From Paludibacter sp. (GTDB lineage: Bacteria; Bacteroidota; Bacteroidia; Bacteroidales; Paludibacteraceae): a stretch of 64,000 nucleotides of DNA. The translations under genes were made by a program, and so were the position numbers. The stretch covers positions 62,001 through 126,000 of the forward strand of contig JAQTTH010000006.1 in assembly GCA_028710895.1 (NCBI GenBank), given 5' to 3'. Below, piece after piece: positions 1 to 64,000 of the stretch. The notes below the pieces were generated by a model. The model did no database searches and was not told the DNA's origin. It saw only the letters and a program-made list of their open reading frames with translations. Each line of letters opens with the position of its first letter. Positions within the stretch are counted from its first letter, which is position 1.

Positions 1-3
1 ATA

Positions 4-11
4 TATCTTTG
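4..11 (+). promoter_or_regulatory. Bacteroidota -7 box (TATCTTTG)
   Basis: TATCTTTG matches the TAnnTTTG -7 element of Bacteroidota housekeeping promoters. It lies about 40 bp before the GT5-like gene. The -33 element would fall outside the window. Confidence 0.5.
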
Positions 12-51
12 CATACCGAAAGTTTCTCACAAGCATCGGCCAAAGAAAAGC

Positions 52-864
52 ATGAAAAAGATTACTAAAGTTTTGTATATTTCGCAAGAAATATTCCCTT
101 ATTTACCAGAATCCGAATTGTCGAATATGGGGAGGTATTTACCTCAAGCAGTGCAAGACCGCGGACGCGAAACACGCACATTTATGCCTAAGTTTGGAGC
201 CGTAAATGAAAGACGAAACCAGTTACACGAAGTGATTCGCTTATCGGGCATGAACCTGATCATTGACGATACTGACCACCCGCTTATTATAAAAGTAGCT
301 TCTATTCAGGCTGCCAGAATGCAGGTTTATTTTATTGATAACGATGATTATTTTCACAGAAAAAACACAATTGCTGACGAAAATGATGAAGAATACGAAG
401 ACAATGATGAACGTACAATTTTCTTTGTCAGAGGTGTAATGGAAACGGTGAAAAAATTGCGTTGGACGCCCGATGTGATTCACTGCCAGGGTTGGATGAC
501 TGCATTAGCTCCATTATACATAAAGAAAGCTTATAGCGACGACCCTTTCTTCAAACATTCAAAAGTTGTTTATTCTGTCTTTAACGATGACTTCAAAAAA
601 CCATTCCGCAATTTATTTGCTGAAAGACTTTTACTTGAAGGTATCGAGAAAAAACATGTGGTTCAGGTCAAAGACAAAGTAATTGATTTTGTGGCACTTT
701 CGAAATTAGCAATTGATTACTCGGATGCAGTTATTCAGTCGAGCCCGGAAGTAAACAGCGATGTATTAGAGTACATTGATTCAAAAAAAATAAAATTCTT
801 ACCGTATCAGTCTGAAGAAGATTATGCAGATGCATACGTAAATTTTTATGACAGCATTTTATAA
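52..864 (+). CDS. Short GT5 (glycogen/starch synthase N-domain) protein
   Basis: This 270-residue protein resembles only the N-terminal Rossmann half of GT5 glycogen synthases, which are usually about 480 aa. Seen: an N-terminal strand (KVLYISQEIFPY) and a segment DVIHCQGWMTALAPLYIK, equivalent to the DVVHAHDWHT region of GlgA. The ADP-glucose-binding KxGGL motif is replaced by a sequence around ESELSNMGRYLP, and the C-terminal GT domain is absent. Similar short proteins are annotated as glycogen synthase in Bacteroidales and usually precede a DUF4270 lipoprotein gene, as here. Inference: it is probably not an active glycogen synthase; a binding or regulatory role is possible. Its ATG lies behind a recognisable -7 box. 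Confidence 0.75.
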   Translation: MKKITKVLYISQEIFPYLPESELSNMGRYLPQAVQDRGRETRTFMPKFGAVNERRNQLHEVIRLSGMNLIIDDTDHPLIIKVASIQAARMQVYFIDNDDYFHRKNTIADENDEEYEDNDERTIFFVRGVMETVKKLRWTPDVIHCQGWMTALAPLYIKKAYSDDPFFKHSKVVYSVFNDDFKKPFRNLFAERLLLEGIEKKHVVQVKDKVIDFVALSKLAIDYSDAVIQSSPEVNSDVLEYIDSKKIKFLPYQSEEDYADAYVNFYDSIL

Positions 865-1013
865 TTTTCCAACGATATCTCTGTTAGTATAACATTCAAT
901 ATTCAATTTATTTTCATTATTGTCTGAAACGAGCACTTTAGAAACGTTCGCAAAAACCGTTGAACAACATTGCAAGTTACAAGCAACCTTGATGTAGAAA
1001 TAAACATTTACTC

Positions 1014-2435
1014 ATGAAATATTATCCTATCATTTTAATTTTGTTTTTGTCGTTAATCACTTACTCTTGTACAGATAGTTTAGCTGATCTCGGTAAAGGA
1101 ATTCAACCATCTTCTGATGCAATCGAAATTGGAGCAGACACAGTGCATTTAACATCGTCTGACTTATTCATTGATTCAGTAGAAATGAGCGTGAATCCTG
1201 ATTCATTTCTATTAGGAACTTACATTAATGCTAAATACGGTTCAACCCGGGCTGATATTTTGGCTCAGCTAAAATCACCAGTTGAATTCACATTACCGAA
1301 AGGTTCTGTTGCAGATTCAGCTAAAGTTTTTATGAGTTATTATTCTTATTTCGGGGATGCCTACTCACCTATTGAGGTTAGTATACACCAAATGGATAAA
1401 GGCTGGTTTGATTATTCAACGGCATACCCTACAAATCTAAATCCTGCAGATTATACAGATGTGACTAATCCCGCTTTATTGATGGGAAAAAAAGTTTTCA
1501 CAGCACGTAATGCTTCAAAACCAACGACTACCATCACGGGGGTTTCAATACCACTGACTACTGATTTTGTAAAACGGTTTTTTCCGGATACAACTACCGC
1601 AAATTATTACTCAGACACTAATTTCCGGAAAAACTTTAAAGGAATGTATATCACTACAAACTTTGGAAGTGCCACCATGCTAAATATTAGTCAGATAGAC
1701 CTTTTATATTACTATCATTACTCTTATACCTACAAAAAAGCTGATGGTGTAGATACTACAAGAAGAGTGAATAATGTATTAACTTTTCCGGCAAATGATG
1801 AAGTACGTCAGATAAACAGATTTACTCATGCTGACAGAAAGGCTGTTGTACAATTGGATGAGAAGTATAATTTCATAGCATCTCCTGCAAATATGCAGGC
1901 AAACATAACAATACCTTTGAAAAGAATTCAACAAAAAATCGATCTCAAATCCAAATTCAATGGTAAGAAGCAAGTGATCAACAATGCCGTAATAGAAGTT
2001 GAGGCAGTTGTAGATGAAGCTGACGATACGTTAGCAATGCCGGCAGTTAAGTATCTATTGCTTGTAAAAGAGTCTGCAATTTCACCAACTGATCGTTTTT
2101 TCGGTAAAAAAGAATTACCTTCAGATACTTGTGCAATTATTGGAACTTATTCAGCGTCACAAATAGGAACTACTGGAAAATATAAATACTACTACAGTTT
2201 CAATGTAGCTGGTTTAGTTGCAAATGAACTAAAAAACAATCAAGCCGCCATAAAAGAAGACTTATCAAAATACATTGAAACACTCAAACTGAGACTTATT
2301 CCTGTAAAAGTAACCTACAACAGTAGCGGATATGTTACAGCTGTAACTCACCAAAACACCATGAGTGGAGTGAAAATGAAGAGTGGTAAAAATGAATCGC
2401 CAATGACATTAAGGATGGTATATAGCGGTTTTTAA
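1014..2435 (+). CDS. DUF4270 family lipoprotein
   Basis: A 473-residue exported lipoprotein. The N-terminus is a hydrophobic signal ending in a lipobox (LITYSC, Cys19), so it should be acylated and anchored to a membrane. The rest is a secreted, strand-rich sequence of the DUF4270 type common in Bacteroidota, whose function is unknown. The distance from the short GT5 gene (149 bp) and the shared strand fit the usual gene pair in Bacteroidales. The gene ends at a strong bidirectional terminator. Confidence 0.8.
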   Translation: MKYYPIILILFLSLITYSCTDSLADLGKGIQPSSDAIEIGADTVHLTSSDLFIDSVEMSVNPDSFLLGTYINAKYGSTRADILAQLKSPVEFTLPKGSVADSAKVFMSYYSYFGDAYSPIEVSIHQMDKGWFDYSTAYPTNLNPADYTDVTNPALLMGKKVFTARNASKPTTTITGVSIPLTTDFVKRFFPDTTTANYYSDTNFRKNFKGMYITTNFGSATMLNISQIDLLYYYHYSYTYKKADGVDTTRRVNNVLTFPANDEVRQINRFTHADRKAVVQLDEKYNFIASPANMQANITIPLKRIQQKIDLKSKFNGKKQVINNAVIEVEAVVDEADDTLAMPAVKYLLLVKESAISPTDRFFGKKELPSDTCAIIGTYSASQIGTTGKYKYYYSFNVAGLVANELKNNQAAIKEDLSKYIETLKLRLIPVKVTYNSSGYVTAVTHQNTMSGVKMKSGKNESPMTLRMVYSGF

Positions 2436-2436
2436 T

Positions 2437-2499
2437 AATACGGATAAAAAAAATGGCTGACTCTTTTTGTAGTGTCAGCCATTTTTTTTTATCCGTATT
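2437..2499. terminator. Bidirectional terminator
   Basis: Long near-perfect inverted repeat: AATACGGAT plus an A-tract plus ATGGCTGAC on the left, GTCAGCCAT plus a T-tract plus ATCCGTATT on the right, with a 12-nt loop. It lies between the convergent DUF4270 and MscS genes and can serve both. Confidence 0.9.
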
Positions 2500-2504
2500 A
2501 TCGA

Positions 2505-3560
2505 TTACTTTGACTTTTCAACATAAACAGTTTGAGTTGGGTAGGCAAACTGAAGATTCGCCCCATTAAAAGAACGTAAAATTTCAGAATTCACCTGAGA
2601 TGGCGTCTCCATTACATCTGCATTCTTTTTGATAAAGTAAACAAACGTAATCACCAATGAGAAATCTGTAAAATCTGTAAATGCAACCACAATTTCTTTT
2701 TCCGAAACACCCTTCACCCTATTGGGTATATCTCTAAGAATAGTCATTGCCTCATCCATTTTATCCGGAGTGGTATTATACGTCAACCCTAACTTCATAA
2801 GAACCCGACGCATTGGCTCTTCAGAGATATTTTCTACAGGAGCATCAACCATTTTATAGTTAGGTATTGTCACCAATCGCTTTTCAAGGGTACGTAAACG
2901 TGTACTTCTCATCCCAATATCTTCTATAAACCCATCGTACTTATCTACCTTAACCCTGTCGCCAATACGGAAAGGACGGTCGGTAAAAATGGTAATACCG
3001 CCAAACATATTTTTAATTGTATCCTGAGCAGCCAGTGCAAATGCCAAACCTCCAATACCCAACGTTCCAAGTAATGCGCGAACATCAATTCCGATATTAT
3101 TCAATGCCATAACAATACCTAAGGCCCAAATAACAGTCAGGATGGTACGGCGCAAAATAGAAATCAGATGCGTATCGAGAATTTTATGTTTCCCATCTTC
3201 GGCTTTCGGAACCCAATATTCTTCTATCAAAGCATTCACCAAACGAGCTACAAACCATGTTATATTGACTACGGTAAGTATCTTGTATGATTTTGAAATA
3301 ATATTCTCAACAGGAGCGCCTAAATCGAGCCGTTTGGCAGCCAGCCAAATTGCAAACAAAGCTATACCCAACAAAACGGGTGCTTCCAGCATTTGAAAAA
3401 GAATATCGTCAAGACGATTATTCGTCTTATTCGTCAGTTTTTGAATAACATGCTTATTCAAAAGAACAATTATATTATTCAGTATCAAAGCTCCAATAAT
3501 AATAATCAGCGATATCATCCAATTGTAGAGCGAATTTCCGTAGAATGTTTGTTCGAGCAT
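2505..3560 (-). CDS. MscS-family mechanosensitive channel
   Basis: A 351-residue inner-membrane protein with about four hydrophobic N-terminal segments (for example around YNWMISLIIIIGALILNN and TILTVIWALGIVMALNN). They are followed by the Gly/Ala-rich MscS pore helix (LLGTLGIGGLAFALAAQD) and the conserved FTDRPFRIGDRV beta-domain entry. Family role: turgor release on osmotic downshock. It is the last gene of a minus-strand run DUF2721-nadE-mscS, with a 37-bp gap to nadE. Confidence 0.9.
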   Translation of the reverse strand: MLEQTFYGNSLYNWMISLIIIIGALILNNIIVLLNKHVIQKLTNKTNNRLDDILFQMLEAPVLLGIALFAIWLAAKRLDLGAPVENIISKSYKILTVVNITWFVARLVNALIEEYWVPKAEDGKHKILDTHLISILRRTILTVIWALGIVMALNNIGIDVRALLGTLGIGGLAFALAAQDTIKNMFGGITIFTDRPFRIGDRVKVDKYDGFIEDIGMRSTRLRTLEKRLVTIPNYKMVDAPVENISEEPMRRVLMKLGLTYNTTPDKMDEAMTILRDIPNRVKGVSEKEIVVAFTDFTDFSLVITFVYFIKKNADVMETPSQVNSEILRSFNGANLQFAYPTQTVYVEKSK

Positions 3561-3597
3561 AATTCGGGTATCAGTAAACAGTTATATTTGAAGAATT

Positions 3598-5496
3598 TCA
3601 ATTTTCAAGGGTAAAAACAATAGCATCACTCGGCATACGCCAGTCTCCACGTGGAGAAAGATTTATAGAACCAACCTTCGGACCATCGGGTATACAGGAG
3701 CGTTTAAATTGTTGTGCAAAGAAACGGCGAAGAAATATTTTCAACCATTTTTCAATGATTTCGTCGGTATAAATTCCGGCAAAAGCATTTTTAGCCAGAA
3801 AAAGTATTTTAGCCGGACTGAATCCAAACCGGATAAAATAATACAAATAGAAATCGTGCAGTTCGTATGGACCAACTATATCTTCGGTTTTTTGAGCAAT
3901 ATCACCATTCTCATCAGCCGGCAACAATTCAGGGCTAACAGGTGTATCCAGCACATCGCGTAAAATTGTCTCCGATGTTGAGTCTAACTGGTGTGCAGCA
4001 AAACTTACTAAATAACGTACCAAAGTTTTGGGAACCCCGCTATTCACGGCATACATCGACATATGGTCTCCATTATATGTTGCCCAGCCAAGTGCCAATT
4101 CCGACAAATCGCCAGTGCCAATAACCAGTCCGTTGTGTTTATTGGCAATATCCATTAAAATTTGAGTACGCTCACGTGCTTGTGTGTTTTCGTAGGTCAC
4201 ATCATGTTGATTCGGGTCGTGAGCAATGTCAGAAAAATGCTGCAAACAAGCATCTTTAATTGAAATCTCAAGCATAGTAATACCGAGGGATTTCATTAGG
4301 TTTACAGCATTATTATAGGTTCGATCGGTAGTACCAAAACCGGGCATTGTAATACCAATAATACGTTTTCTATCATACCCGAGCTTGTCGGCTGTTTTCA
4401 CAGCAACTAACAACGCCAAAGTCGAATCCAATCCACCGGAAATACCAATAACAACAGTTTCAGCATGGGTATGCTTCCAGCGCTTTGCCAATCCTCCAAC
4501 TTGAATCGAAAAAATCTCATGACAACTTTCTTCCCGTGTTGTAATCGGCGGAACAAACGGATGTTTATCAAAGGTTCGTTTTAAATCAAAACGGGTAAAA
4601 TGCGCATCCTCTAACTTCACTGTACGATAAGTTTGAGACGACTTATCGTTTAAATAATTTGTATTCCGCAACCTATCAGCTTGTAAACGCTCAATATCAA
4701 TATCACTTATAATCAACTGGGGATCAAACGAGAAGCGTTCGGAAGTGGCAATCAGTTTACCATTTTCTGCAATTAAGCCATTTCCGGCATACACAACATC
4801 AGTTGTCGATTCACCTGCACCCGCTGAAGAATAAACGTAGCCTGCAATGCAGCGGGCTGATTGTTGTTCAATAAGCTGACGAAGATACAGATGCTTTCCA
4901 ATGAGTTCATTTGTAGCAGAAAGATTGAAAATGACATCTGCACCATGAAGGGCATGTTGAGAGCTCGGTGGAATTGGTACCCAAAGATCCTCACACAGCT
5001 CTATCCCAAACGAAAACTTCCCATCACTGAAGAGTAAATTTGTACCAAAGGGGACTTCTTCTCCTGCGAGTAAAATTGACTGAGTTGTTGAATCGGCTGC
5101 AGAAGAAAACCAACGTTTTTCGTAAAACTCGTTGTTGTTTGGTAAATGCGTTTTAGGTACAACACCCAAAATATGGCCACCCTGAAGAACTACAGCAGCA
5201 TTAAACAATTGACTTTGAGCACGGATAGGCATACCAACGATTATGGTCGCTGTAGTTGAAAAAGTGAGCATTTGTAACTCATGCAACGATTTTTCAGCAT
5301 CAATCAAAAGTTGTTGTTGAAAAAACAAATCGGCACAGGTATAAGCAGTTATTGATAATTCAGGGAAACAAATAACCTGCACTTTTTCGTCTTCACCCTT
5401 ACGAACCAAATCCGTTATTCGGGCAACATTAAAAGCACAGTCGGCTACCCGAAGTTCAGGAATGGCTGCTGCAACACGTACAAATCCGTTATTCAT
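3598..5496 (-). CDS. nadE: Glutamine-dependent NAD+ synthetase
   Basis: A 632-residue two-domain enzyme that amidates nicotinic acid adenine dinucleotide to NAD+, using ammonia released from glutamine. The N-terminal nitrilase-type glutaminase shows its catalytic triad: Glu46 (FPELS), Lys115 (PKTHLP) and Cys168 (IELCEDLW). The synthetase domain has the ATP PP-loop SGGLDS at residues 353-358 and a GTGDLSELALGW segment. Length and order match the long bacterial NadE. It sits between a DUF2721 membrane protein gene and an MscS channel gene on the same strand with short gaps. Confidence 0.95.
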   Translation of the reverse strand: MNNGFVRVAAAIPELRVADCAFNVARITDLVRKGEDEKVQVICFPELSITAYTCADLFFQQQLLIDAEKSLHELQMLTFSTTATIIVGMPIRAQSQLFNAAVVLQGGHILGVVPKTHLPNNNEFYEKRWFSSAADSTTQSILLAGEEVPFGTNLLFSDGKFSFGIELCEDLWVPIPPSSQHALHGADVIFNLSATNELIGKHLYLRQLIEQQSARCIAGYVYSSAGAGESTTDVVYAGNGLIAENGKLIATSERFSFDPQLIISDIDIERLQADRLRNTNYLNDKSSQTYRTVKLEDAHFTRFDLKRTFDKHPFVPPITTREESCHEIFSIQVGGLAKRWKHTHAETVVIGISGGLDSTLALLVAVKTADKLGYDRKRIIGITMPGFGTTDRTYNNAVNLMKSLGITMLEISIKDACLQHFSDIAHDPNQHDVTYENTQARERTQILMDIANKHNGLVIGTGDLSELALGWATYNGDHMSMYAVNSGVPKTLVRYLVSFAAHQLDSTSETILRDVLDTPVSPELLPADENGDIAQKTEDIVGPYELHDFYLYYFIRFGFSPAKILFLAKNAFAGIYTDEIIEKWLKIFLRRFFAQQFKRSCIPDGPKVGSINLSPRGDWRMPSDAIVFTLEN

Positions 5497-5514
5497 ATTT
5501 TAGTCTTAGAATTG

Positions 5515-5943
5515 TTATTGATTCATTTCTTCTGCAGAATTTGTACTTGCTTTATCCTCCATTTTCCCTAAGTAAATTTCAAGGGATTTGGCCGAAATTT
5601 GAATTTCCCAAACCGAAAGGCCTAGTGAAATAATGAGACTCAACAAAGCAACACCAAAAACATAAGCCGAAACATCGTGCAACCCAACGTAGATAAGAAA
5701 CATTGTCGCCACACATAATAGTAAGCTTGCCACACCAAAAAGCTGCATATTTTTAGTCAGATACAATCGTTTTCGCAGATTCATTATTTGAGCATGAGTT
5801 ACTGCCGAATGATCAACCATATAACGGTCTTTCAGTGTACGAACCAATTGCGCATACGATAAAAACCGATTTGTATATGCTAATAAAATCAGTGATATTG
5901 CTGAAAACAAAAAAGTTGGCGTAATTAATGTCAATTGTTCCAT
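5515..5943 (-). CDS. DUF2721 membrane protein
   Basis: A 142-residue membrane protein of the DUF2721 type with three hydrophobic segments: near the N-terminus (TPTFLFSAISLILLAYTNR), in the middle (NMQLFGVASLLLCVATMF) and C-terminal (VFGVALLSLIISLGLSVW). A conserved basic stretch MNLRKRLYLTKNM lies between them. No function is known. The ATG at 5943 is preferred over an upstream TTG at 5967. The gene ends 18 bp before nadE and is probably cotranscribed with it. Confidence 0.75.
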   Translation of the reverse strand: MEQLTLITPTFLFSAISLILLAYTNRFLSYAQLVRTLKDRYMVDHSAVTHAQIMNLRKRLYLTKNMQLFGVASLLLCVATMFLIYVGLHDVSAYVFGVALLSLIISLGLSVWEIQISAKSLEIYLGKMEDKASTNSAEEMNQ

Positions 5944-6028
5944 AATGTTACGATTATCATTTTTCAATAAACAGTGAATAATAACAGCTAACGATTACAG
6001 TGACAAATTGTTCTGAAATGAAATACAA

Positions 6029-7246
6029 TTATACGCAATGTGGTGCTTCGTCAACATGATTTTTCATCAATACAGCCACTTCTCTTCCCAATTCCAGACA
6101 AGCGTCGTAATTTACGGTCTTTAATCCTTGCTTTTCATCTACTTTCAATTCAGCTGTCTGCCATTTCATTGTTTCAACAAAAGTAGTCAAACGCTTAACA
6201 GCACCACTTGCCCATGTGTACGAGCCAAAACAACCGAACACGCGATTTTTCACGCCACGGATTTCAACTTTTCGTAAAAGTGATTCAACTTCAGGATATA
6301 ATTCGTTGCAATAAGTCGGGCTGCCAACAATCAAGCCTTTATATTTAAAAATATCTCGAATGATAACAGAAGAATCCGATTTGGAAACATTATGAATGAT
6401 AATGTTTTTCACTCCCGATTCAGCCAAACCCTGTGCAACGGTTTCTGCCATAAGTTCGGTATTTCCGTACATCGAGCCGTAAACAATCACAACGCCATCC
6501 TCACCATGATAGCGACTCATTTGGTCGTACATATCAACAACTTCCGAAATGTATTTTTTCCAAACCGGGCCATGCGTACTACAAATGAGTTCAAAGTCAA
6601 GCGGAGTCAACTTTTTAAGTGCTTTTTGAACCGGGTTGCCATATTTTCCAACAATGTTGGCATAATAGCGGATCATTTCATCCCAGTATTTTTCAATGTT
6701 CATTTCGGCATCAATCACTGTTCCATCCAACGTCCCAAAACAACCAAATGCATCACCCGAGAATAAAACTTTGTGATTAATATCATACGTCATCATGGTT
6801 TCGGGCCAGTGAACCATGGGCGTAATATGAAACTGAAGCTTATGAGTTCCTAACGAAAGGACTTCTCCATCTTTAATTTCCAACGTATTATCAGCAACTC
6901 CATAATACCCTTCTACCATACCCAATGTTTTATTGTTACCTACAATAACCATATCGGGGTAATACTTGCGAATCAGACGAATAGAACCCGAGTGATCCGG
7001 CTCCATGTGATTTATAATGAGGTAGTCGAGAGGTCTTCCTTTCAATTGAGCCTGAATTTTATCAATAAAGATATCTCCAAATGAAATATCCACCGTATCA
7101 ATCAAAGCCGTTTTCTCATCAACAATCAAATAGGAGTTATACGAAACTCCGTTTGGTAACGGAAGCATATTTTCAAATTTATGCTTCTGTCGGTCATTAA
7201 CTCCGACATAAAAAATATCTTTAGCAATCTCTTGATTTTTAAACAT
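6029..7246 (-). CDS. Flavodiiron protein (A-type flavoprotein)
   Basis: A 405-residue soluble protein with an N-terminal metallo-beta-lactamase-like diiron domain and a C-terminal flavodoxin domain. Visible diiron ligands: His80, Glu82, Asp84 and His85 (NHMEPDHSG), His146 (MVHWPET) and Asp165 (SGDAFG). The FMN-binding loop is YGSMYGNTE near residue 256. The family reduces O2 to water and/or NO to N2O in anaerobes, with electrons usually from rubredoxin. In an organism with an oxygen-labile nitrogenase this is a likely oxygen-scavenging enzyme, though it lies 26 kb from the nif genes. Transcribed alone. Confidence 0.92.
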   Translation of the reverse strand: MFKNQEIAKDIFYVGVNDRQKHKFENMLPLPNGVSYNSYLIVDEKTALIDTVDISFGDIFIDKIQAQLKGRPLDYLIINHMEPDHSGSIRLIRKYYPDMVIVGNNKTLGMVEGYYGVADNTLEIKDGEVLSLGTHKLQFHITPMVHWPETMMTYDINHKVLFSGDAFGCFGTLDGTVIDAEMNIEKYWDEMIRYYANIVGKYGNPVQKALKKLTPLDFELICSTHGPVWKKYISEVVDMYDQMSRYHGEDGVVIVYGSMYGNTELMAETVAQGLAESGVKNIIIHNVSKSDSSVIIRDIFKYKGLIVGSPTYCNELYPEVESLLRKVEIRGVKNRVFGCFGSYTWASGAVKRLTTFVETMKWQTAELKVDEKQGLKTVNYDACLELGREVAVLMKNHVDEAPHCV

Positions 7247-7314
7247 GTAACTAAATTTTCAACATTTAACATTCTACCTATAAACACCCATACCACAGGG
7301 TTTGTTTCCGGCTG

Positions 7315-7322
7315 CAAAGATA
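7315..7322 (-). promoter_or_regulatory. -7 box for the flavodiiron gene
   Basis: The minus strand reads TATCTTTG, about 70 bp upstream of the flavodiiron ATG. A good -33 box is not obvious. Confidence 0.4.
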
Positions 7323-7465
7323 AGACAATTTAAGCAATTTTTAGTACATAATTGACACATCATAATTGTTATAACTGAATAGATTAACTCTATAATCTAC
7401 TTTTTCAATCCAAATTTGAAAAGCTGCCGGTCTTGGAAACCCGACTTAAAATGAAAGTTTTTCTG

Positions 7466-7473
7466 TACATTTG
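7466..7473 (+). promoter_or_regulatory. -7 box for topB
   Basis: TACATTTG lies 67 bp before the topB ATG. Downstream of it, in the leader, is a perfect 12-bp palindrome AGGTCGCGACCT (7510-7521). Confidence 0.4.
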
Positions 7474-7539
7474 CATGAAGATTTACTCACACAATTTTAA
7501 TGTACTGACAGGTCGCGACCTATCCCATAACGTAAGAAG

Positions 7540-9456
7540 ATGATTGTTTGCATTGCCGAAAAGCCCAGCGTGGCACGTGATATTGCCGAAGTTCTTGGAG
7601 CAAAAACCCGTAGAGATGGATACATTGAAGGAAACGGATACCAGGTAACCTGGACTTTCGGACATTTGTGTGGCTTGTTGGAACCTCATGAATATGCTCC
7701 CGAATGGAAAGCCTGGGCGTTGAGCCACTTACCTATGATTCCGCAACGATTTGGAATAAAGGTAATGAATGATAGCGGTATACAGAAGCAATTTCATGTA
7801 ATTGAAACCTTGATGGCAACAGCCGATGAGGTCGTGAATTGTGGTGATGCCGGCCAGGAGGGTGAATTAATTCAGCGTTGGGTAATGCAAAAAGCCATGT
7901 GCAAGTGCCCGGTGAAACGATTGTGGATTTCGTCACTAACCGAGGAAGCCATACGCGACGGATTTGCTAAACTCAAAGATCAGAGCGAATTCCAGCGTCT
8001 TTACGAAGCCGGACTTTCCCGGGCCATTGGAGACTGGTTGCTGGGAATGAATGCTACCCGGCTTTACACCCTCAAATATGGCAAAAACAGACAGATTCTT
8101 TCGATTGGACGCGTACAAACACCAACATTAGCACTGATTGTGAACCGGCAATTGGAAATTGAAAACTTTAAACCGGAAGCGTATTGGGAACTGAAAACAG
8201 TCTATCGGGATACCGTTTTCTCAGCTACCAAAGGGCGTTTTTCGAGTATAGAAGAAGGAACTAACTTTCTGGATACCGTTCGCACTGCAGATTTCTACGT
8301 TACTGACATTTCCACAAAAAAAGGAACAGAGTCGGCTCCCCGCCTGTTCGACCTGACATCATTGCAGGTTGAATGCAACAAAAAGTTTGGATATTCAGCC
8401 GACGATACGCTTAAAACTATCCAAAGTTTGTACGAAAAGAAAGTGACAACTTATCCACGTGTTGACACAACTTACTTGAGCGACGATATTTATCCGAAAA
8501 TTCCGGACATTCTAAAAGGAATTAAAGAGTATGAATTGCTGACTAAACCATTATTGGCAACAAAACTTCCAAAAACAAAAAAGGTATTCGATAACTCAAA
8601 AGTGACCGATCACCATGCCATTATCCCTACTGGCGTGCAGCCAACGGCCCTGTCAGATACCGAAAAACGTGTTTTTGATCTAGTGGCACGCCGCTTTATT
8701 GCCAATTTTTATCCCGAATGTAAAATATCAACTACTACCGTATTGGGTGAGGTTGATAAAGTGGAATTTAAAGTTACCGGAAAACAGATTTTAGATGCCG
8801 GTTGGCGTGTTGTATTTGCAAAGGCACCTGCTGAAGAGAAGGAAGGTGAAGAAGATGAAGAATGGACATTGCCATTATTTACAAAGGGAGAAAATGGCCC
8901 CCATGAACCTACATTAGCCGAGAAATGGACTTCGCCACCGAAGCCATATACCGAAGCAACATTGTTGAGAGCAATGGAAACCGCTGGTAAACTGGTTGAC
9001 AACGATGAACTGCGTGATGCGCTAAAAGAAAACGGAATTGGCCGACCTTCCACCCGGGCTGCCATTATTGAAACCCTTTTCAAAAGGGATTATATCCGCC
9101 GCGAAAAGAAAAATCTAATGGCAACAAATACTGGTGTTGAATTAATCCAAATGATTCAGGAAGATTTACTGAAATCAGCTGAGCTTACAGGGCTTTGGGA
9201 AAGAAAACTCCGTCAGGTAGAACGTGGCGAATATGAAGCTAAGATTTTTCTGGACGAAATGAAGGCATTGATTACAGAAATTGTTTTCAATGTAAAAAGC
9301 GATAACAGAAGGCCCGGTGAAGCAGCATTGTCAGGCAAAACAGCATCTGAAGGTTCTACTTGCCCACTATGCGGCAAAGGAAAGCTCTTAAAAGGGAAAA
9401 CAGCATATGGTTGCAGCGAATGGAAAAATGGGTGCAGTTATAGGCTCCCGTTTTAA
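7540..9456 (+). CDS. topB: DNA topoisomerase III
   Basis: A 638-residue type IA topoisomerase that relaxes or decatenates DNA through a transient 5'-phosphotyrosine link. The N-terminal Toprim domain is seen at IAEKPSVARDIA and GDAGQEGE (residues 102-109). The active-site tyrosine is Tyr305 in TTYPRVDT. The DHHAIIPTG and GIGRPSTRAAIIETL segments are typical of the family. The C-terminus has one four-cysteine zinc module (CPLCGKGKL...GCSEWKNGC). Bacteroidota genomes often carry several TopB copies, some on mobile elements; nothing mobile is seen here. Confidence 0.93.
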   Translation: MIVCIAEKPSVARDIAEVLGAKTRRDGYIEGNGYQVTWTFGHLCGLLEPHEYAPEWKAWALSHLPMIPQRFGIKVMNDSGIQKQFHVIETLMATADEVVNCGDAGQEGELIQRWVMQKAMCKCPVKRLWISSLTEEAIRDGFAKLKDQSEFQRLYEAGLSRAIGDWLLGMNATRLYTLKYGKNRQILSIGRVQTPTLALIVNRQLEIENFKPEAYWELKTVYRDTVFSATKGRFSSIEEGTNFLDTVRTADFYVTDISTKKGTESAPRLFDLTSLQVECNKKFGYSADDTLKTIQSLYEKKVTTYPRVDTTYLSDDIYPKIPDILKGIKEYELLTKPLLATKLPKTKKVFDNSKVTDHHAIIPTGVQPTALSDTEKRVFDLVARRFIANFYPECKISTTTVLGEVDKVEFKVTGKQILDAGWRVVFAKAPAEEKEGEEDEEWTLPLFTKGENGPHEPTLAEKWTSPPKPYTEATLLRAMETAGKLVDNDELRDALKENGIGRPSTRAAIIETLFKRDYIRREKKNLMATNTGVELIQMIQEDLLKSAELTGLWERKLRQVERGEYEAKIFLDEMKALITEIVFNVKSDNRRPGEAALSGKTASEGSTCPLCGKGKLLKGKTAYGCSEWKNGCSYRLPF

Positions 9457-10221
9457 TCTCTTTGAGTAAATTCATCCCACAACTTGAGAAAAATAACACA
9501 ACTTTGTCTTCAAGACAGTTTGTTCTATTAACAGAAGTTCCTATCGACCCAATCGGAACTCCGACAATGGCAATCGGAATTTCCTTAGCTACAATTGGAA
9601 TTCCGATCAACCCTAAAGAAAGTCCGACAGACACAATCGGATATCCGGCAATGACTATTGGAATTCCGGCAGACATAAAAGAATGTTCGATCGTCCCAAT
9701 CCGATATTCAACAAGCTCAATCGAAATTCCAAGAACACCAATCGAAATTCCCACAATGGCAATTGGATGTTCCTTAACTGCAATCGAAATTCAGATCATC
9801 CCAAAGAAAGTACAACAGACCCAATCGGATATCCGACAAGGGCAGAAGGATATTCGACAGGTTCAACAGGGCATCTTTTCAATTTACACCGAAGTTTGAA
9901 TAGGATATTAAGCCCTCTCGTCCCCTAATAAATTAAATATAGGCCAGTATAAATCCGGCAAACCACTCTTTATATCCTTAGTATGCCGTAGTGTATTGAA
10001 AAGCCACAGTTATTGATATCGAGAACTTTATTGAAAAATTTCTGAAATTTCCAATTGTTATATCAAAAAAAAACAGTATAATTGTTGCTTTAATTGAAGA
10101 GTACCTAAAAACATGGGAATAAAGTTATTCCGATTGTTTACCGCCTACCGAAAATTACTTTAACGCCGGACAAAATAAGTTTTCAAATCACTGTTGTTTT
10201 CCACTCTAATTGTATCACAAT
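9457..10221. other. Intergenic region without a convincing gene
   Basis: 765 bp between topB and the histidine kinase gene. The first part is the 21-bp periodic array. Reading frames across it are open on both strands because 21 is a multiple of three, and they lack credible ATG starts. The rest (about 9900-10221) is AT-rich with no clear gene. A 40-codon open stretch ending at 10122 has no start codon. Confidence 0.7.
9550..9860. repeat. Degenerate 21-bp tandem array
   Basis: The motif CAATCGGAATTCC and variants recur at 9550, 9571, 9592, 9634, 9655, 9697, 9718, 9739, 9760, 9781 and 9822. Spacings are 21, 21, 42, 21, 42, 21, 21, 21, 21 and 41 bp, i.e. two or four helical turns. The unit encodes a heptad such as IGIPTMA on the plus strand and IVGVPIG-like heptads on the minus strand. 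No function is known. Confidence 0.8.
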
Positions 10222-13200
10222 ATGAGATTAAATAATAGATTATTACTTGCATTTGCAATTTTGATTCTTGGAATAAGCATCTCTATTGGGGTTCAATATG
10301 TGCGGAATGACAAACAGCTAATCGAGAAAACAAATCAAATCAATTTAGTAGTTTCAAACCAAAGTATAGCCATTGAACATGAGCTATCATCCAGCTTTTC
10401 ATCTGTCGAAATTCTAAAATACTTCTTCGAGAAAAATCAGACAATATCCCGAAAAGAATTTCAGAATTACACCGAACCTATTTATCTGGAGAATCATAGC
10501 ATAAAAGCGATTTCATGGGTGCCAAAAGTTACAGCCGAAGGGAGAACTGAATTTGAAAGCGAAATTAGCAAAGAACGCTCCAATAATTCGTTTTTTATTA
10601 CTGAGCGAAATGCCAAGAATGAACTTATAAAAGCTAAAAACAGAGAGGATTATTTTCCTGTTAAATACATTGAACCCATTGAAGAAAATAGTACTGCAAT
10701 AGGGTACGATATTTTTTCAAACGACATTCGTAAAGCGACCATTCTCAACGCTATAAATAGAAAAAAAATTGCCATAACTCCAAGAATTCAATTGGTTCAG
10801 GATGCTCGTGGTTATGGGTTTTTAGTCTTAGTTCCTGTTTTCAACCACTTTCTCACAAGCAATAGCGCTAACAGATTTGAAAATACAAAAGGCTTTATAT
10901 CAGCCGTATACAAAGTAAATCAATTGATTGACACTGCTTTACTGGAGAGTAAAGTGATTGGTGTTCAATTGGTTGTAAATGACATTACTGCTACTCAAAA
11001 AGAGGAACTCTACAACAACACCCGCAAAGCCTTAAGACAGTCCAAAATACTAAAAAAACAAATTGCTGTAGGTGACAGAGTGTGGGAATTAAACTTTATC
11101 ATTGATCCGTTTTTATATAAAATCGACAATAAATACTCTTACTTTTTAATTGGAATTTCATCATCCCTCCTCATTTTTCTTCTAATATTATTACCTTACA
11201 TCAAAAGTAAAAGAGCCGAAATACTTAGCCATAGACTTCATATTGAACAGAAAGTAAGAGAAGAAACAGAACAATCGCTATCTGAAAGTGAAGAATACAA
11301 TAGAGCGCTGTTCAAGCAAGCAACTATTGGACTGGCACTTACAACTATGGACGGACGACTAACCGACGTCAATCCTGCTTATGCAGAGATTATTGGCCAT
11401 TCAATTGAAGAAACCTTAAAGCTTACTTATTGGGAAATCACACCCGATAAGTACATAGAGCAAGAGCAACTCCAGCTGCAATCAATGGCTAAAACGGGTC
11501 ATTACGGACCCTACGAAAAAGAGTACATCCATAAAGACGGTCATTTTGTTCCTGTAAGATTGACGGGAAAAATAATTGAACAGAAAGGTGAAAAATATAT
11601 TTTATCGAGCATTGAAGACATAACGGAACAAAAGCGATTGATTGATGAAATTAAAGATAGTCAAACACTTTTAATGAACCTGATTAACGCCATTCCGGAT
11701 TTGCTTTGGCTAAAAGATATTAATGGCATTTATTTACATTGCAACACCATTTTTGAGGATTTATACGGTGTTAAGGAAAAGGATTTGATTGGAATGAGCG
11801 ATTTTGATTTAGTCACAGATCCCAAACGAGCTGAATTTTTCAGAGAAACCGATAGAACGACGTTATTAAACGGAAAATCATTTATCAACGAAGAAGAGGT
11901 TACATTTTTATCTGATGGTCATCACGAGGTTGTTGAAACAATAAAAACGCCCATTTTCGATTTTAATGATAAAATTACAGGTGTGCTTGGTATTTCAAGG
12001 AACATTACTGAACACAAAAAATTTGAAAGTGAGATTATTCGGCTCAACAATCATCTCCAGAGTCTTATTGAGGTTATTCAAAATCTGGCTAAGGCTCGGA
12101 GTCTCGACGAAATAGTAAGCTCGGTAAAAGTGGCAGCTCGAAAATTGACCAATGCCGATGGTGCAACATTCGTACTTCGCGAAGGTGACAAATGTTATTT
12201 CATAGATGAAGACGCATTATATCCTTTATGGAAAGGCCAGCGTTTTCCGTTGGAAGAACGCATTGGCGGTTGGGCCATATTAAATAAAGAGATGGTTATT
12301 GCTGAAGACATCTACAAAGATGACCGCATAAATTCTGATGTTTACAAGCACACATTTGTAAACAGTTTGGCTATGTTTCCTATTCGAATGGAAAATCCTG
12401 TGGGTGTGATCGGAATTTATTGGTCAAAAAATTACAGACCCACCGAAGATGAAATTATTATAGTAAAAACCCTTGCCGATGCCACTTCAATTGCAATGGA
12501 AAATGTTTCCTTCTACGAGAAACTTGAAATAAAAGTAAAAGACCGAACTGTACTGCTTGAAGCAGCAAACAAAGAATTAGAAGCTTTTAGCTATTCAGTT
12601 TCACATGACTTGCGTGCTCCGTTACGACACATTAATGGATATATAGACCTAATAAACAGACGATTTCCAGACTCATTACCAGAAAAAGGACAGCAGTTTC
12701 TAAAAAACATTAGCGATTCAGCCACACAAATGGGTATGTTAATAGACGATTTGTTACTTTTTTCAAGAACTAGTCGACAGGAGCTTAGATATGATAAATT
12801 AAATATGCAAATACTTGTTCAAGAGGTAATAAAACTCATTGATCAGGAAAATACGGGGCGAAAAATTGAATGGGCAATTAGCACATTACCCAATGTGCTT
12901 GGCGACAACAACCTGTTGAAGCTTGTTTGGATTAATTTACTGAGCAATGCTGCTAAATTTACACGAAAAAAAGACCAGGCAAGCATAAAGATTCAATTTC
13001 AGGAAAACGAAAAGGAATATATTTTCTCAATTCGCGATAATGGAGCTGGTTTCGATATGCAGTATGCTCAAAAATTATTTGGAGTATTCCAACGGCTTCA
13101 TTCTTCTGCCGATTACGAAGGAACTGGTATAGGGCTAGCCAATGTACAGCGGATTATCATTCGTCATGGAGGTCGAACATGGGCCGAAGCAGAGGTGGAT

Positions 13201-13251
13201 AAAGGAGCTACATTTTACTTTACATTACCTAAAAACATAAATGAGTTATGA
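10222..13251 (+). CDS. CHASE-PAS-PAS-GAF sensor histidine kinase
   Basis: A 1009-residue membrane histidine kinase. The ATG at 10222 is chosen because it gives a clean membrane anchor (LLLAFAILILGISISIGV); a TTG 12 bp upstream is less likely. Order: TM1 near residues 7-25, a periplasmic CHASE-type domain (about 50-230), TM2 near 305-325 (YFLIGISSSLLIFLLILL), two PAS domains (about 355-470 and 485-605), GAF (about 625-775), HisKA with phosphorylatable His795 (SVSHDLRAP), and an HATPase domain with DNGAGFD and GTGIGLA. The stop overlaps the following response-regulator start (ATGA), so signalling to that receiver is likely. The ligand is unknown. Confidence 0.9.
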   Translation: MRLNNRLLLAFAILILGISISIGVQYVRNDKQLIEKTNQINLVVSNQSIAIEHELSSSFSSVEILKYFFEKNQTISRKEFQNYTEPIYLENHSIKAISWVPKVTAEGRTEFESEISKERSNNSFFITERNAKNELIKAKNREDYFPVKYIEPIEENSTAIGYDIFSNDIRKATILNAINRKKIAITPRIQLVQDARGYGFLVLVPVFNHFLTSNSANRFENTKGFISAVYKVNQLIDTALLESKVIGVQLVVNDITATQKEELYNNTRKALRQSKILKKQIAVGDRVWELNFIIDPFLYKIDNKYSYFLIGISSSLLIFLLILLPYIKSKRAEILSHRLHIEQKVREETEQSLSESEEYNRALFKQATIGLALTTMDGRLTDVNPAYAEIIGHSIEETLKLTYWEITPDKYIEQEQLQLQSMAKTGHYGPYEKEYIHKDGHFVPVRLTGKIIEQKGEKYILSSIEDITEQKRLIDEIKDSQTLLMNLINAIPDLLWLKDINGIYLHCNTIFEDLYGVKEKDLIGMSDFDLVTDPKRAEFFRETDRTTLLNGKSFINEEEVTFLSDGHHEVVETIKTPIFDFNDKITGVLGISRNITEHKKFESEIIRLNNHLQSLIEVIQNLAKARSLDEIVSSVKVAARKLTNADGATFVLREGDKCYFIDEDALYPLWKGQRFPLEERIGGWAILNKEMVIAEDIYKDDRINSDVYKHTFVNSLAMFPIRMENPVGVIGIYWSKNYRPTEDEIIIVKTLADATSIAMENVSFYEKLEIKVKDRTVLLEAANKELEAFSYSVSHDLRAPLRHINGYIDLINRRFPDSLPEKGQQFLKNISDSATQMGMLIDDLLLFSRTSRQELRYDKLNMQILVQEVIKLIDQENTGRKIEWAISTLPNVLGDNNLLKLVWINLLSNAAKFTRKKDQASIKIQFQENEKEYIFSIRDNGAGFDMQYAQKLFGVFQRLHSSADYEGTGIGLANVQRIIIRHGGRTWAEAEVDKGATFYFTLPKNINEL

Positions 13252-13682
13252 TTAACGTAAAAACAATTTTGTTGGTTGAAGACAATCCAATGGACGTAGA
13301 GTTAACTCTTGAAGCATTAGGAGAGAATAATCTTGCGAATCGGGTTGTGGTAGCAAATGATGGCGTTGAGGCATTGGAATACCTTCGATGCGAGGGTAAA
13401 TATGCTCACCGAAATCCCGAAAATCCGGCAGTCGTGCTTCTTGACATTAAAATGCCACGGATGGATGGCAAAGAATTGCTAAAAATTATTCGAAGTGACA
13501 AATTATTGAAAAATCTTCCGGTTGTCATGCTGACATCATCGCGTGAAGAACCGGATTTAACCGCATGTTACGAACTAGGAGTTAACGCTTATGTAGTTAA
13601 ACCAGTTGACTTTAAAGATTTTATTAACGCCGTCAAACCACTGGGCGTATTTTGGGCATTAATTAATGAAATTCCAATTTGA
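13248..13682 (+). CDS. Single-domain response regulator (Rcp1-like)
   Basis: A 144-residue stand-alone receiver domain with no output domain. Acid pocket Glu11/Asp12 (VEDNPMD), phosphoacceptor Asp66 (LLDIKMPRMDG), Thr in MLTSSREEPD and Lys in VVKPVDF are all present. The long beta3-alpha3 region and the sequence around EDNPMDVELT resemble Rcp1-type receivers paired with phytochrome or PAS kinases. It overlaps the upstream kinase gene by 4 bp and so is very probably its phosphorylation partner, passing the signal on by protein contact. Confidence 0.9.
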   Translation: MINVKTILLVEDNPMDVELTLEALGENNLANRVVVANDGVEALEYLRCEGKYAHRNPENPAVVLLDIKMPRMDGKELLKIIRSDKLLKNLPVVMLTSSREEPDLTACYELGVNAYVVKPVDFKDFINAVKPLGVFWALINEIPI

Positions 13683-13697
13683 TAAAAACTAAATCTT

Positions 13698-14642
13698 ATG
13701 AAAACACCTGAAAAACAAATTTTAAACATCCTGTCACTTGAAGATTCATTAAAAGACTTCGAGATTATCTGTGAGTTACTGATTGATAATGAATTTGATT
13801 TTGTAATTGAGCGTGTCGAAAATCAAAAAGACTTTATTGATTCACTGGGCACAAAGAAATTCAACATCGTTTTATCTGATTTTTCTTTGCCTAATTTTAA
13901 TGCATTTGGTGCATTGGAACAAACATTAAAAATCTGTCCCGAGACACCATTTATAGTAGTCTCCGGTTCGATTGGTGAAGAAACGGCCATTGAACTTGTC
14001 AAGAAAGGTGCTTGCGATTACGTACTGAAGGACAAACCAGACAGACTCCTGTATGCTGTAAAAAGAGCTTACGAAGATTCAAAGGCAATACTGGCCAGAA
14101 AGCAAGCAGAGGAAACACTGGCGCATGAACGATATTTAATGAATATGCTGATGGACAACGCTCCTAACCATATCTATTTCAAAGATAAAGAGAGCCGCTT
14201 TATCAGAATTAACAAATCACATGCTACAAGTATGGGATTAAATAATCCAAATGAAGCTATTGGGAAAACTGATTTTGACTTTTTTGACGAACAACATGCA
14301 GCACAAGCTTTTGAGGATGAAAAAGAAATTATGAAAACAGGCATCCCTATGATTGGCATTGAAGAGAAAGAAATCATTCCAGGCAAAACCGAAAAATGGG
14401 TTAACACTACAAAAATGCCTTTGAGAGATAAAACAGGAGAGATAATAGGCACATTTGGCATCTCAAAAGATATTACTGAACGTAAAAAAGCAGATGAAGC
14501 TTTGCTAAAGAAAATCGATGAACTTGAGCACTTTCATCGTGTTACAACTGGCAGAGAATTGAAAATGATTGAGTTAAAAAATGAAATCAATTCTTTACTC
14601 AAAAGATATGGAGAAGATGAAAAGTATTTTATCATTGAATAA
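13698..14642 (+). CDS. Receiver-PAS signalling protein without kinase domain
   Basis: A 314-residue cytoplasmic protein: an N-terminal receiver with Asp61 (VLSDFSLPNF), VVSGSIGEE and KDKPDRL, then one PAS domain (about 145-255, ending in the typical GISKDITERKKAD). It ends with a coiled C-terminal tail (about 260-314) containing GRELKMIELKNEINSLL. That tail recurs at the ends of other bacterial receiver/PAS proteins, but no HATPase or output domain follows. It completes the kinase operon (15 bp after the previous gene) and is followed by a terminator. Role: probably an additional relay or sensory partner. Confidence 0.85.
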   Translation: MKTPEKQILNILSLEDSLKDFEIICELLIDNEFDFVIERVENQKDFIDSLGTKKFNIVLSDFSLPNFNAFGALEQTLKICPETPFIVVSGSIGEETAIELVKKGACDYVLKDKPDRLLYAVKRAYEDSKAILARKQAEETLAHERYLMNMLMDNAPNHIYFKDKESRFIRINKSHATSMGLNNPNEAIGKTDFDFFDEQHAAQAFEDEKEIMKTGIPMIGIEEKEIIPGKTEKWVNTTKMPLRDKTGEIIGTFGISKDITERKKADEALLKKIDELEHFHRVTTGRELKMIELKNEINSLLKRYGEDEKYFIIE

Positions 14643-14687
14643 AATTCGCTTGAATATACAATTTCAGCACTTCCAATTATGATACAT

Positions 14688-14722
14688 AAACGCTAACAAT
14701 GTAACTGCTGTTAGCGTTTTTT
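14688..14722 (+). terminator. Intrinsic terminator of the kinase operon
   Basis: AAACGCTAACA and TGTTAGCGTTT form an 11-bp stem with a 10-nt loop, followed by T residues. It lies 45 bp after the receiver-PAS gene. Confidence 0.85.
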
Positions 14723-14830
14723 ATGTCTATCGATGTATAAGAATTATCCGGAATCAACAACAGTAACAAATTCTAGTTTAATCCTTTTATTCAAGTTACA
14801 AAATAGTATTTCAGTTTATTTAATTTGTTG

Positions 14831-14838
14831 TATCTTTG
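14831..14838 (+). promoter_or_regulatory. -7 box before the M16 peptidase gene
   Basis: TATCTTTG lies 25 bp before the ATG at 14864. It overlaps the 5' end of a longer frame that starts with TTG at 14825, which argues for the ATG start. Confidence 0.55.
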
Positions 14839-14863
14839 CAACTCTTTTTTTGCAAGCCAACTA

Positions 14864-16084
14864 ATGACATATCAAACATATACACTTTCCAACGGACTTC
14901 GACTTATATTCAAACCGGACAACTCTGCGGTTGCCTATTGTGGATTGGTAATTAATACCGGCTCACGCGATGAAACTGAGGATGAGCAGGGAATGGCTCA
15001 TTTCATTGAGCACATGCTTTTTAAAGGCACAAAAAAGCGCCGTTCAGGTCATATCATCAATCGATTGGAAAACGTTGGTGGTGAACTGAATGCCTACACT
15101 TCCAAAGAAGAAACGGTTGTATATGCTACAGTTTTGAAAGAATATTTTGAGCGTGCAATGGAATTGGTTTCTGATATTGTTCTTGATTCTACATTCCCAC
15201 AAAAAGAGATTGACAAAGAGGTAGTTATCATAATCGATGAAATACAATCGTACAATGACTCTCCATCCGAATTGATATACGATGATTTTGAGGAGATTCT
15301 TTTTGCGAATCATCCCATTGGCCATAATATTCTGGGTAAAACAGAATTACTGGAGAAATACAGTACCGAAGATGCCACCCGCTTCATCAGCAAACATTAC
15401 CACCCGGAAGAAATGGTTTTCTTTGTAACTGGCGATTTGAATTTCAACCAACTAACACGTTGGGCTGAAAAATATTTGCAAACTGATCAACCTAAAGAAC
15501 CTAAACCAACCCGGTTCTCCCCTAAAATTCATGCTCCTGAAAGACGTGAAGTTTCAAAAAACACCCATCAGGTTCATTTTATGCTGGGCAACCGCGCATA
15601 CGATTTAAATCACCCGAAACGAATGGGCATGTACTTGCTGAACAACATTTTGGGAGGTCCGGGAATGAATAGTTTGTTGAATTTATCGTTGCGCGAGAAG
15701 CATGGTTTGGTATATAACGTAGAATCAAATTACCAACCATTTACCGACACCGGTTTGTGGAGTGTTTATTTTGGTTGTGATACTGAAAATGCCAATCGTT
15801 GTGAGCAATTGGTAATGAATGAATTGCAGAAACTCCGGGAACAACAATTATCCGAAAACACCCTGAAGAAATACAAACTTCAACTAATGGGCCAAATGGC
15901 TATTGCCTCCGAACAAAAGGAGAATCTGGCATTGAGTCTGGGGAAAAGCCTTTTACGTTATGGGAAGATTGATGATATGGAAGTTGTGAAAGAGTTGATT
16001 AACGCTGTTACATCCGAACAACTGCAGGAAATTGCCAACGAGATATTTAATCCCGAACAATTATCGGTATTGAAATACGTATAA
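14864..16084 (+). CDS. M16-family zinc peptidase
   Basis: A 406-residue single-unit pitrilysin/processing-peptidase homologue. The inverted zinc motif HFIEH is at residues 46-50 (MAHFIEHMLFKGT), with a downstream glutamate in the VVIIIDEIQSYNDSP region as third ligand. Usual length for the PqqL/YmxG-like class. No signal peptide from this start, so it is probably cytoplasmic. It begins an apparent operon with an O-methyltransferase gene (1-bp gap), a thioesterase gene and a SufT-like gene. The substrate is unknown. Confidence 0.9.
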   Translation: MTYQTYTLSNGLRLIFKPDNSAVAYCGLVINTGSRDETEDEQGMAHFIEHMLFKGTKKRRSGHIINRLENVGGELNAYTSKEETVVYATVLKEYFERAMELVSDIVLDSTFPQKEIDKEVVIIIDEIQSYNDSPSELIYDDFEEILFANHPIGHNILGKTELLEKYSTEDATRFISKHYHPEEMVFFVTGDLNFNQLTRWAEKYLQTDQPKEPKPTRFSPKIHAPERREVSKNTHQVHFMLGNRAYDLNHPKRMGMYLLNNILGGPGMNSLLNLSLREKHGLVYNVESNYQPFTDTGLWSVYFGCDTENANRCEQLVMNELQKLREQQLSENTLKKYKLQLMGQMAIASEQKENLALSLGKSLLRYGKIDDMEVVKELINAVTSEQLQEIANEIFNPEQLSVLKYV

Positions 16085-16085
16085 A

Positions 16086-16712
16086 ATGAATATTGAAGAT
16101 TACATACTATCCCATTCCGACCCTGAGCCCGAATATCTGGCAAAAGTAAACCGTGCCACTCACGTTAAACTTATCAACCCGCGGATGTGCTCCGGACATC
16201 TGCAAGGACGGGTTTTATCTATGTTTTGCCACATGATTTCCCCAAAGAGTGTATTGGAACTTGGAACATTCACCGGATATTCAGCATTATGCATGGCAGA
16301 AGCTTTAACAGACAATGCTGTATTACACACAATTGAATGCGATGACGAACTGGAAGATTTTATTCGTCAAAACTTTGCCGGCTCGGAACATGGGCACAAA
16401 ATAAAGTTACACATTGGTGAGGCTCTCAACGTAATTGAATCATTGAGCGAAACATTCGATTTGGTTTTTATTGATGCCGATAAGCGTGAATATTTAGCTT
16501 ATTATGAAGCTGTTCTACCGAAACTGCGTGCCGGAGGATTTATATTAGCCGACAATACACTTTGGGACGGAAAAGTGTTGAAGACAGTTGATGCAAATGA
16601 CAAACAAACTATCGAAATCATGCATTTTAACGACTTTATTGCAACCGATGATCGAGTTGAAAAAGTTATGCTTCCCCTACGGGATGGCTTGACATTAATT
16701 AGAAAAAAGTAA
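16086..16712 (+). CDS. SAM-dependent O-methyltransferase (family 3)
   Basis: A 208-residue protein of the catechol/caffeoyl-CoA O-methyltransferase-like family. The SAM site is VLELGTFTGYSALCMAEAL, followed by the acidic HTIECDDEL strand. The metal-binding VFIDADKREYLAYYE and the ADNTLWDGKV segment are both typical. The start lies 1 bp after the M16 stop, indicating translational coupling. The methyl acceptor cannot be told from sequence. Confidence 0.9.
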   Translation: MNIEDYILSHSDPEPEYLAKVNRATHVKLINPRMCSGHLQGRVLSMFCHMISPKSVLELGTFTGYSALCMAEALTDNAVLHTIECDDELEDFIRQNFAGSEHGHKIKLHIGEALNVIESLSETFDLVFIDADKREYLAYYEAVLPKLRAGGFILADNTLWDGKVLKTVDANDKQTIEIMHFNDFIATDDRVEKVMLPLRDGLTLIRKK

Positions 16713-16726
16713 ACATCACAACAGAA

Positions 16727-17134
16727 ATGTATATATACGAATTAGAACTAAAAGTGCGCGATTACGAATGTGATATTCAGGGAATTGTAAACAACTCTGT
16801 ATATCAGAATTACCTGGAGCATACGCGTCATGAATTTTTAGAAGATAACCACATTAGCTTTGCCGAATTGCATGACAGAGGCATCGATGCCATGGTTTCG
16901 AGCATTGAAATTGCTTACAAAACGCCATTAAAACCAGGCGATAGTTTTATTTCCAAGCTTTACGTAACAAAAGAAGGTGTCAGATACATTTTTCATCAGG
17001 TCATTTATCGCAAATCTGACAACAAATTGGCCATAAAAGCCAAAGTTCATGCTGTTGTTGTGATAGATGGAAAATTGGCAGCAGCATTACCCGAATTTGA
17101 CGAATTGGTTTTACGTAGCGAAGTAAAGAACTAA
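16727..17134 (+). CDS. Acyl-CoA thioesterase (YbgC/4HBT type)
   Basis: A 135-residue hot-dog-fold protein of the 4-hydroxybenzoyl-CoA thioesterase class. The N-terminal YELELKVRDYECDIQGIVNN carries the catalytic-type aspartate, and NSVYQNYLEHTRHEFL begins the long central helix. YbgC-like enzymes hydrolyse short acyl-CoA or act near the Tol-Pal system. Here the neighbours are a methyltransferase and a SufT-like gene, so no specific role follows. Confidence 0.88.
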   Translation: MYIYELELKVRDYECDIQGIVNNSVYQNYLEHTRHEFLEDNHISFAELHDRGIDAMVSSIEIAYKTPLKPGDSFISKLYVTKEGVRYIFHQVIYRKSDNKLAIKAKVHAVVVIDGKLAAALPEFDELVLRSEVKN

Positions 17135-17204
17135 ATAAACTATTTCCATGTTGAGCTTGTTTATCAGATTGACAAATTAATTGAAAAAATAGGAATATAA
17201 TTAT

Positions 17205-17519
17205 ATGAATGAATTTTTAGAAACAGAAGAACAAATCGTTCGAATGCTGAAAACAGTGTTCGACCCTGAAATTCCCGTAAATATCTACGATTTAGGGTTG
17301 ATTTACAAAATTGATTTAGCCGATGATGGTCATTTAAATATTGATATGACTCTGACCGCACCAAATTGTCCGGCCGTAGATTTTATTGTAGAAGATGTAA
17401 GAATGAAAGTCGGTGGTGTTGATGGAGTTACAGAGGTTGATGTAAACATTGTTTTTGAACCTGCATGGGACAAAAGCATGATGAGCGAAGAAGCACAACT
17501 GGAACTGGGATTTTTATAA
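17205..17519 (+). CDS. SufT/PaaD-like DUF59 Fe-S assembly protein
   Basis: A 104-residue MIP18 (DUF59) protein. Motifs: DPEIPVNIYDLGLIYKI, DMTLTAPNCPAVDF with the conserved cysteine, and a C-terminal VNIVFEPAWDKSMMSEEAQ close to SufT and PaaD. The family helps maturation of Fe-S proteins. It is preceded by a thioesterase gene on the same strand. Its 3' flank carries the tandem heptanucleotide repeat that leads into lpxH. Confidence 0.88.
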   Translation: MNEFLETEEQIVRMLKTVFDPEIPVNIYDLGLIYKIDLADDGHLNIDMTLTAPNCPAVDFIVEDVRMKVGGVDGVTEVDVNIVFEPAWDKSMMSEEAQLELGFL

Positions 17520-17554
17520 TCTGAGTTGGCAGTTGATAGTTGTCAGTTGACAGC

Positions 17555-17589
17555 ACTATCAACTATCAACTATCAACTATCAACTATCA
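17555..17589. repeat. Heptanucleotide repeat (ACTATCA)x5
   Basis: Five exact copies of ACTATCA run up to the base before the lpxH ATG, occupying the place of a ribosome-binding site. A complementary segment with TTGATAGT lies just upstream (17532-17540), so the leader could fold back on itself. Such short repeats can change copy number by slippage. Confidence 0.85.
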
Positions 17590-18330
17590 ATGATTTATTT
17601 TATATCTGATGCTCATCTTGGTTCTCGTTTGGTGAAAGACCCGAGAGCACATGAAAAAAAACTGGTCGACTGGCTCGACCAGGTAAAAACCGATGCCACC
17701 GCGATATATCTTTTGGGAGATATGTTCGATTTCTGGTTCGAATACCGTACAGTTGTACCCAAAGGGTTTGTACGTTTTCTGGGCAAATTAGCCGAATTGA
17801 CCGATGCAGGAATTGAAATTCATTTTTACACCGGGAATCATGATATCTGGACATTTGGTTATCTGGAAAATGAAATAGGTTTGATTGTTCACAGACATGC
17901 AGATACAGTTCAACTTGGCAACAAAAAATTTTTTCTGGCTCATGGCGATGGGTTACATGCCGAAGATCGTGGTTTTGAGCTATTGAGAAAAATTTTCCAT
18001 AGCCGGACAGCACAAAAACTATTCAGATATGTACCAGCACAACTGGGACAAGAATTTGGCTATAACTGGTCGAAAAAGAACCGGGAGAAAATACTTCATA
18101 TCGAAAATAAATTTCAGGGAGAACAAAAGGAAAATCTGGTTGTTTTTGCCAAGAAATATGTAGAAACTCATGATGTTGACTTCCTTATTTTCGGACATCG
18201 TCACATTGCACTTGATTTGCAACTAAAAGAGAATAAGCGGGTTGTAATATTGGGTGATTTTGTTGGAATTTTCTCGTACGGAGTATTTGATGGCGAAAAT
18301 TTCCATCTCGAATATATAGAAGAAAATTGA
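17590..18330 (+). CDS. lpxH: UDP-2,3-diacylglucosamine diphosphatase
   Basis: A 246-residue calcineurin-like phosphoesterase of the LpxH type. It would cleave UDP-2,3-diacylglucosamine to lipid X and UMP in lipid A synthesis at the inner membrane. Metal motifs in order: SDAHLGS, LLGDMFDFW, YTGNHDIW, LAHGDGLH and FGHRH. Length and motif spacing fit Bacteroidota LpxH. The ATG is directly abutted by five heptanucleotide repeats. Confidence 0.88.
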   Translation: MIYFISDAHLGSRLVKDPRAHEKKLVDWLDQVKTDATAIYLLGDMFDFWFEYRTVVPKGFVRFLGKLAELTDAGIEIHFYTGNHDIWTFGYLENEIGLIVHRHADTVQLGNKKFFLAHGDGLHAEDRGFELLRKIFHSRTAQKLFRYVPAQLGQEFGYNWSKKNREKILHIENKFQGEQKENLVVFAKKYVETHDVDFLIFGHRHIALDLQLKENKRVVILGDFVGIFSYGVFDGENFHLEYIEEN

Positions 18331-18344
18331 AACATTAGTATAAC

Positions 18345-18390
18345 AACAGAAAAGCCTTAAACTATGATTTAGTTTAAGGCTTTTCTGTTT
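18345..18390. terminator. Bidirectional terminator between lpxH and purM
   Basis: The arms AACAGAAAAGCCTTAAACT and AGTTTAAGGCTTTTCTGTT form a perfect 19-bp stem around a 7-nt loop. A/T tracts inside the arms serve both convergent genes. Confidence 0.92.
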
Positions 18391-18401
18391 AATCAATAAT
18401 T

Positions 18402-19568
18402 TTAATATTCAAATTTCCCGAACTCGCTTTCAATAAGCAACTCTTTCTTATCCGAAGCTTCGCAATAACCAATTATCTGCGCATCGATATTAAATGATTT
18501 CGAAATTTCAATTACTTGCTCAGCATATTCGGCAGGCAAGTAAACTTCCAAACGATGCCCCATATTGAAAACCTTATACATTTCCTTCCAATCAGTACCA
18601 GATTCCTTTTGAATCAATTGAAACAGTGGTGGAACAGGGAATAGATTATTTTTCACCACTTTAAGCTTATCAACAAAGTGAAGAATCTTAGTTTGTGCAC
18701 CACCTGAGCAATGTACCATTCCATGTATATTCGGACGAAGTTCCTGTAACAATTTCTTTACTACTGGTGCGTAAGTACGGGTTGGCGATAAAACCAGTTT
18801 ACCTGCATCAATTCCCAATCCCTCAACCGCATCAGTCAGTTTACAAGAGCCCGAATAAGCCAAATCCTGAGGTATATCAGCATTGTAACTTTCAGGATAT
18901 TTTACGGCCAGGTAATTCGCAAAAACATCGTGACGTGCCGAAGTCAAGCCATTGCTCCCCATGCCGCCATTATATTCTTTCTCGTAAGTTGCCTGTCCAC
19001 TCGACGATAGTCCTACAATCACATCACCGGCTTTAATGTTGGCATTGTCAATCACATCAACCCGTTTCATTCGGCATGTTACTGTGCTATCAACAATGAT
19101 TGTGCGAACCAAATCACCCACATCGGCAGTTTCGCCACCTGTAGGATAAATATTCACGCCCATGGTAGCCAATTCTTCTACCAGTTCATTTGTACCATTG
19201 ATAATGGCCGAAATAACTTCACCCGGAATGCGGTTTTTATTACGCCCGATCGTTGATGAAAGTAGAATGTTATCTGTTGCCCCAACGCACAATAAATCAT
19301 CAATATTCATGATAAGTGCATCTTGTGAAATTCCTTTCCAGACAGAAATATCGCCGGTCTCTTTCCAATAAACGTATGCTAATGAAGATTTTGTTCCGGC
19401 ACCATCAGCATGCATAATATTGCAATATTCAGGATCATTACCCAAAAAATCAGGGATAATTTTACAAAAAGCCTGTGGATAAAGCCCTTTGTCAATATTC
19501 TTTATCGCATTGTGTACATCTTCTTTTGAAGCAGAAACGCCTCTTAAATTATACCGTTGATCACTCAT
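18402..19568 (-). CDS. purM: Phosphoribosylformylglycinamidine cyclo-ligase (AIR synthetase)
   Basis: A 388-residue PurM/SelD-superfamily protein of the longer Bacteroidota type. It would make aminoimidazole ribotide from FGAM in purine synthesis. Visible: the N-terminal HADGAGTKSSLAY ATP/substrate loop, DALIMNIDDLLCVGAT, the glycine-rich YPTGGETADVGD and VIVGLSSSGQATYEKEYNGGMGSNGL. It lies 41 bp downstream of malQ on the same strand and may be cotranscribed with it. Confidence 0.88.
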   Translation of the reverse strand: MSDQRYNLRGVSASKEDVHNAIKNIDKGLYPQAFCKIIPDFLGNDPEYCNIMHADGAGTKSSLAYVYWKETGDISVWKGISQDALIMNIDDLLCVGATDNILLSSTIGRNKNRIPGEVISAIINGTNELVEELATMGVNIYPTGGETADVGDLVRTIIVDSTVTCRMKRVDVIDNANIKAGDVIVGLSSSGQATYEKEYNGGMGSNGLTSARHDVFANYLAVKYPESYNADIPQDLAYSGSCKLTDAVEGLGIDAGKLVLSPTRTYAPVVKKLLQELRPNIHGMVHCSGGAQTKILHFVDKLKVVKNNLFPVPPLFQLIQKESGTDWKEMYKVFNMGHRLEVYLPAEYAEQVIEISKSFNIDAQIIGYCEASDKKELLIESEFGKFEY

Positions 19569-19609
19569 TTTCGTAGTTAGCGTTATTTTATTGTTATTTG
19601 ATTTAAATT

Positions 19610-22288
19610 TTATCTTCGTGACTTTGAGATCATTTCAGTTACCTTATTATTGAACTTCGTTTCTTTCAGCAATTGCTCCAGCGTCATATGCATACGATAG
19701 CACCAAAAGTTACGCGGATTACTTGGAACATTAATGCGTTCAGCAAACGGGTGTTCCAGACATAATTTCGATTCCAAAGCCATCCAGTCCTGCCAGGGCA
19801 AAATGATGAGCATTGCTTCAGATTGTAAGTGCTGCTCAACAATTTTTTCAGCAATCCAGGTTTCGCAGGTTTCAGGAGCCGGTCCCTGCATACGTAGCGC
19901 TTTATTATAAAACCGCTGTGTCAAGGCAGGATCTTCTTCCCACCAAGCCCTAATTGGGTTCATATCATGAGTAGAAGTTGTGCATACAGAGCGATATGGC
20001 GCATCCGACGGCATAGCAAATTCAGCATTTGGTTTTTTAGGCATACGTTGAATTTCCAGACTTAATATTTCCAGCGAATTCATCACATCGGGGACGGAAT
20101 CGGGTACCATTCCTAAATCTTCTCCACAAACAAGCATATTTGTAGCCGAAATCAATGCCGGAAGCTTTTTCAGAGCTTGTTGCTTCCAGAATTCAGTATG
20201 TCGGTGATAGAAATAATCTACATATATACGATCGAGCAAACGGCGGGTTTCATCCGGTAAATCCCGGAAAGTAGCCGAACTATGCATCGAAATACGCGGA
20301 TGGAATTTATCAGTATCATGGATATCTCTTACAAAAAGCACCTCACAATGAAGCATATACAATCCATCTCGAATCAGAACTTCCTTATTTCCAAAATTAT
20401 AATCGAGCGAAGCGAAATGTTTCTCAATTTTTTTCTGAGTATCAAACTCCGGTTTGAATTTATAATTCTGCCAACCATCAGATAACAGGAATTCGCGAAT
20501 TACATCGTCCGTATATTTTCCAAAAGTGGCATAAAGCACATGCTCTTTCAGGAATGGTTTCAGGAAACGGCTTTCGTCCCACCAAAGTCCTTTAGATTGC
20601 AATTCCTCACGGGTAAATGGTAATGCAGGTTGAAAACTCCCTGTCAATCCCCAAACTGCATCCACCGGAATTCCCCAAATACGGAAAAAACCGAGCACAT
20701 GGTCAATGCGATATGCATCAAAATATTCGGCTAACTTTTGGAAACGCTTGCGCCACCATTGGTAACCATCTTTCTCCATCAGTTCCCAGTTATACGTTGG
20801 AAATCCCCAGTTTTGCCCGGTTGCAGAAAAATCATCGGGTGGAGCTCCGGCCTGCATATTGGTATTAAATAAATCAGGTTCAACCCAGGCATCAACACTT
20901 CGAGGACTGACACCAATCGGAATATCACCTTTGATGGCTATACCATTTTCGCGGGCATAATCATGCACTTCCACCAATTGTTTGTGTAAATGATACTGAA
21001 GAAAATAATAAAGAGCTATTTCGTTGAAATGAGGTTGATCGGGCGAAGTCAAAACATCAATTTCATGCTTGTTGAAAACGCTGTATTCGGGCCATTTGGC
21101 AAAAGATGGCGTTCCATTCAAGTCCCGCAAATAGGAAAATGCTGCATAAGGAACTAACCATTCCCGATTAGCTTCAAAAAACTGTTTGTAGTCATCGCTC
21201 GCAAAAACGGAAGGACTTTCCTGAGGATAAATAATTTTAAAATACTCCCATTTTGCATTCATTACGTTCTGATAATCAGAAAATGTCTGCGCATTCAATT
21301 CCAGCTTTTTGGCCTGAAAATAGTCTTTTTGAGCTTTAGTTTTCAGTTTCCCCATTTTATCCAAATGCAGATAAATCGGGTGCAAAGCATAAACCGAAAC
21401 GGCATTATATGGATATGAGTCGTAATTGGTATGATACAGAATTGTATCGTTTATCGGAAGAGTCTGAATAACGCGCTGGCCGGTTTTCCTGGCCCAATCA
21501 ACCATTTTCTTTAGGTCGTTGAATTCTCCAATCCCAAAGCCTTTTTCGCTTCGCAACGAAAAAACCGGGATTGCTACCCCTGCGCCTTTCCACGAAGGGA
21601 TTAATCGAATAAAATGTTCATCGTTTATAATCGTTAACGCATTTTTATCGGCACTGGCAACTTGCCGGTTTGGTCCCCCACCCCAGGCTAATACTTCGTC
21701 GGTCTTTGAATTAACAATCAGGTATTTATATTCGAGGGGAAAGTTTATTTTGTTTGCATCGAGAGTGATACTCCAAATCGGATAGTTTGATTCATTCAAT
21801 CTGACTTTATTTACCACATCCCAGCTTCCTAAAGCCTCTTGATTTCCAACAATTGCAAAATGCCGGTCGGGCTCCATTTGTGGACAATTAATGCTAAGCA
21901 CTAAGTTTCCATCATTAGAGTCAGGTTCGGGTTTAGGAGTTCTTTTAAAAAAACAATCGGAAAATGCAGCCGTTTTGAAAGGACTATCACCGTAAGACGC
22001 CCGCCAGTTATCAAGAACATTGACATTATCTTTGAAAGCTGGAAAATTCAAAATCCGCACACCGCCATATTCATATACAAATGATTTATTGACATTTAAA
22101 ACGGCATATTGATACGAAATAGAGACTGACTTTTCAATAGAAATCTCCACACTCCACTCCGATTTATCGTTACATCGCATCTCATAATCTTCAAACGAAT
22201 CAGCTTCTGATTGAGATGAAGTATGCAACAATAGGTGCATTGATTCACCCCATTGAGTTTTAAAATGTATATTGAATCTGATTTTCAT
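19610..22288 (-). CDS. malQ: 4-alpha-glucanotransferase with two starch-binding domains
   Basis: An 892-residue amylomaltase. Two CBM20-type starch-binding modules occupy about residues 1-240, followed by a GH77 catalytic domain. The second CBM20 shows AIVGNQEALGSWD. The GH77 part shows VIQTLPINDTI, the nucleophile region YRIDHVLGFFRIWG and the acid/base region CGEDLGMVPDSVP. It transfers alpha-1,4-glucan segments in maltodextrin and glycogen turnover, probably in the cytoplasm. The long CBM20-GH77 form is the plant DPE2-like type seen in Bacteroidota. Confidence 0.93.
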   Translation of the reverse strand: MKIRFNIHFKTQWGESMHLLLHTSSQSEADSFEDYEMRCNDKSEWSVEISIEKSVSISYQYAVLNVNKSFVYEYGGVRILNFPAFKDNVNVLDNWRASYGDSPFKTAAFSDCFFKRTPKPEPDSNDGNLVLSINCPQMEPDRHFAIVGNQEALGSWDVVNKVRLNESNYPIWSITLDANKINFPLEYKYLIVNSKTDEVLAWGGGPNRQVASADKNALTIINDEHFIRLIPSWKGAGVAIPVFSLRSEKGFGIGEFNDLKKMVDWARKTGQRVIQTLPINDTILYHTNYDSYPYNAVSVYALHPIYLHLDKMGKLKTKAQKDYFQAKKLELNAQTFSDYQNVMNAKWEYFKIIYPQESPSVFASDDYKQFFEANREWLVPYAAFSYLRDLNGTPSFAKWPEYSVFNKHEIDVLTSPDQPHFNEIALYYFLQYHLHKQLVEVHDYARENGIAIKGDIPIGVSPRSVDAWVEPDLFNTNMQAGAPPDDFSATGQNWGFPTYNWELMEKDGYQWWRKRFQKLAEYFDAYRIDHVLGFFRIWGIPVDAVWGLTGSFQPALPFTREELQSKGLWWDESRFLKPFLKEHVLYATFGKYTDDVIREFLLSDGWQNYKFKPEFDTQKKIEKHFASLDYNFGNKEVLIRDGLYMLHCEVLFVRDIHDTDKFHPRISMHSSATFRDLPDETRRLLDRIYVDYFYHRHTEFWKQQALKKLPALISATNMLVCGEDLGMVPDSVPDVMNSLEILSLEIQRMPKKPNAEFAMPSDAPYRSVCTTSTHDMNPIRAWWEEDPALTQRFYNKALRMQGPAPETCETWIAEKIVEQHLQSEAMLIILPWQDWMALESKLCLEHPFAERINVPSNPRNFWCYRMHMTLEQLLKETKFNNKVTEMISKSRR

Positions 22289-22312
22289 AATTTTATCTTA
22301 TCTATTTGGATA

Positions 22313-22320
22313 CAAATTTA
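22313..22320 (-). promoter_or_regulatory. -7 box for malQ
   Basis: The minus strand reads TAAATTTG, 25 bp upstream of the malQ ATG, matching TAnnTTTG. Confidence 0.45.
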
Positions 22321-22386
22321 CGAAAATAATGCGCAAAAAAAAGTGGAATAAAGAATCAGTACTAAAGAATAACTGCAAACGATTGA

Positions 22387-22428
22387 GAAAAAATAAAACC
22401 TTCTCAGTAATTAAACTAAGAAGGTTTT
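22387..22428 (-). terminator. Terminator of tRNA-Cys
   Basis: AGAAGGTTTT/AAAACCTTCT arms form a 10-bp hairpin, followed on the minus strand by T-rich sequence. It lies directly downstream of the tRNA gene. Confidence 0.85.
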
Positions 22429-22429
22429 G

Positions 22430-22500
22430 AGGTTCGTGGCGGATTCGAACCGCCGTATACGGTTTTGCAGACCGGTGCCTAGCCACTCGGCCAACGAACC
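22430..22500 (-). tRNA. tRNA-Cys (GCA)
   Basis: The minus strand reads GGTTCGT at the 5' end and ACGAACC plus U73 at the 3' end, pairing to a full acceptor stem. The anticodon loop CTGCAAA contains GCA between the paired arms CGGT and ACCG. The T-loop is GGTTCGAATCC within GGCGGTTCGAATCCGCC. The 71-nt length fits tRNA-Cys; CCA is not encoded. A terminator hairpin follows. Confidence 0.97.
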
Positions 22501-22584
22501 TTGTTTTTCGGAGTGCAAAGATAGCATTTTTTCGGTTCGTTCCAAAGCTTTTGTGGCAAAAAAGTTAGAAAAGCATTTATATTA

Positions 22585-23049
22585 TTAAGGACGTGGCCTT
22601 TCGGGTGGACGCCGGCCCTGGAAATCCTGCAAAAGCTTACGTTTAAACTCCCGTTCGGCCCTGTAATAATTGAAAAGTGTTTCGGGTGAAAGCAATTTTC
22701 GAAGCTGCATATGATAATTCTTGAAAAGCTGAGCTTCTTTAAACTCAAAATCAACATACCGATCATTTAGCTCAGCATAATTTGGTTTCACTTTTTTAGC
22801 GTCTTTCATTGACGCTTTAAAAAACTCCCGATTTTGTTGATGTAAATCCCATACTGATTTCTCATAACTCATAAAAACGGATTGAACTTTAGCAACATCA
22901 TCCGGAGTTAATTGAGCTTTGGCAACCAAAAATTGCCATTTTTGATTGTGCATTTCTTCAATTTTCGGCATTCTGTCGTTATCCTGAGCACTGAGAAACT
23001 GGCCCAACAGTACAAACGCGCTAAAAAGTATAAATTTTATTGTTTTCAT
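22585..23049 (-). CDS. Periplasmic Spy/CpxP-like helical protein
   Basis: A 154-residue exported protein with a signal peptide (MKTIKFILFSAFVLLGQFLSAQ), then an all-helical, highly charged body with LTPDDVAKVQSVFMSYEKSVWDL and LLSPETLFNYYRAEREFKRKLL, and an Arg/Pro-rich tail. Size and pattern recall Spy/CpxP-type periplasmic chaperones or metal sensors, but the LTxxQ motifs are weak. It is the third gene of an ECF sigma/anti-sigma/effector set, so an envelope-stress role is inferred. Confidence 0.65.
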   Translation of the reverse strand: MKTIKFILFSAFVLLGQFLSAQDNDRMPKIEEMHNQKWQFLVAKAQLTPDDVAKVQSVFMSYEKSVWDLHQQNREFFKASMKDAKKVKPNYAELNDRYVDFEFKEAQLFKNYHMQLRKLLSPETLFNYYRAEREFKRKLLQDFQGRRPPERPRP

Positions 23050-23090
23050 AAACTGAAATTTTATTTGTTTATCAAAAATCCAGGGTCTTA

Positions 23091-23420
23091 TTATTTTGTG
23101 GAACTATTATTATCCACATAACAATCCAACAAGGCGCTTTCGTCAACCTGAGACAGCACATAGGTTTCATAATTGTCAGTATTTTTTACAATATTTCTCT
23201 GACTATTTGTGGTATAAAAAACCGGTGTTAATACCATTACACCTACAAATACAGCAGCGGCGGCATACATCCATGGCCTGAAGATCTTATGTGATCGGGC
23301 CGAATTATATCCAATTTGTTTGTCAATCTGATTGGCAAACTGTTCGAAATAATTATCAGGGACGCTGAACGGCAATTCCTTTCCTATTTCTTCAAACGAT
23401 ATATTTTTGTTCGTTTTCAT
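23091..23420 (-). CDS. Putative anti-sigma factor, single-pass
   Basis: A 109-residue protein with a cytoplasmic N-terminal part (about residues 1-45), one membrane segment (WMYAAAAVFVGVMVLTPVFY) and a short periplasmic tail containing DNYETYVLSQVDESALLDCY. No zinc-binding HxxxCxxC motif is present. Its place 75 bp after the ECF sigma gene and its topology point to an anti-sigma factor; sequence identity alone would not prove it. Confidence 0.65.
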   Translation of the reverse strand: MKTNKNISFEEIGKELPFSVPDNYFEQFANQIDKQIGYNSARSHKIFRPWMYAAAAVFVGVMVLTPVFYTTNSQRNIVKNTDNYETYVLSQVDESALLDCYVDNNSSTK

Positions 23421-23495
23421 ATTCTTATTGTACTCTCCGTTTGACTATTAAAGTTCATTTAGGTTTAATTACATTTATTTTTTTATGATTGAAAT

Positions 23496-24044
23496 TCATT
23501 CCTCTTCAGAGAAAATCTTTTCAATTTTTTTTACAGCATGATGGTAAGAGGCTTTCAGTGCACCAACCGAAGTACCCAAAATACTTTCCATTTGTTCGTA
23601 AGTTATTTCCTCAAAATACTTCATATTAAATACAAGTCGTTGTTTTTCAGGCAATGTAAGTATAGCCTTTTGGAGTCTGATTTGCAATTCATTACCATTC
23701 ATATAGGTATCGGCCTGAAGATTCTGAAGCATTAAATCCTCATCACCATCCATAGATTGAAGGTTTCTCATGCGCTTATTAGCCAGAAAAGTCAGCGTTT
23801 CGTTGGTTGCAATCCGATATAACCAGGTTGAAACCTGAGAATCGCCCCGAAAGCCATCCAACCCATTCCAGGCCTTCATAAACGTATTTTGCAACACATC
23901 ATTTGCATCGTCGTGCGACAAAACCATCTTTCGGATATGCCAATAGAGCCGTTCCTGATAGGAGCGCACTAACGAAGAAAACGCTGCAGCACGTTTCTTA
24001 GGTTGACTAAGTTGTATTTGCAAATCCTTTTCGTTTGGATCCAT
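23496..24044 (-). CDS. ECF-type RNA polymerase sigma factor
   Basis: A 182-residue sigma-70 family protein with only regions 2 and 4. Region 2 is seen at DANDVLQNTFMKAWNGLDGFRGDSQVSTWLYRIATNE and region 4 at LPEKQRLVFNMKYFEEITYEQMESILGTSVGALKASYHHAVKKI. It would direct transcription of an extracytoplasmic-stress regulon. It is followed by the putative anti-sigma gene and a Spy/CpxP-like gene on the same strand. Confidence 0.93.
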   Translation of the reverse strand: MDPNEKDLQIQLSQPKKRAAAFSSLVRSYQERLYWHIRKMVLSHDDANDVLQNTFMKAWNGLDGFRGDSQVSTWLYRIATNETLTFLANKRMRNLQSMDGDEDLMLQNLQADTYMNGNELQIRLQKAILTLPEKQRLVFNMKYFEEITYEQMESILGTSVGALKASYHHAVKKIEKIFSEEE

Positions 24045-24126
24045 ATTTTAACAGATTAGCAACAACGCTTGTAAATTGAATTTATAAAATTGATTTTTGA
24101 GTTGGACTCACAAAATTAAAAATGGT

Positions 24127-25080
24127 TTAATTTACCCTTGAAATATCTTTACTGCCGGCAAAAAAACGTATAATATTCTGTGAAGCAAACCGGCTCATTT
24201 CATTTCGGGCTTCAATGGTGGCAGTTCCATTATGTGGGGCAAGAACTACGTTGTCAAGCCGAAGTAATTCGATTGAAATCTGAGGTTCAGATTCATACAC
24301 ATCCAATGCTGCAGCATAAATCGCCTTTCTTTTCAATGCCTCAACTAATGCCTGTTCGTCTACTATAGAACCTCGAGCCGTATTGATCAAAATAGAGCTT
24401 GGCTTCATTTGATTCAGCTGTTCAGTACTGATTAAATGATGTGTTTCATCTGTCAAAGGCGTATGTAAAGATACTATGTCTGAAATTTTCAACAATTCGT
24501 CCATTTCTACCCATTGTGCCTGGAAACGGGTTTCAACTTCACTAGCAAGTTGAGTTCGGTTATAGTAAACAATTTTGAGTCCGCTGGCCAAAGCCCGGCG
24601 AGCCAATGCCTGACCAATCCGCCCCATTCCAATGATACCAAGCGTTTTCCCATAAAGCGTTTGACTCAGATTTTCCATTACACCCCACTTTAAACCATTT
24701 TCTGTTCTGAGCTTACGGTCACATTCAGTTATACGCCGTGCAGCAGCATGCATTAGTGCAAAAGCCTGTTCGGCAGTAGGTTCAATAACCGGATCGGGGG
24801 TATTGGTGACAACTATTCCGCGCTCGGCTGCATAATTGACATCAATGTTATTGTATCCCACACCGTAATTGGCAATAATTTTCACCCTTTTGGCAGCAGC
24901 ATCAATCATATCTTTATCCACTTTATACAGGAAAGTTGGTATAAATGCGTCAAAATCGGGCAGTAAACGAATCACTTCTTCTTTTGTAAAAACTTCATTT
25001 TCAGGAAACACAATCTCGAACTGATTTTGCAATTCTAAAAAACCGTCGGGAAGTAAACGAGTGGAAACAAGTACGCGCAT
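24127..25080 (-). CDS. D-2-hydroxyacid dehydrogenase (NAD-dependent)
   Basis: A 317-residue member of the phosphoglycerate/D-lactate dehydrogenase superfamily. NAD-binding loop: TLGIIGMGRIGQALARRA. Catalytic Arg in LINTARGSIVDEQALVEAL, Glu in AALDVYESEP and His in LAPHNGTATIEAR are all visible. The early ANYGVGYNNIDVNYAAERGI is typical of the hydroxypyruvate/glyoxylate reductase-like subgroup. The substrate cannot be fixed from sequence; it lacks the C-terminal ACT domain of serine-pathway PGDH. Confidence 0.88.
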   Translation of the reverse strand: MRVLVSTRLLPDGFLELQNQFEIVFPENEVFTKEEVIRLLPDFDAFIPTFLYKVDKDMIDAAAKRVKIIANYGVGYNNIDVNYAAERGIVVTNTPDPVIEPTAEQAFALMHAAARRITECDRKLRTENGLKWGVMENLSQTLYGKTLGIIGMGRIGQALARRALASGLKIVYYNRTQLASEVETRFQAQWVEMDELLKISDIVSLHTPLTDETHHLISTEQLNQMKPSSILINTARGSIVDEQALVEALKRKAIYAAALDVYESEPQISIELLRLDNVVLAPHNGTATIEARNEMSRFASQNIIRFFAGSKDISRVN

Positions 25081-25143
25081 AGAAACTAAATTGGTTTTAT
25101 TGAGCAGAAAGACAAATATAGGAATTTAAAAACTAATAGCCAT

Positions 25144-25170
25144 AAAAAAAGCGGGTAAACCCGCCCTTTT
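25144..25170 (-). terminator. Terminator of the SRPBCC gene
   Basis: GCGGGTAAACCCGC hairpin at 25151-25164, followed on the minus strand by seven T residues. It ends the SRPBCC gene and separates it from the downstream dehydrogenase gene. Confidence 0.85.
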
Positions 25171-25189
25171 CTATTGTTTTCGCATTATG

Positions 25190-25717
25190 TTATTTTTCAA
25201 GTACACTCTTCAAATTATCCAAACTCTTTTCAATATCTTTACCCAACATTTTCTCCATCATTCCTTTCATCACATTCATTGGAAATTTAGCCGGACTATA
25301 GAACCCCCACAATACACGAGTCTGATTTTCTGACACTTTATCGATGACAAAGCCGGATTTTGCCACGTTTTTCATCGGGCGGCTAAACCTTACCTCATAT
25401 TGTATATTCTTTCCTTCTTCAATACTCAAAACCTCCTGTTCACCTGCTCCTACGTTTTTGTTCGTTGGGCTATCCCAGCTATAAATATATCCAACCTCAC
25501 CATCAGTCCCTTTATAATTTTTATTCATGTTCGGATCCGTCATATTCCAGACACTAAAATTATCCTGATTTCTTACAAATTTCAGATAATTAAACACTTC
25601 GCTGAGTGGTTTTTCAATGATAACGCTGCGTTCAATATTCATTTCTTTACCGGCAAACAAGGCTGCAATTAAAATAGCAGCAACAAATAGTACAATTACA
25701 ATAAGAGCTGTTGTCAT
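25190..25717 (-). CDS. SRPBCC (START-like) family protein
   Basis: A 175-residue protein with an N-terminal membrane anchor (ALIVIVLFVAAILIAALFAG), then a polyketide-cyclase/START-like domain: ERSVIIEKPLSEVFNYLKFVRNQDNFSVW is the usual start of the fold, and WDSPTNKNVGAGEQEV follows. The family binds hydrophobic ligands; no ligand or partner is evident. It is transcribed alone and ends at a strong hairpin. Confidence 0.82.
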   Translation of the reverse strand: MTTALIVIVLFVAAILIAALFAGKEMNIERSVIIEKPLSEVFNYLKFVRNQDNFSVWNMTDPNMNKNYKGTDGEVGYIYSWDSPTNKNVGAGEQEVLSIEEGKNIQYEVRFSRPMKNVAKSGFVIDKVSENQTRVLWGFYSPAKFPMNVMKGMMEKMLGKDIEKSLDNLKSVLEK

Positions 25718-25902
25718 ATAAATTAATTTTAAAAGTTTATAATATTATGAAACATAACAGGAGCATATTTAGTTTTAATGAATCATCACATAATTTATTT
25801 AGTACCAGTTTGTGACGGAGATTTGGTATTATCCCCATAAATGACTACAAGATCTTGATAGAATCAGCATTAGTGGTGATATAAAAATTGATTTTGCATC
25901 CA

Positions 25903-25910
25903 TAACTTTG
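25903..25910 (+). promoter_or_regulatory. -7 box before the porin-feoAB genes
   Basis: TAACTTTG lies 30 bp before the porin ATG and matches TAnnTTTG. No Fur-box dyad was recognised by eye. Confidence 0.5.
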
Positions 25911-25940
25911 CACACAAATAATACGAAATAGATATTCGTC

Positions 25941-27065
25941 ATGAAGCTAATTTACAAATTATCAATTACCGGACTGTTTACAACAATCTGGTTATGCTCA
26001 ATTCAGGCGCAAGTGGACAGTAATGCAAAGGAATCTTCTTTTAAATTCCAGGCATCTTATATTGGTGATTTGGTTAGCAATTTTAGTGGTGGTATAAAAA
26101 CCGGGACTACTTATTTAGGATTAGCGAATCTTAAAGCCGGATTCAATACTGAAAAGGCGAACTGGTGGAAAGGTGGGCAAGTTTTTGTAAACGTAGGCAA
26201 TACACATGGTGGAGAGCCTTCAACCACATTAGTTGGAGACTTTCAGGGAGTTTCAAACATCGAAGCCGGTAATCTTACATTCATGTATGAACTTTGGTTT
26301 AAACAAAATATTGGCAAATTTGAAATTACACTTGGCTTGCAGGATTTAAATTCTGATTTTGCAGTAAGCGAAAACGGAGCCTTGTTCACAAATAGCTCAT
26401 TTGGGATACATTCGAGTTTAGCGGATAATATATCAGTACCCATTTTCCCTTTGACAGCTTTAGGGGCAAATATCCATTACAATATCTCAGACACTTATAC
26501 CTGGGAAGCAGCTATTTTTGATGGAACACCTGATGACTTTGAGAAAAATCCATACAACCTGAACTGGAAATTAAGTAAAGAACAAGGATATCTGTTGGTA
26601 ACTGAATTTCGATCCAACAAAACACTGATTAAAGGCAAAAATGGAATTTACAAATTTGGCGCATATTATCACCAACACAATGATTCGATAGATAATCAAC
26701 AACGAAATGGTGGACTCTATTTAGTTGCAGACCAACAGATAACAGACAAATTATCACTCTTTACACAAATCGGATATAGTCCGAAGAAGCTAAATTACAA
26801 CAACAAATACTTTAGTATAGGTTTCAATTACAAGGGATTATTCAACAAAAGACCTGCTGACCAGTTCGGTCTGGCAATGAATTATGCAAGTATCGAATCT
26901 AGTAATATTGGAAGTGAAACTGCATTTGAGATGACCTATAAGTACGAACTTTGCGAACACATTTATTTGAGACCCGACATTCAATACATTATTAATCCGG
27001 CAGGCACGAACAGTAAACTTAAAAACGCTTTAGTAGGATTTTTACGTTTCGGAATTGATTTTTAA
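25941..27065 (+). CDS. OprB-like outer-membrane porin
   Basis: A 374-residue exported protein with a signal peptide (LSITGLFTTIWLCSIQAQ) and many amphipathic beta-strands. It has the OprB-type arrangement ASYIGDLVSNFSGG, GTTYLGLANLKAGFNTEKANWWKGG and an internal ALGANIHYNISDTYTWEAAIFDG. It ends in a strand with a terminal phenylalanine (FLRFGIDF), typical of outer-membrane barrels. It lies 21 bp before the FeoAB gene, so it may supply iron or another small solute rather than sugar; this link is inference. Confidence 0.82.
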   Translation: MKLIYKLSITGLFTTIWLCSIQAQVDSNAKESSFKFQASYIGDLVSNFSGGIKTGTTYLGLANLKAGFNTEKANWWKGGQVFVNVGNTHGGEPSTTLVGDFQGVSNIEAGNLTFMYELWFKQNIGKFEITLGLQDLNSDFAVSENGALFTNSSFGIHSSLADNISVPIFPLTALGANIHYNISDTYTWEAAIFDGTPDDFEKNPYNLNWKLSKEQGYLLVTEFRSNKTLIKGKNGIYKFGAYYHQHNDSIDNQQRNGGLYLVADQQITDKLSLFTQIGYSPKKLNYNNKYFSIGFNYKGLFNKRPADQFGLAMNYASIESSNIGSETAFEMTYKYELCEHIYLRPDIQYIINPAGTNSKLKNALVGFLRFGIDF

Positions 27066-27086
27066 AAAATAAATCATTTACACAAA

Positions 27087-29570
27087 ATGACAACAAACAC
27101 AACATATCTCTCGGACATTAAAACCGGCAACGAAGCCATAATAACAAAGGTTCTCGGCCATGGGGCTTTTCGCAAGCGCATTACCGAAATGGGCTTTGTG
27201 AAAGGTGAAAAAGTAAGGGTAATAAAAAATGCGCCCTTGCAAGACCCGGTGGAATATGAGATTATGGGCTACAACGTATCTCTTCGACGCAGCGAGGCCG
27301 AATTGGTAGAAGTGGTATCGGTGGAAGAAGCCGCCAGTTTATCCGAGGTTAAGTTTGAAGGAACGATTGACGAAGAAACACTCAAAGTATCGGCACTCAC
27401 CAAAGGAAAAACGATCAATGTGGCTTTGGTTGGTAATCCCAATTGCGGCAAAACAACCTTGTTCAACTATGCTTCCGGCTCGCATGAACGCGTAGGAAAC
27501 TACAGCGGCGTGACCGTTGATGCCAAAGAAGCCGTGATGAAAAAGAATGGTTATGCGTTCAACATCTTCGATTTACCGGGAACATATTCAATAACCGAAT
27601 ACTCGCCGGAAGAGTTGTACGTTCGCACGCACATTACCGAAAAAATGCCGGATATTGTGATTAATGTGGTGGACGCCTCGAACCTGAAACGAAACCTTTT
27701 TCTTACCACCCAACTTATCGACATGAACATCAAAGTAGTGATTGCTTTGAATATGTACGACGAGCTGGAGAAGAAAAACGTAAAATTTGATTATGACAGT
27801 CTCGGTAAAATGATCGGCATCCCGATTATTCCAACCGTGGCTTCGAAAGGAAAAGGGATAGATGAACTTTTCTCAAAACTGATTGATGTGTACGAAGACC
27901 GTGATCCGAGTGTAAGGCACATTCATATCAATTACGGGCCATTAATCGAAGAGGCTGTAAAAGATATTCAGGATGAAATCTGGAAAAATCCGGTAATAAC
28001 CGACAAATTATCATCGCGTTATGTGGCTGTAAAATTGCTCGAAACGGACAAAACAACTTTATCACAACTGGAAAAATTTAGTAACTACGAATCCATAAAA
28101 GCCAAAGCAGAAAAAGCCATTTCTAAACTGGAGAAAGAATACGGCGAAAAATCGGAAACCATCATAACCGATGCCAAATACGGTTTTATCGACGGCGCTT
28201 TGAAAGAAACACTTACCGAACCAAAGAAAGACAAACACGTAATCAAACGGGAGTTGGACGATTTACTGACTCATAAATACTGGGGATTTCCCATTTTCAT
28301 GTTCCTGATGTGGCTTATGTTTCAGGCTACTTTTACCTTGGGCAGTTACCCTATGAACTGGATTGACTCGGGTGTAAATTTGTTGCGGGAGTGGGTTCAA
28401 ACGTCCATGCCACATGGCGCATTGCGCGATTTGATGGTGGATGGGATTATTGGTGGCGTTGGTGGCGTGATTATTTTCCTACCCAATATCATGATCCTCT
28501 TTTTCTTTATTTCCCTCATGGAAGATACCGGCTATATGGCTCGGGCATCGTTCATTATGGATAAACTGATGCACAAAATCGGACTACACGGTAAGTCGTT
28601 TATTCCGTTGGTAATGGGTTTTGGGTGTAACGTACCCGCCATTATGGCAACCCGCACGCTCGACAATAAAAAAGACCGTATCCTGACAATGATTATCACG
28701 CCGTTTATGTCGTGCAGTGCCCGACTACCGGTGTACGTGCTACTCATTTCGGCTATTTTCCCCGCTTATCAGGGCTTGATGTTGTTCACCATTTATGTAA
28801 TTGGTATTGCATTGGCAGTGGGCACAGCACTTATAATGAAACGGGTGGCTTTTGCTAAAAAAGAAGTTCCGTTTGTAATGGAATTGCCGCCCTACCGCAT
28901 ACCGACTTTGAAAAACACAAGCCTGCACATGTGGCACAAAGGCCAACAATACCTCAAAAAAATGGGTAATGTGATTCTGTTGGCTTCTATTCTCATCTGG
29001 GCATTGGGTTATTTCCCACGCAACGTGGAGTATAGCACAAATTATAGCGCGCAAATAGCAGCTATTCAGTCCAACACAAAACTGACTGCAAAGGAGAAAG
29101 AGCAAAAAGTAAAGCATATTGAACTTGAGCAAGAGTCGGAACGTCAGGAAAAATCGTATATAGGCCAGTTGGGGCATGCCATTGAACCTGTAATCAGTCC
29201 GCTGGGCTACGATTGGAAAATGGGTGTGAGTATTATCACCGGCTTGGCTGCCAAAGAAATTGTGGTAAGCACTATGGGAATTCTTTATCAGGCTGATATG
29301 CAGGCTGACGAAAATTCAGGAACTTTGAAACAGAACCTTCAAAAGCAAACGCACAATTCAGGCGAATTGAAAGGGCAGAAAGTGTTTTCGCCACTTGCCA
29401 CCTTTGGTTTCATGCTTTTCGTACTTATCTATTTCCCGTGCGTGGCAGTTATTGCCGCCATAAAAAAAGAAGCAAACTGGGGTTGGGCCATATTCACCAT
29501 GGTTTACACCACGGCCATTGCCTGGATTGTAGCCTTTGCAACTTTTCAGCTGGGAAGTTTGTTTATATAA
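27087..29570 (+). CDS. feoB: FeoA-FeoB fusion, ferrous iron transporter
   Basis: An 827-residue Fe(II) transporter. Residues about 5-77 are a FeoA-type SH3-like domain (ITEMGFVKGEKVRVIKNAP, YEIMGYNVSLRR). The G-protein domain follows: G1 GNPNCGKTT at 116-124, G3 DLPGTYS. The membrane part has Gate motifs with MGFGCNVPAIMATRTL and TPFMSCSARLPVYVLL. FeoA and FeoB are usually separate in Proteobacteria; the fusion is common in Bacteroidota. A small Cys-rich Feo-associated gene follows. Iron supply is relevant to a nitrogen fixer. Confidence 0.96.
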   Translation: MTTNTTYLSDIKTGNEAIITKVLGHGAFRKRITEMGFVKGEKVRVIKNAPLQDPVEYEIMGYNVSLRRSEAELVEVVSVEEAASLSEVKFEGTIDEETLKVSALTKGKTINVALVGNPNCGKTTLFNYASGSHERVGNYSGVTVDAKEAVMKKNGYAFNIFDLPGTYSITEYSPEELYVRTHITEKMPDIVINVVDASNLKRNLFLTTQLIDMNIKVVIALNMYDELEKKNVKFDYDSLGKMIGIPIIPTVASKGKGIDELFSKLIDVYEDRDPSVRHIHINYGPLIEEAVKDIQDEIWKNPVITDKLSSRYVAVKLLETDKTTLSQLEKFSNYESIKAKAEKAISKLEKEYGEKSETIITDAKYGFIDGALKETLTEPKKDKHVIKRELDDLLTHKYWGFPIFMFLMWLMFQATFTLGSYPMNWIDSGVNLLREWVQTSMPHGALRDLMVDGIIGGVGGVIIFLPNIMILFFFISLMEDTGYMARASFIMDKLMHKIGLHGKSFIPLVMGFGCNVPAIMATRTLDNKKDRILTMIITPFMSCSARLPVYVLLISAIFPAYQGLMLFTIYVIGIALAVGTALIMKRVAFAKKEVPFVMELPPYRIPTLKNTSLHMWHKGQQYLKKMGNVILLASILIWALGYFPRNVEYSTNYSAQIAAIQSNTKLTAKEKEQKVKHIELEQESERQEKSYIGQLGHAIEPVISPLGYDWKMGVSIITGLAAKEIVVSTMGILYQADMQADENSGTLKQNLQKQTHNSGELKGQKVFSPLATFGFMLFVLIYFPCVAVIAAIKKEANWGWAIFTMVYTTAIAWIVAFATFQLGSLFI

Positions 29571-29595
29571 ATCAATCTTATTTTCAATAAGCATT

Positions 29596-29793
29596 ATGAC
29601 ACAGACAATCATCGTATTTATAATCGTAATCGCCGCCATTGGCTATTCCATATTCAGCGTTGTAAAAAATATCCGCAAGAAAGAAACATCGGCTTGCGGA
29701 GGCTGTAACGGGTGCGACATAAAAAAAGAGATTACGAAAAACATCTCAAACAATAGCCCGAATTCAGCCTCATTGAGCTGTGGGTGTAAGTAA
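29596..29793 (+). CDS. FeoB-associated Cys-rich membrane protein
   Basis: A 65-residue protein: one membrane segment (TIIVFIIVIAAIGYSIFSVV), then a short cytoplasmic Cys-rich tail with CGGCNGCDIKKEI and a final SCGCK. It is of the FeoB-associated Cys-rich type found next to feoB in many anaerobes. The start at 29596 is chosen because upstream in-frame codons overlap the feoB end and would spoil the membrane anchor. Likely role: iron handling at the transporter. Confidence 0.82.
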   Translation: MTQTIIVFIIVIAAIGYSIFSVVKNIRKKETSACGGCNGCDIKKEITKNISNNSPNSASLSCGCK

Positions 29794-29838
29794 GATTTAG
29801 AAAATAAAACAGAGTTTATTATCAAAAAATCAATCTAT

Positions 29839-29872
29839 TGGCATTGCTATTTATAGTGATGCCATTTTTATT
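29839..29872 (+). terminator. Terminator after the feo genes
   Basis: TGGCATTGCTA and TAGTGATGCCA form an imperfect 11-bp stem around TTTA, followed by TTTTTA. Confidence 0.7.
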
Positions 29873-30010
29873 ATTGTTCTTTTTTTAAATAAATAGAAAA
29901 AAAGTCATTATTAAGAAAACAACTTTTACATGTAAAGCGTTAAGTGATTAATTAAAAATGATACATACATTTTTGTGTGTTCCACGAAATAAAACATAAT
30001 AACAAATTAC

Positions 30011-31144
30011 ATGAAGATTCACGAGTATCAAGCAAGACAACTTTTCAGGGAATATGGTATTCCGGTAACAGACGATGTGCTGTGTTACACAGTAAGCGAA
30101 GTAGAAAAAGCCGCACGCGAAATGAACCGTATGGTGGTAGTAAAAGCACAGGTTTTAGTAGGCGGACGCGGGAAAGCGGGTGGTGTGAAACTGGCTAAAT
30201 CAGTTGATGATGCAGTTTCGGCAGCAAAACAAATTCTGGGAATGGACATCAAAGGATGCAAAGTAGAAAAAGTATTGGTTGCTGATGCAGTAAACATTAC
30301 CAAAGAATTCTACGTAGGCCTGATCAACGACCGCAACACAAAAACTGTAACTTTAATGGCCAGCGCCGAAGGTGGTGTTGAGATTGAAGAGGTTGCCAAA
30401 GACAATCCTGAGAAAATTATCAAATTCCACATCAACCCACTTACCGGATTGCTTGACTATCAAGCCAGAGACATTGCATTACAACTTTTCGACGACATTA
30501 AACTGGCTCAAAAAGCTGCTTCAATTTTCACTAAGTTGTATAAATTGTATGTGGCTACCGATGCCACCATTGCTGAAATAAACCCGTTGGTGTTGACACC
30601 CGATAACGAAGTATTGGCTATTGATGGTAAAATGAATTTTGATGATAACGCCTTGTTCCGTCAGCCTAAAATTTTGGCAATGCGCGAACCCGACGAAGAT
30701 GAATTAGTTGAAATTGATGCAAACTCAAAAGGTCTGTCTTACATCCGCCTGGATGGTAACATTGGTTGTATGGTAAACGGTGCCGGACTGGCAATGGCAA
30801 CTATGGACATGATTAAACTATATGGTGGCGAACCGGCTAACTTCCTGGATATTGGTGGTAGTTCAAGCCCTCAGAAAGTGATCGACGCCATGAATATCTT
30901 GCTGAACGACAAGAATGTAAAAGCCGTAATGATTAATATATTTGGAGGAATAACCCGTTGCGACGATGTGGCAAAAGGGTTGCTAAAAGCAATGGAAGTT
31001 ATATCAACCGACATTCCAATTGTAGTACGACTTTCGGGAACTAATGCTGCTGAAGGATTGGAAATTTTGAAACATTCGAACCTTCCAACAGTAAGTTCTA
31101 TGAGTGAAGCTGCTCAAAAAGCAATTGAACTTAGTCGTAAATAA
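30011..31144 (+). CDS. sucC: Succinyl-CoA synthetase beta subunit
   Basis: A 377-residue ATP-grasp subunit. N-terminal MKIHEYQARQLFREYGIPV, ATP-grasp segment VVKAQVLVGGRGKAGGVKLA, NPLVLTPDNEVLAIDGKM and the C-terminal CoA-ligase part with FLDIGGSSSPQKV and MINIFGGITRCDDVAKG. With SucD it interconverts succinyl-CoA and succinate with nucleotide phosphorylation. In a fermentative Bacteroidales it fits the succinate/propionate pathway. It lies 51 bp before sucD. Confidence 0.95.
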   Translation: MKIHEYQARQLFREYGIPVTDDVLCYTVSEVEKAAREMNRMVVVKAQVLVGGRGKAGGVKLAKSVDDAVSAAKQILGMDIKGCKVEKVLVADAVNITKEFYVGLINDRNTKTVTLMASAEGGVEIEEVAKDNPEKIIKFHINPLTGLLDYQARDIALQLFDDIKLAQKAASIFTKLYKLYVATDATIAEINPLVLTPDNEVLAIDGKMNFDDNALFRQPKILAMREPDEDELVEIDANSKGLSYIRLDGNIGCMVNGAGLAMATMDMIKLYGGEPANFLDIGGSSSPQKVIDAMNILLNDKNVKAVMINIFGGITRCDDVAKGLLKAMEVISTDIPIVVRLSGTNAAEGLEILKHSNLPTVSSMSEAAQKAIELSRK

Positions 31145-31195
31145 ACAGAGAAAGTAATTAGCATTTATTTCATCTAAAAAAATAAAATCATTATT

Positions 31196-32068
31196 ATGAG
31201 CATATTAGTCAATAAAAATACCAAATTGGTTATTCAGGGAATTACCGGTCGTGACGGTAAATTTCATACAGGCAAAATGAAAGATTACGGTACAAACATT
31301 GTTGCTGGTGTTTCGCCCGGCAAAGAAGGTTTAGTACTCGATGGCATTCCGGTTTTCAACTCGGTTGCAGGGGCTGTGAAAGCAACAGGAGCCAACACCT
31401 CTATTATATTTGTACCGGCTGCCTTTGCAGCAGATGCTATTCTGGAAGCTTCGGAAGCCGGAATTGAACTTGTTGTAGCTATCAGCGAAGGTCTTCCAAT
31501 TCAGGATATGATTCGCATTACTCCTATTCTCAAACAGAACGGAACGTTGCTTATCGGTCCGAACTGTCCGGGCTTGATTACTCCGGGTGAAGCATTAGTT
31601 GGAATTCTACCTGCCAATATCTTCAAAAAAGGAAATATCGGATTTATTTCACGTAGCGGAACATTGACTTACGAAGTGGTGAACCTGTTGACAGAAAACG
31701 ACTTTGGTCAAACCACCTGCGTAGGTATTGGTGGTGACCCGGTTGCAGGATTGTATTTTATCGATTTATTACAACGCTTCGAAGATGACCCCGATACAAT
31801 AGCCGTAGTGGTTATTGGCGAAATTGGTGGAGATGCCGAAGAGCAAGCAGCCCAGTTTATTGCTGAGAAAATGACCAAACCGGTTGTTGCCTTTATTGCC
31901 GGACAAACAGCACCCCCCGGAAAACGTATGGGACATGCCGGTGCTATCATCTCGAGTGGTGCAGGAACAGCAGCTGAGAAAATTGCAGCATTCAACAAAG
32001 CCGGTGTTCCGGTGGCAAAAGAACCAAACGAAATACCTGAATTATTGAGACAAAAACTAAAAAAGTAA
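31196..32068 (+). CDS. sucD: Succinyl-CoA synthetase alpha subunit
   Basis: A 290-residue CoA-binding subunit: [28 protein letters not shown] at the N-terminus (Rossmann CoA site), [26 protein letters not shown], and the phosphohistidine region [12 protein letters not shown] (His in MGHAG). Partner of the adjacent sucC product. A terminator hairpin follows. Confidence 0.95.
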
Positions 32069-32098
32069 TCATTATTTTTTAGTAAGATTAATTTTCTA

Positions 32099-32106
32099 TA
32101 CCTTTG
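32099..32106 (+). promoter_or_regulatory. -7 box upstream of the PagL-like gene
   Basis: TACCTTTG with a T-rich stretch about 20 bp upstream as possible -33. The predicted transcript start falls inside the sucCD terminator hairpin just downstream. Confidence 0.4.
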
Positions 32107-32152
32107 AAAACTAAGTTATGATGCACTAAAAAAGCATTGTAACTTAGTTTTT
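32107..32152 (+). terminator. Terminator of sucCD
   Basis: AAAACTAAGTTA and TAACTTAGTTTT arms, with inner ATGC/GCAT pairing and a T-tract. It follows sucD by about 40 bp. Confidence 0.85.
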
Positions 32153-32180
32153 CATTTTCGACACACCGAACATACTGTTT

Positions 32181-33362
32181 ATGAAATTAAGGCTAAGTTT
32201 GTTACTGGTAATTTTCAGCGCGACTACACTCCTATCTGCGCAAATAGATTCCACCAACACCCACATTCAGTGGAATTGGAATAAATTATCGGTTTCGGGA
32301 AGTTATATGAATGGCAAAGTAATGCCAACAAACATTTTTGTACGTGGAAGTAATGCAAATTCTGTTGAGATTGATGATTATCAGTCATTTTCCGTGCGGC
32401 TTTCGACACAAACAACCGGGGAACATCTTTGGGAAAGAATTTGCAATTATCCAACCTGGGGAATAGCCGTATCGGCACTTGACTTTTACGATAAGAGCGA
32501 AATTGGTATCCCGATTGCCGTAAATGGTTTCATTGATGCACCGATATTCCGATTGAACAGGTTGTCGTTAAACTACGACCTGGGATTCGGAATTACCTTC
32601 AACTGGAAATCATTCAACCCGTTGACTAACAAATATAACGTGGCAATTGGTGCGGGCGAAGCATTTATGAGTACCGCCGGACTCAATCTCGAATATGCAC
32701 TCACCGATCATATCGATATTTCGGGTGGTGCGGCTTTTTCGCATTTCTCCAACGGTGCTATTAAGCTTCCCAATTTTGGTATCAATGCCATTGCACCAAA
32801 AGTAAGTTTGAAGTATAATTTCTACGAACGTCCAAAGTTCGTGAAACATGAAATTCCCAAATTCACTCCGCACAACGAATGGGTGTTTTCCACCTTTGCC
32901 GGGATGAAAAATGTGATTTATGATTCGTTGGATGTGGCTGCTTCGGAAAAATATGAAGGTATATTTTTTCCTGTTTATGGCATTTCAGCTTTGTTTAATC
33001 GGCAGATCAGCTACAATTCAAAAATTGGTATTGGTATGACGCTCAACTACAACGAGTCTATTAACGCGCAGGTGGCAGTAGACAATAAAGAGTTGGTAGA
33101 CATTGACGGAAAGTTGCTTGATGGGTTTCAGGTGAGCATTTATCCTTCGTACGAAATTTGTGCCGATAGAATCTCGTTGGTTCTGCAACCCGCTTTTTAT
33201 ATTCTCCGAAAAAACACGAAAAATCAATCGCCTGTTTTTCACCAACGCGTCATGATAAAATATCACATTACCGACCAGATTTTTGCCGGCATAACACTCC
33301 GCGATTATTCCATGCATGCCGATTTTGTGGAGTGGACGTTGGGATACAGAATCAGTAAGTAA
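32181..33362 (+). CDS. PagL-like outer-membrane acyloxyacyl hydrolase family protein
   Basis: A 393-residue exported beta-rich protein with a signal peptide (LSLLLVIFSATTLLSAQ). The segment GAAFSHFSNGAIKLPNFGIN (His188, Ser190) matches the His-x-Ser-Asn catalytic region of PagL lipid A 3-O-deacylase, followed by strands typical of that barrel. PagL itself is about 170 aa; here extra strands extend N- and C-terminally, as in the larger Bacteroidota members annotated acyloxyacyl hydrolase. Deacylation of lipid A is plausible but unproven. Confidence 0.75.
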   Translation: MKLRLSLLLVIFSATTLLSAQIDSTNTHIQWNWNKLSVSGSYMNGKVMPTNIFVRGSNANSVEIDDYQSFSVRLSTQTTGEHLWERICNYPTWGIAVSALDFYDKSEIGIPIAVNGFIDAPIFRLNRLSLNYDLGFGITFNWKSFNPLTNKYNVAIGAGEAFMSTAGLNLEYALTDHIDISGGAAFSHFSNGAIKLPNFGINAIAPKVSLKYNFYERPKFVKHEIPKFTPHNEWVFSTFAGMKNVIYDSLDVAASEKYEGIFFPVYGISALFNRQISYNSKIGIGMTLNYNESINAQVAVDNKELVDIDGKLLDGFQVSIYPSYEICADRISLVLQPAFYILRKNTKNQSPVFHQRVMIKYHITDQIFAGITLRDYSMHADFVEWTLGYRISK

Positions 33363-33400
33363 AACCCATCAAATGCCATAAACACAAGATGGGTTTTATA
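33361..33400. terminator. Bidirectional terminator
   Basis: AAAACCCATC and GATGGGTTTT arms (10 bp) around a 17-nt loop, overlapping the PagL-like stop codon. It sits between convergent genes. Confidence 0.8.
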
Positions 33401-33475
33401 ATTTTCTTAGTATAATTCAGAAGATTTTCTGCTTCATCAAACTCCTTTCATGAAAAGAATTTGAATCATAATCAC

Positions 33476-33895
33476 TTAATCCACCGCCAAAATTATAGAA
33501 GATGCCTTCACAATTGCACTTGCCTCTATGCCAACTGTGAGTTCAAGCGATGCGACAGATGATTTGGTTATTACAGCAGTTACGGTGTAACCACTTCCCA
33601 AATCAATAGACACTTCATCATTCACCGAACCTTTAAGAATGGACGAAATCTTTCCGGTCAAAACGTTACGGGCGCTGATTTTTTTTACATCGATGCCTAT
33701 GATTACGCTCGACGACTTGATAAGTGCATAAGCTGTGTCGCCTACTTTCAAATCCAGATTTTTTACGGCCCCATTCGTCACTACCGATACAATTTCGGTT
33801 CCACCCGGCAATATCAATATTACTTCGGCATTTACTGCACCTTCAGTTATAGATTTTACCGTTCCTTTGAGTTGGTTTCTTGTACTTAATTTCAT
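33476..33895 (-). CDS. Two-domain Mop/TOBE molbindin
   Basis: A 139-residue protein made of two tandem Mop domains (about 3-67 and 73-138), each starting with SxRNxLxGxxxSIxxGxVNxEV. Such di-Mop proteins bind molybdate or tungstate as oligomers and act in storage, or as the sensing half of ModE/ModC. It is divergent from the HTH-only ModE-like gene. The local ModC lacks a C-terminal Mop/TOBE domain, so this may be the free molybdate-binding unit of the module; this is inference. Confidence 0.9.
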   Translation of the reverse strand: MKLSTRNQLKGTVKSITEGAVNAEVILILPGGTEIVSVVTNGAVKNLDLKVGDTAYALIKSSSVIIGIDVKKISARNVLTGKISSILKGSVNDEVSIDLGSGYTVTAVITKSSVASLELTVGIEASAIVKASSIILAVD

Positions 33896-33937
33896 GTCGT
33901 TTAATTTTCAATATTTACAAAAAGGACTAATCGAGTT

Positions 33938-33970
33938 CAAATATAGCACATTTACAGGCAATAGTGCAAA
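33938..33970 (-). promoter_or_regulatory. Promoter of the molbindin gene
   Basis: The minus strand has TTTG (33967-33970), a 21-bp spacer and TATATTTG (33938-33945), fitting the Bacteroidota -33/-7 pattern. The gene starts 43 bp further on. Confidence 0.5.
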
Positions 33971-34030
33971 TAAAGTAACAAATAACTCGAAATATAACCA
34001 TATTTGCAATCATATTTATCACATTTGTAC

Positions 34031-34038
34031 TACTTTTG
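34031..34038 (+). promoter_or_regulatory. -7 box facing the ModE-like gene
   Basis: TACTTTTG matches TAnnTTTG on the plus strand. It lies 285 bp upstream of the gene, so it would give a long leader through the dyad and sigma54-like site. Confidence 0.35.
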
Positions 34039-34112
34039 CATTATTAAGACAGAAAACATTGTACAGCTTAACATTCAAAATATTTTAAAACAAAATGAGA
34101 TGTTCACATTCA

Positions 34113-34124
34113 TACATTAATGTA
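34113..34124. promoter_or_regulatory. Candidate NifA-type upstream dyad
   Basis: TACATTAATGTA has the same TACAT-N-AATGTA form as the dyads upstream of nifH and nifE. It lies 110 bp before a sigma54-like promoter. Confidence 0.5.
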
Positions 34125-34221
34125 GAATTGCAATAAAAACACTTCATTCACGTAGTCAATCTTACATCGATTTCATATCACAGCAACAGATAAAGTGCTA
34201 CAAATTGGTACTTTACCACAT

Positions 34222-34236
34222 TGGCACATAAATTGA
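34222..34236 (+). promoter_or_regulatory. Sigma54-like promoter before the ModE-like gene
   Basis: TGGCACATAAATTGA has the -24 block TGGCAC and GG-N10-GA spacing, as in the nifH and nifE promoters. The -12 GC of the classical sigma54 consensus is GA in all three. Confidence 0.5.
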
Positions 34237-34322
34237 AAATGGTTTCATGTGAATTTCAGCAAACAGCGTGCACCTGATTGACTGAAATTATAAAACACGA
34301 CAGTAAAAAAACAGCAAACAAG

Positions 34323-34676
34323 ATGAAGCAATCGTCCTTTAATATGGCTGCCGAACTTTCATTCTATCGTGATGGTGAGATTTTTCTCGGCAGCTTGCAA
34401 ATTCGGTTAATGAAACAAGTCGTGACAGACGGTTCAATTCATGCAGCAGCTAAGAATCTGAAAATGTCCTATCAGCATGCATGGCATCTGCTTGACAAAC
34501 TTAATCGGTTGTCGCCGCTACCTGTAGTTATCAGACAAAAAGGCGGACGCGATGGTGGAGGTTGCGTAGTAAGTAATTATGGGCTGAAACTTATCACTAC
34601 GTTTGAAGCAAAAGAAAATGCCTTAAAGGAGTTTCTTGCCAATAACAATGCTGATTTTGACACCTGTTTTTTTTGA
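34323..34676 (+). CDS. ModE-like winged-helix regulator (HTH domain only)
   Basis: A 117-residue protein equal to the N-terminal DNA-binding half of ModE: LGSLQIRLMKQVVTDGSIHAAAKNLKMSYQHAWHLLDKLN is the ModE helix-turn-helix, followed by the wing KGGRDGGGCVVSNYG. No Mop domains are attached; two Mop domains are encoded divergently next door. The ATG at 34323 is chosen over an upstream TTG at 34278. A ModE-like operator lies between this gene and the porin-modABC genes. The tail contains a cysteine (FDTCFF). Confidence 0.88.
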   Translation: MKQSSFNMAAELSFYRDGEIFLGSLQIRLMKQVVTDGSIHAAAKNLKMSYQHAWHLLDKLNRLSPLPVVIRQKGGRDGGGCVVSNYGLKLITTFEAKENALKEFLANNNADFDTCFF

Positions 34677-34690
34677 CAATCGTTATTCTT

Positions 34691-34718
34691 GCGGCAGAAC
34701 ACCGCTTTTTTTTATAAA
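34691..34718 (+). terminator. Terminator of the ModE-like gene
   Basis: GCGG/CCGC short stem with loop CAGAACA followed by eight T residues, about 15 bp after the stop codon. Confidence 0.7.
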
Positions 34719-34719
34719 G

Positions 34720-34743
34720 CGTTATACTTTTAAACTTATAACG
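34720..34743. promoter_or_regulatory. ModE-type operator
   Basis: CGTTATAC-N8-TTATAACG is a 24-bp imperfect dyad with the same 8-8-8 layout as the E. coli ModE operator of modABC as I recall it (CGTTATAT-N8-ACATAACG). It lies about 80 bp before the porin gene that heads the modABC genes and just after the ModE-like gene. Confidence 0.65.
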
Positions 34744-34770
34744 AGGTTCAGATTTTCTAGTTATTCATTT

Positions 34771-34801
34771 CCGATTTATAATTATTTTAATTGAAAATCG
34801 G
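34771..34801. repeat. Inverted repeat before the porin gene
   Basis: CCGATTT and AAATCGG arms separated by 17 AT-rich bases, ending 18 bp before the porin ATG. It could be an operator or a leader hairpin. Confidence 0.5.
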
Positions 34802-34818
34802 TTTAAAATTCAATTTAC

Positions 34819-36132
34819 ATGAAAAGGATTCTAATAATATTTTTAGTTCTAGCAGCATTTACAGTCTCGCAACTTGCTGTTTCACAAACAGTAGTTATTG
34901 ACGGAGAAATTCGTCCACGAACAGAATATCGGAATGGTTATGCAAAACCATTGTTACAAACCAACGATCCGGGAGTTTTTACGATTCAGCGAACTCGTTT
35001 GGGAATGACATTTACAAGTGGGTTACTCACCACGCAAATTACGTTGCAGGATTCGCGCACTTTTGGTCAGGCTGCTAATGCATCGGATGTGGCATCCACC
35101 GGAATTTATGAAGCCTGGGCTGAAATGTTGCTTATTCCGGGTGGTTCATTCAAAATTGGACGACAGACCCTAAACTACGATGACAAAAGATTGTTTTCGT
35201 CGCCAGTTTGGAGCAATACCGGCACAACACATGATGTTGGCGTATTCAAATATAATATCAATGACTTTCAGGCACATTTGGGTTTTGCTTACAATAATAA
35301 TAGTGCCATCTCATCGGAGAGTTACTATACAGCTATGACCAAATACCGCTACCTGAACTTTCTGTGGCTATCGAAAGATATAATTGACGGACTAAATATA
35401 AGTGCTATTGGCATTGATGAAGGCGTGCAGGACACTACAGGAACTAAAAACACAACAACAAACTACCTGAAAACAAAAATGTATCACGCCTATACATTGG
35501 GTGGAAATCTGAAATTTCAAAGTGATTCATGCCCGGTAAGCGCGTTGGCAACTGCTTATTTTCAGGCAGGAAAAAATGCAACAGGACAAACCTTGAACGG
35601 AAAATTACTGGCATTGAAGATTGACTATAAGTTCTTTGACTTCCTTTCAGCAAACGTTGGAACTGATTATTTATCGGGGGATAAAAATGGAACAACAGAT
35701 GGCACTCAAAGCAATTTCAAAAAACTGTACGGCTCCGATCATGCATTTAATGGTGTAATGGATTATTGGGACACCCCATTATCACAAGGGCTATTAGATT
35801 ATTATGGTGGTATTACCGGAAAAATAGGCAAAAAGCTAACATTGGAAGGTGCTTATCACGTATTCAATTCAGAGTACACAGGTAAAAATAAAAAAGGGAT
35901 TGCATTTAAAAAAGATCTTGGTTCGGAGTTCGATTTAATTGCAACTTATAAATTGAACACATGGTCAACCATTCAGGCTGGTTATTGCCGGTATTTTTCC
36001 AACTACAACACCATTGTGGCGAAAGACATTGTGACTTCGGCAACAGTTACGCCTGCCATTCGAACTCCACAATGGGCTTACGTGATGTTCACCATCAAAC
36101 CTACATTTTTAAACACTGCTTCGGCGAAATAA
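34819..36132 (+). CDS. Alginate-export-like outer-membrane porin
   Basis: A 437-residue exported barrel protein with a signal peptide (IIFLVLAAFTVSQLAVSQ). The N-terminal strands GEIRPRTEYRNGYAKP and IQRTRLGMTFTSGLLTTQITLQDSRTFGQ are typical of the alginate-export porin family in Bacteroidota. The gene is 9 bp upstream of modA and behind a ModE-like operator, so its likely cargo is molybdate or a similar oxyanion. This is inference from context; the fold itself is clear. Confidence 0.8.
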   Translation: MKRILIIFLVLAAFTVSQLAVSQTVVIDGEIRPRTEYRNGYAKPLLQTNDPGVFTIQRTRLGMTFTSGLLTTQITLQDSRTFGQAANASDVASTGIYEAWAEMLLIPGGSFKIGRQTLNYDDKRLFSSPVWSNTGTTHDVGVFKYNINDFQAHLGFAYNNNSAISSESYYTAMTKYRYLNFLWLSKDIIDGLNISAIGIDEGVQDTTGTKNTTTNYLKTKMYHAYTLGGNLKFQSDSCPVSALATAYFQAGKNATGQTLNGKLLALKIDYKFFDFLSANVGTDYLSGDKNGTTDGTQSNFKKLYGSDHAFNGVMDYWDTPLSQGLLDYYGGITGKIGKKLTLEGAYHVFNSEYTGKNKKGIAFKKDLGSEFDLIATYKLNTWSTIQAGYCRYFSNYNTIVAKDIVTSATVTPAIRTPQWAYVMFTIKPTFLNTASAK

Positions 36133-36141
36133 AAACAAATT

Positions 36142-36894
36142 ATGAAACGAATAATCATCTCATTGGCGATTTTACTCGCTACAATAACCCTTTCGGCTCA
36201 AAAAGTAAATGTAGCCGCAGCAGCCAACCTACGATACGTGTTGGAAGAAATAAAAACGGCTTACCTAAAACTAAACCCTAAAGCAAAAGTAAACCTGACA
36301 TTTGGGGCTTCGGGCATGTTGGTACAACAAATCCAAAGTGGCGCTTCATTCGATTTTTTTATGGCTGCCGACAATGAATTTCCACTGAAGCTAAAAGACA
36401 AAGGGCTTACTACCGGTACTATGTCGACCTATGCATTTGGGAAACTGGCCATTTACAGCACAACATTGGATGTTGAAAAACTCGGGTTGGAAGCATTGAA
36501 AAGTCCGACCATAAAAAAAGTGGCCATCGCCAATCCGGAAACGGCACCTTATGGAGAACGGGCTGTTGAGTTACTTAAAAGTCAGAAACTGTACGACGGA
36601 TTGAAATCAAAAATCGTATTGGGCGAGAACATTGCTCAGACAGCACAGTTTGCTTTTACCGGAAATGCCGAAATAGGATTTATTGCGCTATCGTTGGCAT
36701 TAACTCCCGATATGGATAGTAAAGGCAGTTACTACATTGTTCCTCAATCGCTTTACAAACCTATTGAACAGGCATGTATTTTAATCAAAACACCTGTTCT
36801 AAATACCGAAGCAGCTAAATTCAAGAAATTTGTACTTTCGGCTGCAACAAAGGGAATTTGGGAGAAGTGGGGATATAAGACAATGCATAATTAG
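36142..36894 (+). CDS. modA: Molybdate ABC transporter binding protein
   Basis: A 250-residue periplasmic protein with signal peptide (IIISLAILLATITLSAQ). It has the ModA pattern VNVAAAANLRYVLEEIK, FGASGMLVQQIQSGASFDFFMAADNEFP and ANPETAPYGERAVELL, with the serine/alanine oxyanion-binding loops. It binds molybdate (possibly tungstate) and delivers it to ModB. It is 9 bp after the porin gene. Confidence 0.94.
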   Translation: MKRIIISLAILLATITLSAQKVNVAAAANLRYVLEEIKTAYLKLNPKAKVNLTFGASGMLVQQIQSGASFDFFMAADNEFPLKLKDKGLTTGTMSTYAFGKLAIYSTTLDVEKLGLEALKSPTIKKVAIANPETAPYGERAVELLKSQKLYDGLKSKIVLGENIAQTAQFAFTGNAEIGFIALSLALTPDMDSKGSYYIVPQSLYKPIEQACILIKTPVLNTEAAKFKKFVLSAATKGIWEKWGYKTMHN

Positions 36895-36932
36895 TAATGC
36901 ATAATTCATAATTGAAAAGAGTTGGTAGTTAG

Positions 36933-36965
36933 TGACTTTTCCAAAGTTCTAAAACTTTGGAAAAG
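36933..36965. repeat. Hairpin between modA and modB
   Basis: CTTTTCCAAAGTT and AACTTTGGAAAAG arms around CTAA give a stable intercistronic hairpin with no T-tract after it. Confidence 0.65.
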
Positions 36966-37002
36966 GTGGATAAATCGTAAATGGTAAATGACATAATAGT
37001 AA

Positions 37003-37686
37003 ATGTATATGTTGGATCAGGACTTTATAAATACACTTTTGCTTACGGGTAAGTTGGCGGGTTGGACTACGTTTATACTTTTTATAGTAGGTTTTCCAAT
37101 GGCTTATGTGCTTGCCTATAAACGGTTTTGGTTCAAACCTATTGTAGAAGCATTGATAAGTATGCCATTGGTATTACCACCAACGGTTTTAGGTTTTTAT
37201 ATGCTGATAGCGTATAGCCCGCAAAATGCGTTTGGAAGGTTTCTGGAACAGCATTTCAATACCCGGTTGGCATTCAGTTTCGAAGGCGTGTTGATTGCCA
37301 GTGTCATTTTCAGTTTACCATTTATGATTCAACCGCTGCAAAACGGACTGACAAGCATTCCAAAAAGCTACAGGGAAACTGCTTATACGTTAGGAAAATC
37401 GGAGTTCACCACCTTTATCCGGGTGTTGGTACCGAATATGATTCCATCTATTATCACCGCCGCTGCCATGACTTTTGCGCATTGCATAGGTGAATTTGGC
37501 GTAGTAATTATGGTGGGCGGTAATATGCCGGGCGAAACGCGGGTAGCTTCCATAGCCATTTACGACGAAGTACAAGCCATGAATTATCATACGGCCAATC
37601 AGTATTCGTTTGTGTTATTTATAATCTCCTTGCTCATTCTTACGCTGATTTACAGCATAAATGGAAAAAAGAAAATATTCCTGTAA
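37003..37686 (+). CDS. modB: Molybdate ABC transporter permease
   Basis: A 227-residue inner-membrane permease with about five membrane segments. The ModB signature GEFGVVIMVGGNMPGETRVASIAIYDEVQ and the EAA-type loop ETAYTLGKSEFTTFIRVLVPNM are present, as is PMAYVLAYKRF. It works with ModA and ModC. A second ATG at 37009 is equally possible. Confidence 0.94.
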   Translation: MYMLDQDFINTLLLTGKLAGWTTFILFIVGFPMAYVLAYKRFWFKPIVEALISMPLVLPPTVLGFYMLIAYSPQNAFGRFLEQHFNTRLAFSFEGVLIASVIFSLPFMIQPLQNGLTSIPKSYRETAYTLGKSEFTTFIRVLVPNMIPSIITAAAMTFAHCIGEFGVVIMVGGNMPGETRVASIAIYDEVQAMNYHTANQYSFVLFIISLLILTLIYSINGKKKIFL

Positions 37687-37999
37687 TTAAGAACCATATA
37701 GACATATAAGTTATTGAAAGAGTATAATGTAGTATTTCACAAAAGAAATAGAACGCTGATTTTCAATGATATAGCGGATATTCGCTGATAATAATTAAAC
37801 TGATTTTAGTCATGCAAGCATGACTGATAAGACTGAAAATGCATGAAAATCATTCCGCTTGCCGGAATTAAAATCCGTTTTAAAATCCGCTATATCAGCG
37901 AAAATCAGCGTTCTATTCTTATTTGATTTATTAATCAAATTATATAACATTATTTGTTTCCATTACTTATGTACCTGTGTGGTTCAAAAAAAAAGATAT
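37687..37999. other. modB-modC gap filled by an inverted-repeat element
   Basis: 313 bp without a gene, unusually long for an operon gap. Most of it is the long inverted repeat at 37742-37920. A frame open upstream of modC from 37859 runs through the right arm and is not expected to be translated. Confidence 0.7.
37742..37920. repeat. Long inverted repeat, MITE/REP-like
   Basis: Left arm AATAGAACGCTGATTTTC...ATATAGCGGAT (from 37747) pairs with the right arm ATCCGCTATATCAGCG... ending ATCAGCGTTCTATT (37883-37920), about 36 bp with few mismatches. A small palindrome TCATGCAAGCATGA sits in the middle. No coding capacity. It looks like a small non-autonomous element in the modB-modC gap. Confidence 0.75.
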
Positions 38000-38716
38000 A
38001 TGTTGAAAATTGATATACAAAAAGCCATGCTTTCGGCTGAGGGTAAAACAAACTTAGAAGTTTGTTCGGAAATTCAGGATAACGAACTGCTGTGTTTGTT
38101 TGGGCATTCTGGTGCCGGGAAAACAACCCTGCTCCGCATATTGGCCGGACTGACCAAGCCCGACAAAGGGCGCATTGTGTTTAACGATACAGTTTGGTTC
38201 GATTCGGAAAAGAAAATAAACCTGCCGCCACAAGAACGAAACGTGGGTTACATGTTTCAGGATTATGCCCTGTTTCCCAACATGACGGTGGAGAAGAACA
38301 TCAGCTTTGCCCAAAAAGAAAAGAACAAGAACGAAGTAGATAAATTATTGGAACTTTTCGACCTGGAGATATTGAAAAATCAACATCCTGAAAAACTCTC
38401 GGGAGGACAAAAACAACGGGTGGCGTTGGCACGGGCATTAGCTGCCAAACCGAATGTATTGCTACTCGACGAGCCCCTTTCTGCCCTTGACTTCGACATG
38501 CGACTGGCTCTGCAACATGAAATCCGCAAAGCGCACGACTTGCTAAACACACTCACGGTTATGGTTAGCCACGATTTGCAGGAAGTTTTCCACCTTGCCT
38601 CATCAGTTATTATGTTGAAGAATGGAACGGTAATCAATAGAGGAGCTCCTGCCGAAATATTTTCTGAGAACACTTATTGTTTTCAACAAAGAGTCTGTTA
38701 TCAATTCAATCAATAA
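38000..38716 (+). CDS. modC: Molybdate ABC transporter ATPase, no TOBE domain
   Basis: A 238-residue ABC ATPase: Walker A GHSGAGKTT (35-43), Q-loop region GYMFQDYALFPNMTV, signature LSGGQKQRVALARAL, Walker B VLLLDEPLSALD and H-loop VSHDLQEVF. Usual ModC is about 350 aa with a C-terminal Mop/TOBE domain; that domain is absent here, and a separate two-Mop protein is encoded nearby. The ATG at 38000 gives the normal ABC N-terminus. Confidence 0.9.
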   Translation: MLKIDIQKAMLSAEGKTNLEVCSEIQDNELLCLFGHSGAGKTTLLRILAGLTKPDKGRIVFNDTVWFDSEKKINLPPQERNVGYMFQDYALFPNMTVEKNISFAQKEKNKNEVDKLLELFDLEILKNQHPEKLSGGQKQRVALARALAAKPNVLLLDEPLSALDFDMRLALQHEIRKAHDLLNTLTVMVSHDLQEVFHLASSVIMLKNGTVINRGAPAEIFSENTYCFQQRVCYQFNQ

Positions 38717-38721
38717 ACATC

Positions 38722-38990
38722 ATTCTCATTAACGAGAAAATGATTGAAATGCATTTGAAATGCTTTCTCAATGTTGAGAAAGGGTAATAATTCACTTTTA
38801 GTACTTTCTCATTAACGAGAAACGATGTTTTATCCATTTCCAATGCTTTCTCATTAACGAGAAAGGTCTAATAATCCGTTTTTGATACTTTCTCATTAAC
38901 GAGAAACAATATTTTATCCATTTCAAGTGCTTTCTCATTAACGAGAAAGTTCTGATAATCCGCTTTTAGTCGTTTCTCGTTGTCGAGACA
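38722..38990. repeat. Seven-unit palindrome array, 41-42 bp period
   Basis: The unit CTTTCTCATTAACGAGAAAG and variants have the TTTCTC position at 38722, 38764, 38805, 38847, 38889, 38931 and 38973, giving spacings of 42, 41, 42, 42, 42 and 42 bp (four helical turns). Spacers alternate between two types (TTTTATCCATTTC-like and TAATAATCCGCTTTTAG-like), so the DNA is also an approximately 84-bp tandem repeat in three copies. The last unit is degenerate. No protein is encoded. Confidence 0.9.
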
Positions 38991-39060
38991 ATAGTGATCA
39001 TTCAATTTCCAATCCGCCTCCTACTGTTGATGAATATTGATCCTAAATCGGTCTGCTTTT

Positions 39061-39100
39061 TTCCTACCTTTTAAGTATAAAACCCTACATCAATGTAGGA
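39061..39100. promoter_or_regulatory. Upstream activator-type site of nifH
   Basis: TTCCTACCTTTTAAG followed by the dyad CCTACATCAATGTAGG (39084-39099). The same two-part arrangement occurs before nifE. The dyad core starts 148 bp upstream of the promoter GG, a usual distance for NifA-type enhancer sites. Confidence 0.65.
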
Positions 39101-39225
39101 ACTTGCATCTTCATCACTTATCCACATTTCGGATAAATTTCATTTCAAACAAAAAAACAATTTTTTTATCAACCTACATATCAAATCATTAGCACACAAT
39201 ATTCGATCGTAAAAATCACCCTAAA

Positions 39226-39253
39226 ATGTTAATGGCACGGTAAATGAATAAGG
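39226..39253 (+). promoter_or_regulatory. Sigma54-like promoter of nifH
   Basis: Contains TGGCACGGTAAATGA with the -24 GG at 39234-39235 and GG-N10-GA spacing. The 28-bp block is identical to that before nifE except for one base. A sigma54-dependent NifA-like activator is encoded at the other end of the cluster. Confidence 0.65.
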
Positions 39254-39307
39254 GTTGTCAGGTTATTCGAAACTTACACAAATCAGAAACATTAGTTATT
39301 CATTTAA

Positions 39308-40144
<837 letters not shown>

Positions 40145-40244
40145 GACCCCCTACCCCCAAATGGGGGTTCTTGGAGGAGTTGATTCAAATGAATTAAATA
40201 TAAATCACACAAACTTTCTGACCCCCATTTGGGGGCAGGGGGTC
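40145..40244. repeat. C-rich inverted-repeat element, copy 1
   Basis: Starts directly after the nifH stop codon with GACCCCCTACCCCCAAATGG and ends with CATTTGGGGGCAGGGGGTC, enclosing an AT-rich centre with AAACTTTCTG. A related copy lies after nifI1. Confidence 0.85.
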
Positions 40245-40261
40245 ATAAAATCAAAAACATT

Positions 40262-40585
40262 ATGTATTTATTAAGAGCAATTGTTCGTCCGGAAAAATCA
40301 ACCGTAGTTATGAAAGCATTATTCGATGCAGGCTTTCCGGCAATTACAAAACTGGCCGTATTCGGTCGCGGTAAACAACGTGGTATTAAAGTGGGAAATG
40401 TAACATATGATGAGCTTCCAAAAGATTTGCTTATGATGGTTATTCCCGAAAAAGATAAAGATTTCGTCATCGAAACAATTATGCTGGCAGCCCGCTCGGG
40501 TGAAAAAGGTCAGTTTGGCGACGGTAAAATCTTCGTTACTCCGGTAGAAGAAAGCTACACTATTTCAAGCGGTAAGAAAGATTGA
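40262..40585 (+). CDS. nifI1: Nitrogenase-specific PII protein NifI1
   Basis: A 107-residue PII-family protein. The body MYLLRAIVRPEKSTVVMKAL and the T-loop GKQRGIKVGNVTYDELPK (Tyr49) are of the NifI1 class, and the C-terminus has GDGKIFVTPVEESYTISSG. In methanogens and clostridia NifI1/NifI2 bind NifDK and switch it off when ammonium is present, with 2-oxoglutarate relieving inhibition. The position between nifH and nifD is diagnostic. The ATG at 40262 fits the family start. Confidence 0.95.
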   Translation: MYLLRAIVRPEKSTVVMKALFDAGFPAITKLAVFGRGKQRGIKVGNVTYDELPKDLLMMVIPEKDKDFVIETIMLAARSGEKGQFGDGKIFVTPVEESYTISSGKKD

Positions 40586-40586
40586 T

Positions 40587-40684
40587 GAACCCCCAACCCC
40601 CAAATGGGGGCTTTGAAGAGTTGATAGTCTAAAATAAAATATAAACATCAAACTTTCTGAACCCCCATTTGGGGGCAGGGGGTA
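40587..40684. repeat. C-rich inverted-repeat element, copy 2
   Basis: Second member of the family seen after nifH. It begins at the nifI1 stop (GAACCCCCAACCCCCAAATG) and ends with CCCATTTGGGGGCAGGGGG, with the same AAACTTTCTGA segment inside. The centre has diverged. Confidence 0.85.
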
Positions 40685-40699
40685 TTAAAATGATTTAGT

Positions 40700-41065
40700 A
40701 TGAAACTAATATTAGCAATGATACGCATCGACAAAATGGCTGCTACCAAGCTTGCTCTTTCGGATGCCGGTCTGCCTTCGTTCACGGCTATGCCGGTATT
40801 GGGACGCGGGAAAGGAAAAGGCGGATTTGAAAAAGCTGCCGGACTGGACGAAGACCAACAAGAGCTCATTATTGAGATGCCTCGTTTGAAATCCAAACGA
40901 ATGATTACACTGGTAGTTACCGACGAGAAAAAAGAATTGGCTGTAGATACACTTATCAAAGTCAACAGTACCGGTAAAAGTGGTGATGGGAAAATATTTG
41001 TGATTCCGGCAAGCGATTCAATCCGTGTTCGTACGGGTGAAAGCGGAGAAATTACACTCGACTAA
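40700..41065 (+). CDS. nifI2: Nitrogenase-specific PII protein NifI2
   Basis: A 121-residue PII-family protein of the NifI2 class. N-terminus MKLILAMIRIDKMAATKLAL, a longer T-loop region (GRGKGKGGFEKAAGLDEDQQ) than in NifI1, and GDGKIFVIPASDSIRVRTGE near the end. Partner of NifI1 in the complex that inhibits NifDK under nitrogen-replete conditions (established for archaeal and anaerobic bacterial systems). Confidence 0.95.
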   Translation: MKLILAMIRIDKMAATKLALSDAGLPSFTAMPVLGRGKGKGGFEKAAGLDEDQQELIIEMPRLKSKRMITLVVTDEKKELAVDTLIKVNSTGKSGDGKIFVIPASDSIRVRTGESGEITLD

Positions 41066-41180
41066 TTCATAATGTATAATTCATAATGCATAATTACTTA
41101 TGAATTACGAATTGAAAATTGTGAATTAGAATACTAATTATGAATTATGCATTTTGAATTATGCATTAAAAAAAAACATT
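41066..41180. repeat. AT-rich palindromic element, nifI2-nifD gap
   Basis: Repeated ATTCATAATGCATAATT-like words on the left face ATTATGAATTATGCATT-like words on the right, forming a long AT-rich inverted repeat between the two genes. Related sequence recurs in the nifD-nifK and nifE-nifN gaps. Confidence 0.7.
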
Positions 41181-42815
41181 ATGGGAAAGACATTAATAGA
41201 AGAACTGGATATGAGTAAGTTCACCGAAGAGGTGATTAAAGCTTACCCTAGCAAGGTTGCCAAGAAAAGAGCAAAATCGATTGTGGTAAACGACCCCGAT
41301 TCGATTCCCCAAATTCAATCAAACGTGCGTACCATTCCGGGTATTATTACCCAACGCGGTTGTACATATGCCGGTTGTAAAGGGGTAGTACTTGGTCCAA
41401 CCAGAGACATTATCAACATAACGCACGGACCAATCGGTTGTGGATTCTACTCGTGGTTGACACGTCGTAACCAAACCCGCGCCGACAAACCTGAAATGGA
41501 TAACTTCATTCCATATACCTTCTCAACCGATATGCAGGATTCAAATATCGTATTTGGTGGAGAAGAAAAACTAAAAGTGGCTATTCGCGAAGCCATAGAA
41601 TTATTCAACCCCAAAGGTATAGCCATCTTCTCAACTTGTCCGGTAGGACTGATTGGTGACGACGTTCACCGCGTAGCCCGCCAGATGAAAGAAGAATTCC
41701 CGGGAGTAAACATCTTTGGATTCTCTTGCGAAGGTTACCGTGGAGTATCACAGTCGGCCGGTCACCACATTGCCAACAACGGTTTATACAAACACCTGAT
41801 TGGTAATAACGACAATTATGTACGCAAAAACAAATACGCAGTAAACGTACTGGGTGAATACAATATCGGTGGTGACGCTTTCGTTATCGAAGATTTGTTC
41901 GAACGGATTGGTGTTGATATCGTTGCTACCATGTCGGGTAACTCTACCCTGGAGCAATTTGAAACAGCACATACAGCCGACTTCAGTTTGGTAATGTGCC
42001 ACCGCTCGATCAACTACGTGGCAGAAATGTTAGAAACTTCATTCGGTATTCCGTGGGCAAAAGCCAACTTCATTGGAGCCGAAGCAACCGCCAAAACATT
42101 GCGCAAAGTAGGTCAGTATTTTGGAGATCAGGAATTGATCGACCGCATTGAAGTAGTGATTGCTGACGAAATGATAGCGGTAACAGCTGCTGCCGAAAAA
42201 GCAAAAACAAAAACCACCGGCAAAACAGTTATGATGTTCGTGGGAGGTTCACGTGCTCACCACTACCAGGAACTTTTTAGTGAACTTGGAATGGAAACGC
42301 TGGTGGCGGGTTATGAGTTCGGACACCGTGATGACTACGAAGGTCGCCGCGTAATTCCAACCATTAAGATTGATGCCGATAGTCGTAACATTGAGGAAAT
42401 CACTGTATATCCTGATGCTACACGCTACAACCCTCGTAAGAGTGAAGAAGAATTGGCACAACTGAAAGAAGCTTTCGACATTGAGTTCAACGAATACAAA
42501 GGTATGATGAACGACATGAAAAAAGGAACATTGGTAGTGGACGATTTGAGTCACCACGAAATGGAAAAACTGGTAGAAATGTACAAACCAGATGTGTTCT
42601 GTGCCGGTATCAAAGAAAAATATGTGGTTCAGAAAATGGGTATCCCAATGAAACAGCTCCACAACTACGATAACGGTGGACCTTATGCAGCTTTCGCAGG
42701 TGCTATCAACTTCTACAAGGACATTGAAATGATTGCTTGCAGCACTATTTTCAAACAAATGAAAGCGCCTTGGGAAATGGAAGAAGTATTAGAAGCGGAA
42801 TACGTTTTTAATTAA
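41181..42815 (+). CDS. nifD: Nitrogenase molybdenum-iron protein alpha chain
   Basis: A 544-residue alpha subunit of dinitrogenase. P-cluster ligands Cys61 (RGCTYAGCKG), Cys87 (GPIGCGFYS) and Cys153 (FSTCPVG); FeMo-cofactor ligands Cys273 (VMCHRSINYV) and His494 (KQLHNYDNGG); substrate-site Arg96, Gln191 and His195. It is about 52 residues longer than A. vinelandii NifD, the extra part lying near residues 385-445, as in Clostridium and Chlorobium types. There is no anfG/vnfG, so it is the Mo enzyme. Cys66 in YAGCKG is an extra cysteine near the P-cluster. The ATG at 41181 is preferred over an upstream TTG inside the palindrome. Confidence 0.98.
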   Translation: MGKTLIEELDMSKFTEEVIKAYPSKVAKKRAKSIVVNDPDSIPQIQSNVRTIPGIITQRGCTYAGCKGVVLGPTRDIINITHGPIGCGFYSWLTRRNQTRADKPEMDNFIPYTFSTDMQDSNIVFGGEEKLKVAIREAIELFNPKGIAIFSTCPVGLIGDDVHRVARQMKEEFPGVNIFGFSCEGYRGVSQSAGHHIANNGLYKHLIGNNDNYVRKNKYAVNVLGEYNIGGDAFVIEDLFERIGVDIVATMSGNSTLEQFETAHTADFSLVMCHRSINYVAEMLETSFGIPWAKANFIGAEATAKTLRKVGQYFGDQELIDRIEVVIADEMIAVTAAAEKAKTKTTGKTVMMFVGGSRAHHYQELFSELGMETLVAGYEFGHRDDYEGRRVIPTIKIDADSRNIEEITVYPDATRYNPRKSEEELAQLKEAFDIEFNEYKGMMNDMKKGTLVVDDLSHHEMEKLVEMYKPDVFCAGIKEKYVVQKMGIPMKQLHNYDNGGPYAAFAGAINFYKDIEMIACSTIFKQMKAPWEMEEVLEAEYVFN

Positions 42816-42892
42816 TGCATAATTCATAATTACAAACTATGAATTTGCATTCAATTATGAATTATGAATTATAAATTATAAATTAGACTATT
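42816..42892. repeat. AT-rich palindromic element, nifD-nifK gap
   Basis: TGCATAATTCATAATTAC on the left and CAATTATGAATTATGAATT on the right are mutually complementary. Same word family as the nifI2-nifD element. Confidence 0.65.
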
Positions 42893-44272
42893 ATGTTACT
42901 AAGACATACAACAGCAAAAGAAATAGACAGAAAGGCGTTGACTATCAACCCAGCCAAAACCTGTCAGCCAGTAGGCGCAATGTATGCTGCATTAGGTATC
43001 CACGGATGCTTGCCTCACAGTCACGGTTCACAAGGATGTTGTTCATATCACCGTAGTGCGCTTTCGCGTCACTTCCGCGAACCAATTATGGCCGGAACCA
43101 GTTCGTTTTCCGAAGGCTCTTCTGTATTTGGTGGATCGGCCAACCTTGTTCAGGCTATCGACACCATGTTCACCATTTACAAACCCGAAGTGATAGCGGT
43201 TCACACCACCTGTTTGTCGGAAACGATTGGTGATGACTTAACTCAGATCATTTCGAAAGCGAACGACGATGGTTGCGTGCCGGAAGGAAAACAAGTGATT
43301 TATTGCAACACACCAAGTTATGTGGGAACACACGTAACCGGTTATTCGAACCAGGTGGCTGCGTTTATCAAGTTCTTCTCTACCGCAACTCCAAAGAAAC
43401 GCAACGTAATTAATATCGCTGCCGGATGGATGGAGCCTTCGGATCAACGCGAAATCAAACGTCTGACTCAGGTAATGGAAGCGCGCACCATTTTGTTTCC
43501 TGACTTCACCGACGTATTGGATGCCCCACTCGATGGACATTACAAAATGTACCCAACCGGAGGAACTACCATTGCCGATATGAAATTGACAGGCGATAGC
43601 AAATTCACGCTGGGACTTGGACAATCGTCGACCGAAGATGCTTGTATCAAACTGGAAAATAAATGTAAAGTAAAATTCGAAGTATTGGATATCCCTATCG
43701 GATTTAAAGCTACCGACCGTTTCCTAATGTCACTCAGCCGCCACGCCAACTTACCGATTCCACAAAGTTTATCGGACGAACGCGGTCGCTTAATCGACCT
43801 GATCTCAGACAGCTCGAAATACCTTTACGGAAAACGGGTAGCACTTTTCGGAGACCCTGACACGTTGATTCCATTGACAGAATTCCTGGTGAGCATGGAC
43901 ATGAAACCGGTTTACATTGTAACAGGTACACCAAGCAAGTACTTCACCGAACGCATGACAGAGATATTGAAAGATATACCGGAAGCTAAATTCAAAAGTG
44001 GTGAGATGGCCGATATGTTCCAATTGCACCAATGGATTAAACAAGAAGGTGTGGACTTATTGATTGGAAACACCTATGGTAAATACATTGCCCGCGACGA
44101 GAATATACCGTTCATTCGCTTTGGTTTCCCTATCGCCGACCGTCCGGGACACAACTACTTTGCCAAAACAGGTTACGACGGTGGTGCAAACCTGGTAAAA
44201 CAAATCATGGACGGATTCCTTGACCATTTCGACCGTACTTGTTTGGAAGAAAAAGTGGAATGGCAACTCTAA
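42893..44272 (+). CDS. nifK: Nitrogenase molybdenum-iron protein beta chain
   Basis: A 459-residue beta subunit. P-cluster ligands Cys24 (AKTCQPVGAM), Cys49 (GSQGCCSYHR) and Cys107 (HTTCLSET); Cys50 is an extra neighbouring cysteine. TPSYVGTHVTGY and FPDFTDVLD follow. It lacks the N-terminal extension of about 50 residues seen in A. vinelandii NifK (523 aa) and is close in length to the clostridial chain, matching the longer NifD. Last gene of the nifH operon, followed by a terminator. Confidence 0.98.
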   Translation: MLLRHTTAKEIDRKALTINPAKTCQPVGAMYAALGIHGCLPHSHGSQGCCSYHRSALSRHFREPIMAGTSSFSEGSSVFGGSANLVQAIDTMFTIYKPEVIAVHTTCLSETIGDDLTQIISKANDDGCVPEGKQVIYCNTPSYVGTHVTGYSNQVAAFIKFFSTATPKKRNVINIAAGWMEPSDQREIKRLTQVMEARTILFPDFTDVLDAPLDGHYKMYPTGGTTIADMKLTGDSKFTLGLGQSSTEDACIKLENKCKVKFEVLDIPIGFKATDRFLMSLSRHANLPIPQSLSDERGRLIDLISDSSKYLYGKRVALFGDPDTLIPLTEFLVSMDMKPVYIVTGTPSKYFTERMTEILKDIPEAKFKSGEMADMFQLHQWIKQEGVDLLIGNTYGKYIARDENIPFIRFGFPIADRPGHNYFAKTGYDGGANLVKQIMDGFLDHFDRTCLEEKVEWQL

Positions 44273-44275
44273 TTT

Positions 44276-44346
44276 AAAAGCCCGGGAACAAAATCGTATT
44301 GTTGTTAGTTAACATGTCTATTCAGTCACGTTCCCGGGTTTTCTTT
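44276..44346 (+). terminator. Terminator of the nifH operon
   Basis: CCCGGGAAC (44281-44289) and GTTCCCGGG (44330-44338) form a strong stem, followed by TTTTCTTT. The 40-nt loop could hold an additional short stem. Confidence 0.85.
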
Positions 44347-44360
44347 CATATAGTCGTATC

Positions 44361-44401
44361 GGCGCATGACTCCAGTCCATTAAGGGCGCATGACACCAGT
44401 C
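44361..44401. repeat. Direct repeat pair, 17 bp at 24-bp spacing
   Basis: GGCGCATGACTCCAGTC (44361-44377) and GGCGCATGACACCAGTC (44385-44401) differ by one base. Confidence 0.8.
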
Positions 44402-44443
44402 GAAAAAGACTATTATTTTTTTATACATCTAAATTTGCCACAT

Positions 44444-44502
44444 CTAGTATTATTTAAAAATCCAACTACGGTTTCACTTCAATGTGAGGCCGTAGTTTTT
44501 TT
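44444..44502 (+). ncRNA. Possible small RNA between the nif operons
   Basis: A TAAATTTG -7 box at 44430-44437 is followed by a strong intrinsic terminator (44464-44502) with no reading frame between. If used, it would give an RNA of about 60 nt from roughly 44444. The exact start is an estimate, and a clear -33 box is lacking. Confidence 0.25.
44464..44502 (+). terminator. Second terminator hairpin
   Basis: ACTACGG and CCGTAGT arms with inner TCAC/GTGA pairing, followed by seven T residues. It lies 190 bp after nifK, beyond the first terminator. Confidence 0.8.
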
Positions 44503-44528
44503 ATCAGTCTCAAATTCGACATATTTTA

Positions 44529-44568
44529 TTCCTACATTTTAAGGTTATTATCCTACATAAATGTAAGG
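44529..44568. promoter_or_regulatory. Upstream activator-type site of nifE
   Basis: TTCCTACATTTTAAGG followed by CCTACATAAATGTAAGG, the same two-part element as before nifH. The dyad core TACATAAATGTA starts 147 bp upstream of the promoter GG (148 bp at nifH). Confidence 0.65.
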
Positions 44569-44692
44569 TATAGGTAAACCAAAACTATGGAAAAGACTTG
44601 ATTCGAACAGACAAAGCGATAAAAAATAAAAATGTAAACAACTACAAATATGACACTTAACCATCATACATATGTTATAAAACATAGAAATA

Positions 44693-44720
44693 ATGTTAAT
44701 GGCACGATAAATGAATAAGG
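44693..44720 (+). promoter_or_regulatory. Sigma54-like promoter of nifE
   Basis: Contains TGGCACGATAAATGA (GG at 44701-44702, GG-N10-GA). It differs from the 28-bp nifH block at one position. Confidence 0.65.
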
Positions 44721-44763
44721 ATAAATGTGAATTATTAATTACAACTAAATAATTGATTAAGAT

Positions 44764-46095
44764 ATGGCTCATATATTAGATGAAAGGCAAAAGCAAGTAT
44801 CGATGGCAGGTGCAAATGAACGCACGATCGATTGCAACAAGGCCAGTTTGGCAGGAAGTGTGAGTCAACGTGCATGTGTATTTTGCGGATCGCGCGTGGT
44901 GCTATACCCGATAGTGGATGCACTACACATCATTCACGGCCCTATTGGTTGCGCAGCGTACACCTGGGATATCCGTGGTTCACTCTCTTCGGGTCCGGAA
45001 CTACACCGACTCAGTTACTGTACCGATCTACAAGAACGTGATGTGATTTTTGGCGGAGAACCGAAGCTGCAAAAATCAATCAACGAACTGATAGAGCTAC
45101 ACAACCCCAAAGCCGCATTTATCTACACTACTTGTATTGTAGGCGTTATTGGCGACGATGTAGAGCAAATAAGCCGCACCATTCAAAAAGAAAAAGGCAT
45201 TCCGATTATACCCGTTCAGGCTCCGGGATTTCAAGGATCGAAAAAAGACGGTTACAAAGTTGCCTGCGAAGCCATATTTACCCTGGTGGGAACCAAGAGC
45301 AAACCCTATACTCCGGCTAAAAGTATCAATATTCTGGGCGACTTCAACCTTGCCGGCGAACTTTGGATATTGCTGGAATACTATAAAAAAATGGGCGTAC
45401 ATGTAAATGCCACTATCACCGGCGACGGACGGGTAGACGATATTTGCAATGCGCACAATGCGGCACTTAACGTAGTGCAATGTTCCGGCTCAATGAACTA
45501 TCTGGCCAAGATGATGAAAGACGAATACGGTATTCCTTCTATGCGGGTTTCGTATTTTGGAATTGAAGATATGAGCGATGCGCTCTACGATGTGGCTCGC
45601 TTTTTCAAAGACGACGATATGATGGCAAAAGCCCGTGAGCTGGTAACCGAAGAAATATCGCGTATGATGCCTGCATTGGCTTGGTATAAAGAAAGACTGA
45701 CCGGTAAGAAAGCCGCCATTTATGTGGGCGGGGCATTCAAAGCCATTTCGCTGGTAAAAGCATTACGACTGATTGGCGTTCAATCGGTGATTGTGGGGTC
45801 GCAGACCGGAACAACTGAAGATTACGAATTAATTAAACAGCTCTGTGACGAAGGAACCATCATCGTTGACGACTCGAATCCGGTGGAACTTTCGCATTTC
45901 GTGAAAGAAAAACAGGCTGATATCTTTATCGGAGGTGTAAAAGAAAGGCCTATTGCTCACAAAATTGGTCTCGGATTCTGCGACCACAATCACGAACGCA
46001 AAGAGCCACTGGCCGGCTACGAAGGCATGATCAATTTTGCAAAAGAAATATACGCCACGGCAATGAGTCCGGTTTGGAAGTTTACAAAAGGTTAA
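44764..46095 (+). CDS. nifE: Nitrogenase cofactor assembly scaffold NifE
   Basis: A 443-residue NifD-like scaffold subunit that with NifN converts NifB-co to the Mo-containing FeMo-cofactor. Cluster cysteines Cys38 (RACVFCGSR), Cys63 (GPIGCAAYTW) and Cys124 (YTTCIVGV) are present. The His equivalent to NifD His442 is absent from the C-terminal region (FCDHNHERKEPL takes its place), as expected for NifE. First gene of the second nif operon, behind the sigma54-like promoter. Confidence 0.97.
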   Translation: MAHILDERQKQVSMAGANERTIDCNKASLAGSVSQRACVFCGSRVVLYPIVDALHIIHGPIGCAAYTWDIRGSLSSGPELHRLSYCTDLQERDVIFGGEPKLQKSINELIELHNPKAAFIYTTCIVGVIGDDVEQISRTIQKEKGIPIIPVQAPGFQGSKKDGYKVACEAIFTLVGTKSKPYTPAKSINILGDFNLAGELWILLEYYKKMGVHVNATITGDGRVDDICNAHNAALNVVQCSGSMNYLAKMMKDEYGIPSMRVSYFGIEDMSDALYDVARFFKDDDMMAKARELVTEEISRMMPALAWYKERLTGKKAAIYVGGAFKAISLVKALRLIGVQSVIVGSQTGTTEDYELIKQLCDEGTIIVDDSNPVELSHFVKEKQADIFIGGVKERPIAHKIGLGFCDHNHERKEPLAGYEGMINFAKEIYATAMSPVWKFTKG

Positions 46096-46170
46096 TTCAA
46101 AATGCATAATGCATAATGCACAATCAGGATATGAATTGTGAATTATAAATTATGAATTAAAGCAAAAATT
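46096..46170. repeat. AT-rich palindromic element, nifE-nifN gap
   Basis: AATGCATAATGCATAATGC on the left and GAATTGTGAATTATAAATT on the right belong to the same word family as the nifI2-nifD and nifD-nifK elements. Confidence 0.6.
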
Positions 46171-47478
46171 ATGGTCGAAGCAAAAACATATACATCCACC
46201 CGCAACTCATGCAAACTCTGCGCTCCATTGGGTGCGTCGATGGTATTCAAAGGCATAGAAGGATGCGTGCCGCTTATTCATGGTAGTCAGGGTTGCGCTA
46301 CCTACATTCGCCGCTACATGATTAGCCATTACAAAGAACCGGTTGATATTGCGTCGAGTAATTTCAGCGAAGAAACAACCGTGTACGGCGGAAGCAAAAA
46401 CTTTATTACCGGTATCAATAACATAATCAAACAATATAAACCAACTGTAATAGGCATTGCTTCAACCTGTTTGTCGGAAACTATTGGCGAAGATATTCCG
46501 GGTCATATCCGCAATTTCAAAGAAAACTTTCAAGGACCGGCCAAAGCAATTCCAACCTTTATCAATGCTTCTACGCCGAGTTATTGCGGAAGTCATGCCG
46601 AAGGTTTTCACAATACGGTGCTTGCAACCGTACAAACGTTGGCTGAGCATGAAAAAACAGATGATTTGCTTACCATTTTCCCCGGTATGGTTTCGCCGGC
46701 CGATATTCGGTATATCAAAGAATTATTGGACGATTTTGGAATAAAACATATCCTTTTCCCTGATTACAGCGAAACGTTGGACAACGAATATACTTCGGAA
46801 TACCAATTAATCCCAACGGGCGGAACTCCTGTTTGGAAACTTTCAAAAATGGGAAATTCAAAAGCAATAATTGAATTTGGTAGCGCTTTCAACAAAGGTG
46901 TAAATAGGGTAAAAAATTCAGGCTCATTGCAAACAGCCGGCGAATGGCTCGAATCTACATTCTATATAAAAAACAATCCAATGCCATTGCCAATAGGCAT
47001 TGAAGCCAGTGATCGGTTCATGGAAACATTGAAACAAATAAGTGGAAATGAAATTCCTGAAAAATACCGCAAAGAGCGCGGAAGATTGGTAGACGGATAT
47101 GTGGATGCTCACAAATATGTATTTGGCAAAAAAGCATTGCTCTACGGCGAAGAAGATTTTGTAACTGCCATGGCCGATTGGTGTAAAGAAATTGGTGTAG
47201 AGCCATTTTGGATAAAAGGAGCTGACTTTGAAACGCTCCGTGAAAAAGCAGAAGAATTCAAACCAGACTTTGTATTGGGCAATAGCAAAGGCTATTATAT
47301 AGCCCGCGAACGAAAAATTCCGTTGGTACGTGTAGGTTTCCCAATTCACGACCGCTTCGGAGCAAACCGCATGCACCACCTGGGTTACCGCGGCACACAG
47401 GAATTATTCGATCGCGTAGTAAACGCCCTGATAGAATACAAACAGGAGAATTCACCGATAGGGTATAAATACCTTTAG
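46171..47478 (+). CDS. nifN: Nitrogenase cofactor assembly scaffold NifN
   Basis: A 435-residue NifK-like scaffold subunit. Visible: Cys17 (CKLCAPLGA), Cys42 (GSQGCATYIRR), ASTCLSETIGED and the NifK-like VGFPIHDRFGANRMHHLGYRG. It pairs with NifE. Separate from NifB here (no fusion). Followed by a gap of 238 bp containing GC-rich palindromes before nifB. Confidence 0.96.
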   Translation: MVEAKTYTSTRNSCKLCAPLGASMVFKGIEGCVPLIHGSQGCATYIRRYMISHYKEPVDIASSNFSEETTVYGGSKNFITGINNIIKQYKPTVIGIASTCLSETIGEDIPGHIRNFKENFQGPAKAIPTFINASTPSYCGSHAEGFHNTVLATVQTLAEHEKTDDLLTIFPGMVSPADIRYIKELLDDFGIKHILFPDYSETLDNEYTSEYQLIPTGGTPVWKLSKMGNSKAIIEFGSAFNKGVNRVKNSGSLQTAGEWLESTFYIKNNPMPLPIGIEASDRFMETLKQISGNEIPEKYRKERGRLVDGYVDAHKYVFGKKALLYGEEDFVTAMADWCKEIGVEPFWIKGADFETLREKAEEFKPDFVLGNSKGYYIARERKIPLVRVGFPIHDRFGANRMHHLGYRGTQELFDRVVNALIEYKQENSPIGYKYL

Positions 47479-47716
47479 TCAGTGGACAGTTGATAATTGA
47501 AAATTGACAATGAAAATCAGGTAACTTAAAACTACGAAGTGGTTAAATGTGAATAACCTCCGGTAAAACCGGAGGATGGAAGAACTCTCAAAAGCTACAA
47601 CCCCGGAGGGGTTGAACATAGGACAGTATTAGGAAATAGAGGAAGAAATAAACAAGACGACACTAACTCAGTATCCCTTTAGGGGTTAGGGGTAGTTTCT
47701 TTAAAACAGAGACGAT
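47479..47716. repeat. GC-rich palindrome cluster, nifN-nifB gap
   Basis: Two perfect palindromic hairpins, CCTCCGGTAAAACCGGAGG (47557-47575) and CAACCCCGGAGGGGTTG (47598-47614), then a G-rich stretch near 47670-47692 (CCCTTTAGGGGTTAGGGG). The surrounding bases are AT-rich. No gene. Confidence 0.75.
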
Positions 47717-48991
47717 ATGGAAATGACCGAAGAAAGAAAACAAGCACATCCTTGTTTCAACGAAGAAGCAAAGCATACCAATGCACGTGTTCACCTGCCA
47801 GTAGCTCCAAAATGCAACATACAGTGTAATTATTGCAATCGCAAATACGACTGCGTAAACGAAAGTCGCCCGGGTGTAACATCTTCAGTATTGGCTCCTT
47901 TCCAGGCAGTTGATTACCTGAAAGATCTTGATAATCGAATTGAAAATCTGGCTGTAATTGGTATTGCTGGTCCCGGCGATCCGTTTGCCAACCCCAAAGA
48001 AACGCTGGAAACAATGCGCAAAGTAAGTGCTGAGTTTCCCGATAAATTATTCTGTCTTTCTACTAACGGACTTGATTTAGAACCTTATATTGACGATATT
48101 GCAGAGGTGAATGTATCGCATGTTACACTTACTATCAATGCTGTTGACCCCAACATAACCGCTCAAATTTATAAATGGGTGCGATTCGATAAAAAAGTTT
48201 ACCGTGGTGTGGAAGGTGCAACCATATTGTTGGAACGTCAATTAGCATGTATCCCTAAGTTGAAAGCCCGTGGAATTACTGTAAAAATTAATTCCATTAT
48301 TATTCCGGGTATCAACGAAGATCATATTCCGGAAGTTGCACGGGTTTGTGCCGAGTTAGGAGCCGATGTTATCAACTGTATTCCATTAATTCCAACTGCC
48401 GAAACGCCATTTGAAACAGTAGATAAACCCGATACAAAAATGATTTTCAAAGTGCGTACCTTGTGTTCCGACCACCTGAAAATAATGAGTCACTGTGCCC
48501 GCTGTCGTGCCGATGCAGCCGGATTACTCGGACAGGATTTAAGCGAAACACATGTATTGCTCAAAGAGTATTCTTCACGCACCGAACAAATGGACATTAC
48601 CAACCGCCCTTATGTAGCTGTGGCAACCAACGAAGGATTATTGGTAAATCTTCATTTGGGTGAAGCTATGAAAGTCTATATTTTTGAGGAAACAAAGAAT
48701 GGATACAAGCATGTGGAAGTTCGCGAAATGCCCCCTAAAGGTGGTGGAGATGTACGCTGGTTGGAGACGGCCCGCGCTTTGAAAGACTGTCGTGCTATTT
48801 TGGTAAGCGGTGCCGGTGAAAATCCAAAATCGATGCTTAATGGTTGTGGTGTTCGGGTAATAGAAATGACCGGACTTATCGATGAAGGATTAGAAGGCGT
48901 GTTCAAAAACAAAGCGATTCGCTCCATTGCCAAACCCGATGCATTCAAATGCGGAAGTGGCTGTAAAGGCGAAGCAAAAGGGTGCGGATGA
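47717..48991 (+). CDS. nifB: FeMo-cofactor biosynthesis radical-SAM protein NifB
   Basis: A 424-residue radical-SAM enzyme that fuses 4Fe-4S clusters and inserts carbide to make NifB-co. Radical-SAM cysteines Cys33, Cys37 and Cys40 (PKCNIQCNYCNRKYDC). MSHCARCRADAAGLLG provides further cluster ligands. Residues about 298-400 form a NifX-like cofactor-carrying domain (VAVATNEGLLVNLHLGEA). The tail is Cys-rich (CGSGCKGEAKGCG). Confidence 0.97.
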   Translation: MEMTEERKQAHPCFNEEAKHTNARVHLPVAPKCNIQCNYCNRKYDCVNESRPGVTSSVLAPFQAVDYLKDLDNRIENLAVIGIAGPGDPFANPKETLETMRKVSAEFPDKLFCLSTNGLDLEPYIDDIAEVNVSHVTLTINAVDPNITAQIYKWVRFDKKVYRGVEGATILLERQLACIPKLKARGITVKINSIIIPGINEDHIPEVARVCAELGADVINCIPLIPTAETPFETVDKPDTKMIFKVRTLCSDHLKIMSHCARCRADAAGLLGQDLSETHVLLKEYSSRTEQMDITNRPYVAVATNEGLLVNLHLGEAMKVYIFEETKNGYKHVEVREMPPKGGGDVRWLETARALKDCRAILVSGAGENPKSMLNGCGVRVIEMTGLIDEGLEGVFKNKAIRSIAKPDAFKCGSGCKGEAKGCG

Positions 48992-49094
48992 AAAAATAAT
49001 TCACAATTAATAATTCACAATTAATAATTTTGAGTTTACTCGTTTACTTGTCTACCCGTTTTCAAAGGAACTTGTATCTCGTAACTAAAAAAAC

Positions 49095-49403
49095 ATGAAA
49101 AAGCCAGATTATCACATTTTAGTATGCAATTCGTTCAGAATTGCCGGTGACGCACAAGGTGCATGTAACAAAAAAGGAGCAACAAACCTGCTTCAGTATT
49201 TAACCGAAGAAGCAGCAGACCGTGGCTTGGACGTAGCAGTAAGCTGCACAGCTTGTTTGAACGTTTGCTCACAGGGTCCTGTAATCGTTGTTCATCCAAA
49301 CAACTACTGGTATGGCGGAGTAGAATCAGAAGCCGTTATCGATGAAATTCTCGATGCTTTGGAAGAAGGCGAACTTTGCGAAAAATATTCTATTGCAGAC
49401 TAA
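49095..49403 (+). CDS. Thioredoxin-like [2Fe-2S] ferredoxin
   Basis: A 102-residue ferredoxin of the Clostridium pasteurianum 2Fe-2S type. Likely cluster ligands Cys11, Cys24, Cys54 and Cys58; Cys51 is also present (SCTACLNVC). Such ferredoxins are regularly encoded beside nifB and nifV in anaerobic diazotrophs, and the clostridial one is reported to interact with the MoFe protein. It lies between nifB and nifV, separated from nifV by a long inverted repeat. Confidence 0.93.
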   Translation: MKKPDYHILVCNSFRIAGDAQGACNKKGATNLLQYLTEEAADRGLDVAVSCTACLNVCSQGPVIVVHPNNYWYGGVESEAVIDEILDALEEGELCEKYSIAD

Positions 49404-49410
49404 ATAATGT

Positions 49411-49546
49411 GTTGATTAGCTGATGTGATAATGTGATGATATAAAGATAAAATAATTATAGTTCATCATGTGAACCATATTTATCGATTAGTCAATTTAA
49501 ATTATCACATCAGCTAATTATCACATTACCACATCAGCTAATCAAC
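49411..49546. repeat. Long inverted repeat, ferredoxin-nifV gap
   Basis: GTTGATTAGCTGATGTG...AATGTGAT on the left pairs with ATCACATT...CACATCAGCTAATCAAC on the right (27 bp with about three mismatches), enclosing about 80 bp. The right half also holds an extra partial copy (TATCACATCAGCTAATTATC). Confidence 0.8.
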
Positions 49547-49551
49547 TAATT

Positions 49552-50703
49552 ATGAACCCATACTTTATCGACACCACACTCCGCGACGGAGAACAGGCCC
49601 CGGGCGTTGTTTTCTCGTTTTCCGAAAAGCTACGAATAGCTGCGTTGCTCGATGGAGCAGGCGTGCCCGAACTGGAAATAGGTACTCCAGCTATGGGCGA
49701 AACAGAAATAGAAGAAATACGCAATCTGTGTCGTATGGGATTCAAATTTAAGACACTATCGTGGTGTCGTGCCAATAAACACGATATTCTTTGCGCCTCG
49801 CGTGCCGAAACCAATGGTGTTCATATCTCGTTTCCGGTTTCACCGATTTTGATGAAAGCCATGGGAAAAGACCGGAACTGGGTAATGTCGCTATTGATGG
49901 AGTTGTTGGAGTTTGCTTCGCCCATGTTCGATTATGTAACTATTGGTGCACAAGATGCTTCGCGCGCTGATATTAGTTTTTTAAAAGAATTTATGAGCAC
50001 AGCAAGAGCATTTGGAGCAGCCCGCGTCCGACTCGCCGATACGGTAGGAATATTGAACCCAATCACCACCTTCGAACTGATTTCGGCTATTCGTAGCGTG
50101 GAAGCGGAACTTCCGTTGGAAATACATGCGCACAACGACCTGGGAATGGCAACAGCCAACACGGTAGCGGCTTATATGGCCGGCGCCAATTGCCTGAGCA
50201 CAACCATCAACGGACTAGGCGAACGAGCCGGAAATGCTCCCATGGAAGAAGTGGCTATGGCATTGGAACTAAGTGCAGGTATTAAAAGTGGACTGCGAAC
50301 AGAAAGCTTCGCGGAACTGAGTGCATACTTGGCTCAAGCTTCCAACCGGGTACAAAGTGCAAGCAAACCAATTACCGGCAGCAGCGTGTTGACTCACGAG
50401 AGCGGTATTCATACCAATTGTCTGCTGAAAGATCGTAACACCTATCAGCTTATTGAAGCCGCCAGTGTGGGACGAACTGAAGATGATTTCCTCATTGGGA
50501 AACACAGTGGAAAAGCCACATTAATACATTATCTGAATGAAGCCCACTTACCTGTTGATGACAATGTGTGCAAGCAACTACTTTCAGATATAAAAGAAAA
50601 AGCCGAAACGTTGAAACGCTCGCTTACAAAAGAGGAGCTTTTTGCATTATACACCGAAATATATTCGAGGAAGAAAAAGTTCACAGTAAATTACAAACTA
50701 TAA
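49552..50703 (+). CDS. nifV: Homocitrate synthase
   Basis: A 383-residue HMGL/isopropylmalate-synthase family enzyme that makes homocitrate, the organic ligand of FeMo-cofactor, from acetyl-CoA and 2-oxoglutarate. Active-site start IDTTLRDGEQAPGV, metal site EIHAHNDLGMATANT and LGERAGNAPMEEVAMAL are present, plus the HESGIHTNCLLKD region. Length and nif context favour NifV over leucine-pathway LeuA. Followed 11 bp later by the HEPN-like gene. Confidence 0.95.
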   Translation: MNPYFIDTTLRDGEQAPGVVFSFSEKLRIAALLDGAGVPELEIGTPAMGETEIEEIRNLCRMGFKFKTLSWCRANKHDILCASRAETNGVHISFPVSPILMKAMGKDRNWVMSLLMELLEFASPMFDYVTIGAQDASRADISFLKEFMSTARAFGAARVRLADTVGILNPITTFELISAIRSVEAELPLEIHAHNDLGMATANTVAAYMAGANCLSTTINGLGERAGNAPMEEVAMALELSAGIKSGLRTESFAELSAYLAQASNRVQSASKPITGSSVLTHESGIHTNCLLKDRNTYQLIEAASVGRTEDDFLIGKHSGKATLIHYLNEAHLPVDDNVCKQLLSDIKEKAETLKRSLTKEELFALYTEIYSRKKKFTVNYKL

Positions 50704-50714
50704 ATCAACAAATT

Positions 50715-51143
50715 ATGTCAGAAGCAATCATTCCCGACGAAGAAATGCGCACATTGGCCATTTCGAGTTTACAATATGCAAATGGTTATTATAAAACCTT
50801 ATCGAACAGTATAAACAGCGAAAAATCACGTTTCGATAACGACATGCTCTATAATTTGGCGGTAATAGCTGTTGAAAAATACTTTGTTGGACTGATGGCG
50901 CGATACGACTGGAATGCAACGCACCATATGCCCATTGCACTATACAAAGAAGCCCTCACATTTGTCCCAGAACTGACTGAAAACATGAAGCAAACAGCCA
51001 TTCTGGTAGGAAAATTTGAAGCTATTTGTTCGCTGGAAGGCTTTGGATACCGAACGCCGAGCAACGAAGATCTGGAAACTATGACCAGCGGAATTAAAGA
51101 AATAAAAGAATTAGTAGAAGAACGAATTGCAGAAATAAATTAG
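50715..51143 (+). CDS. HEPN-like helical protein in the nif operon
   Basis: A 142-residue all-helical protein. The middle (DMLYNLAVIAVEKYFVGLMARYDWNATHHMPIALY) and the end (RTPSNEDLETMTSGIKEIKELVEERI) follow the HEPN-domain pattern of paired helices with a His after the second helix. The RxxxxxxH spacing RYDWNATH is visible but not in the usual catalytic place. No partner nucleotidyltransferase gene lies nearby. Its location 11 bp after nifV suggests coexpression with nif. Function unknown; the ATG at 50715 is chosen over a start inside nifV. Confidence 0.75.
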   Translation: MSEAIIPDEEMRTLAISSLQYANGYYKTLSNSINSEKSRFDNDMLYNLAVIAVEKYFVGLMARYDWNATHHMPIALYKEALTFVPELTENMKQTAILVGKFEAICSLEGFGYRTPSNEDLETMTSGIKEIKELVEERIAEIN

Positions 51144-51216
51144 TTGAGAATTATCGGTTGATAGTTAGCAGTTAGCAGCTATCAAGAACTGACTATCAAC
51201 AATCAACAAAATAAAT
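51144..51216. repeat. Inverted repeat before the NDK-like gene
   Basis: GGTTGATAGTTAGCAGTTAG on the left and GAACTGACTATCAACAATC on the right pair through TTGATAGT/ACTATCAA. It resembles the TATCAAC repeats before lpxH. Confidence 0.6.
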
Positions 51217-51678
51217 ATGGAAAAGACATTTATCATCATCAAACCCTGCGCAATAAGAAGAGATTTAATTGGTGAGATTATTCATCGTTTCGAAATGAAA
51301 GGCCTGCAAATGTGTGGAATAAAGATGATGCAACTTGATGATAAAATCTTGGACGTGCATTATGTCCATCTGAAAGGAAGACCTTATTTTCAACGCATTA
51401 AAGATTCGATGATGAAAACTCCGGTAATTGTAAGCGTGTGGAAGAGCATTGACTGCGTGCAAATTGCCCGAGAAATGGCCGGTTGCACGAATGGACGTGA
51501 AGCTGCACGGGGAACTATTCGTGGCGATTACAGCGTGAGTATTCAGGAAAACATTGTTCACACATCAGATTCGGTTGAAAATGCAGAAATCGAGATTGCA
51601 CGTTTTTTCAGAAAAGAAGAAATATTTGAATTCAACCAACTAAGTGCAAGTGTATTGTATGCTTGCGACGAATGCTAA
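51217..51678 (+). CDS. ndk: Nucleoside diphosphate kinase family protein
   Basis: A 153-residue NDK. Lys9 (IIIKPCAIRR), Tyr57 (GRPYFQRI), the GTIRGDYS loop and the catalytic His115 in ENIVHTSDSVENAE are conserved. It would transfer phosphate between nucleoside triphosphates and diphosphates through phosphohistidine. It has the KPC...RRDLIGEII form usual for Bacteroidota NDK. The GATNP-type loop reads GCTNGREAARGT, and there are several extra cysteines. Whether it is the only NDK or a nif-linked paralogue cannot be told from this window. Confidence 0.9.
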   Translation: MEKTFIIIKPCAIRRDLIGEIIHRFEMKGLQMCGIKMMQLDDKILDVHYVHLKGRPYFQRIKDSMMKTPVIVSVWKSIDCVQIAREMAGCTNGREAARGTIRGDYSVSIQENIVHTSDSVENAEIEIARFFRKEEIFEFNQLSASVLYACDEC

Positions 51679-51697
51679 CTTATAAAATAACAAGAAA

Positions 51698-52030
51698 ATG
51701 GGAACAACAAAAGATACGATTGAATTCTACGAACTGGAGAAAGTGAAGTTCATTGTAAAAGATGCTTGTGGTATTGATATTGCCTACGCATACGAAGATT
51801 TAGTATTCTCAGAGCATGGGTTATTCATTATCCAGTTTCAGTCGAACTCAAAAGAATTGGGATGTTGGTTCAACAAGGAATGTATCGAAACAAGCAAAGT
51901 CACCATGTTCAATTCGTTGGCAAAATCGGCAACGCTCAATGGCATGGAAATGAAGTACATAGGAAAATTTAAGATGACTCAGAAAGAAGGGAAAGACGAA
52001 ATCGACATTCAATTCAGGGAATTAAGATAA
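51698..52030 (+). CDS. Unknown 110-aa protein ending the nif operon
   Basis: I do not recognise this protein. It is 110 residues, soluble (no signal or membrane segment), mixed alpha/beta, with three cysteines (Cys24, Cys56, Cys62) and a charged C-terminal strand (EGKDEIDIQFREL). It starts 19 bp after the NDK-like gene and is followed by the operon terminator, so it is expressed as the last gene of the nifE operon. Base composition is like its neighbours. Confidence 0.7.
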   Translation: MGTTKDTIEFYELEKVKFIVKDACGIDIAYAYEDLVFSEHGLFIIQFQSNSKELGCWFNKECIETSKVTMFNSLAKSATLNGMEMKYIGKFKMTQKEGKDEIDIQFRELR

Positions 52031-52052
52031 TCGTTTAACACGATCAACAAAA

Positions 52053-52098
52053 CATACGCTGAAATGACCATTTTAGGTTCATTTCAGCGTATGTTTTT
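52053..52098. terminator. Terminator between the convergent nif operons
   Basis: CATACGCTGAAATGA and TCATTTCAGCGTATG form a perfect 15-bp stem with an 11-nt loop, followed by TTTTT. It lies between the nifE operon and the minus-strand nifA operon. Confidence 0.92.
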
Positions 52099-52124
52099 AG
52101 GCCTGGCATTCAAATTTCGAGCGA

Positions 52125-52364
52125 CTAGCTAAACAGCCGAAACCAGGCTTTTACTTCCTTCACCCTACCTGCCTGTTCGTAGGTTTGGCATTTAAGTTCC
52201 AACACATTAAAAGCATCTTCAATCTGTTCCGGCGTAAAACCCAAACCTTCGTTAGTCAGCATTTGCAGCAACTCTTGCTGAGAATTAGTTTTATAACACG
52301 ATTTCCGAAATTCGCTGTTCGAATCGACTTTGGAAATAAAATTTATGGCATTTTGGAGACTCAT
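52125..52364 (-). CDS. Nif11-like small protein
   Basis: A 79-residue protein with the Nif11 pattern: N-terminal MSLQNAINFISKVDSNSEFRKSC, then LLQMLTNEGLGFTPEQIEDAF. The Nif11 family is named from nif clusters, and its relatives also serve as leader peptides of modified peptides. No double-glycine cleavage site or modifying enzyme is seen, so a nif-linked role is more likely here. Last gene of the minus-strand nifA operon, 24 bp after the NifX-like gene. Confidence 0.8.
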   Translation of the reverse strand: MSLQNAINFISKVDSNSEFRKSCYKTNSQQELLQMLTNEGLGFTPEQIEDAFNVLELKCQTYEQAGRVKEVKAWFRLFS

Positions 52365-52388
52365 CTTATATATTATTTATTCAATTCA

Positions 52389-52796
52389 TTATTTCTTTTC
52401 ATCATCACAATCCGTCTTACAATCATCACATTCACCACCACAGACTGTAGCAAATTTCATAGCTGCTTCCATGTCAAATGGCTTTAACTCATCATCAGAC
52501 AAAAAACGCAGATTAGCATCCAACTCATCACCAACAGATTTTAGTACAACAATTCCTTTATTTACCAGAACCTTAAGTGCCATTGGGTGAACTTGTTTGG
52601 TAATAACTGTTGATATATTATTTCGCTCAAAAGCCGGAAGCAGTTCTCCCATATTAGGTGCTAAATCCAAGGTTTTCATCCAACTTCCTTCTTTCGTTTC
52701 GGTGTTGTAAATGCACAAACTACCCACTACACTCAGGCTTCCTGCAATGCGATTACGCTGCAAGTCCTTATCTATTACGGGAATGGCTATTTTCAT
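52389..52796 (-). CDS. NifX/NafY-like cofactor-binding protein with Cys-rich tail
   Basis: A 135-residue dinitrogenase iron-molybdenum cofactor domain protein (MKIAIPVIDKDLQRNRIAGSL, ISTVITKQVHPMALKVLVNKG). The family binds NifB-co or FeMo-co during delivery to NifEN and NifDK. The tail adds four cysteines (Cys119, 123, 126, 130; C-x3-C-x2-C-x3-C), as could hold a metal or cluster. It is 11 bp after the GNAT gene and 24 bp before the Nif11-like gene. Confidence 0.88.
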   Translation of the reverse strand: MKIAIPVIDKDLQRNRIAGSLSVVGSLCIYNTETKEGSWMKTLDLAPNMGELLPAFERNNISTVITKQVHPMALKVLVNKGIVVLKSVGDELDANLRFLSDDELKPFDMEAAMKFATVCGGECDDCKTDCDDEKK

Positions 52797-52807
52797 AACT
52801 TATCTGT

Positions 52808-53272
52808 TTATAATTTCTTTGTCCAAAACAACATATTCGGCTTACATTCCTCAAAACCGAGACTTTTGTACAGACCTTGTGCCACATGATTATCATCGCG
52901 CACCTCCAGTGTCATTTTCCCATACTTTCGCTCAGTTGAAATATGTATCAATTCCTGCATCAAATTATTGGCAAATCCTTTACCTCTATAATCAGGATGC
53001 ACAAAAAAATCGTGTACATTAAGATATGGTTTAACCATAAACGTAGAAAAGTTGATAAAGCAAGTTGCCAAACCGACTACCACGCCATCAAATATTTCGA
53101 AGAGCACAAAACAGGATGGATGGTTTGCAAGACCATCTACCAACCTCAATTGCTGCAGTTTATTTAACTGTGGTGAATCGCCCATTGGGTCGGCCATATA
53201 CATGTTCAAAAGGTCCACCAAAGCTTTTAGATGCGACGGGTTTTCAAAATCGCAGAATTCAAATTCAATCAT
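52808..53272 (-). CDS. GNAT-family N-acetyltransferase
   Basis: A 154-residue GNAT protein. The acetyl-CoA loop is seen at LNVHDFFVHPDYRGKGFANNLMQELI (R/QxxGxG/A type), followed by KMTLEVRDDNHVAQGLYKSLGFEE. The substrate is unknown. It sits between nifA and the NifX-like gene with gaps of 23 and 11 bp, so it is part of that operon; its relation to nitrogen fixation is unexplained. Confidence 0.88.
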   Translation of the reverse strand: MIEFEFCDFENPSHLKALVDLLNMYMADPMGDSPQLNKLQQLRLVDGLANHPSCFVLFEIFDGVVVGLATCFINFSTFMVKPYLNVHDFFVHPDYRGKGFANNLMQELIHISTERKYGKMTLEVRDDNHVAQGLYKSLGFEECKPNMLFWTKKL

Positions 53273-53295
53273 ACTGAAAGTAATTAAAATTTCTA

Positions 53296-54876
53296 TTAAT
53301 CGTGGGTGGATTTATGAGTCTGATGCGAACTTTTAAATCGCTTGGCATCAATATCATACTTCTTAATTCGTATACCCATCATACGTTCTGTAATTCCCAG
53401 TTGCTCAGCTGCTTTTGCACTGTTTCCTTTGGTGGAAATAAGTGCGTCCATGATGATTTGTTGCTCCATTTTACCCAAAATGGTATCCAACGTGCCATTT
53501 TGCATGGTTTCGGATGTGGTGGCAGTTTGAAGTGAAGCCGGCAAGTTATGCGTGCGGATAACCGAATCGGTACTTAAAATACAGGCTCGTTCAATACAGT
53601 TTTCCAATTCACGGATATTGCCCGGCCAGTGGTAAACCATCAAAGTATCAATGGCCATCGTAGTAATTCGTTTGATATTTTTTCCGTGTCGTTTATTGAA
53701 TTTATCAATGAAGAAATCAGTCAAAACCGGAATGTCATTGATTCGCTCACGCAAAGCCGGAATGTAAATCGGGAACACGTTGATACGATAGTATAAATCT
53801 TCTCTAAACTGGTCTTTGGCAATCAGATCTTCCAGATTCCGGTTGGTTGCACATAAAATCCGCACATCCACCTTAATTGGTTTTGTACTACCAATACGTT
53901 CAATTTCACGTTCCTGCAACACACGCAACAGTTTCACCTGGGTAGAAGCAGGTATATCGCCAAACTCATCCAGAAAAATTGTTCCACCATTCGCAGCTTC
54001 AAAACGTCCGATACGTGTATTCGAAGCACCGGTAAATGCACCCTTTTCATGTCCAAACAGCTCACTTTCAATCAAACTCTCAGGCAAAGCAGCACAGTTC
54101 ACTTTTATAAATGGTTTACTTTTTCGGGCACTGCTGTAATGTATAGCATCAGCCACCAACTCCTTCCCTACTCCACTCTCGCCACGAATCAGCACCGTTG
54201 CATCTGTCATTGCCACACTGTCGATGAGCGAGAAAACTTCATTCATTTTTCCGGAGTTTCCTTTAATACGATCCGGCATAATGCGACTGCGAAGTTCACC
54301 ACGAAGGCTCAGGTTTTCATTTCGCAATTGCTCCATTTCCTCTGCATATTCCTGACGACGACGGAGGGTGCGCCCAATCATTGAACCCACAATTTTGAGC
54401 AAACGCAGGTCATAATCAAAATTCACAATACGCTTGTAAACTTTGTGGAGGCTGATTGTACCAATAATTTCATCTTTATATCTGATGGGCGTACAGATAA
54501 ATGACACATCAGCACCATCAATGGTCGTGGCAGCATGAGTCAGATTCAAAAACTCATGCGAAACCGCAATTTTCGGCAACAAAACGTTTTCCCCTGTTTT
54601 AATAACACGCCCTATAATTCCTTTTCCTACCTGATAAATGGCCTGTTTTTTCTGATCTTCCGAGACACCATACGATCCTTCGATTGTAATCTGAGAATTT
54701 TCACGATTTAAAATCGTCAGGATGATTCGTTCAGCCTTTAAATGCTGAGCTAAAATACGAAGTGCCTCATCCAAATCAATCTCCTTATTGCTCAGCAAAG
54801 AGCTTAATTCAAGAAGCACTTCCAACTCCTTGGCTCCGTAACAATCAGATCCATTAAAACTACATAATGTTTCCAT
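53296..54876 (-). CDS. nifA: NifA-like sigma54-dependent activator
   Basis: A 526-residue bacterial enhancer-binding protein. GAF domain (about 20-175), AAA+ domain with Walker A GESGVGKE (232-239), the sigma54-contact loop GAFTGA (279-284) and Walker B LDEFGD (302-307), then a Fis-type HTH near 484-505 ([24 protein letters not shown]). The GAF-AAA-Fis order matches NifA. The interdomain linker lacks the CxxxxC motif of oxygen-sensitive rhizobial NifA. The ATG at 54876 is preferred over an upstream TTG at 54924. Two sigma54-like nif promoters in the window are likely targets. Confidence 0.9.
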
Positions 54877-54935
54877 AAATACACCTTTTTTATACCTTCT
54901 GACACCCACAATCAGAAACAACAATCTTTAGTCTG

Positions 54936-54943
54936 CAAATTTA
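54936..54943 (-). promoter_or_regulatory. -7 box for nifA
   Basis: The minus strand reads TAAATTTG, about 60 bp before the ATG at 54876. This suggests housekeeping rather than sigma54 transcription of the activator gene. Confidence 0.4.
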
Positions 54944-55097
54944 ATCATTTTAATTTCATAATGACATAAAACCTGTCGTTTTAAAATCATTTTAATCTTA
55001 AAGTTTCAATTCGACAGAATAATTGTGTAATTGTGGCACAAAACAAGTAATCAAGACGCGATTAATTTTATTTTATATCAACCTATTACAAAATGAG

Positions 55098-55129
55098 TTT
55101 TTGAAATATGTAAAAAAAACGTACTTTTG
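55098..55129 (+). promoter_or_regulatory. Promoter of the SpmAB-like gene
   Basis: TTTTTG (55098-55103), an 18-bp spacer and TACTTTTG (55122-55129) fit the Bacteroidota -33/-7 pattern. Confidence 0.6.
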
Positions 55130-55184
55130 CATTCACTCCGCCATTTGAGAGTCTATTTTTATTAGAATTATAAATTATCACATT

Positions 55185-56417
55185 ATGATATTAAATTATA
55201 TCTGGATAGGATTTATACTTATTGCTTTTGTTGTAGCCTGCATACAATGCATACTTTTTGGTAACACCAACATCTTCATGGAAGTAATGCAAGCTGCTTT
55301 TGGTTCAGCTAAAACAGGTTTTGAAATATCTTTAGGTTTGACCGGCATGCTTTCGCTTTGGTTGGGTATTCTTAAAATTGGCGAAAATGGTGGAGCTATC
55401 AACAAATTATCCCGTATGGTTGCACCTTTTTTTTCAAAGATTTTCCCCGATATACCTGCCGGACATCCTGCCATGGGCAGCATATTTATGAATCTTTCGG
55501 CCAATATGCTCGGGCTCGATAATGCTGCCACACCACTGGGATTGAAGGCGATGAAAGAATTGCAGGAAATCAATCCTGACAAAGAAAAAGCTTCGAATCC
55601 AATGATAATGTTCCTCGTACTGAACACGGCAGGTCTTATGCTCGTTCCAATCAGCATTCTCACTTTTCGTCAACAACTTGGCGCAGCCAATCCTGCCGAT
55701 GTATTTCTGCCTATCCTTATTGCCACTTTTTGCGCTGCACTCACAGGACTTATTACTGTTTCTATTATTCAAAAAATCAACCTGTTTCAACGCACTGTAA
55801 TGCTGACGCTTGGAGGTATGATTTCACTTATCGGAGGATTGATTTATCTGTTGAGCCAATTACCGAAAGAAGACATTGCTAAATATTCTAATTTCGCAGC
55901 CTACCTGATATTGTTCAGCATCATTGTTATATTTATCGGTATGGCCATGCGTAGCAAAATAAACGTCTACGATTCTTTTATCGACGGCGCAAAAGAAGGT
56001 TTTCAGGTGGCCATAAAAATCGTCCCTTACCTTATCGGGATATTGGTTGCCATTGCCATGTTTCGTACCTCAGGAGCAATGGATTACCTAATACAGGGAG
56101 TAAAATACCTTGTATCGTTAACCGGTTTGAATACCGATTTTGTGGAAGCCTTGCCAACTGCTTTAATGAAACCACTGAGTGGAAGTGGCGCGCGTGGCAT
56201 GATGGTGGATGCCATGAAAATACATGGTGCTGACTCGTTTGTTGGACGACTTTCCTGCATAATTCAGGGATCTGCCGATACTACATTCTTTATCATTGCC
56301 GTTTATTTTGGTTCGGTTAATATCAAAAATACGCGTTATGCATTGGCATGTGGATTATTAGCCGATTTTGCAGGAATTGTTGCTGCCATCCTTTTAGGAT
56401 ATTTATTTTTTCATTAA
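55185..56417 (+). CDS. SpmA-SpmB-like nucleoside-recognition membrane protein
   Basis: A 410-residue membrane protein with about ten hydrophobic segments in two homologous halves, each with a Gate (nucleoside recognition) motif: SANMLGLDNAATPLGLKAM in the first half and MKPLSGSGARGMMVDAM in the second. This is SpmA fused to SpmB, the usual Bacteroidota form. In spore formers these proteins affect spore core dehydration; here, in a probable non-sporulator, the role is unknown. It precedes ybeY by 17 bp. Confidence 0.88.
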   Translation: MILNYIWIGFILIAFVVACIQCILFGNTNIFMEVMQAAFGSAKTGFEISLGLTGMLSLWLGILKIGENGGAINKLSRMVAPFFSKIFPDIPAGHPAMGSIFMNLSANMLGLDNAATPLGLKAMKELQEINPDKEKASNPMIMFLVLNTAGLMLVPISILTFRQQLGAANPADVFLPILIATFCAALTGLITVSIIQKINLFQRTVMLTLGGMISLIGGLIYLLSQLPKEDIAKYSNFAAYLILFSIIVIFIGMAMRSKINVYDSFIDGAKEGFQVAIKIVPYLIGILVAIAMFRTSGAMDYLIQGVKYLVSLTGLNTDFVEALPTALMKPLSGSGARGMMVDAMKIHGADSFVGRLSCIIQGSADTTFFIIAVYFGSVNIKNTRYALACGLLADFAGIVAAILLGYLFFH

Positions 56418-56434
56418 TCAAAATGTAATTCACT

Positions 56435-56851
56435 ATGATACAATACATTGCAGAAGATATACAACTTCCAATACTTCAAAAACAAAAAATAAACCGTTGG
56501 ATTAAGGACGTTGCAGCCGGTTACAATTGCAAAACAGGTGATATTGCCTATATATTTTGCACCGACGAACGCATTCTGGAAGTAAACAAACAATATCTCG
56601 ATCATGATTATTACACCGACATAATTACGTTTGATTATAGCGAAGGAAATATCATTTCAGGCGATATATTTATCAGTCTGGATACTGTCAAAAGCAATTC
56701 GGAAGAATTTGGAGTAAGTTTTGAGAAGGAATTATTTCGCATTTTGATTCATGGAATTCTTCACCTTTGTGGTCAGGACGACAAAACTCCTGAGCTGAGA
56801 GCAGAAATGACGCGAAAAGAAAATTTGGCTATAGAAAAATACACTGATTAA
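56435..56851 (+). CDS. ybeY: rRNA maturation RNase YbeY
   Basis: A 138-residue UPF0054 protein. The metal site reads HGILHLCGQDDK: two His of the usual HxxxHxxxxxH are kept, while the third position is Asp. The Asp variant is common in Bacteroidota YbeY, so it does not imply a dead enzyme. FDYSEGNIISGDIFISLDTV is the other conserved block. Role: 3' processing of 16S rRNA and ribosome quality control. Follows the SpmAB-like gene. Confidence 0.92.
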   Translation: MIQYIAEDIQLPILQKQKINRWIKDVAAGYNCKTGDIAYIFCTDERILEVNKQYLDHDYYTDIITFDYSEGNIISGDIFISLDTVKSNSEEFGVSFEKELFRILIHGILHLCGQDDKTPELRAEMTRKENLAIEKYTD

Positions 56852-56975
56852 AGGCTTTTTAAACAATTTTACAGACAAATAATCCTCATTTGCTACTATG
56901 TCAGTATTTATGCAATAATAAGTTAAATAAAGCTTTCACATCAGTAGCATTTTACCATCATTAAAAGATTATCAC

Positions 56976-56983
56976 TACTTTTG
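56976..56983 (+). promoter_or_regulatory. -7 box before the DUF6089-like gene
   Basis: TACTTTTG matches TAnnTTTG. Transcription from about 56990 would give a leader of about 75 nt to the preferred ATG at 57066, or 13 nt to the ATG at 57003. Confidence 0.5.
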
Positions 56984-57065
56984 TTGCAGTATTTTGATTT
57001 GAATGACAAAATTTAATCGCAAAAAACACGTTGATAGTCTAATTACTTACAGTCATAGATGCAGT

Positions 57066-57752
57066 ATGAAATTTAAATTAATTAGATCAGTTATTCTTGT
57101 AGTTTTTGCTTTAAATGCATTACAAATTTGGGCACAACCCCCTGTGTTGGACGAATACAAGGCCGAAGTGGGTATAAACGGTGGTGGTTCTTTTTATCTT
57201 GGTGAAGATAATGGATTATTATTTAATCATATAAGTCCGGATCTGAGTACCTTTGTTCGATACAGACTCAATACACGGCTTGCATTCAGAGCTGAATTTT
57301 CAAGCACAAATGTTGTTGGAAATACTATTACAAACAGACTACTGTACTTTGGAGACGTGTGCGGAGAATTCAACTTTTTCGATTTGGAACAAAATCCCTA
57401 CAAAAGGTTTAGTAAACCATTCTCACCATATATATTTTTGGGAATGGGTATGATTACTGACATTTACACAGGACAAAATGCCCCTGAATTTTATATTCCA
57501 TTTGGCATTGGATTTAAACTAAAACTCGCAAATCGCTTGAATTTAAACGTACAATGGTGCAACAGGCTTTTATTGGCTGATAACTTGGAAGGAGACACAA
57601 GTCCAAGTATATCCAGCAAATTCAATAACCCGAACAATTTGAATGGCACAAACATGCTAAACAATGATATTTTATCAACATTTACAATAGGTATTAGCTA
57701 CGACTTTTGGAAGAAAGAATGTTCTTGCCTGAATATCAATAATCATAAATAG
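57066..57752 (+). CDS. DUF6089-like outer-membrane beta-barrel protein
   Basis: A 228-residue exported barrel-type protein. The ATG at 57066 gives a normal signal peptide ([20 protein letters not shown]); the ATG at 57003 would add 21 polar residues before it. Body: [20 protein letters not shown], repeated strands ending in [10 protein letters not shown] and a Cys-containing tail (KKECSCLN). The gene precedes uppS and bamA, the usual place for this family in Bacteroidales. Function unknown, probably envelope-linked. Confidence 0.8.
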
Positions 57753-57778
57753 ACTTTATTCAACCAAACAATTTCGAA

Positions 57779-58504
57779 ATGTCAACATATACCGAAAAAA
57801 TAGATAAAACACGCTTGCCCAGGCACATAGCCATAATTATGGATGGAAATGGTCGTTGGGCAAAAGAACGCGGATACGATCGTATTTTTGGGCATCAGAA
57901 TGGAGTTACTTCCGTACGCGAAGTAACGGAAGCAGCAGCTGAAATTGGGATTGAATATCTTACATTATATACTTTCTCAACCGAAAACTGGAGTCGTCCG
58001 CAATCGGAAGTTGATGCATTAATGGAAATCTTGATAGACACAATCGAAAAAGAAACACCCACTTTGCACAAAAACAATGTTCAATTAATGGCAATTGGGG
58101 ACTTGAGCCGATTACCAAATAATGCGGCAGAGAAGCTTCAACGGTGTATAAAAACCACCAGTAAAAATACTGGCCTGGCATTGGTTTTGGCTTTAAGCTA
58201 TTCATCCCGTTGGGAAATTACAAATGCTGTAAAAGAAATATGCAAAGAAGTTCAGGCCGGCAAAATCAAGATTGAGGATATAAACGACGGTCTTATTAGT
58301 AATCACCTGACAACTAAAAATATACCTGACCCGGATTTAATGATTCGTACAAGTGGCGAAGAGCGTATTAGCAATTTTTTACTCTGGCAACTTGCATACA
58401 CAGAATTGTATTTTACAAAAACTCATTGGCCGGCATTCAGAAAAGACAACCTATATCAAGCTATTTACGAATTTCAACAACGAGAACGTCGTTTTGGCAA
58501 ATAA
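57779..58504 (+). CDS. uppS: Undecaprenyl diphosphate synthase
   Basis: A 241-residue cis-prenyltransferase. Catalytic block [17 protein letters not shown] with Asp in [21 protein letters not shown], and the C-terminal [25 protein letters not shown]. It makes the C55 lipid carrier for peptidoglycan and O-antigen. It is 43 bp before bamA. Confidence 0.96.
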
Positions 58505-58547
58505 TTATTCCACCAACCCCGTTTCACACCGATACTTCATATAAATT

Positions 58548-61178
58548 ATGCAATACAAAACGCTTTTCTCTTTCTCATTGCTATTCATTTTTAGCCAACT
58601 CATTGTAGCGCAAACAACTACTAAAGATACTACCGAAGTTCCCGTAATTGAATACTCCAACTCTACTCCCAAATACGAGATTGCCGATATTAAAGTTACC
58701 GGTGCCAGTAATTACGAAGATTTTGTACTAATTGGATTCTCAGGTCTTTCTGTAGGTGACATTATAGAGGTGCCGGGTGATGCTATTACAAACGCCGTTA
58801 AACGGTTTTGGAAACAAGGACTTTTTGCCGATGTGAAAATTCTTGCAACAAAAATGCAGGATGGTAAAGTCTGGCTTAATATAGCGCTAAAAGAACGTCC
58901 GCGTGTTTCCGAGATAAACTATAGTGGTTTAAAAAAGAATGAAATAGACGACTTGAGTGCACGCATCGGTATAGTTAAAGGAAATCAAATTACTCCCAAC
59001 ATTTCGGATAGAGCAAAAAAGGTTATCGAAAAATTCATGGAAGAAAAGGGCTTCCTGAATGTGGTTGTAAATGTGTATCAACGTAATGACCCCAATAAAG
59101 CAGGTCATGTAGTTGTAGATATTAATGTTGACAAGAAACTAAAAACAAAAATTCATCAACTTGTATACACTGGCAATGTGGCATTGAATCACAACAAGAT
59201 AAACCATGTAATGAAAAAGACTAACGACAATAACTGGCGTAACTTTTTCCGTACTAAAAAGTTTGTGAAGGAAGAATACGAAAAAGATAAAGTAGCATTA
59301 ATTGAAAAATATAATGAAATTGGTTACCGCGACGCATTCATTGTATCAGACAGTGTTGTGAAATATGACGATAAAAGTGTAGACGTCTATATCAAAATTG
59401 ACGAAGGCAAAAAATACTATTATCGTAACATCAAATGGATAGGAAACACAATATATCCATACGAGTACCTAAACACTGTATTAGGTATCAAAAAAGGCGA
59501 TGTCTACAATCACAAACTCTTGATGGAAAAACTTGAAACTGACGAGAATGAAGCAGTTAGCAAGCTGTATAAAGACCGTGGATATTTATTTTTTCAAGTT
59601 GATCCGGTAGAAGTTCAGGTAAACAATGATTCGATTGATTTTGAAATGCGCATTATGGAAGGCAAACCAGCCACCATTAATGAAATTGGCATAAAAGGAA
59701 ACACACGTGTTTACGAACATGTTGTGCGTCGTGAGATCAGAACAAAACCAGGGCAATTATACAGTCAGGAAGCCGTTATGCGTACATTGCGTGAACTAGC
59801 TCAAATGGGTCATTTCGATCAGGAAAAGCTTCGCCCGGACATTCAACCGGATCCGGAAAACGGAACTGTTGATATCAACTATCAATTGGAAACAAAAGGT
59901 AGCGACCAGGTTGAATTTTCTGCTGGTTGGGGTTCTACTGGTGTTGTTGGAAGTATAGGTTTGAAATTCAGCAACTTTGCTATTCAAAACTTATTCCGCC
60001 CTGAAACATATCGTATAGTACCGCAAGGAGAAGGACAAACTTTCAGTTTAAATGCCAGAACAAACGGTCAATCTTATTCTTCATTTAGTCTATCGTTTTT
60101 AGAGCCTTGGTTGGGAGGAAAACGTCCGAACTCACTTTCTGCATCGGTCTATTATTCCACACAATCTGCAATCAGTTCACGCTATCAATCAAATTTATCC
60201 AACATGTATAGCAACTATTACAGTGGATATGGAAGCAGTTACAGTGGTTATGGAAGCGGATATGGAAGTGGTTATAACAACACTGCTTACCTAAGTGAAA
60301 TTGACCCTGAAAGATATATGCGTACGATTGGAGCATCTTTAGGCTACGGAAAAAGATTAAGCTGGCCGGATGATTATTTCCAATTCTACGGTGAATTATC
60401 GTATCAATTATTTTTATTAAACAACTGGTACCCTGGATATTTCCCTATGACTGCCGGAGCCTTCAACAACTTAAGTTTAAATCTGACGCTTAGCCGTAGT
60501 TCCATTGATAATCCAATTTACACACGTACAGGGTCTGCTTTCTCATTAGGGCTGAAAATCACTCCTCCATATTCATCTTTCAATGGTAAAGATTACACAA
60601 ACACGTCTATGACTACCCAGGAAAGGTATAAATGGATTGAATATCATAAATGGACATTCAGCGGCAAGACATTTACTCCTATTACTACTGACAATAAGCT
60701 AGTTATTATGAGTAGAGCTATGTTCTCTTACCTGGGCCATTACAACGTAAATGCACGTTCACCTTTTGAAGCATTCAGTATGGGTGGCGATGGAATGTCA
60801 AGTTATACTAGCTATGGTACCGACTATATTGCCATGCGTGGTTATACAAGTGGTTCGTTGACTCCATACAATGCTCAAACCGGAACAAGTATGGGATACC
60901 TATATAACAAATTTACAATGGAATTACGCTATCCATTATCGCTTGAACAATCTGCAACTATTTACGCCCTTACATTTGTTGAAGCTGGTAACTGTTTCAA
61001 CAGTATAAAAAATTACAATCCTTTCAATCTGAAACGTTCAGCAGGTGTTGGTGTGCGTATTTTCCTTCCAATGTTTGGTATGATGGGTATCGACTGGGGT
61101 TATGGATTTGATAGTGTAGATGGTTCAACTAAGCCTAGTGGCAGTCAGTTCCACTTTGTGTTAGGTCAGGAATTGTAA
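58548..61178 (+). CDS. bamA: Outer-membrane protein assembly factor BamA
   Basis: An 876-residue Omp85 protein. Signal peptide (TLFSFSLLFIFSQLIVAQ), then five POTRA domains over about residues 40-440 (for example YEIADIKVTGASNYEDF and NEIGIKGNTRVYEHVVRREI), and a 16-strand barrel to the end. A loop near residues 550-580 is rich in Gly/Ser/Tyr (GYGSSYSGYGSGYGSGY), encoded by a short DNA tandem repeat. Role: folding and insertion of outer-membrane proteins. Two skp/ompH genes follow. Confidence 0.96.
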   Translation: MQYKTLFSFSLLFIFSQLIVAQTTTKDTTEVPVIEYSNSTPKYEIADIKVTGASNYEDFVLIGFSGLSVGDIIEVPGDAITNAVKRFWKQGLFADVKILATKMQDGKVWLNIALKERPRVSEINYSGLKKNEIDDLSARIGIVKGNQITPNISDRAKKVIEKFMEEKGFLNVVVNVYQRNDPNKAGHVVVDINVDKKLKTKIHQLVYTGNVALNHNKINHVMKKTNDNNWRNFFRTKKFVKEEYEKDKVALIEKYNEIGYRDAFIVSDSVVKYDDKSVDVYIKIDEGKKYYYRNIKWIGNTIYPYEYLNTVLGIKKGDVYNHKLLMEKLETDENEAVSKLYKDRGYLFFQVDPVEVQVNNDSIDFEMRIMEGKPATINEIGIKGNTRVYEHVVRREIRTKPGQLYSQEAVMRTLRELAQMGHFDQEKLRPDIQPDPENGTVDINYQLETKGSDQVEFSAGWGSTGVVGSIGLKFSNFAIQNLFRPETYRIVPQGEGQTFSLNARTNGQSYSSFSLSFLEPWLGGKRPNSLSASVYYSTQSAISSRYQSNLSNMYSNYYSGYGSSYSGYGSGYGSGYNNTAYLSEIDPERYMRTIGASLGYGKRLSWPDDYFQFYGELSYQLFLLNNWYPGYFPMTAGAFNNLSLNLTLSRSSIDNPIYTRTGSAFSLGLKITPPYSSFNGKDYTNTSMTTQERYKWIEYHKWTFSGKTFTPITTDNKLVIMSRAMFSYLGHYNVNARSPFEAFSMGGDGMSSYTSYGTDYIAMRGYTSGSLTPYNAQTGTSMGYLYNKFTMELRYPLSLEQSATIYALTFVEAGNCFNSIKNYNPFNLKRSAGVGVRIFLPMFGMMGIDWGYGFDSVDGSTKPSGSQFHFVLGQEL

Positions 61179-61248
61179 TTTGGCAGAATATTTGTAATGG
61201 AGAAATTACACAATTCAAAATGATGTAAAACCATTAATCAAAAGAAAT

Positions 61249-61764
61249 ATGAAAAAACTCTTTATTTCCCTGTTCTTATTAGCCGGAATAGCATTTACCG
61301 GAAATGCACAAAAATTTGCAATGGTCGACATGGAGTATATTATGAAAAATATACCTTCGTACGAAACTGCAAATGATCAATTGAACCAAATATCAAAAAA
61401 ATGGCAATCGGAAGTTGATATTCAAATGCAGGAAGTTCAGAAAATGTATAAGAACTATCAAACAGAACTTGTTTTTCTTTCGGAAGATATGAAAGTGAAA
61501 CGCGAAGAAGAAATTGTTGCCAAAGAAAAGGCTGCTCAGGAACTGAAACGCACTTACTTTGGACCTGAAGGTGAATTATTCAAAAAACGCCAAAGCTTAA
61601 TGAAACCAATTCAGGATGAAATCTATACTGCCATACAGGAAGTAACAAAAGAAAAAGATTTGGAACTTGTATTCGATAAAAGTTCAGCAATGAGCGTTAT
61701 CTTCAGTTCTCCAAAATTAGATATTAGTGATGTAGTATTGCAAAAATTGGGTTATTCAAAATAA
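61249..61764 (+). CDS. OmpH/Skp family periplasmic chaperone 1
   Basis: A 171-residue exported helical protein: signal peptide (LFISLFLLAGIAFTGNAQ), then FAMVDMEYIMKNIPSYETANDQL and a long Lys/Glu-rich coiled coil, ending IFSSPKLDISDVVLQKLG. It is the Skp/OmpH type that holds unfolded outer-membrane proteins. It is directly downstream of bamA and paired with a second copy. Confidence 0.92.
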   Translation: MKKLFISLFLLAGIAFTGNAQKFAMVDMEYIMKNIPSYETANDQLNQISKKWQSEVDIQMQEVQKMYKNYQTELVFLSEDMKVKREEEIVAKEKAAQELKRTYFGPEGELFKKRQSLMKPIQDEIYTAIQEVTKEKDLELVFDKSSAMSVIFSSPKLDISDVVLQKLGYSK

Positions 61765-61777
61765 TTTTATAAATTTG
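61747..61777 (+). promoter_or_regulatory. Promoter of the second ompH gene
   Basis: TTG (61747-61749), a 20-bp spacer and TAAATTTG (61770-61777) fit the -33/-7 pattern. The promoter overlaps the end of the first ompH gene. Confidence 0.55.
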
Positions 61778-61820
61778 CAATCCCTTTTGAGAAATAATAA
61801 AAATTTAAAATAGAATCAAC

Positions 61821-62327
61821 ATGTTTAAAAAAATTGCTTTAGTACTGCTTTGCGCACTTCCATTCTCTTTGATGGCTCAAGAAGCTAAGTTAGGTCACGT
61901 TAACTCACAAGAAATTCTGACAGCAATGCCAGAACGTGCAACCATTGAAAAAACTATTAATGATTTACAAAGTCAGTGGGAAAAAGAATTAGTAAAAATG
62001 CGTGAAGAATATTATGCTAAAATCAAAGAATTTCAGGATAAACAAGCTACTATGCCTGAAAGTATCAAACAAGCTCGTCAAAGCGAAATTGCTGAAATAG
62101 AGCAACGTATTACAACTTTCAACCAAACTGCCAGCACAGACTTGCAAAAGAAACAACAAGAGCTTTTTGCACCGGTTATTGACAAAGTAAAGAAAGCTAT
62201 CACTGAAGTTGGAACGGAAGGTAATTATGTGTATATATTTGATTTAAGCACACAAAGTATTATTTACCAATCTCCTAAATCTAACGACGTTACTGCAGCG
62301 GTTAAGAAAAAACTAGGTTTAAAATAA
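61821..62327 (+). CDS. OmpH/Skp family periplasmic chaperone 2
   Basis: A 168-residue paralogue of the preceding protein: signal peptide (MFKKIALVLLCALPFSLMAQ), then LGHVNSQEILTAMPERATIEKTI and a coiled coil, ending in SPKSNDVTAAVKKKLGLK. Two adjacent OmpH genes after bamA are usual in Bacteroidota. It has its own probable promoter, so the second copy may be expressed more strongly. Confidence 0.92.
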   Translation: MFKKIALVLLCALPFSLMAQEAKLGHVNSQEILTAMPERATIEKTINDLQSQWEKELVKMREEYYAKIKEFQDKQATMPESIKQARQSEIAEIEQRITTFNQTASTDLQKKQQELFAPVIDKVKKAITEVGTEGNYVYIFDLSTQSIIYQSPKSNDVTAAVKKKLGLK

Positions 62328-62335
62328 TACAAGCC

Positions 62336-62393
62336 CTATCTTATAAAAAAAGACATTGAAGGAAATTCTTCAATGTCTTTTTTTATAAGATAG
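62336..62393. terminator. Bidirectional terminator
   Basis: CTATCTTATAAAAAAAGACA and TGTCTTTTTTTATAAGATAG arms with inner TTGAAG/CTTCAA pairing. Very long stem between the convergent ompH and alkaline phosphatase genes. Confidence 0.92.
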
Positions 62394-62413
62394 TATAGGA
62401 GAAACGATGATAT

Positions 62414-63484
62414 TTATTTTTTAAGCTTCAAAAGCTTTTCCAACTTAGATTTAAAACTTACATTTTCCATAAAGCCGCTAAAATTTTCGGCTCCGGGCCC
62501 AAAAGCAAATACCGGAACAGGAATTCCGGAATGTCCCTTCGTAGTAAATACTGCTTTCATTTGATCCGACCCAAATTTCCCGTCTATAATCGCCATTCCA
62601 CCGGTTTCATGATCGGCAGTAATAACGACCAGAGTATTACCATCCTTCTTAGCAAAATCAAGCGCTTTACCTATAGTTTCATCGAAATCAAGCATTTCTT
62701 TTATTACCTGCACTGAATTGTTATCGTGACAAGCCCAATCGATTTGAGAGCCCTCAACCATTAGAAAAAAACCCTTGGTGTTGTCATGTAGCATATTGAT
62801 GGCAGATTCAGTTGCCTCAGGAAGCATATTCCCACGTTCAGGCATATTAGGATTTTGATCATCGTAGAGTAAACCAACTAGTTTACCTGACTTTATTGCC
62901 TTCACTGAATCCAATTTATACGCAATCTGATAATTCTTGGCTTTCAACTCTGAAGTCAAATTCCGACCATCAGTTCGATCTTCAAAGTACTTACGACCTC
63001 CACCTATAAAAACATCGATATCTGTCTTTAAATAATCAGCAGCAATTTCCTCATACATATTACGATTAACCTGATGAGCTACATACGATGCCGGAGTGGC
63101 ATGCGTTACAGCACAAGCCACAACAATGCCAGTAGCTAGTTTATTTTGGGAGGCAAGCTCCAGAATGGATTGAACAGCAACTGAATCAGAGCTCATACCA
63201 ATCATTCCATTGTTTGTTTTCACACCACATGCCAATGCGGTTCCACCAGCACCAGAATCAGTCGTAAAGTTATTTGCGGAATATGTCTTAGAGAAACCAC
63301 TATAAGTACAGCGTTCCAGGTTTAGCTTATTACCATTTGCCACCATTCCGGCATAGATCTGCGATAGGCCCATACCATCTCCAATTAGAAAAATTACATT
63401 TTTAGGATTTTTTTGTGCGGAAACATGCTGTATTGGAATACACTGCAAACAAATAGTCAGGCAGAAGAAGAGTGTTTTTCTCAT
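62414..63484 (-). CDS. Alkaline phosphatase (PhoA type)
   Basis: A 356-residue exported phosphomonoesterase. Signal peptide (RKTLFFCLTICLQCIPIQHVSAQ); metal site FLIGDGMGLSQI; nucleophile Ser in TDSGAGGTALACGVKTNNG; zinc ligands in EGSQIDWACHDNN, ITADHETGG and TKGHSGIPVPVFAFGPGAENF. It releases phosphate from organic esters in the periplasm. The ATG at 63484 starts a clean signal peptide; the GTG at 63502 is less likely. No Pho box was recognised. Confidence 0.93.
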   Translation of the reverse strand: MRKTLFFCLTICLQCIPIQHVSAQKNPKNVIFLIGDGMGLSQIYAGMVANGNKLNLERCTYSGFSKTYSANNFTTDSGAGGTALACGVKTNNGMIGMSSDSVAVQSILELASQNKLATGIVVACAVTHATPASYVAHQVNRNMYEEIAADYLKTDIDVFIGGGRKYFEDRTDGRNLTSELKAKNYQIAYKLDSVKAIKSGKLVGLLYDDQNPNMPERGNMLPEATESAINMLHDNTKGFFLMVEGSQIDWACHDNNSVQVIKEMLDFDETIGKALDFAKKDGNTLVVITADHETGGMAIIDGKFGSDQMKAVFTTKGHSGIPVPVFAFGPGAENFSGFMENVSFKSKLEKLLKLKK

Positions 63485-63502
63485 TTGTTCTAATAGGTTC
63501 AC

Positions 63503-63820
63503 TTATGAGAGGGCATTTGAGATACCCAGCAATTCAGTTCTGATTTTTTTGAGCCGTTCTACGACCTCCTGCTGCTTGGCAACAGCATCTTTTTTCTGGC
63601 TTAATTTCCTTCTTGCACCATCAAGTGTAAGCTTCTGCTCATTCACCAGGTATATTATCTGCTTAATTATTTGAATATCCTCCGGCGAATAGAAGCGCGT
63701 ACCTTTAGCATTACGTTTGGGCGTCAACTGTTTAAATTCTTTCTCCCAAAAACGCAGATTTGATTGATTAACATCAAACATATCTGCCACCTCGGATATG
63801 GAGTAAAAAAGTTTTTCCAT
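63503..63820 (-). CDS. MerR-family transcriptional regulator
   Basis: A 105-residue protein. Winged-helix part: YSISEVADMFDVNQSNLRFWEKEFKQLTPKRNAKGTRFYSPEDIQIIKQI, followed by a short coiled tail. No C-terminal ligand domain or metal cysteines. The ATG at 63820 replaces a possible TTG at 63844. It lies 18 bp before the alkaline phosphatase start and after a LysM-protein gene; this MerR type is common in Bacteroidota, with an unknown effector. Confidence 0.9.
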   Translation of the reverse strand: MEKLFYSISEVADMFDVNQSNLRFWEKEFKQLTPKRNAKGTRFYSPEDIQIIKQIIYLVNEQKLTLDGARRKLSQKKDAVAKQQEVVERLKKIRTELLGISNALS

Positions 63821-63885
63821 AAGAATTAAATTAGCTTTTATCAATTTCTGATACTAACAGAACAACTCGAAGAAAACAGGTTCTA

Positions 63886-64000
63886 TTATTTAATTATTTT
63901 GAGGCGTTGACCCTTCTGAATTTTACTGCCTTTTATATGATTCCATTTCTTTAATTTTGAAGCTGGAATTCCATACCTGGCTGCAATTTCACTGATTGTC
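63886..64000 (-). CDS. LysM-domain protein, 3' end (partial)
   Basis: The last 37 codons of a minus-strand gene that runs off the window. The translation has TISEIAARYGIPASKLKKWN and ends KIQKGQRLKIIK, a C-terminal LysM peptidoglycan-binding repeat. In Bacteroidales such an ending is typical of LysM peptidases or lytic transglycosylases; which one cannot be decided here. Confidence 0.8.
   Translation of the reverse strand, partial: TISEIAARYGIPASKLKKWNHIKGSKIQKGQRLKIIK

Follow-up and report, generated by a model that had tools for sequence, protein, structure and literature searches.

Results

nifH and nifE share a promoter block and a pair of upstream dyads

The 64,000-nucleotide stretch of Paludibacter sp. 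DNA analyzed here (GCA_028710895.1, contig JAQTTH010000006.1, positions 62,001–126,000; hereafter the window) carries nifH (39320–40144, + strand), nifE (44764–46095, +), and nifA (53296–54876, −). The nifA product combines a GAF domain, an AAA+ domain with the GAFTGA motif that a preliminary description of the sequence had recognized, and a Fis-type helix-turn-helix (HTH). Upstream of nifH and nifE, we found the shared sigma54-type promoter block of that description, with its single mismatch and a length of 29 bp (AATGTTAATGGCACG[G/A]TAAATGAATAAGG; 39225–39253 and 44692–44720, both +). The −24/−12 elements within the blocks lie at 39233–39247 (TGGCACGGTAAATGA) and 44700–44714. The −24 GG is present in a TGGCAC-like element at nifH, nifE, and a modE-like gene (see below), and the ten-base spacing after GG is kept, but the −12 dinucleotide in the window is GA in place of GC.

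Further upstream of nifH, a dyad with perfect arms, CCTAC-N6-GTAGG (39084–39099, +), follows a second copy, CCTAC-N7-GTA (39063–39079, +), at a distance of 21 bp. The corresponding elements at nifE are CCTACATAAATGTAAG (44552–44567, +; 11 of 12 positions) and a CCTAC half with a weak right arm (44531–44547, +). The distance from the dyad core to the −24 GG is 148 bp at nifH and 147 bp at nifE, as first described (147 and 146 bp to the T of TGGCAC). The preliminary description had taken the upstream site to consist of two different parts. The elements are where it put them, but they are two copies of one dyad: a second-site scan that allowed N6 or N7 showed that the supposed first part, TTCCTACMTTTTAAG, is a CCTAC-N7-GTA version one base wider, the N7 form having been added after inspection of the sequences.

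By itself, the exact dyad core TACATNAATGTA is not rare in the source genome (14 strand matches versus 10 for a reversed control pattern), and with two mismatches it occurs at chance level within the window. The extended form, CCTAC-N6-GTAGG, has three occurrences in 4.9 Mb; two fall within open reading frames (ORFs), and the only intergenic one is that at nifH. Judged from its sequence, the conserved dyad does not fit the classical NifA site TGT-N10-ACA.

A third unit precedes a modE-like gene

We also observed a third control unit, absent from the preliminary description, upstream of a modE-like gene that encodes a DNA-binding part only (34323–34676, +). Here, a dyad (CATACATTAATGTAGA, 34111–34126, +; 10 of 12) and a sigma54-like promoter (TGGCACATAAATTGA, 34222–34236, +) are 111 bp apart, and the gene is followed in order by genes for a porin, modA, modB, and modC. 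Among the matches listed, which comprise dyad-bearing regions only and are thus no census, 14 modE regions have a dyad of at least 9/12, and five of these (L002, L011, L016, L017, and L019) have two such dyads 30–31 bp apart. By eye, all four bases follow the −12 G in these regions, and C does so in a single case (L109).

Two side observations concern this part of the window. ModE appears to be split, the 117-aa DNA-binding part being accompanied by a nearby protein with two TOBE domains (33476–33895, −). Furthermore, the interval from modC to the nifH control region holds a 42/84-bp repeat array, in which a near-palindrome, TTTCTCATTAACGAGAAA, occurs in five copies at 38722–38948, one with a mismatch (10 strand matches versus 0.26 expected).

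A search of the source genome with TGGCACN6TGM returned 66 matches, seven of them intergenic by our ORF rules; three are the nifH, nifE, and modE units. The other four lack a dyad above 9/12, so this search did not support a wider sigma54 regulon. Because of its position at a contig end, immediately ahead of a probable gene start, one match (L035, dyad 8/12) may be miscounted as coding by the ORF rule.

The dyads recur at set distances in nif-bearing relatives

To the 20 loci from a NifD scan of named genomes (19 Bacteroidota and one Treponema metagenome-assembled genome [MAG]; nifH start in 18), we added an order-level set, in which 26 of 393 genomes, the source genome included, have NifD and all 25 others were taken in, and a phylum-level set, in which 84 of 395 genomes match NifD. 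Three of the 84 were already included; the remaining 81 belong to families f136 and f134 outside the class, which we take to be green sulfur bacteria, and eight of the 81 were used as a convenience choice. Of the resulting 52 nifH upstream regions, 51 have a −24 candidate in a search that required GG (L114 has none) and were analyzed: 16 Paludibacter-like, 26 from other Bacteroidales (including L015 and L016), eight green-sulfur-like, and one from Treponema. The counts below are not independent because many rows are related (close pairs are L007/L010, L011/L013, and L004/L020).

We scored CCTACANNNNTGTAGG at 90–205 bp upstream of −24, kept the best site per region, and called it present at 10/12 or better. 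By this measure, the dyad is present in 16/16 Paludibacter-like, 24/26 other Bacteroidales, 7/8 green-sulfur-like, and 0/1 Treponema regions, against 0.02, 0.11, 0.00, and 0.00, respectively, expected from dinucleotide shuffles. The dyad is thus far more frequent in nif-bearing relatives than in shuffled sequence. The Treponema MAG reaches 9/12 pairs only, weakly suggesting that the activator-site unit extends to it.

A clear second site (an N6 or N7 dyad of at least 7/10 within 62 bp) was found in 33 of the 51 regions, versus 10.8 expected in all from composition shuffles, and not in the other 18. Thirty-one of the 33 lie at set distances: 21 bp (seven regions), 28 bp (eight), 30–31 bp (eleven), and 40 bp (five), where shuffles give 0.5 (20–22 bp), 0.8 (28–32 bp), and 1.0 (39–42 bp). 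The distance is 28 bp in all eight green-sulfur-like regions, mostly 21 or 40 bp in Paludibacter-like regions, and 30–31 bp in nine of the ten other Bacteroidales with a clear second site and in Treponema. Spacings of 21 and 31 bp approximate whole helical turns; 28 and 40 bp do not, which counts against an enhancer model.

An A/T tract and an IHF-like site lie between dyads and promoter

The preliminary description held that the remaining upstream DNA was not obviously conserved. This does not survive comparison across relatives, in which column conservation picks out two further windows, at −74 and −54. For these alignments, we used 13 of the 16 Paludibacter-like and 23 of the 26 other Bacteroidales regions, leaving out near-duplicates and L121. 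At nifH of the window, the first corresponds to an A/T tract (39159–39171, +) and the second to an IHF-like site, TATCAAATCATTA (39179–39191, +), which matches the IHF consensus WATCAANNNNTTR at 9/9 positions, 54 bp upstream of TGGCAC. A plus-strand site of 8–9/9 lies at −54, −53, or −52 from TGGCAC in 21 of 26 nifH and nifE promoters of the first set; at 8/9 none was found there at nifH of L002, L004, and L020 or at nifE of the window and L013. With one position relaxed to R, a change picked after many ATCAG sites had been seen in the data, the motif reaches at least 8/9 at −56 to −52 in 16/16 Paludibacter-like and 14/26 other Bacteroidales regions (together 30/42; 0.20 and 0.34 expected by chance) and in none of the eight green-sulfur-like regions or the Treponema region. 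At RpoN-dependent promoters, the DNA separating enhancer and promoter is commonly bound by IHF (PMC7962754, in part). The source genome has seven HU/IHF-family matches, and the three scanned all score below every IHF cut-off.

The likeness of the nifH and nifE regions could in principle reflect shared ancestry alone, through a recent duplication of functionless upstream DNA. A nifE unit is present in eight of the ten Paludibacter-like loci with nifE upstream DNA (all eight with −12 GA; the ten include L005, whose sequence ends before the gene) and in none of the four first-set loci that are less closely related, as would fit copying of the nifH unit. However, the spacers between the elements at nifH and nifE are only 29% identical (the start of the leader, 31%). 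Moreover, conservation in the 23 divergent regions from Bacteroidales is 1.03 bits for the −24 window and 0.40 for the −54 window, versus a median of 0.24. We consider descent without function extremely improbable.

NifA of this clade has a distinct recognition helix

The window NifA scores 506.5 bits against TIGR01817, by far its best model, although this is below the cut-off of 528.85 and the match stops before the HTH. A homolog of the same clade was found in all 21 nif genomes searched, some with GSFTGA. The recognition helix of the window protein is unlike the TPRQIAYRIQ of the NifA in PDB 9qq6; by eye, nearly all homologs from Bacteroidales and green-sulfur-like genomes, as well as Treponema, read approximately [ST][ED]R[IMV][ML]. 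The departures are L124 (SNRKL) and L283, L285, and L287 (TRR-type). L124 (genome G118, helix SNRKLG) lacks a dyad above 7/12 and has instead altered dyads, TTTAC/TTCAC-N6-GTAAA, 30 bp apart. Altered dyads beside an altered helix are what one would expect if the helix reads the dyad, in this one case.

Two other sets of activators were noted. L283 and L285, NifA-type proteins of families f134/f136 with the TRR helix, each have a second NifD-like gene ∼5 kb away on their contig and are perhaps activators of an alternative nitrogenase. In the source genome, L132 and L133 have GAFTSA and GSFTGA in place of GAFTGA; by eye, they are the only other sigma54-activator-like proteins among six PF00158 matches.

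Near the source-genome glnK-amtB genes (G000:C14:500516–500558; L028:1501–1692), two TACATAAATGTA cores lie 31 bp apart upstream of TACTTTTG, and the leader holds a third dyad (ACTACATTAAGGTAGG). As part of a conserved regulon this pair is unsupported, being confined to the source genome among 30 AmtB loci in 18 genomes.

The dyad might instead serve a different regulator of nitrogen or molybdate, such as a ModE-like protein, with NifA acting from a site not seen here. The glnK-amtB core pair would fit, as it stands beside a promoter of the TTG-N-TACTTTTG type in a region where we saw no −24/−12, and the AmtB genes of G096, which has nif, and G002, which has no NifD match, each have a single dyad nearby (11/12 and 10/12, respectively). 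Against this, the AmtB core pair is peculiar to one genome among the 30 AmtB loci compared, whereas the dyad is tied phylum-wide to sigma54 promoters of nif genes at enhancer distance. Furthermore, pairing is as expected for an oligomerizing activator, and the dyad departs in a genome where the NifA helix departs. On balance, we regard a different regulator as unlikely and NifA as the probable ligand.

The −12 element is variable in Bacteroidales

We then compared the −12 dinucleotide at nifH. It is GA in 16/16 Paludibacter-like regions; GT (9), GA (6), GC (6), or TC (5) in the 26 other Bacteroidales; and GC in 8/8 green-sulfur-like regions and in Treponema. The preliminary description had suggested that the non-classical activator site and the −12 GA together define a Bacteroidota version. 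The activator site stands phylum-wide, but GA is invariant in no group other than the Paludibacter-like one and is ruled out as a signature of the phylum. In the divergent families, TGGCAY and a TG at sigma54 spacing are nevertheless kept (T in 25/26 and G in 21/26, T and G at −12 having been favored where a region held several −24 candidates; L121 and L111 are ambiguous).

A non-canonical −12, seen in the window (GA) and most Bacteroidales regions, might mean that a Bacteroidota housekeeping sigma factor reads these promoters and that the TGGCAC block is coincidental or a different site. The retained TGGCAY and TG spacing speaks against this, even allowing for the favoring of TG among candidates, as does the perfect TGGCACN5TTGC in all eight green-sulfur-like relatives that share the dyad. 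RpoN, moreover, was found in 26/26 nif genomes. A housekeeping promoter thus appears very unlikely, and we retain the sigma54 assignment.

In the source genome, the RpoN HTH reads YDISTISRV versus the enteric MHESTISRV, with isoleucine at residue 378 (aligned to E. coli-type PDB chains). Of the 25 nif genomes that could be read (the 26th, G300, is cut off), 24 have I and one has V at residue 378, and 23/23 RpoN proteins of 22 further genomes, eight of them green-sulfur-like, have I. E378 has been linked to recognition of the −12 GC (PMC4496707, in part), and residues 378 and 383 crosslink to DNA (PMC5505868, in part). The change from E378 to I is ruled out as the sole cause of a loose −12 by the eight I378 genomes with canonical GC at nifH; I378 may still permit it. 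We tentatively suggest, as a possibility more doubtful than the enhancer model below, that Bacteroidales sigma54 reads −12 mainly through the G and leaves the next base nearly free, that E378I/V together with changes confined to Bacteroidales let nif promoters drift, and that NifA on paired dyads supplies the lost specificity. The sigma54 consensus is given as TGGCACN5-7TTGCT in the available part of PMC12316311, which mentions class-specific logos in which a loose −12 may already be apparent for Bacteroidia.

Discussion

These sequence comparisons give good support, across the phylum, for a sigma54/NifA-type unit whose activator site is non-classical, and a phylum-level variant of NifA/sigma54 enhancer control is the best reading of them. 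We consider it quite likely that the units are three-part enhancer promoters, with NifA on paired dyads, a bend made by IHF/HU, and sigma54 polymerase. In this model, dimers of Bacteroidota-type NifA would bind two CCTAC-N6/7-GTAGG dyads 21–40 bp apart, ∼125–205 bp upstream of −24, and oligomerize on them. In most Bacteroidales, an IHF/HU-family protein would bend the DNA at the A/T tract and WATCAR-N4-TTR, 52–54 bp upstream of −24. The looped AAA+ ring would then use GAFTGA to open the sigma54 polymerase complex at TGGCAY-N6-TG, the next −12 base after TG being free in Bacteroidales. We infer this pairing of elements with proteins, the looping, the activation, and a response to nitrogen from the arrangement described above. 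In the source genome, control would cover nifH, nifE, and, by gene order, modE-porin-modABC, tying nitrogenase to molybdate supply.

The dyad frequency, the set spacings, the NifA clade and its helix, the IHF-like site, RpoN, and GAFTGA count for the enhancer model. Counted against it, besides the helical phasing, are the lack of an IHF-like site at nifE of the window and in 8/8 green-sulfur-like regions, the HU scores, the glnK-amtB pair, and the exceptions L114 (−24), L124 (dyad), and Treponema (dyad of 9/12).

The unit resembles the proteobacterial NifA-sigma54 system of Klebsiella and Alphaproteobacteria in its GAF-AAA+-HTH activator with GAFTGA, upstream dyad, −24 TGGCAC, IHF-like site between dyad and promoter, and nif and mod targets (PMC4999443 and PMC7962754, both in part). 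It differs in having paired CCTAC-N6-GTAGG rather than TGT-N10-ACA, a TERMM-type rather than a TPRQ-type helix, and, in Bacteroidales, a loose −12; the classical sites are given as TGGCACG-N4-TTGCW and TGT-N10-ACA in part of PMC4999443. The enhancer logic is also that of Clostridiales sigma54 activators, with TGT/ACA or distinct sites that differ by activator group; there the consensus is TTGGCATNNNNNTTGCT, and the available part of that source holds no CCTAC-type dyad (PMC6615313). The two dyads and Fis-type HTH dimers that oligomerize further recall NtrC-type enhancers, from which the unit differs in dyad sequence. In place of the GAF domain of this activator, NtrC carries a receiver domain; NtrC sites are about three turns apart.

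Bacteroidales nif clusters, their nitrogenase activity, and a nearby nifA have been described (PMC4356463, in part), and the words "promoter" and "upstream" do not occur in the available portion of that paper. In the open-licence literature, which is weak evidence on this point, we found no paper on nif switching or NifA sites in Bacteroidota or green sulfur bacteria.

The loose −12 is relevant to promoter reading by sigma54: if our tentative view of it is true, TTGC-based sigma54 models would miss most Bacteroidales nif promoters. Together, the dyad, the spacing rules, and the NifA helix provide a motif for finding nif regulons in Bacteroidota and green sulfur bacteria, and the helix and its dyad appear to be an instance of activator specificity re-wired in nature.
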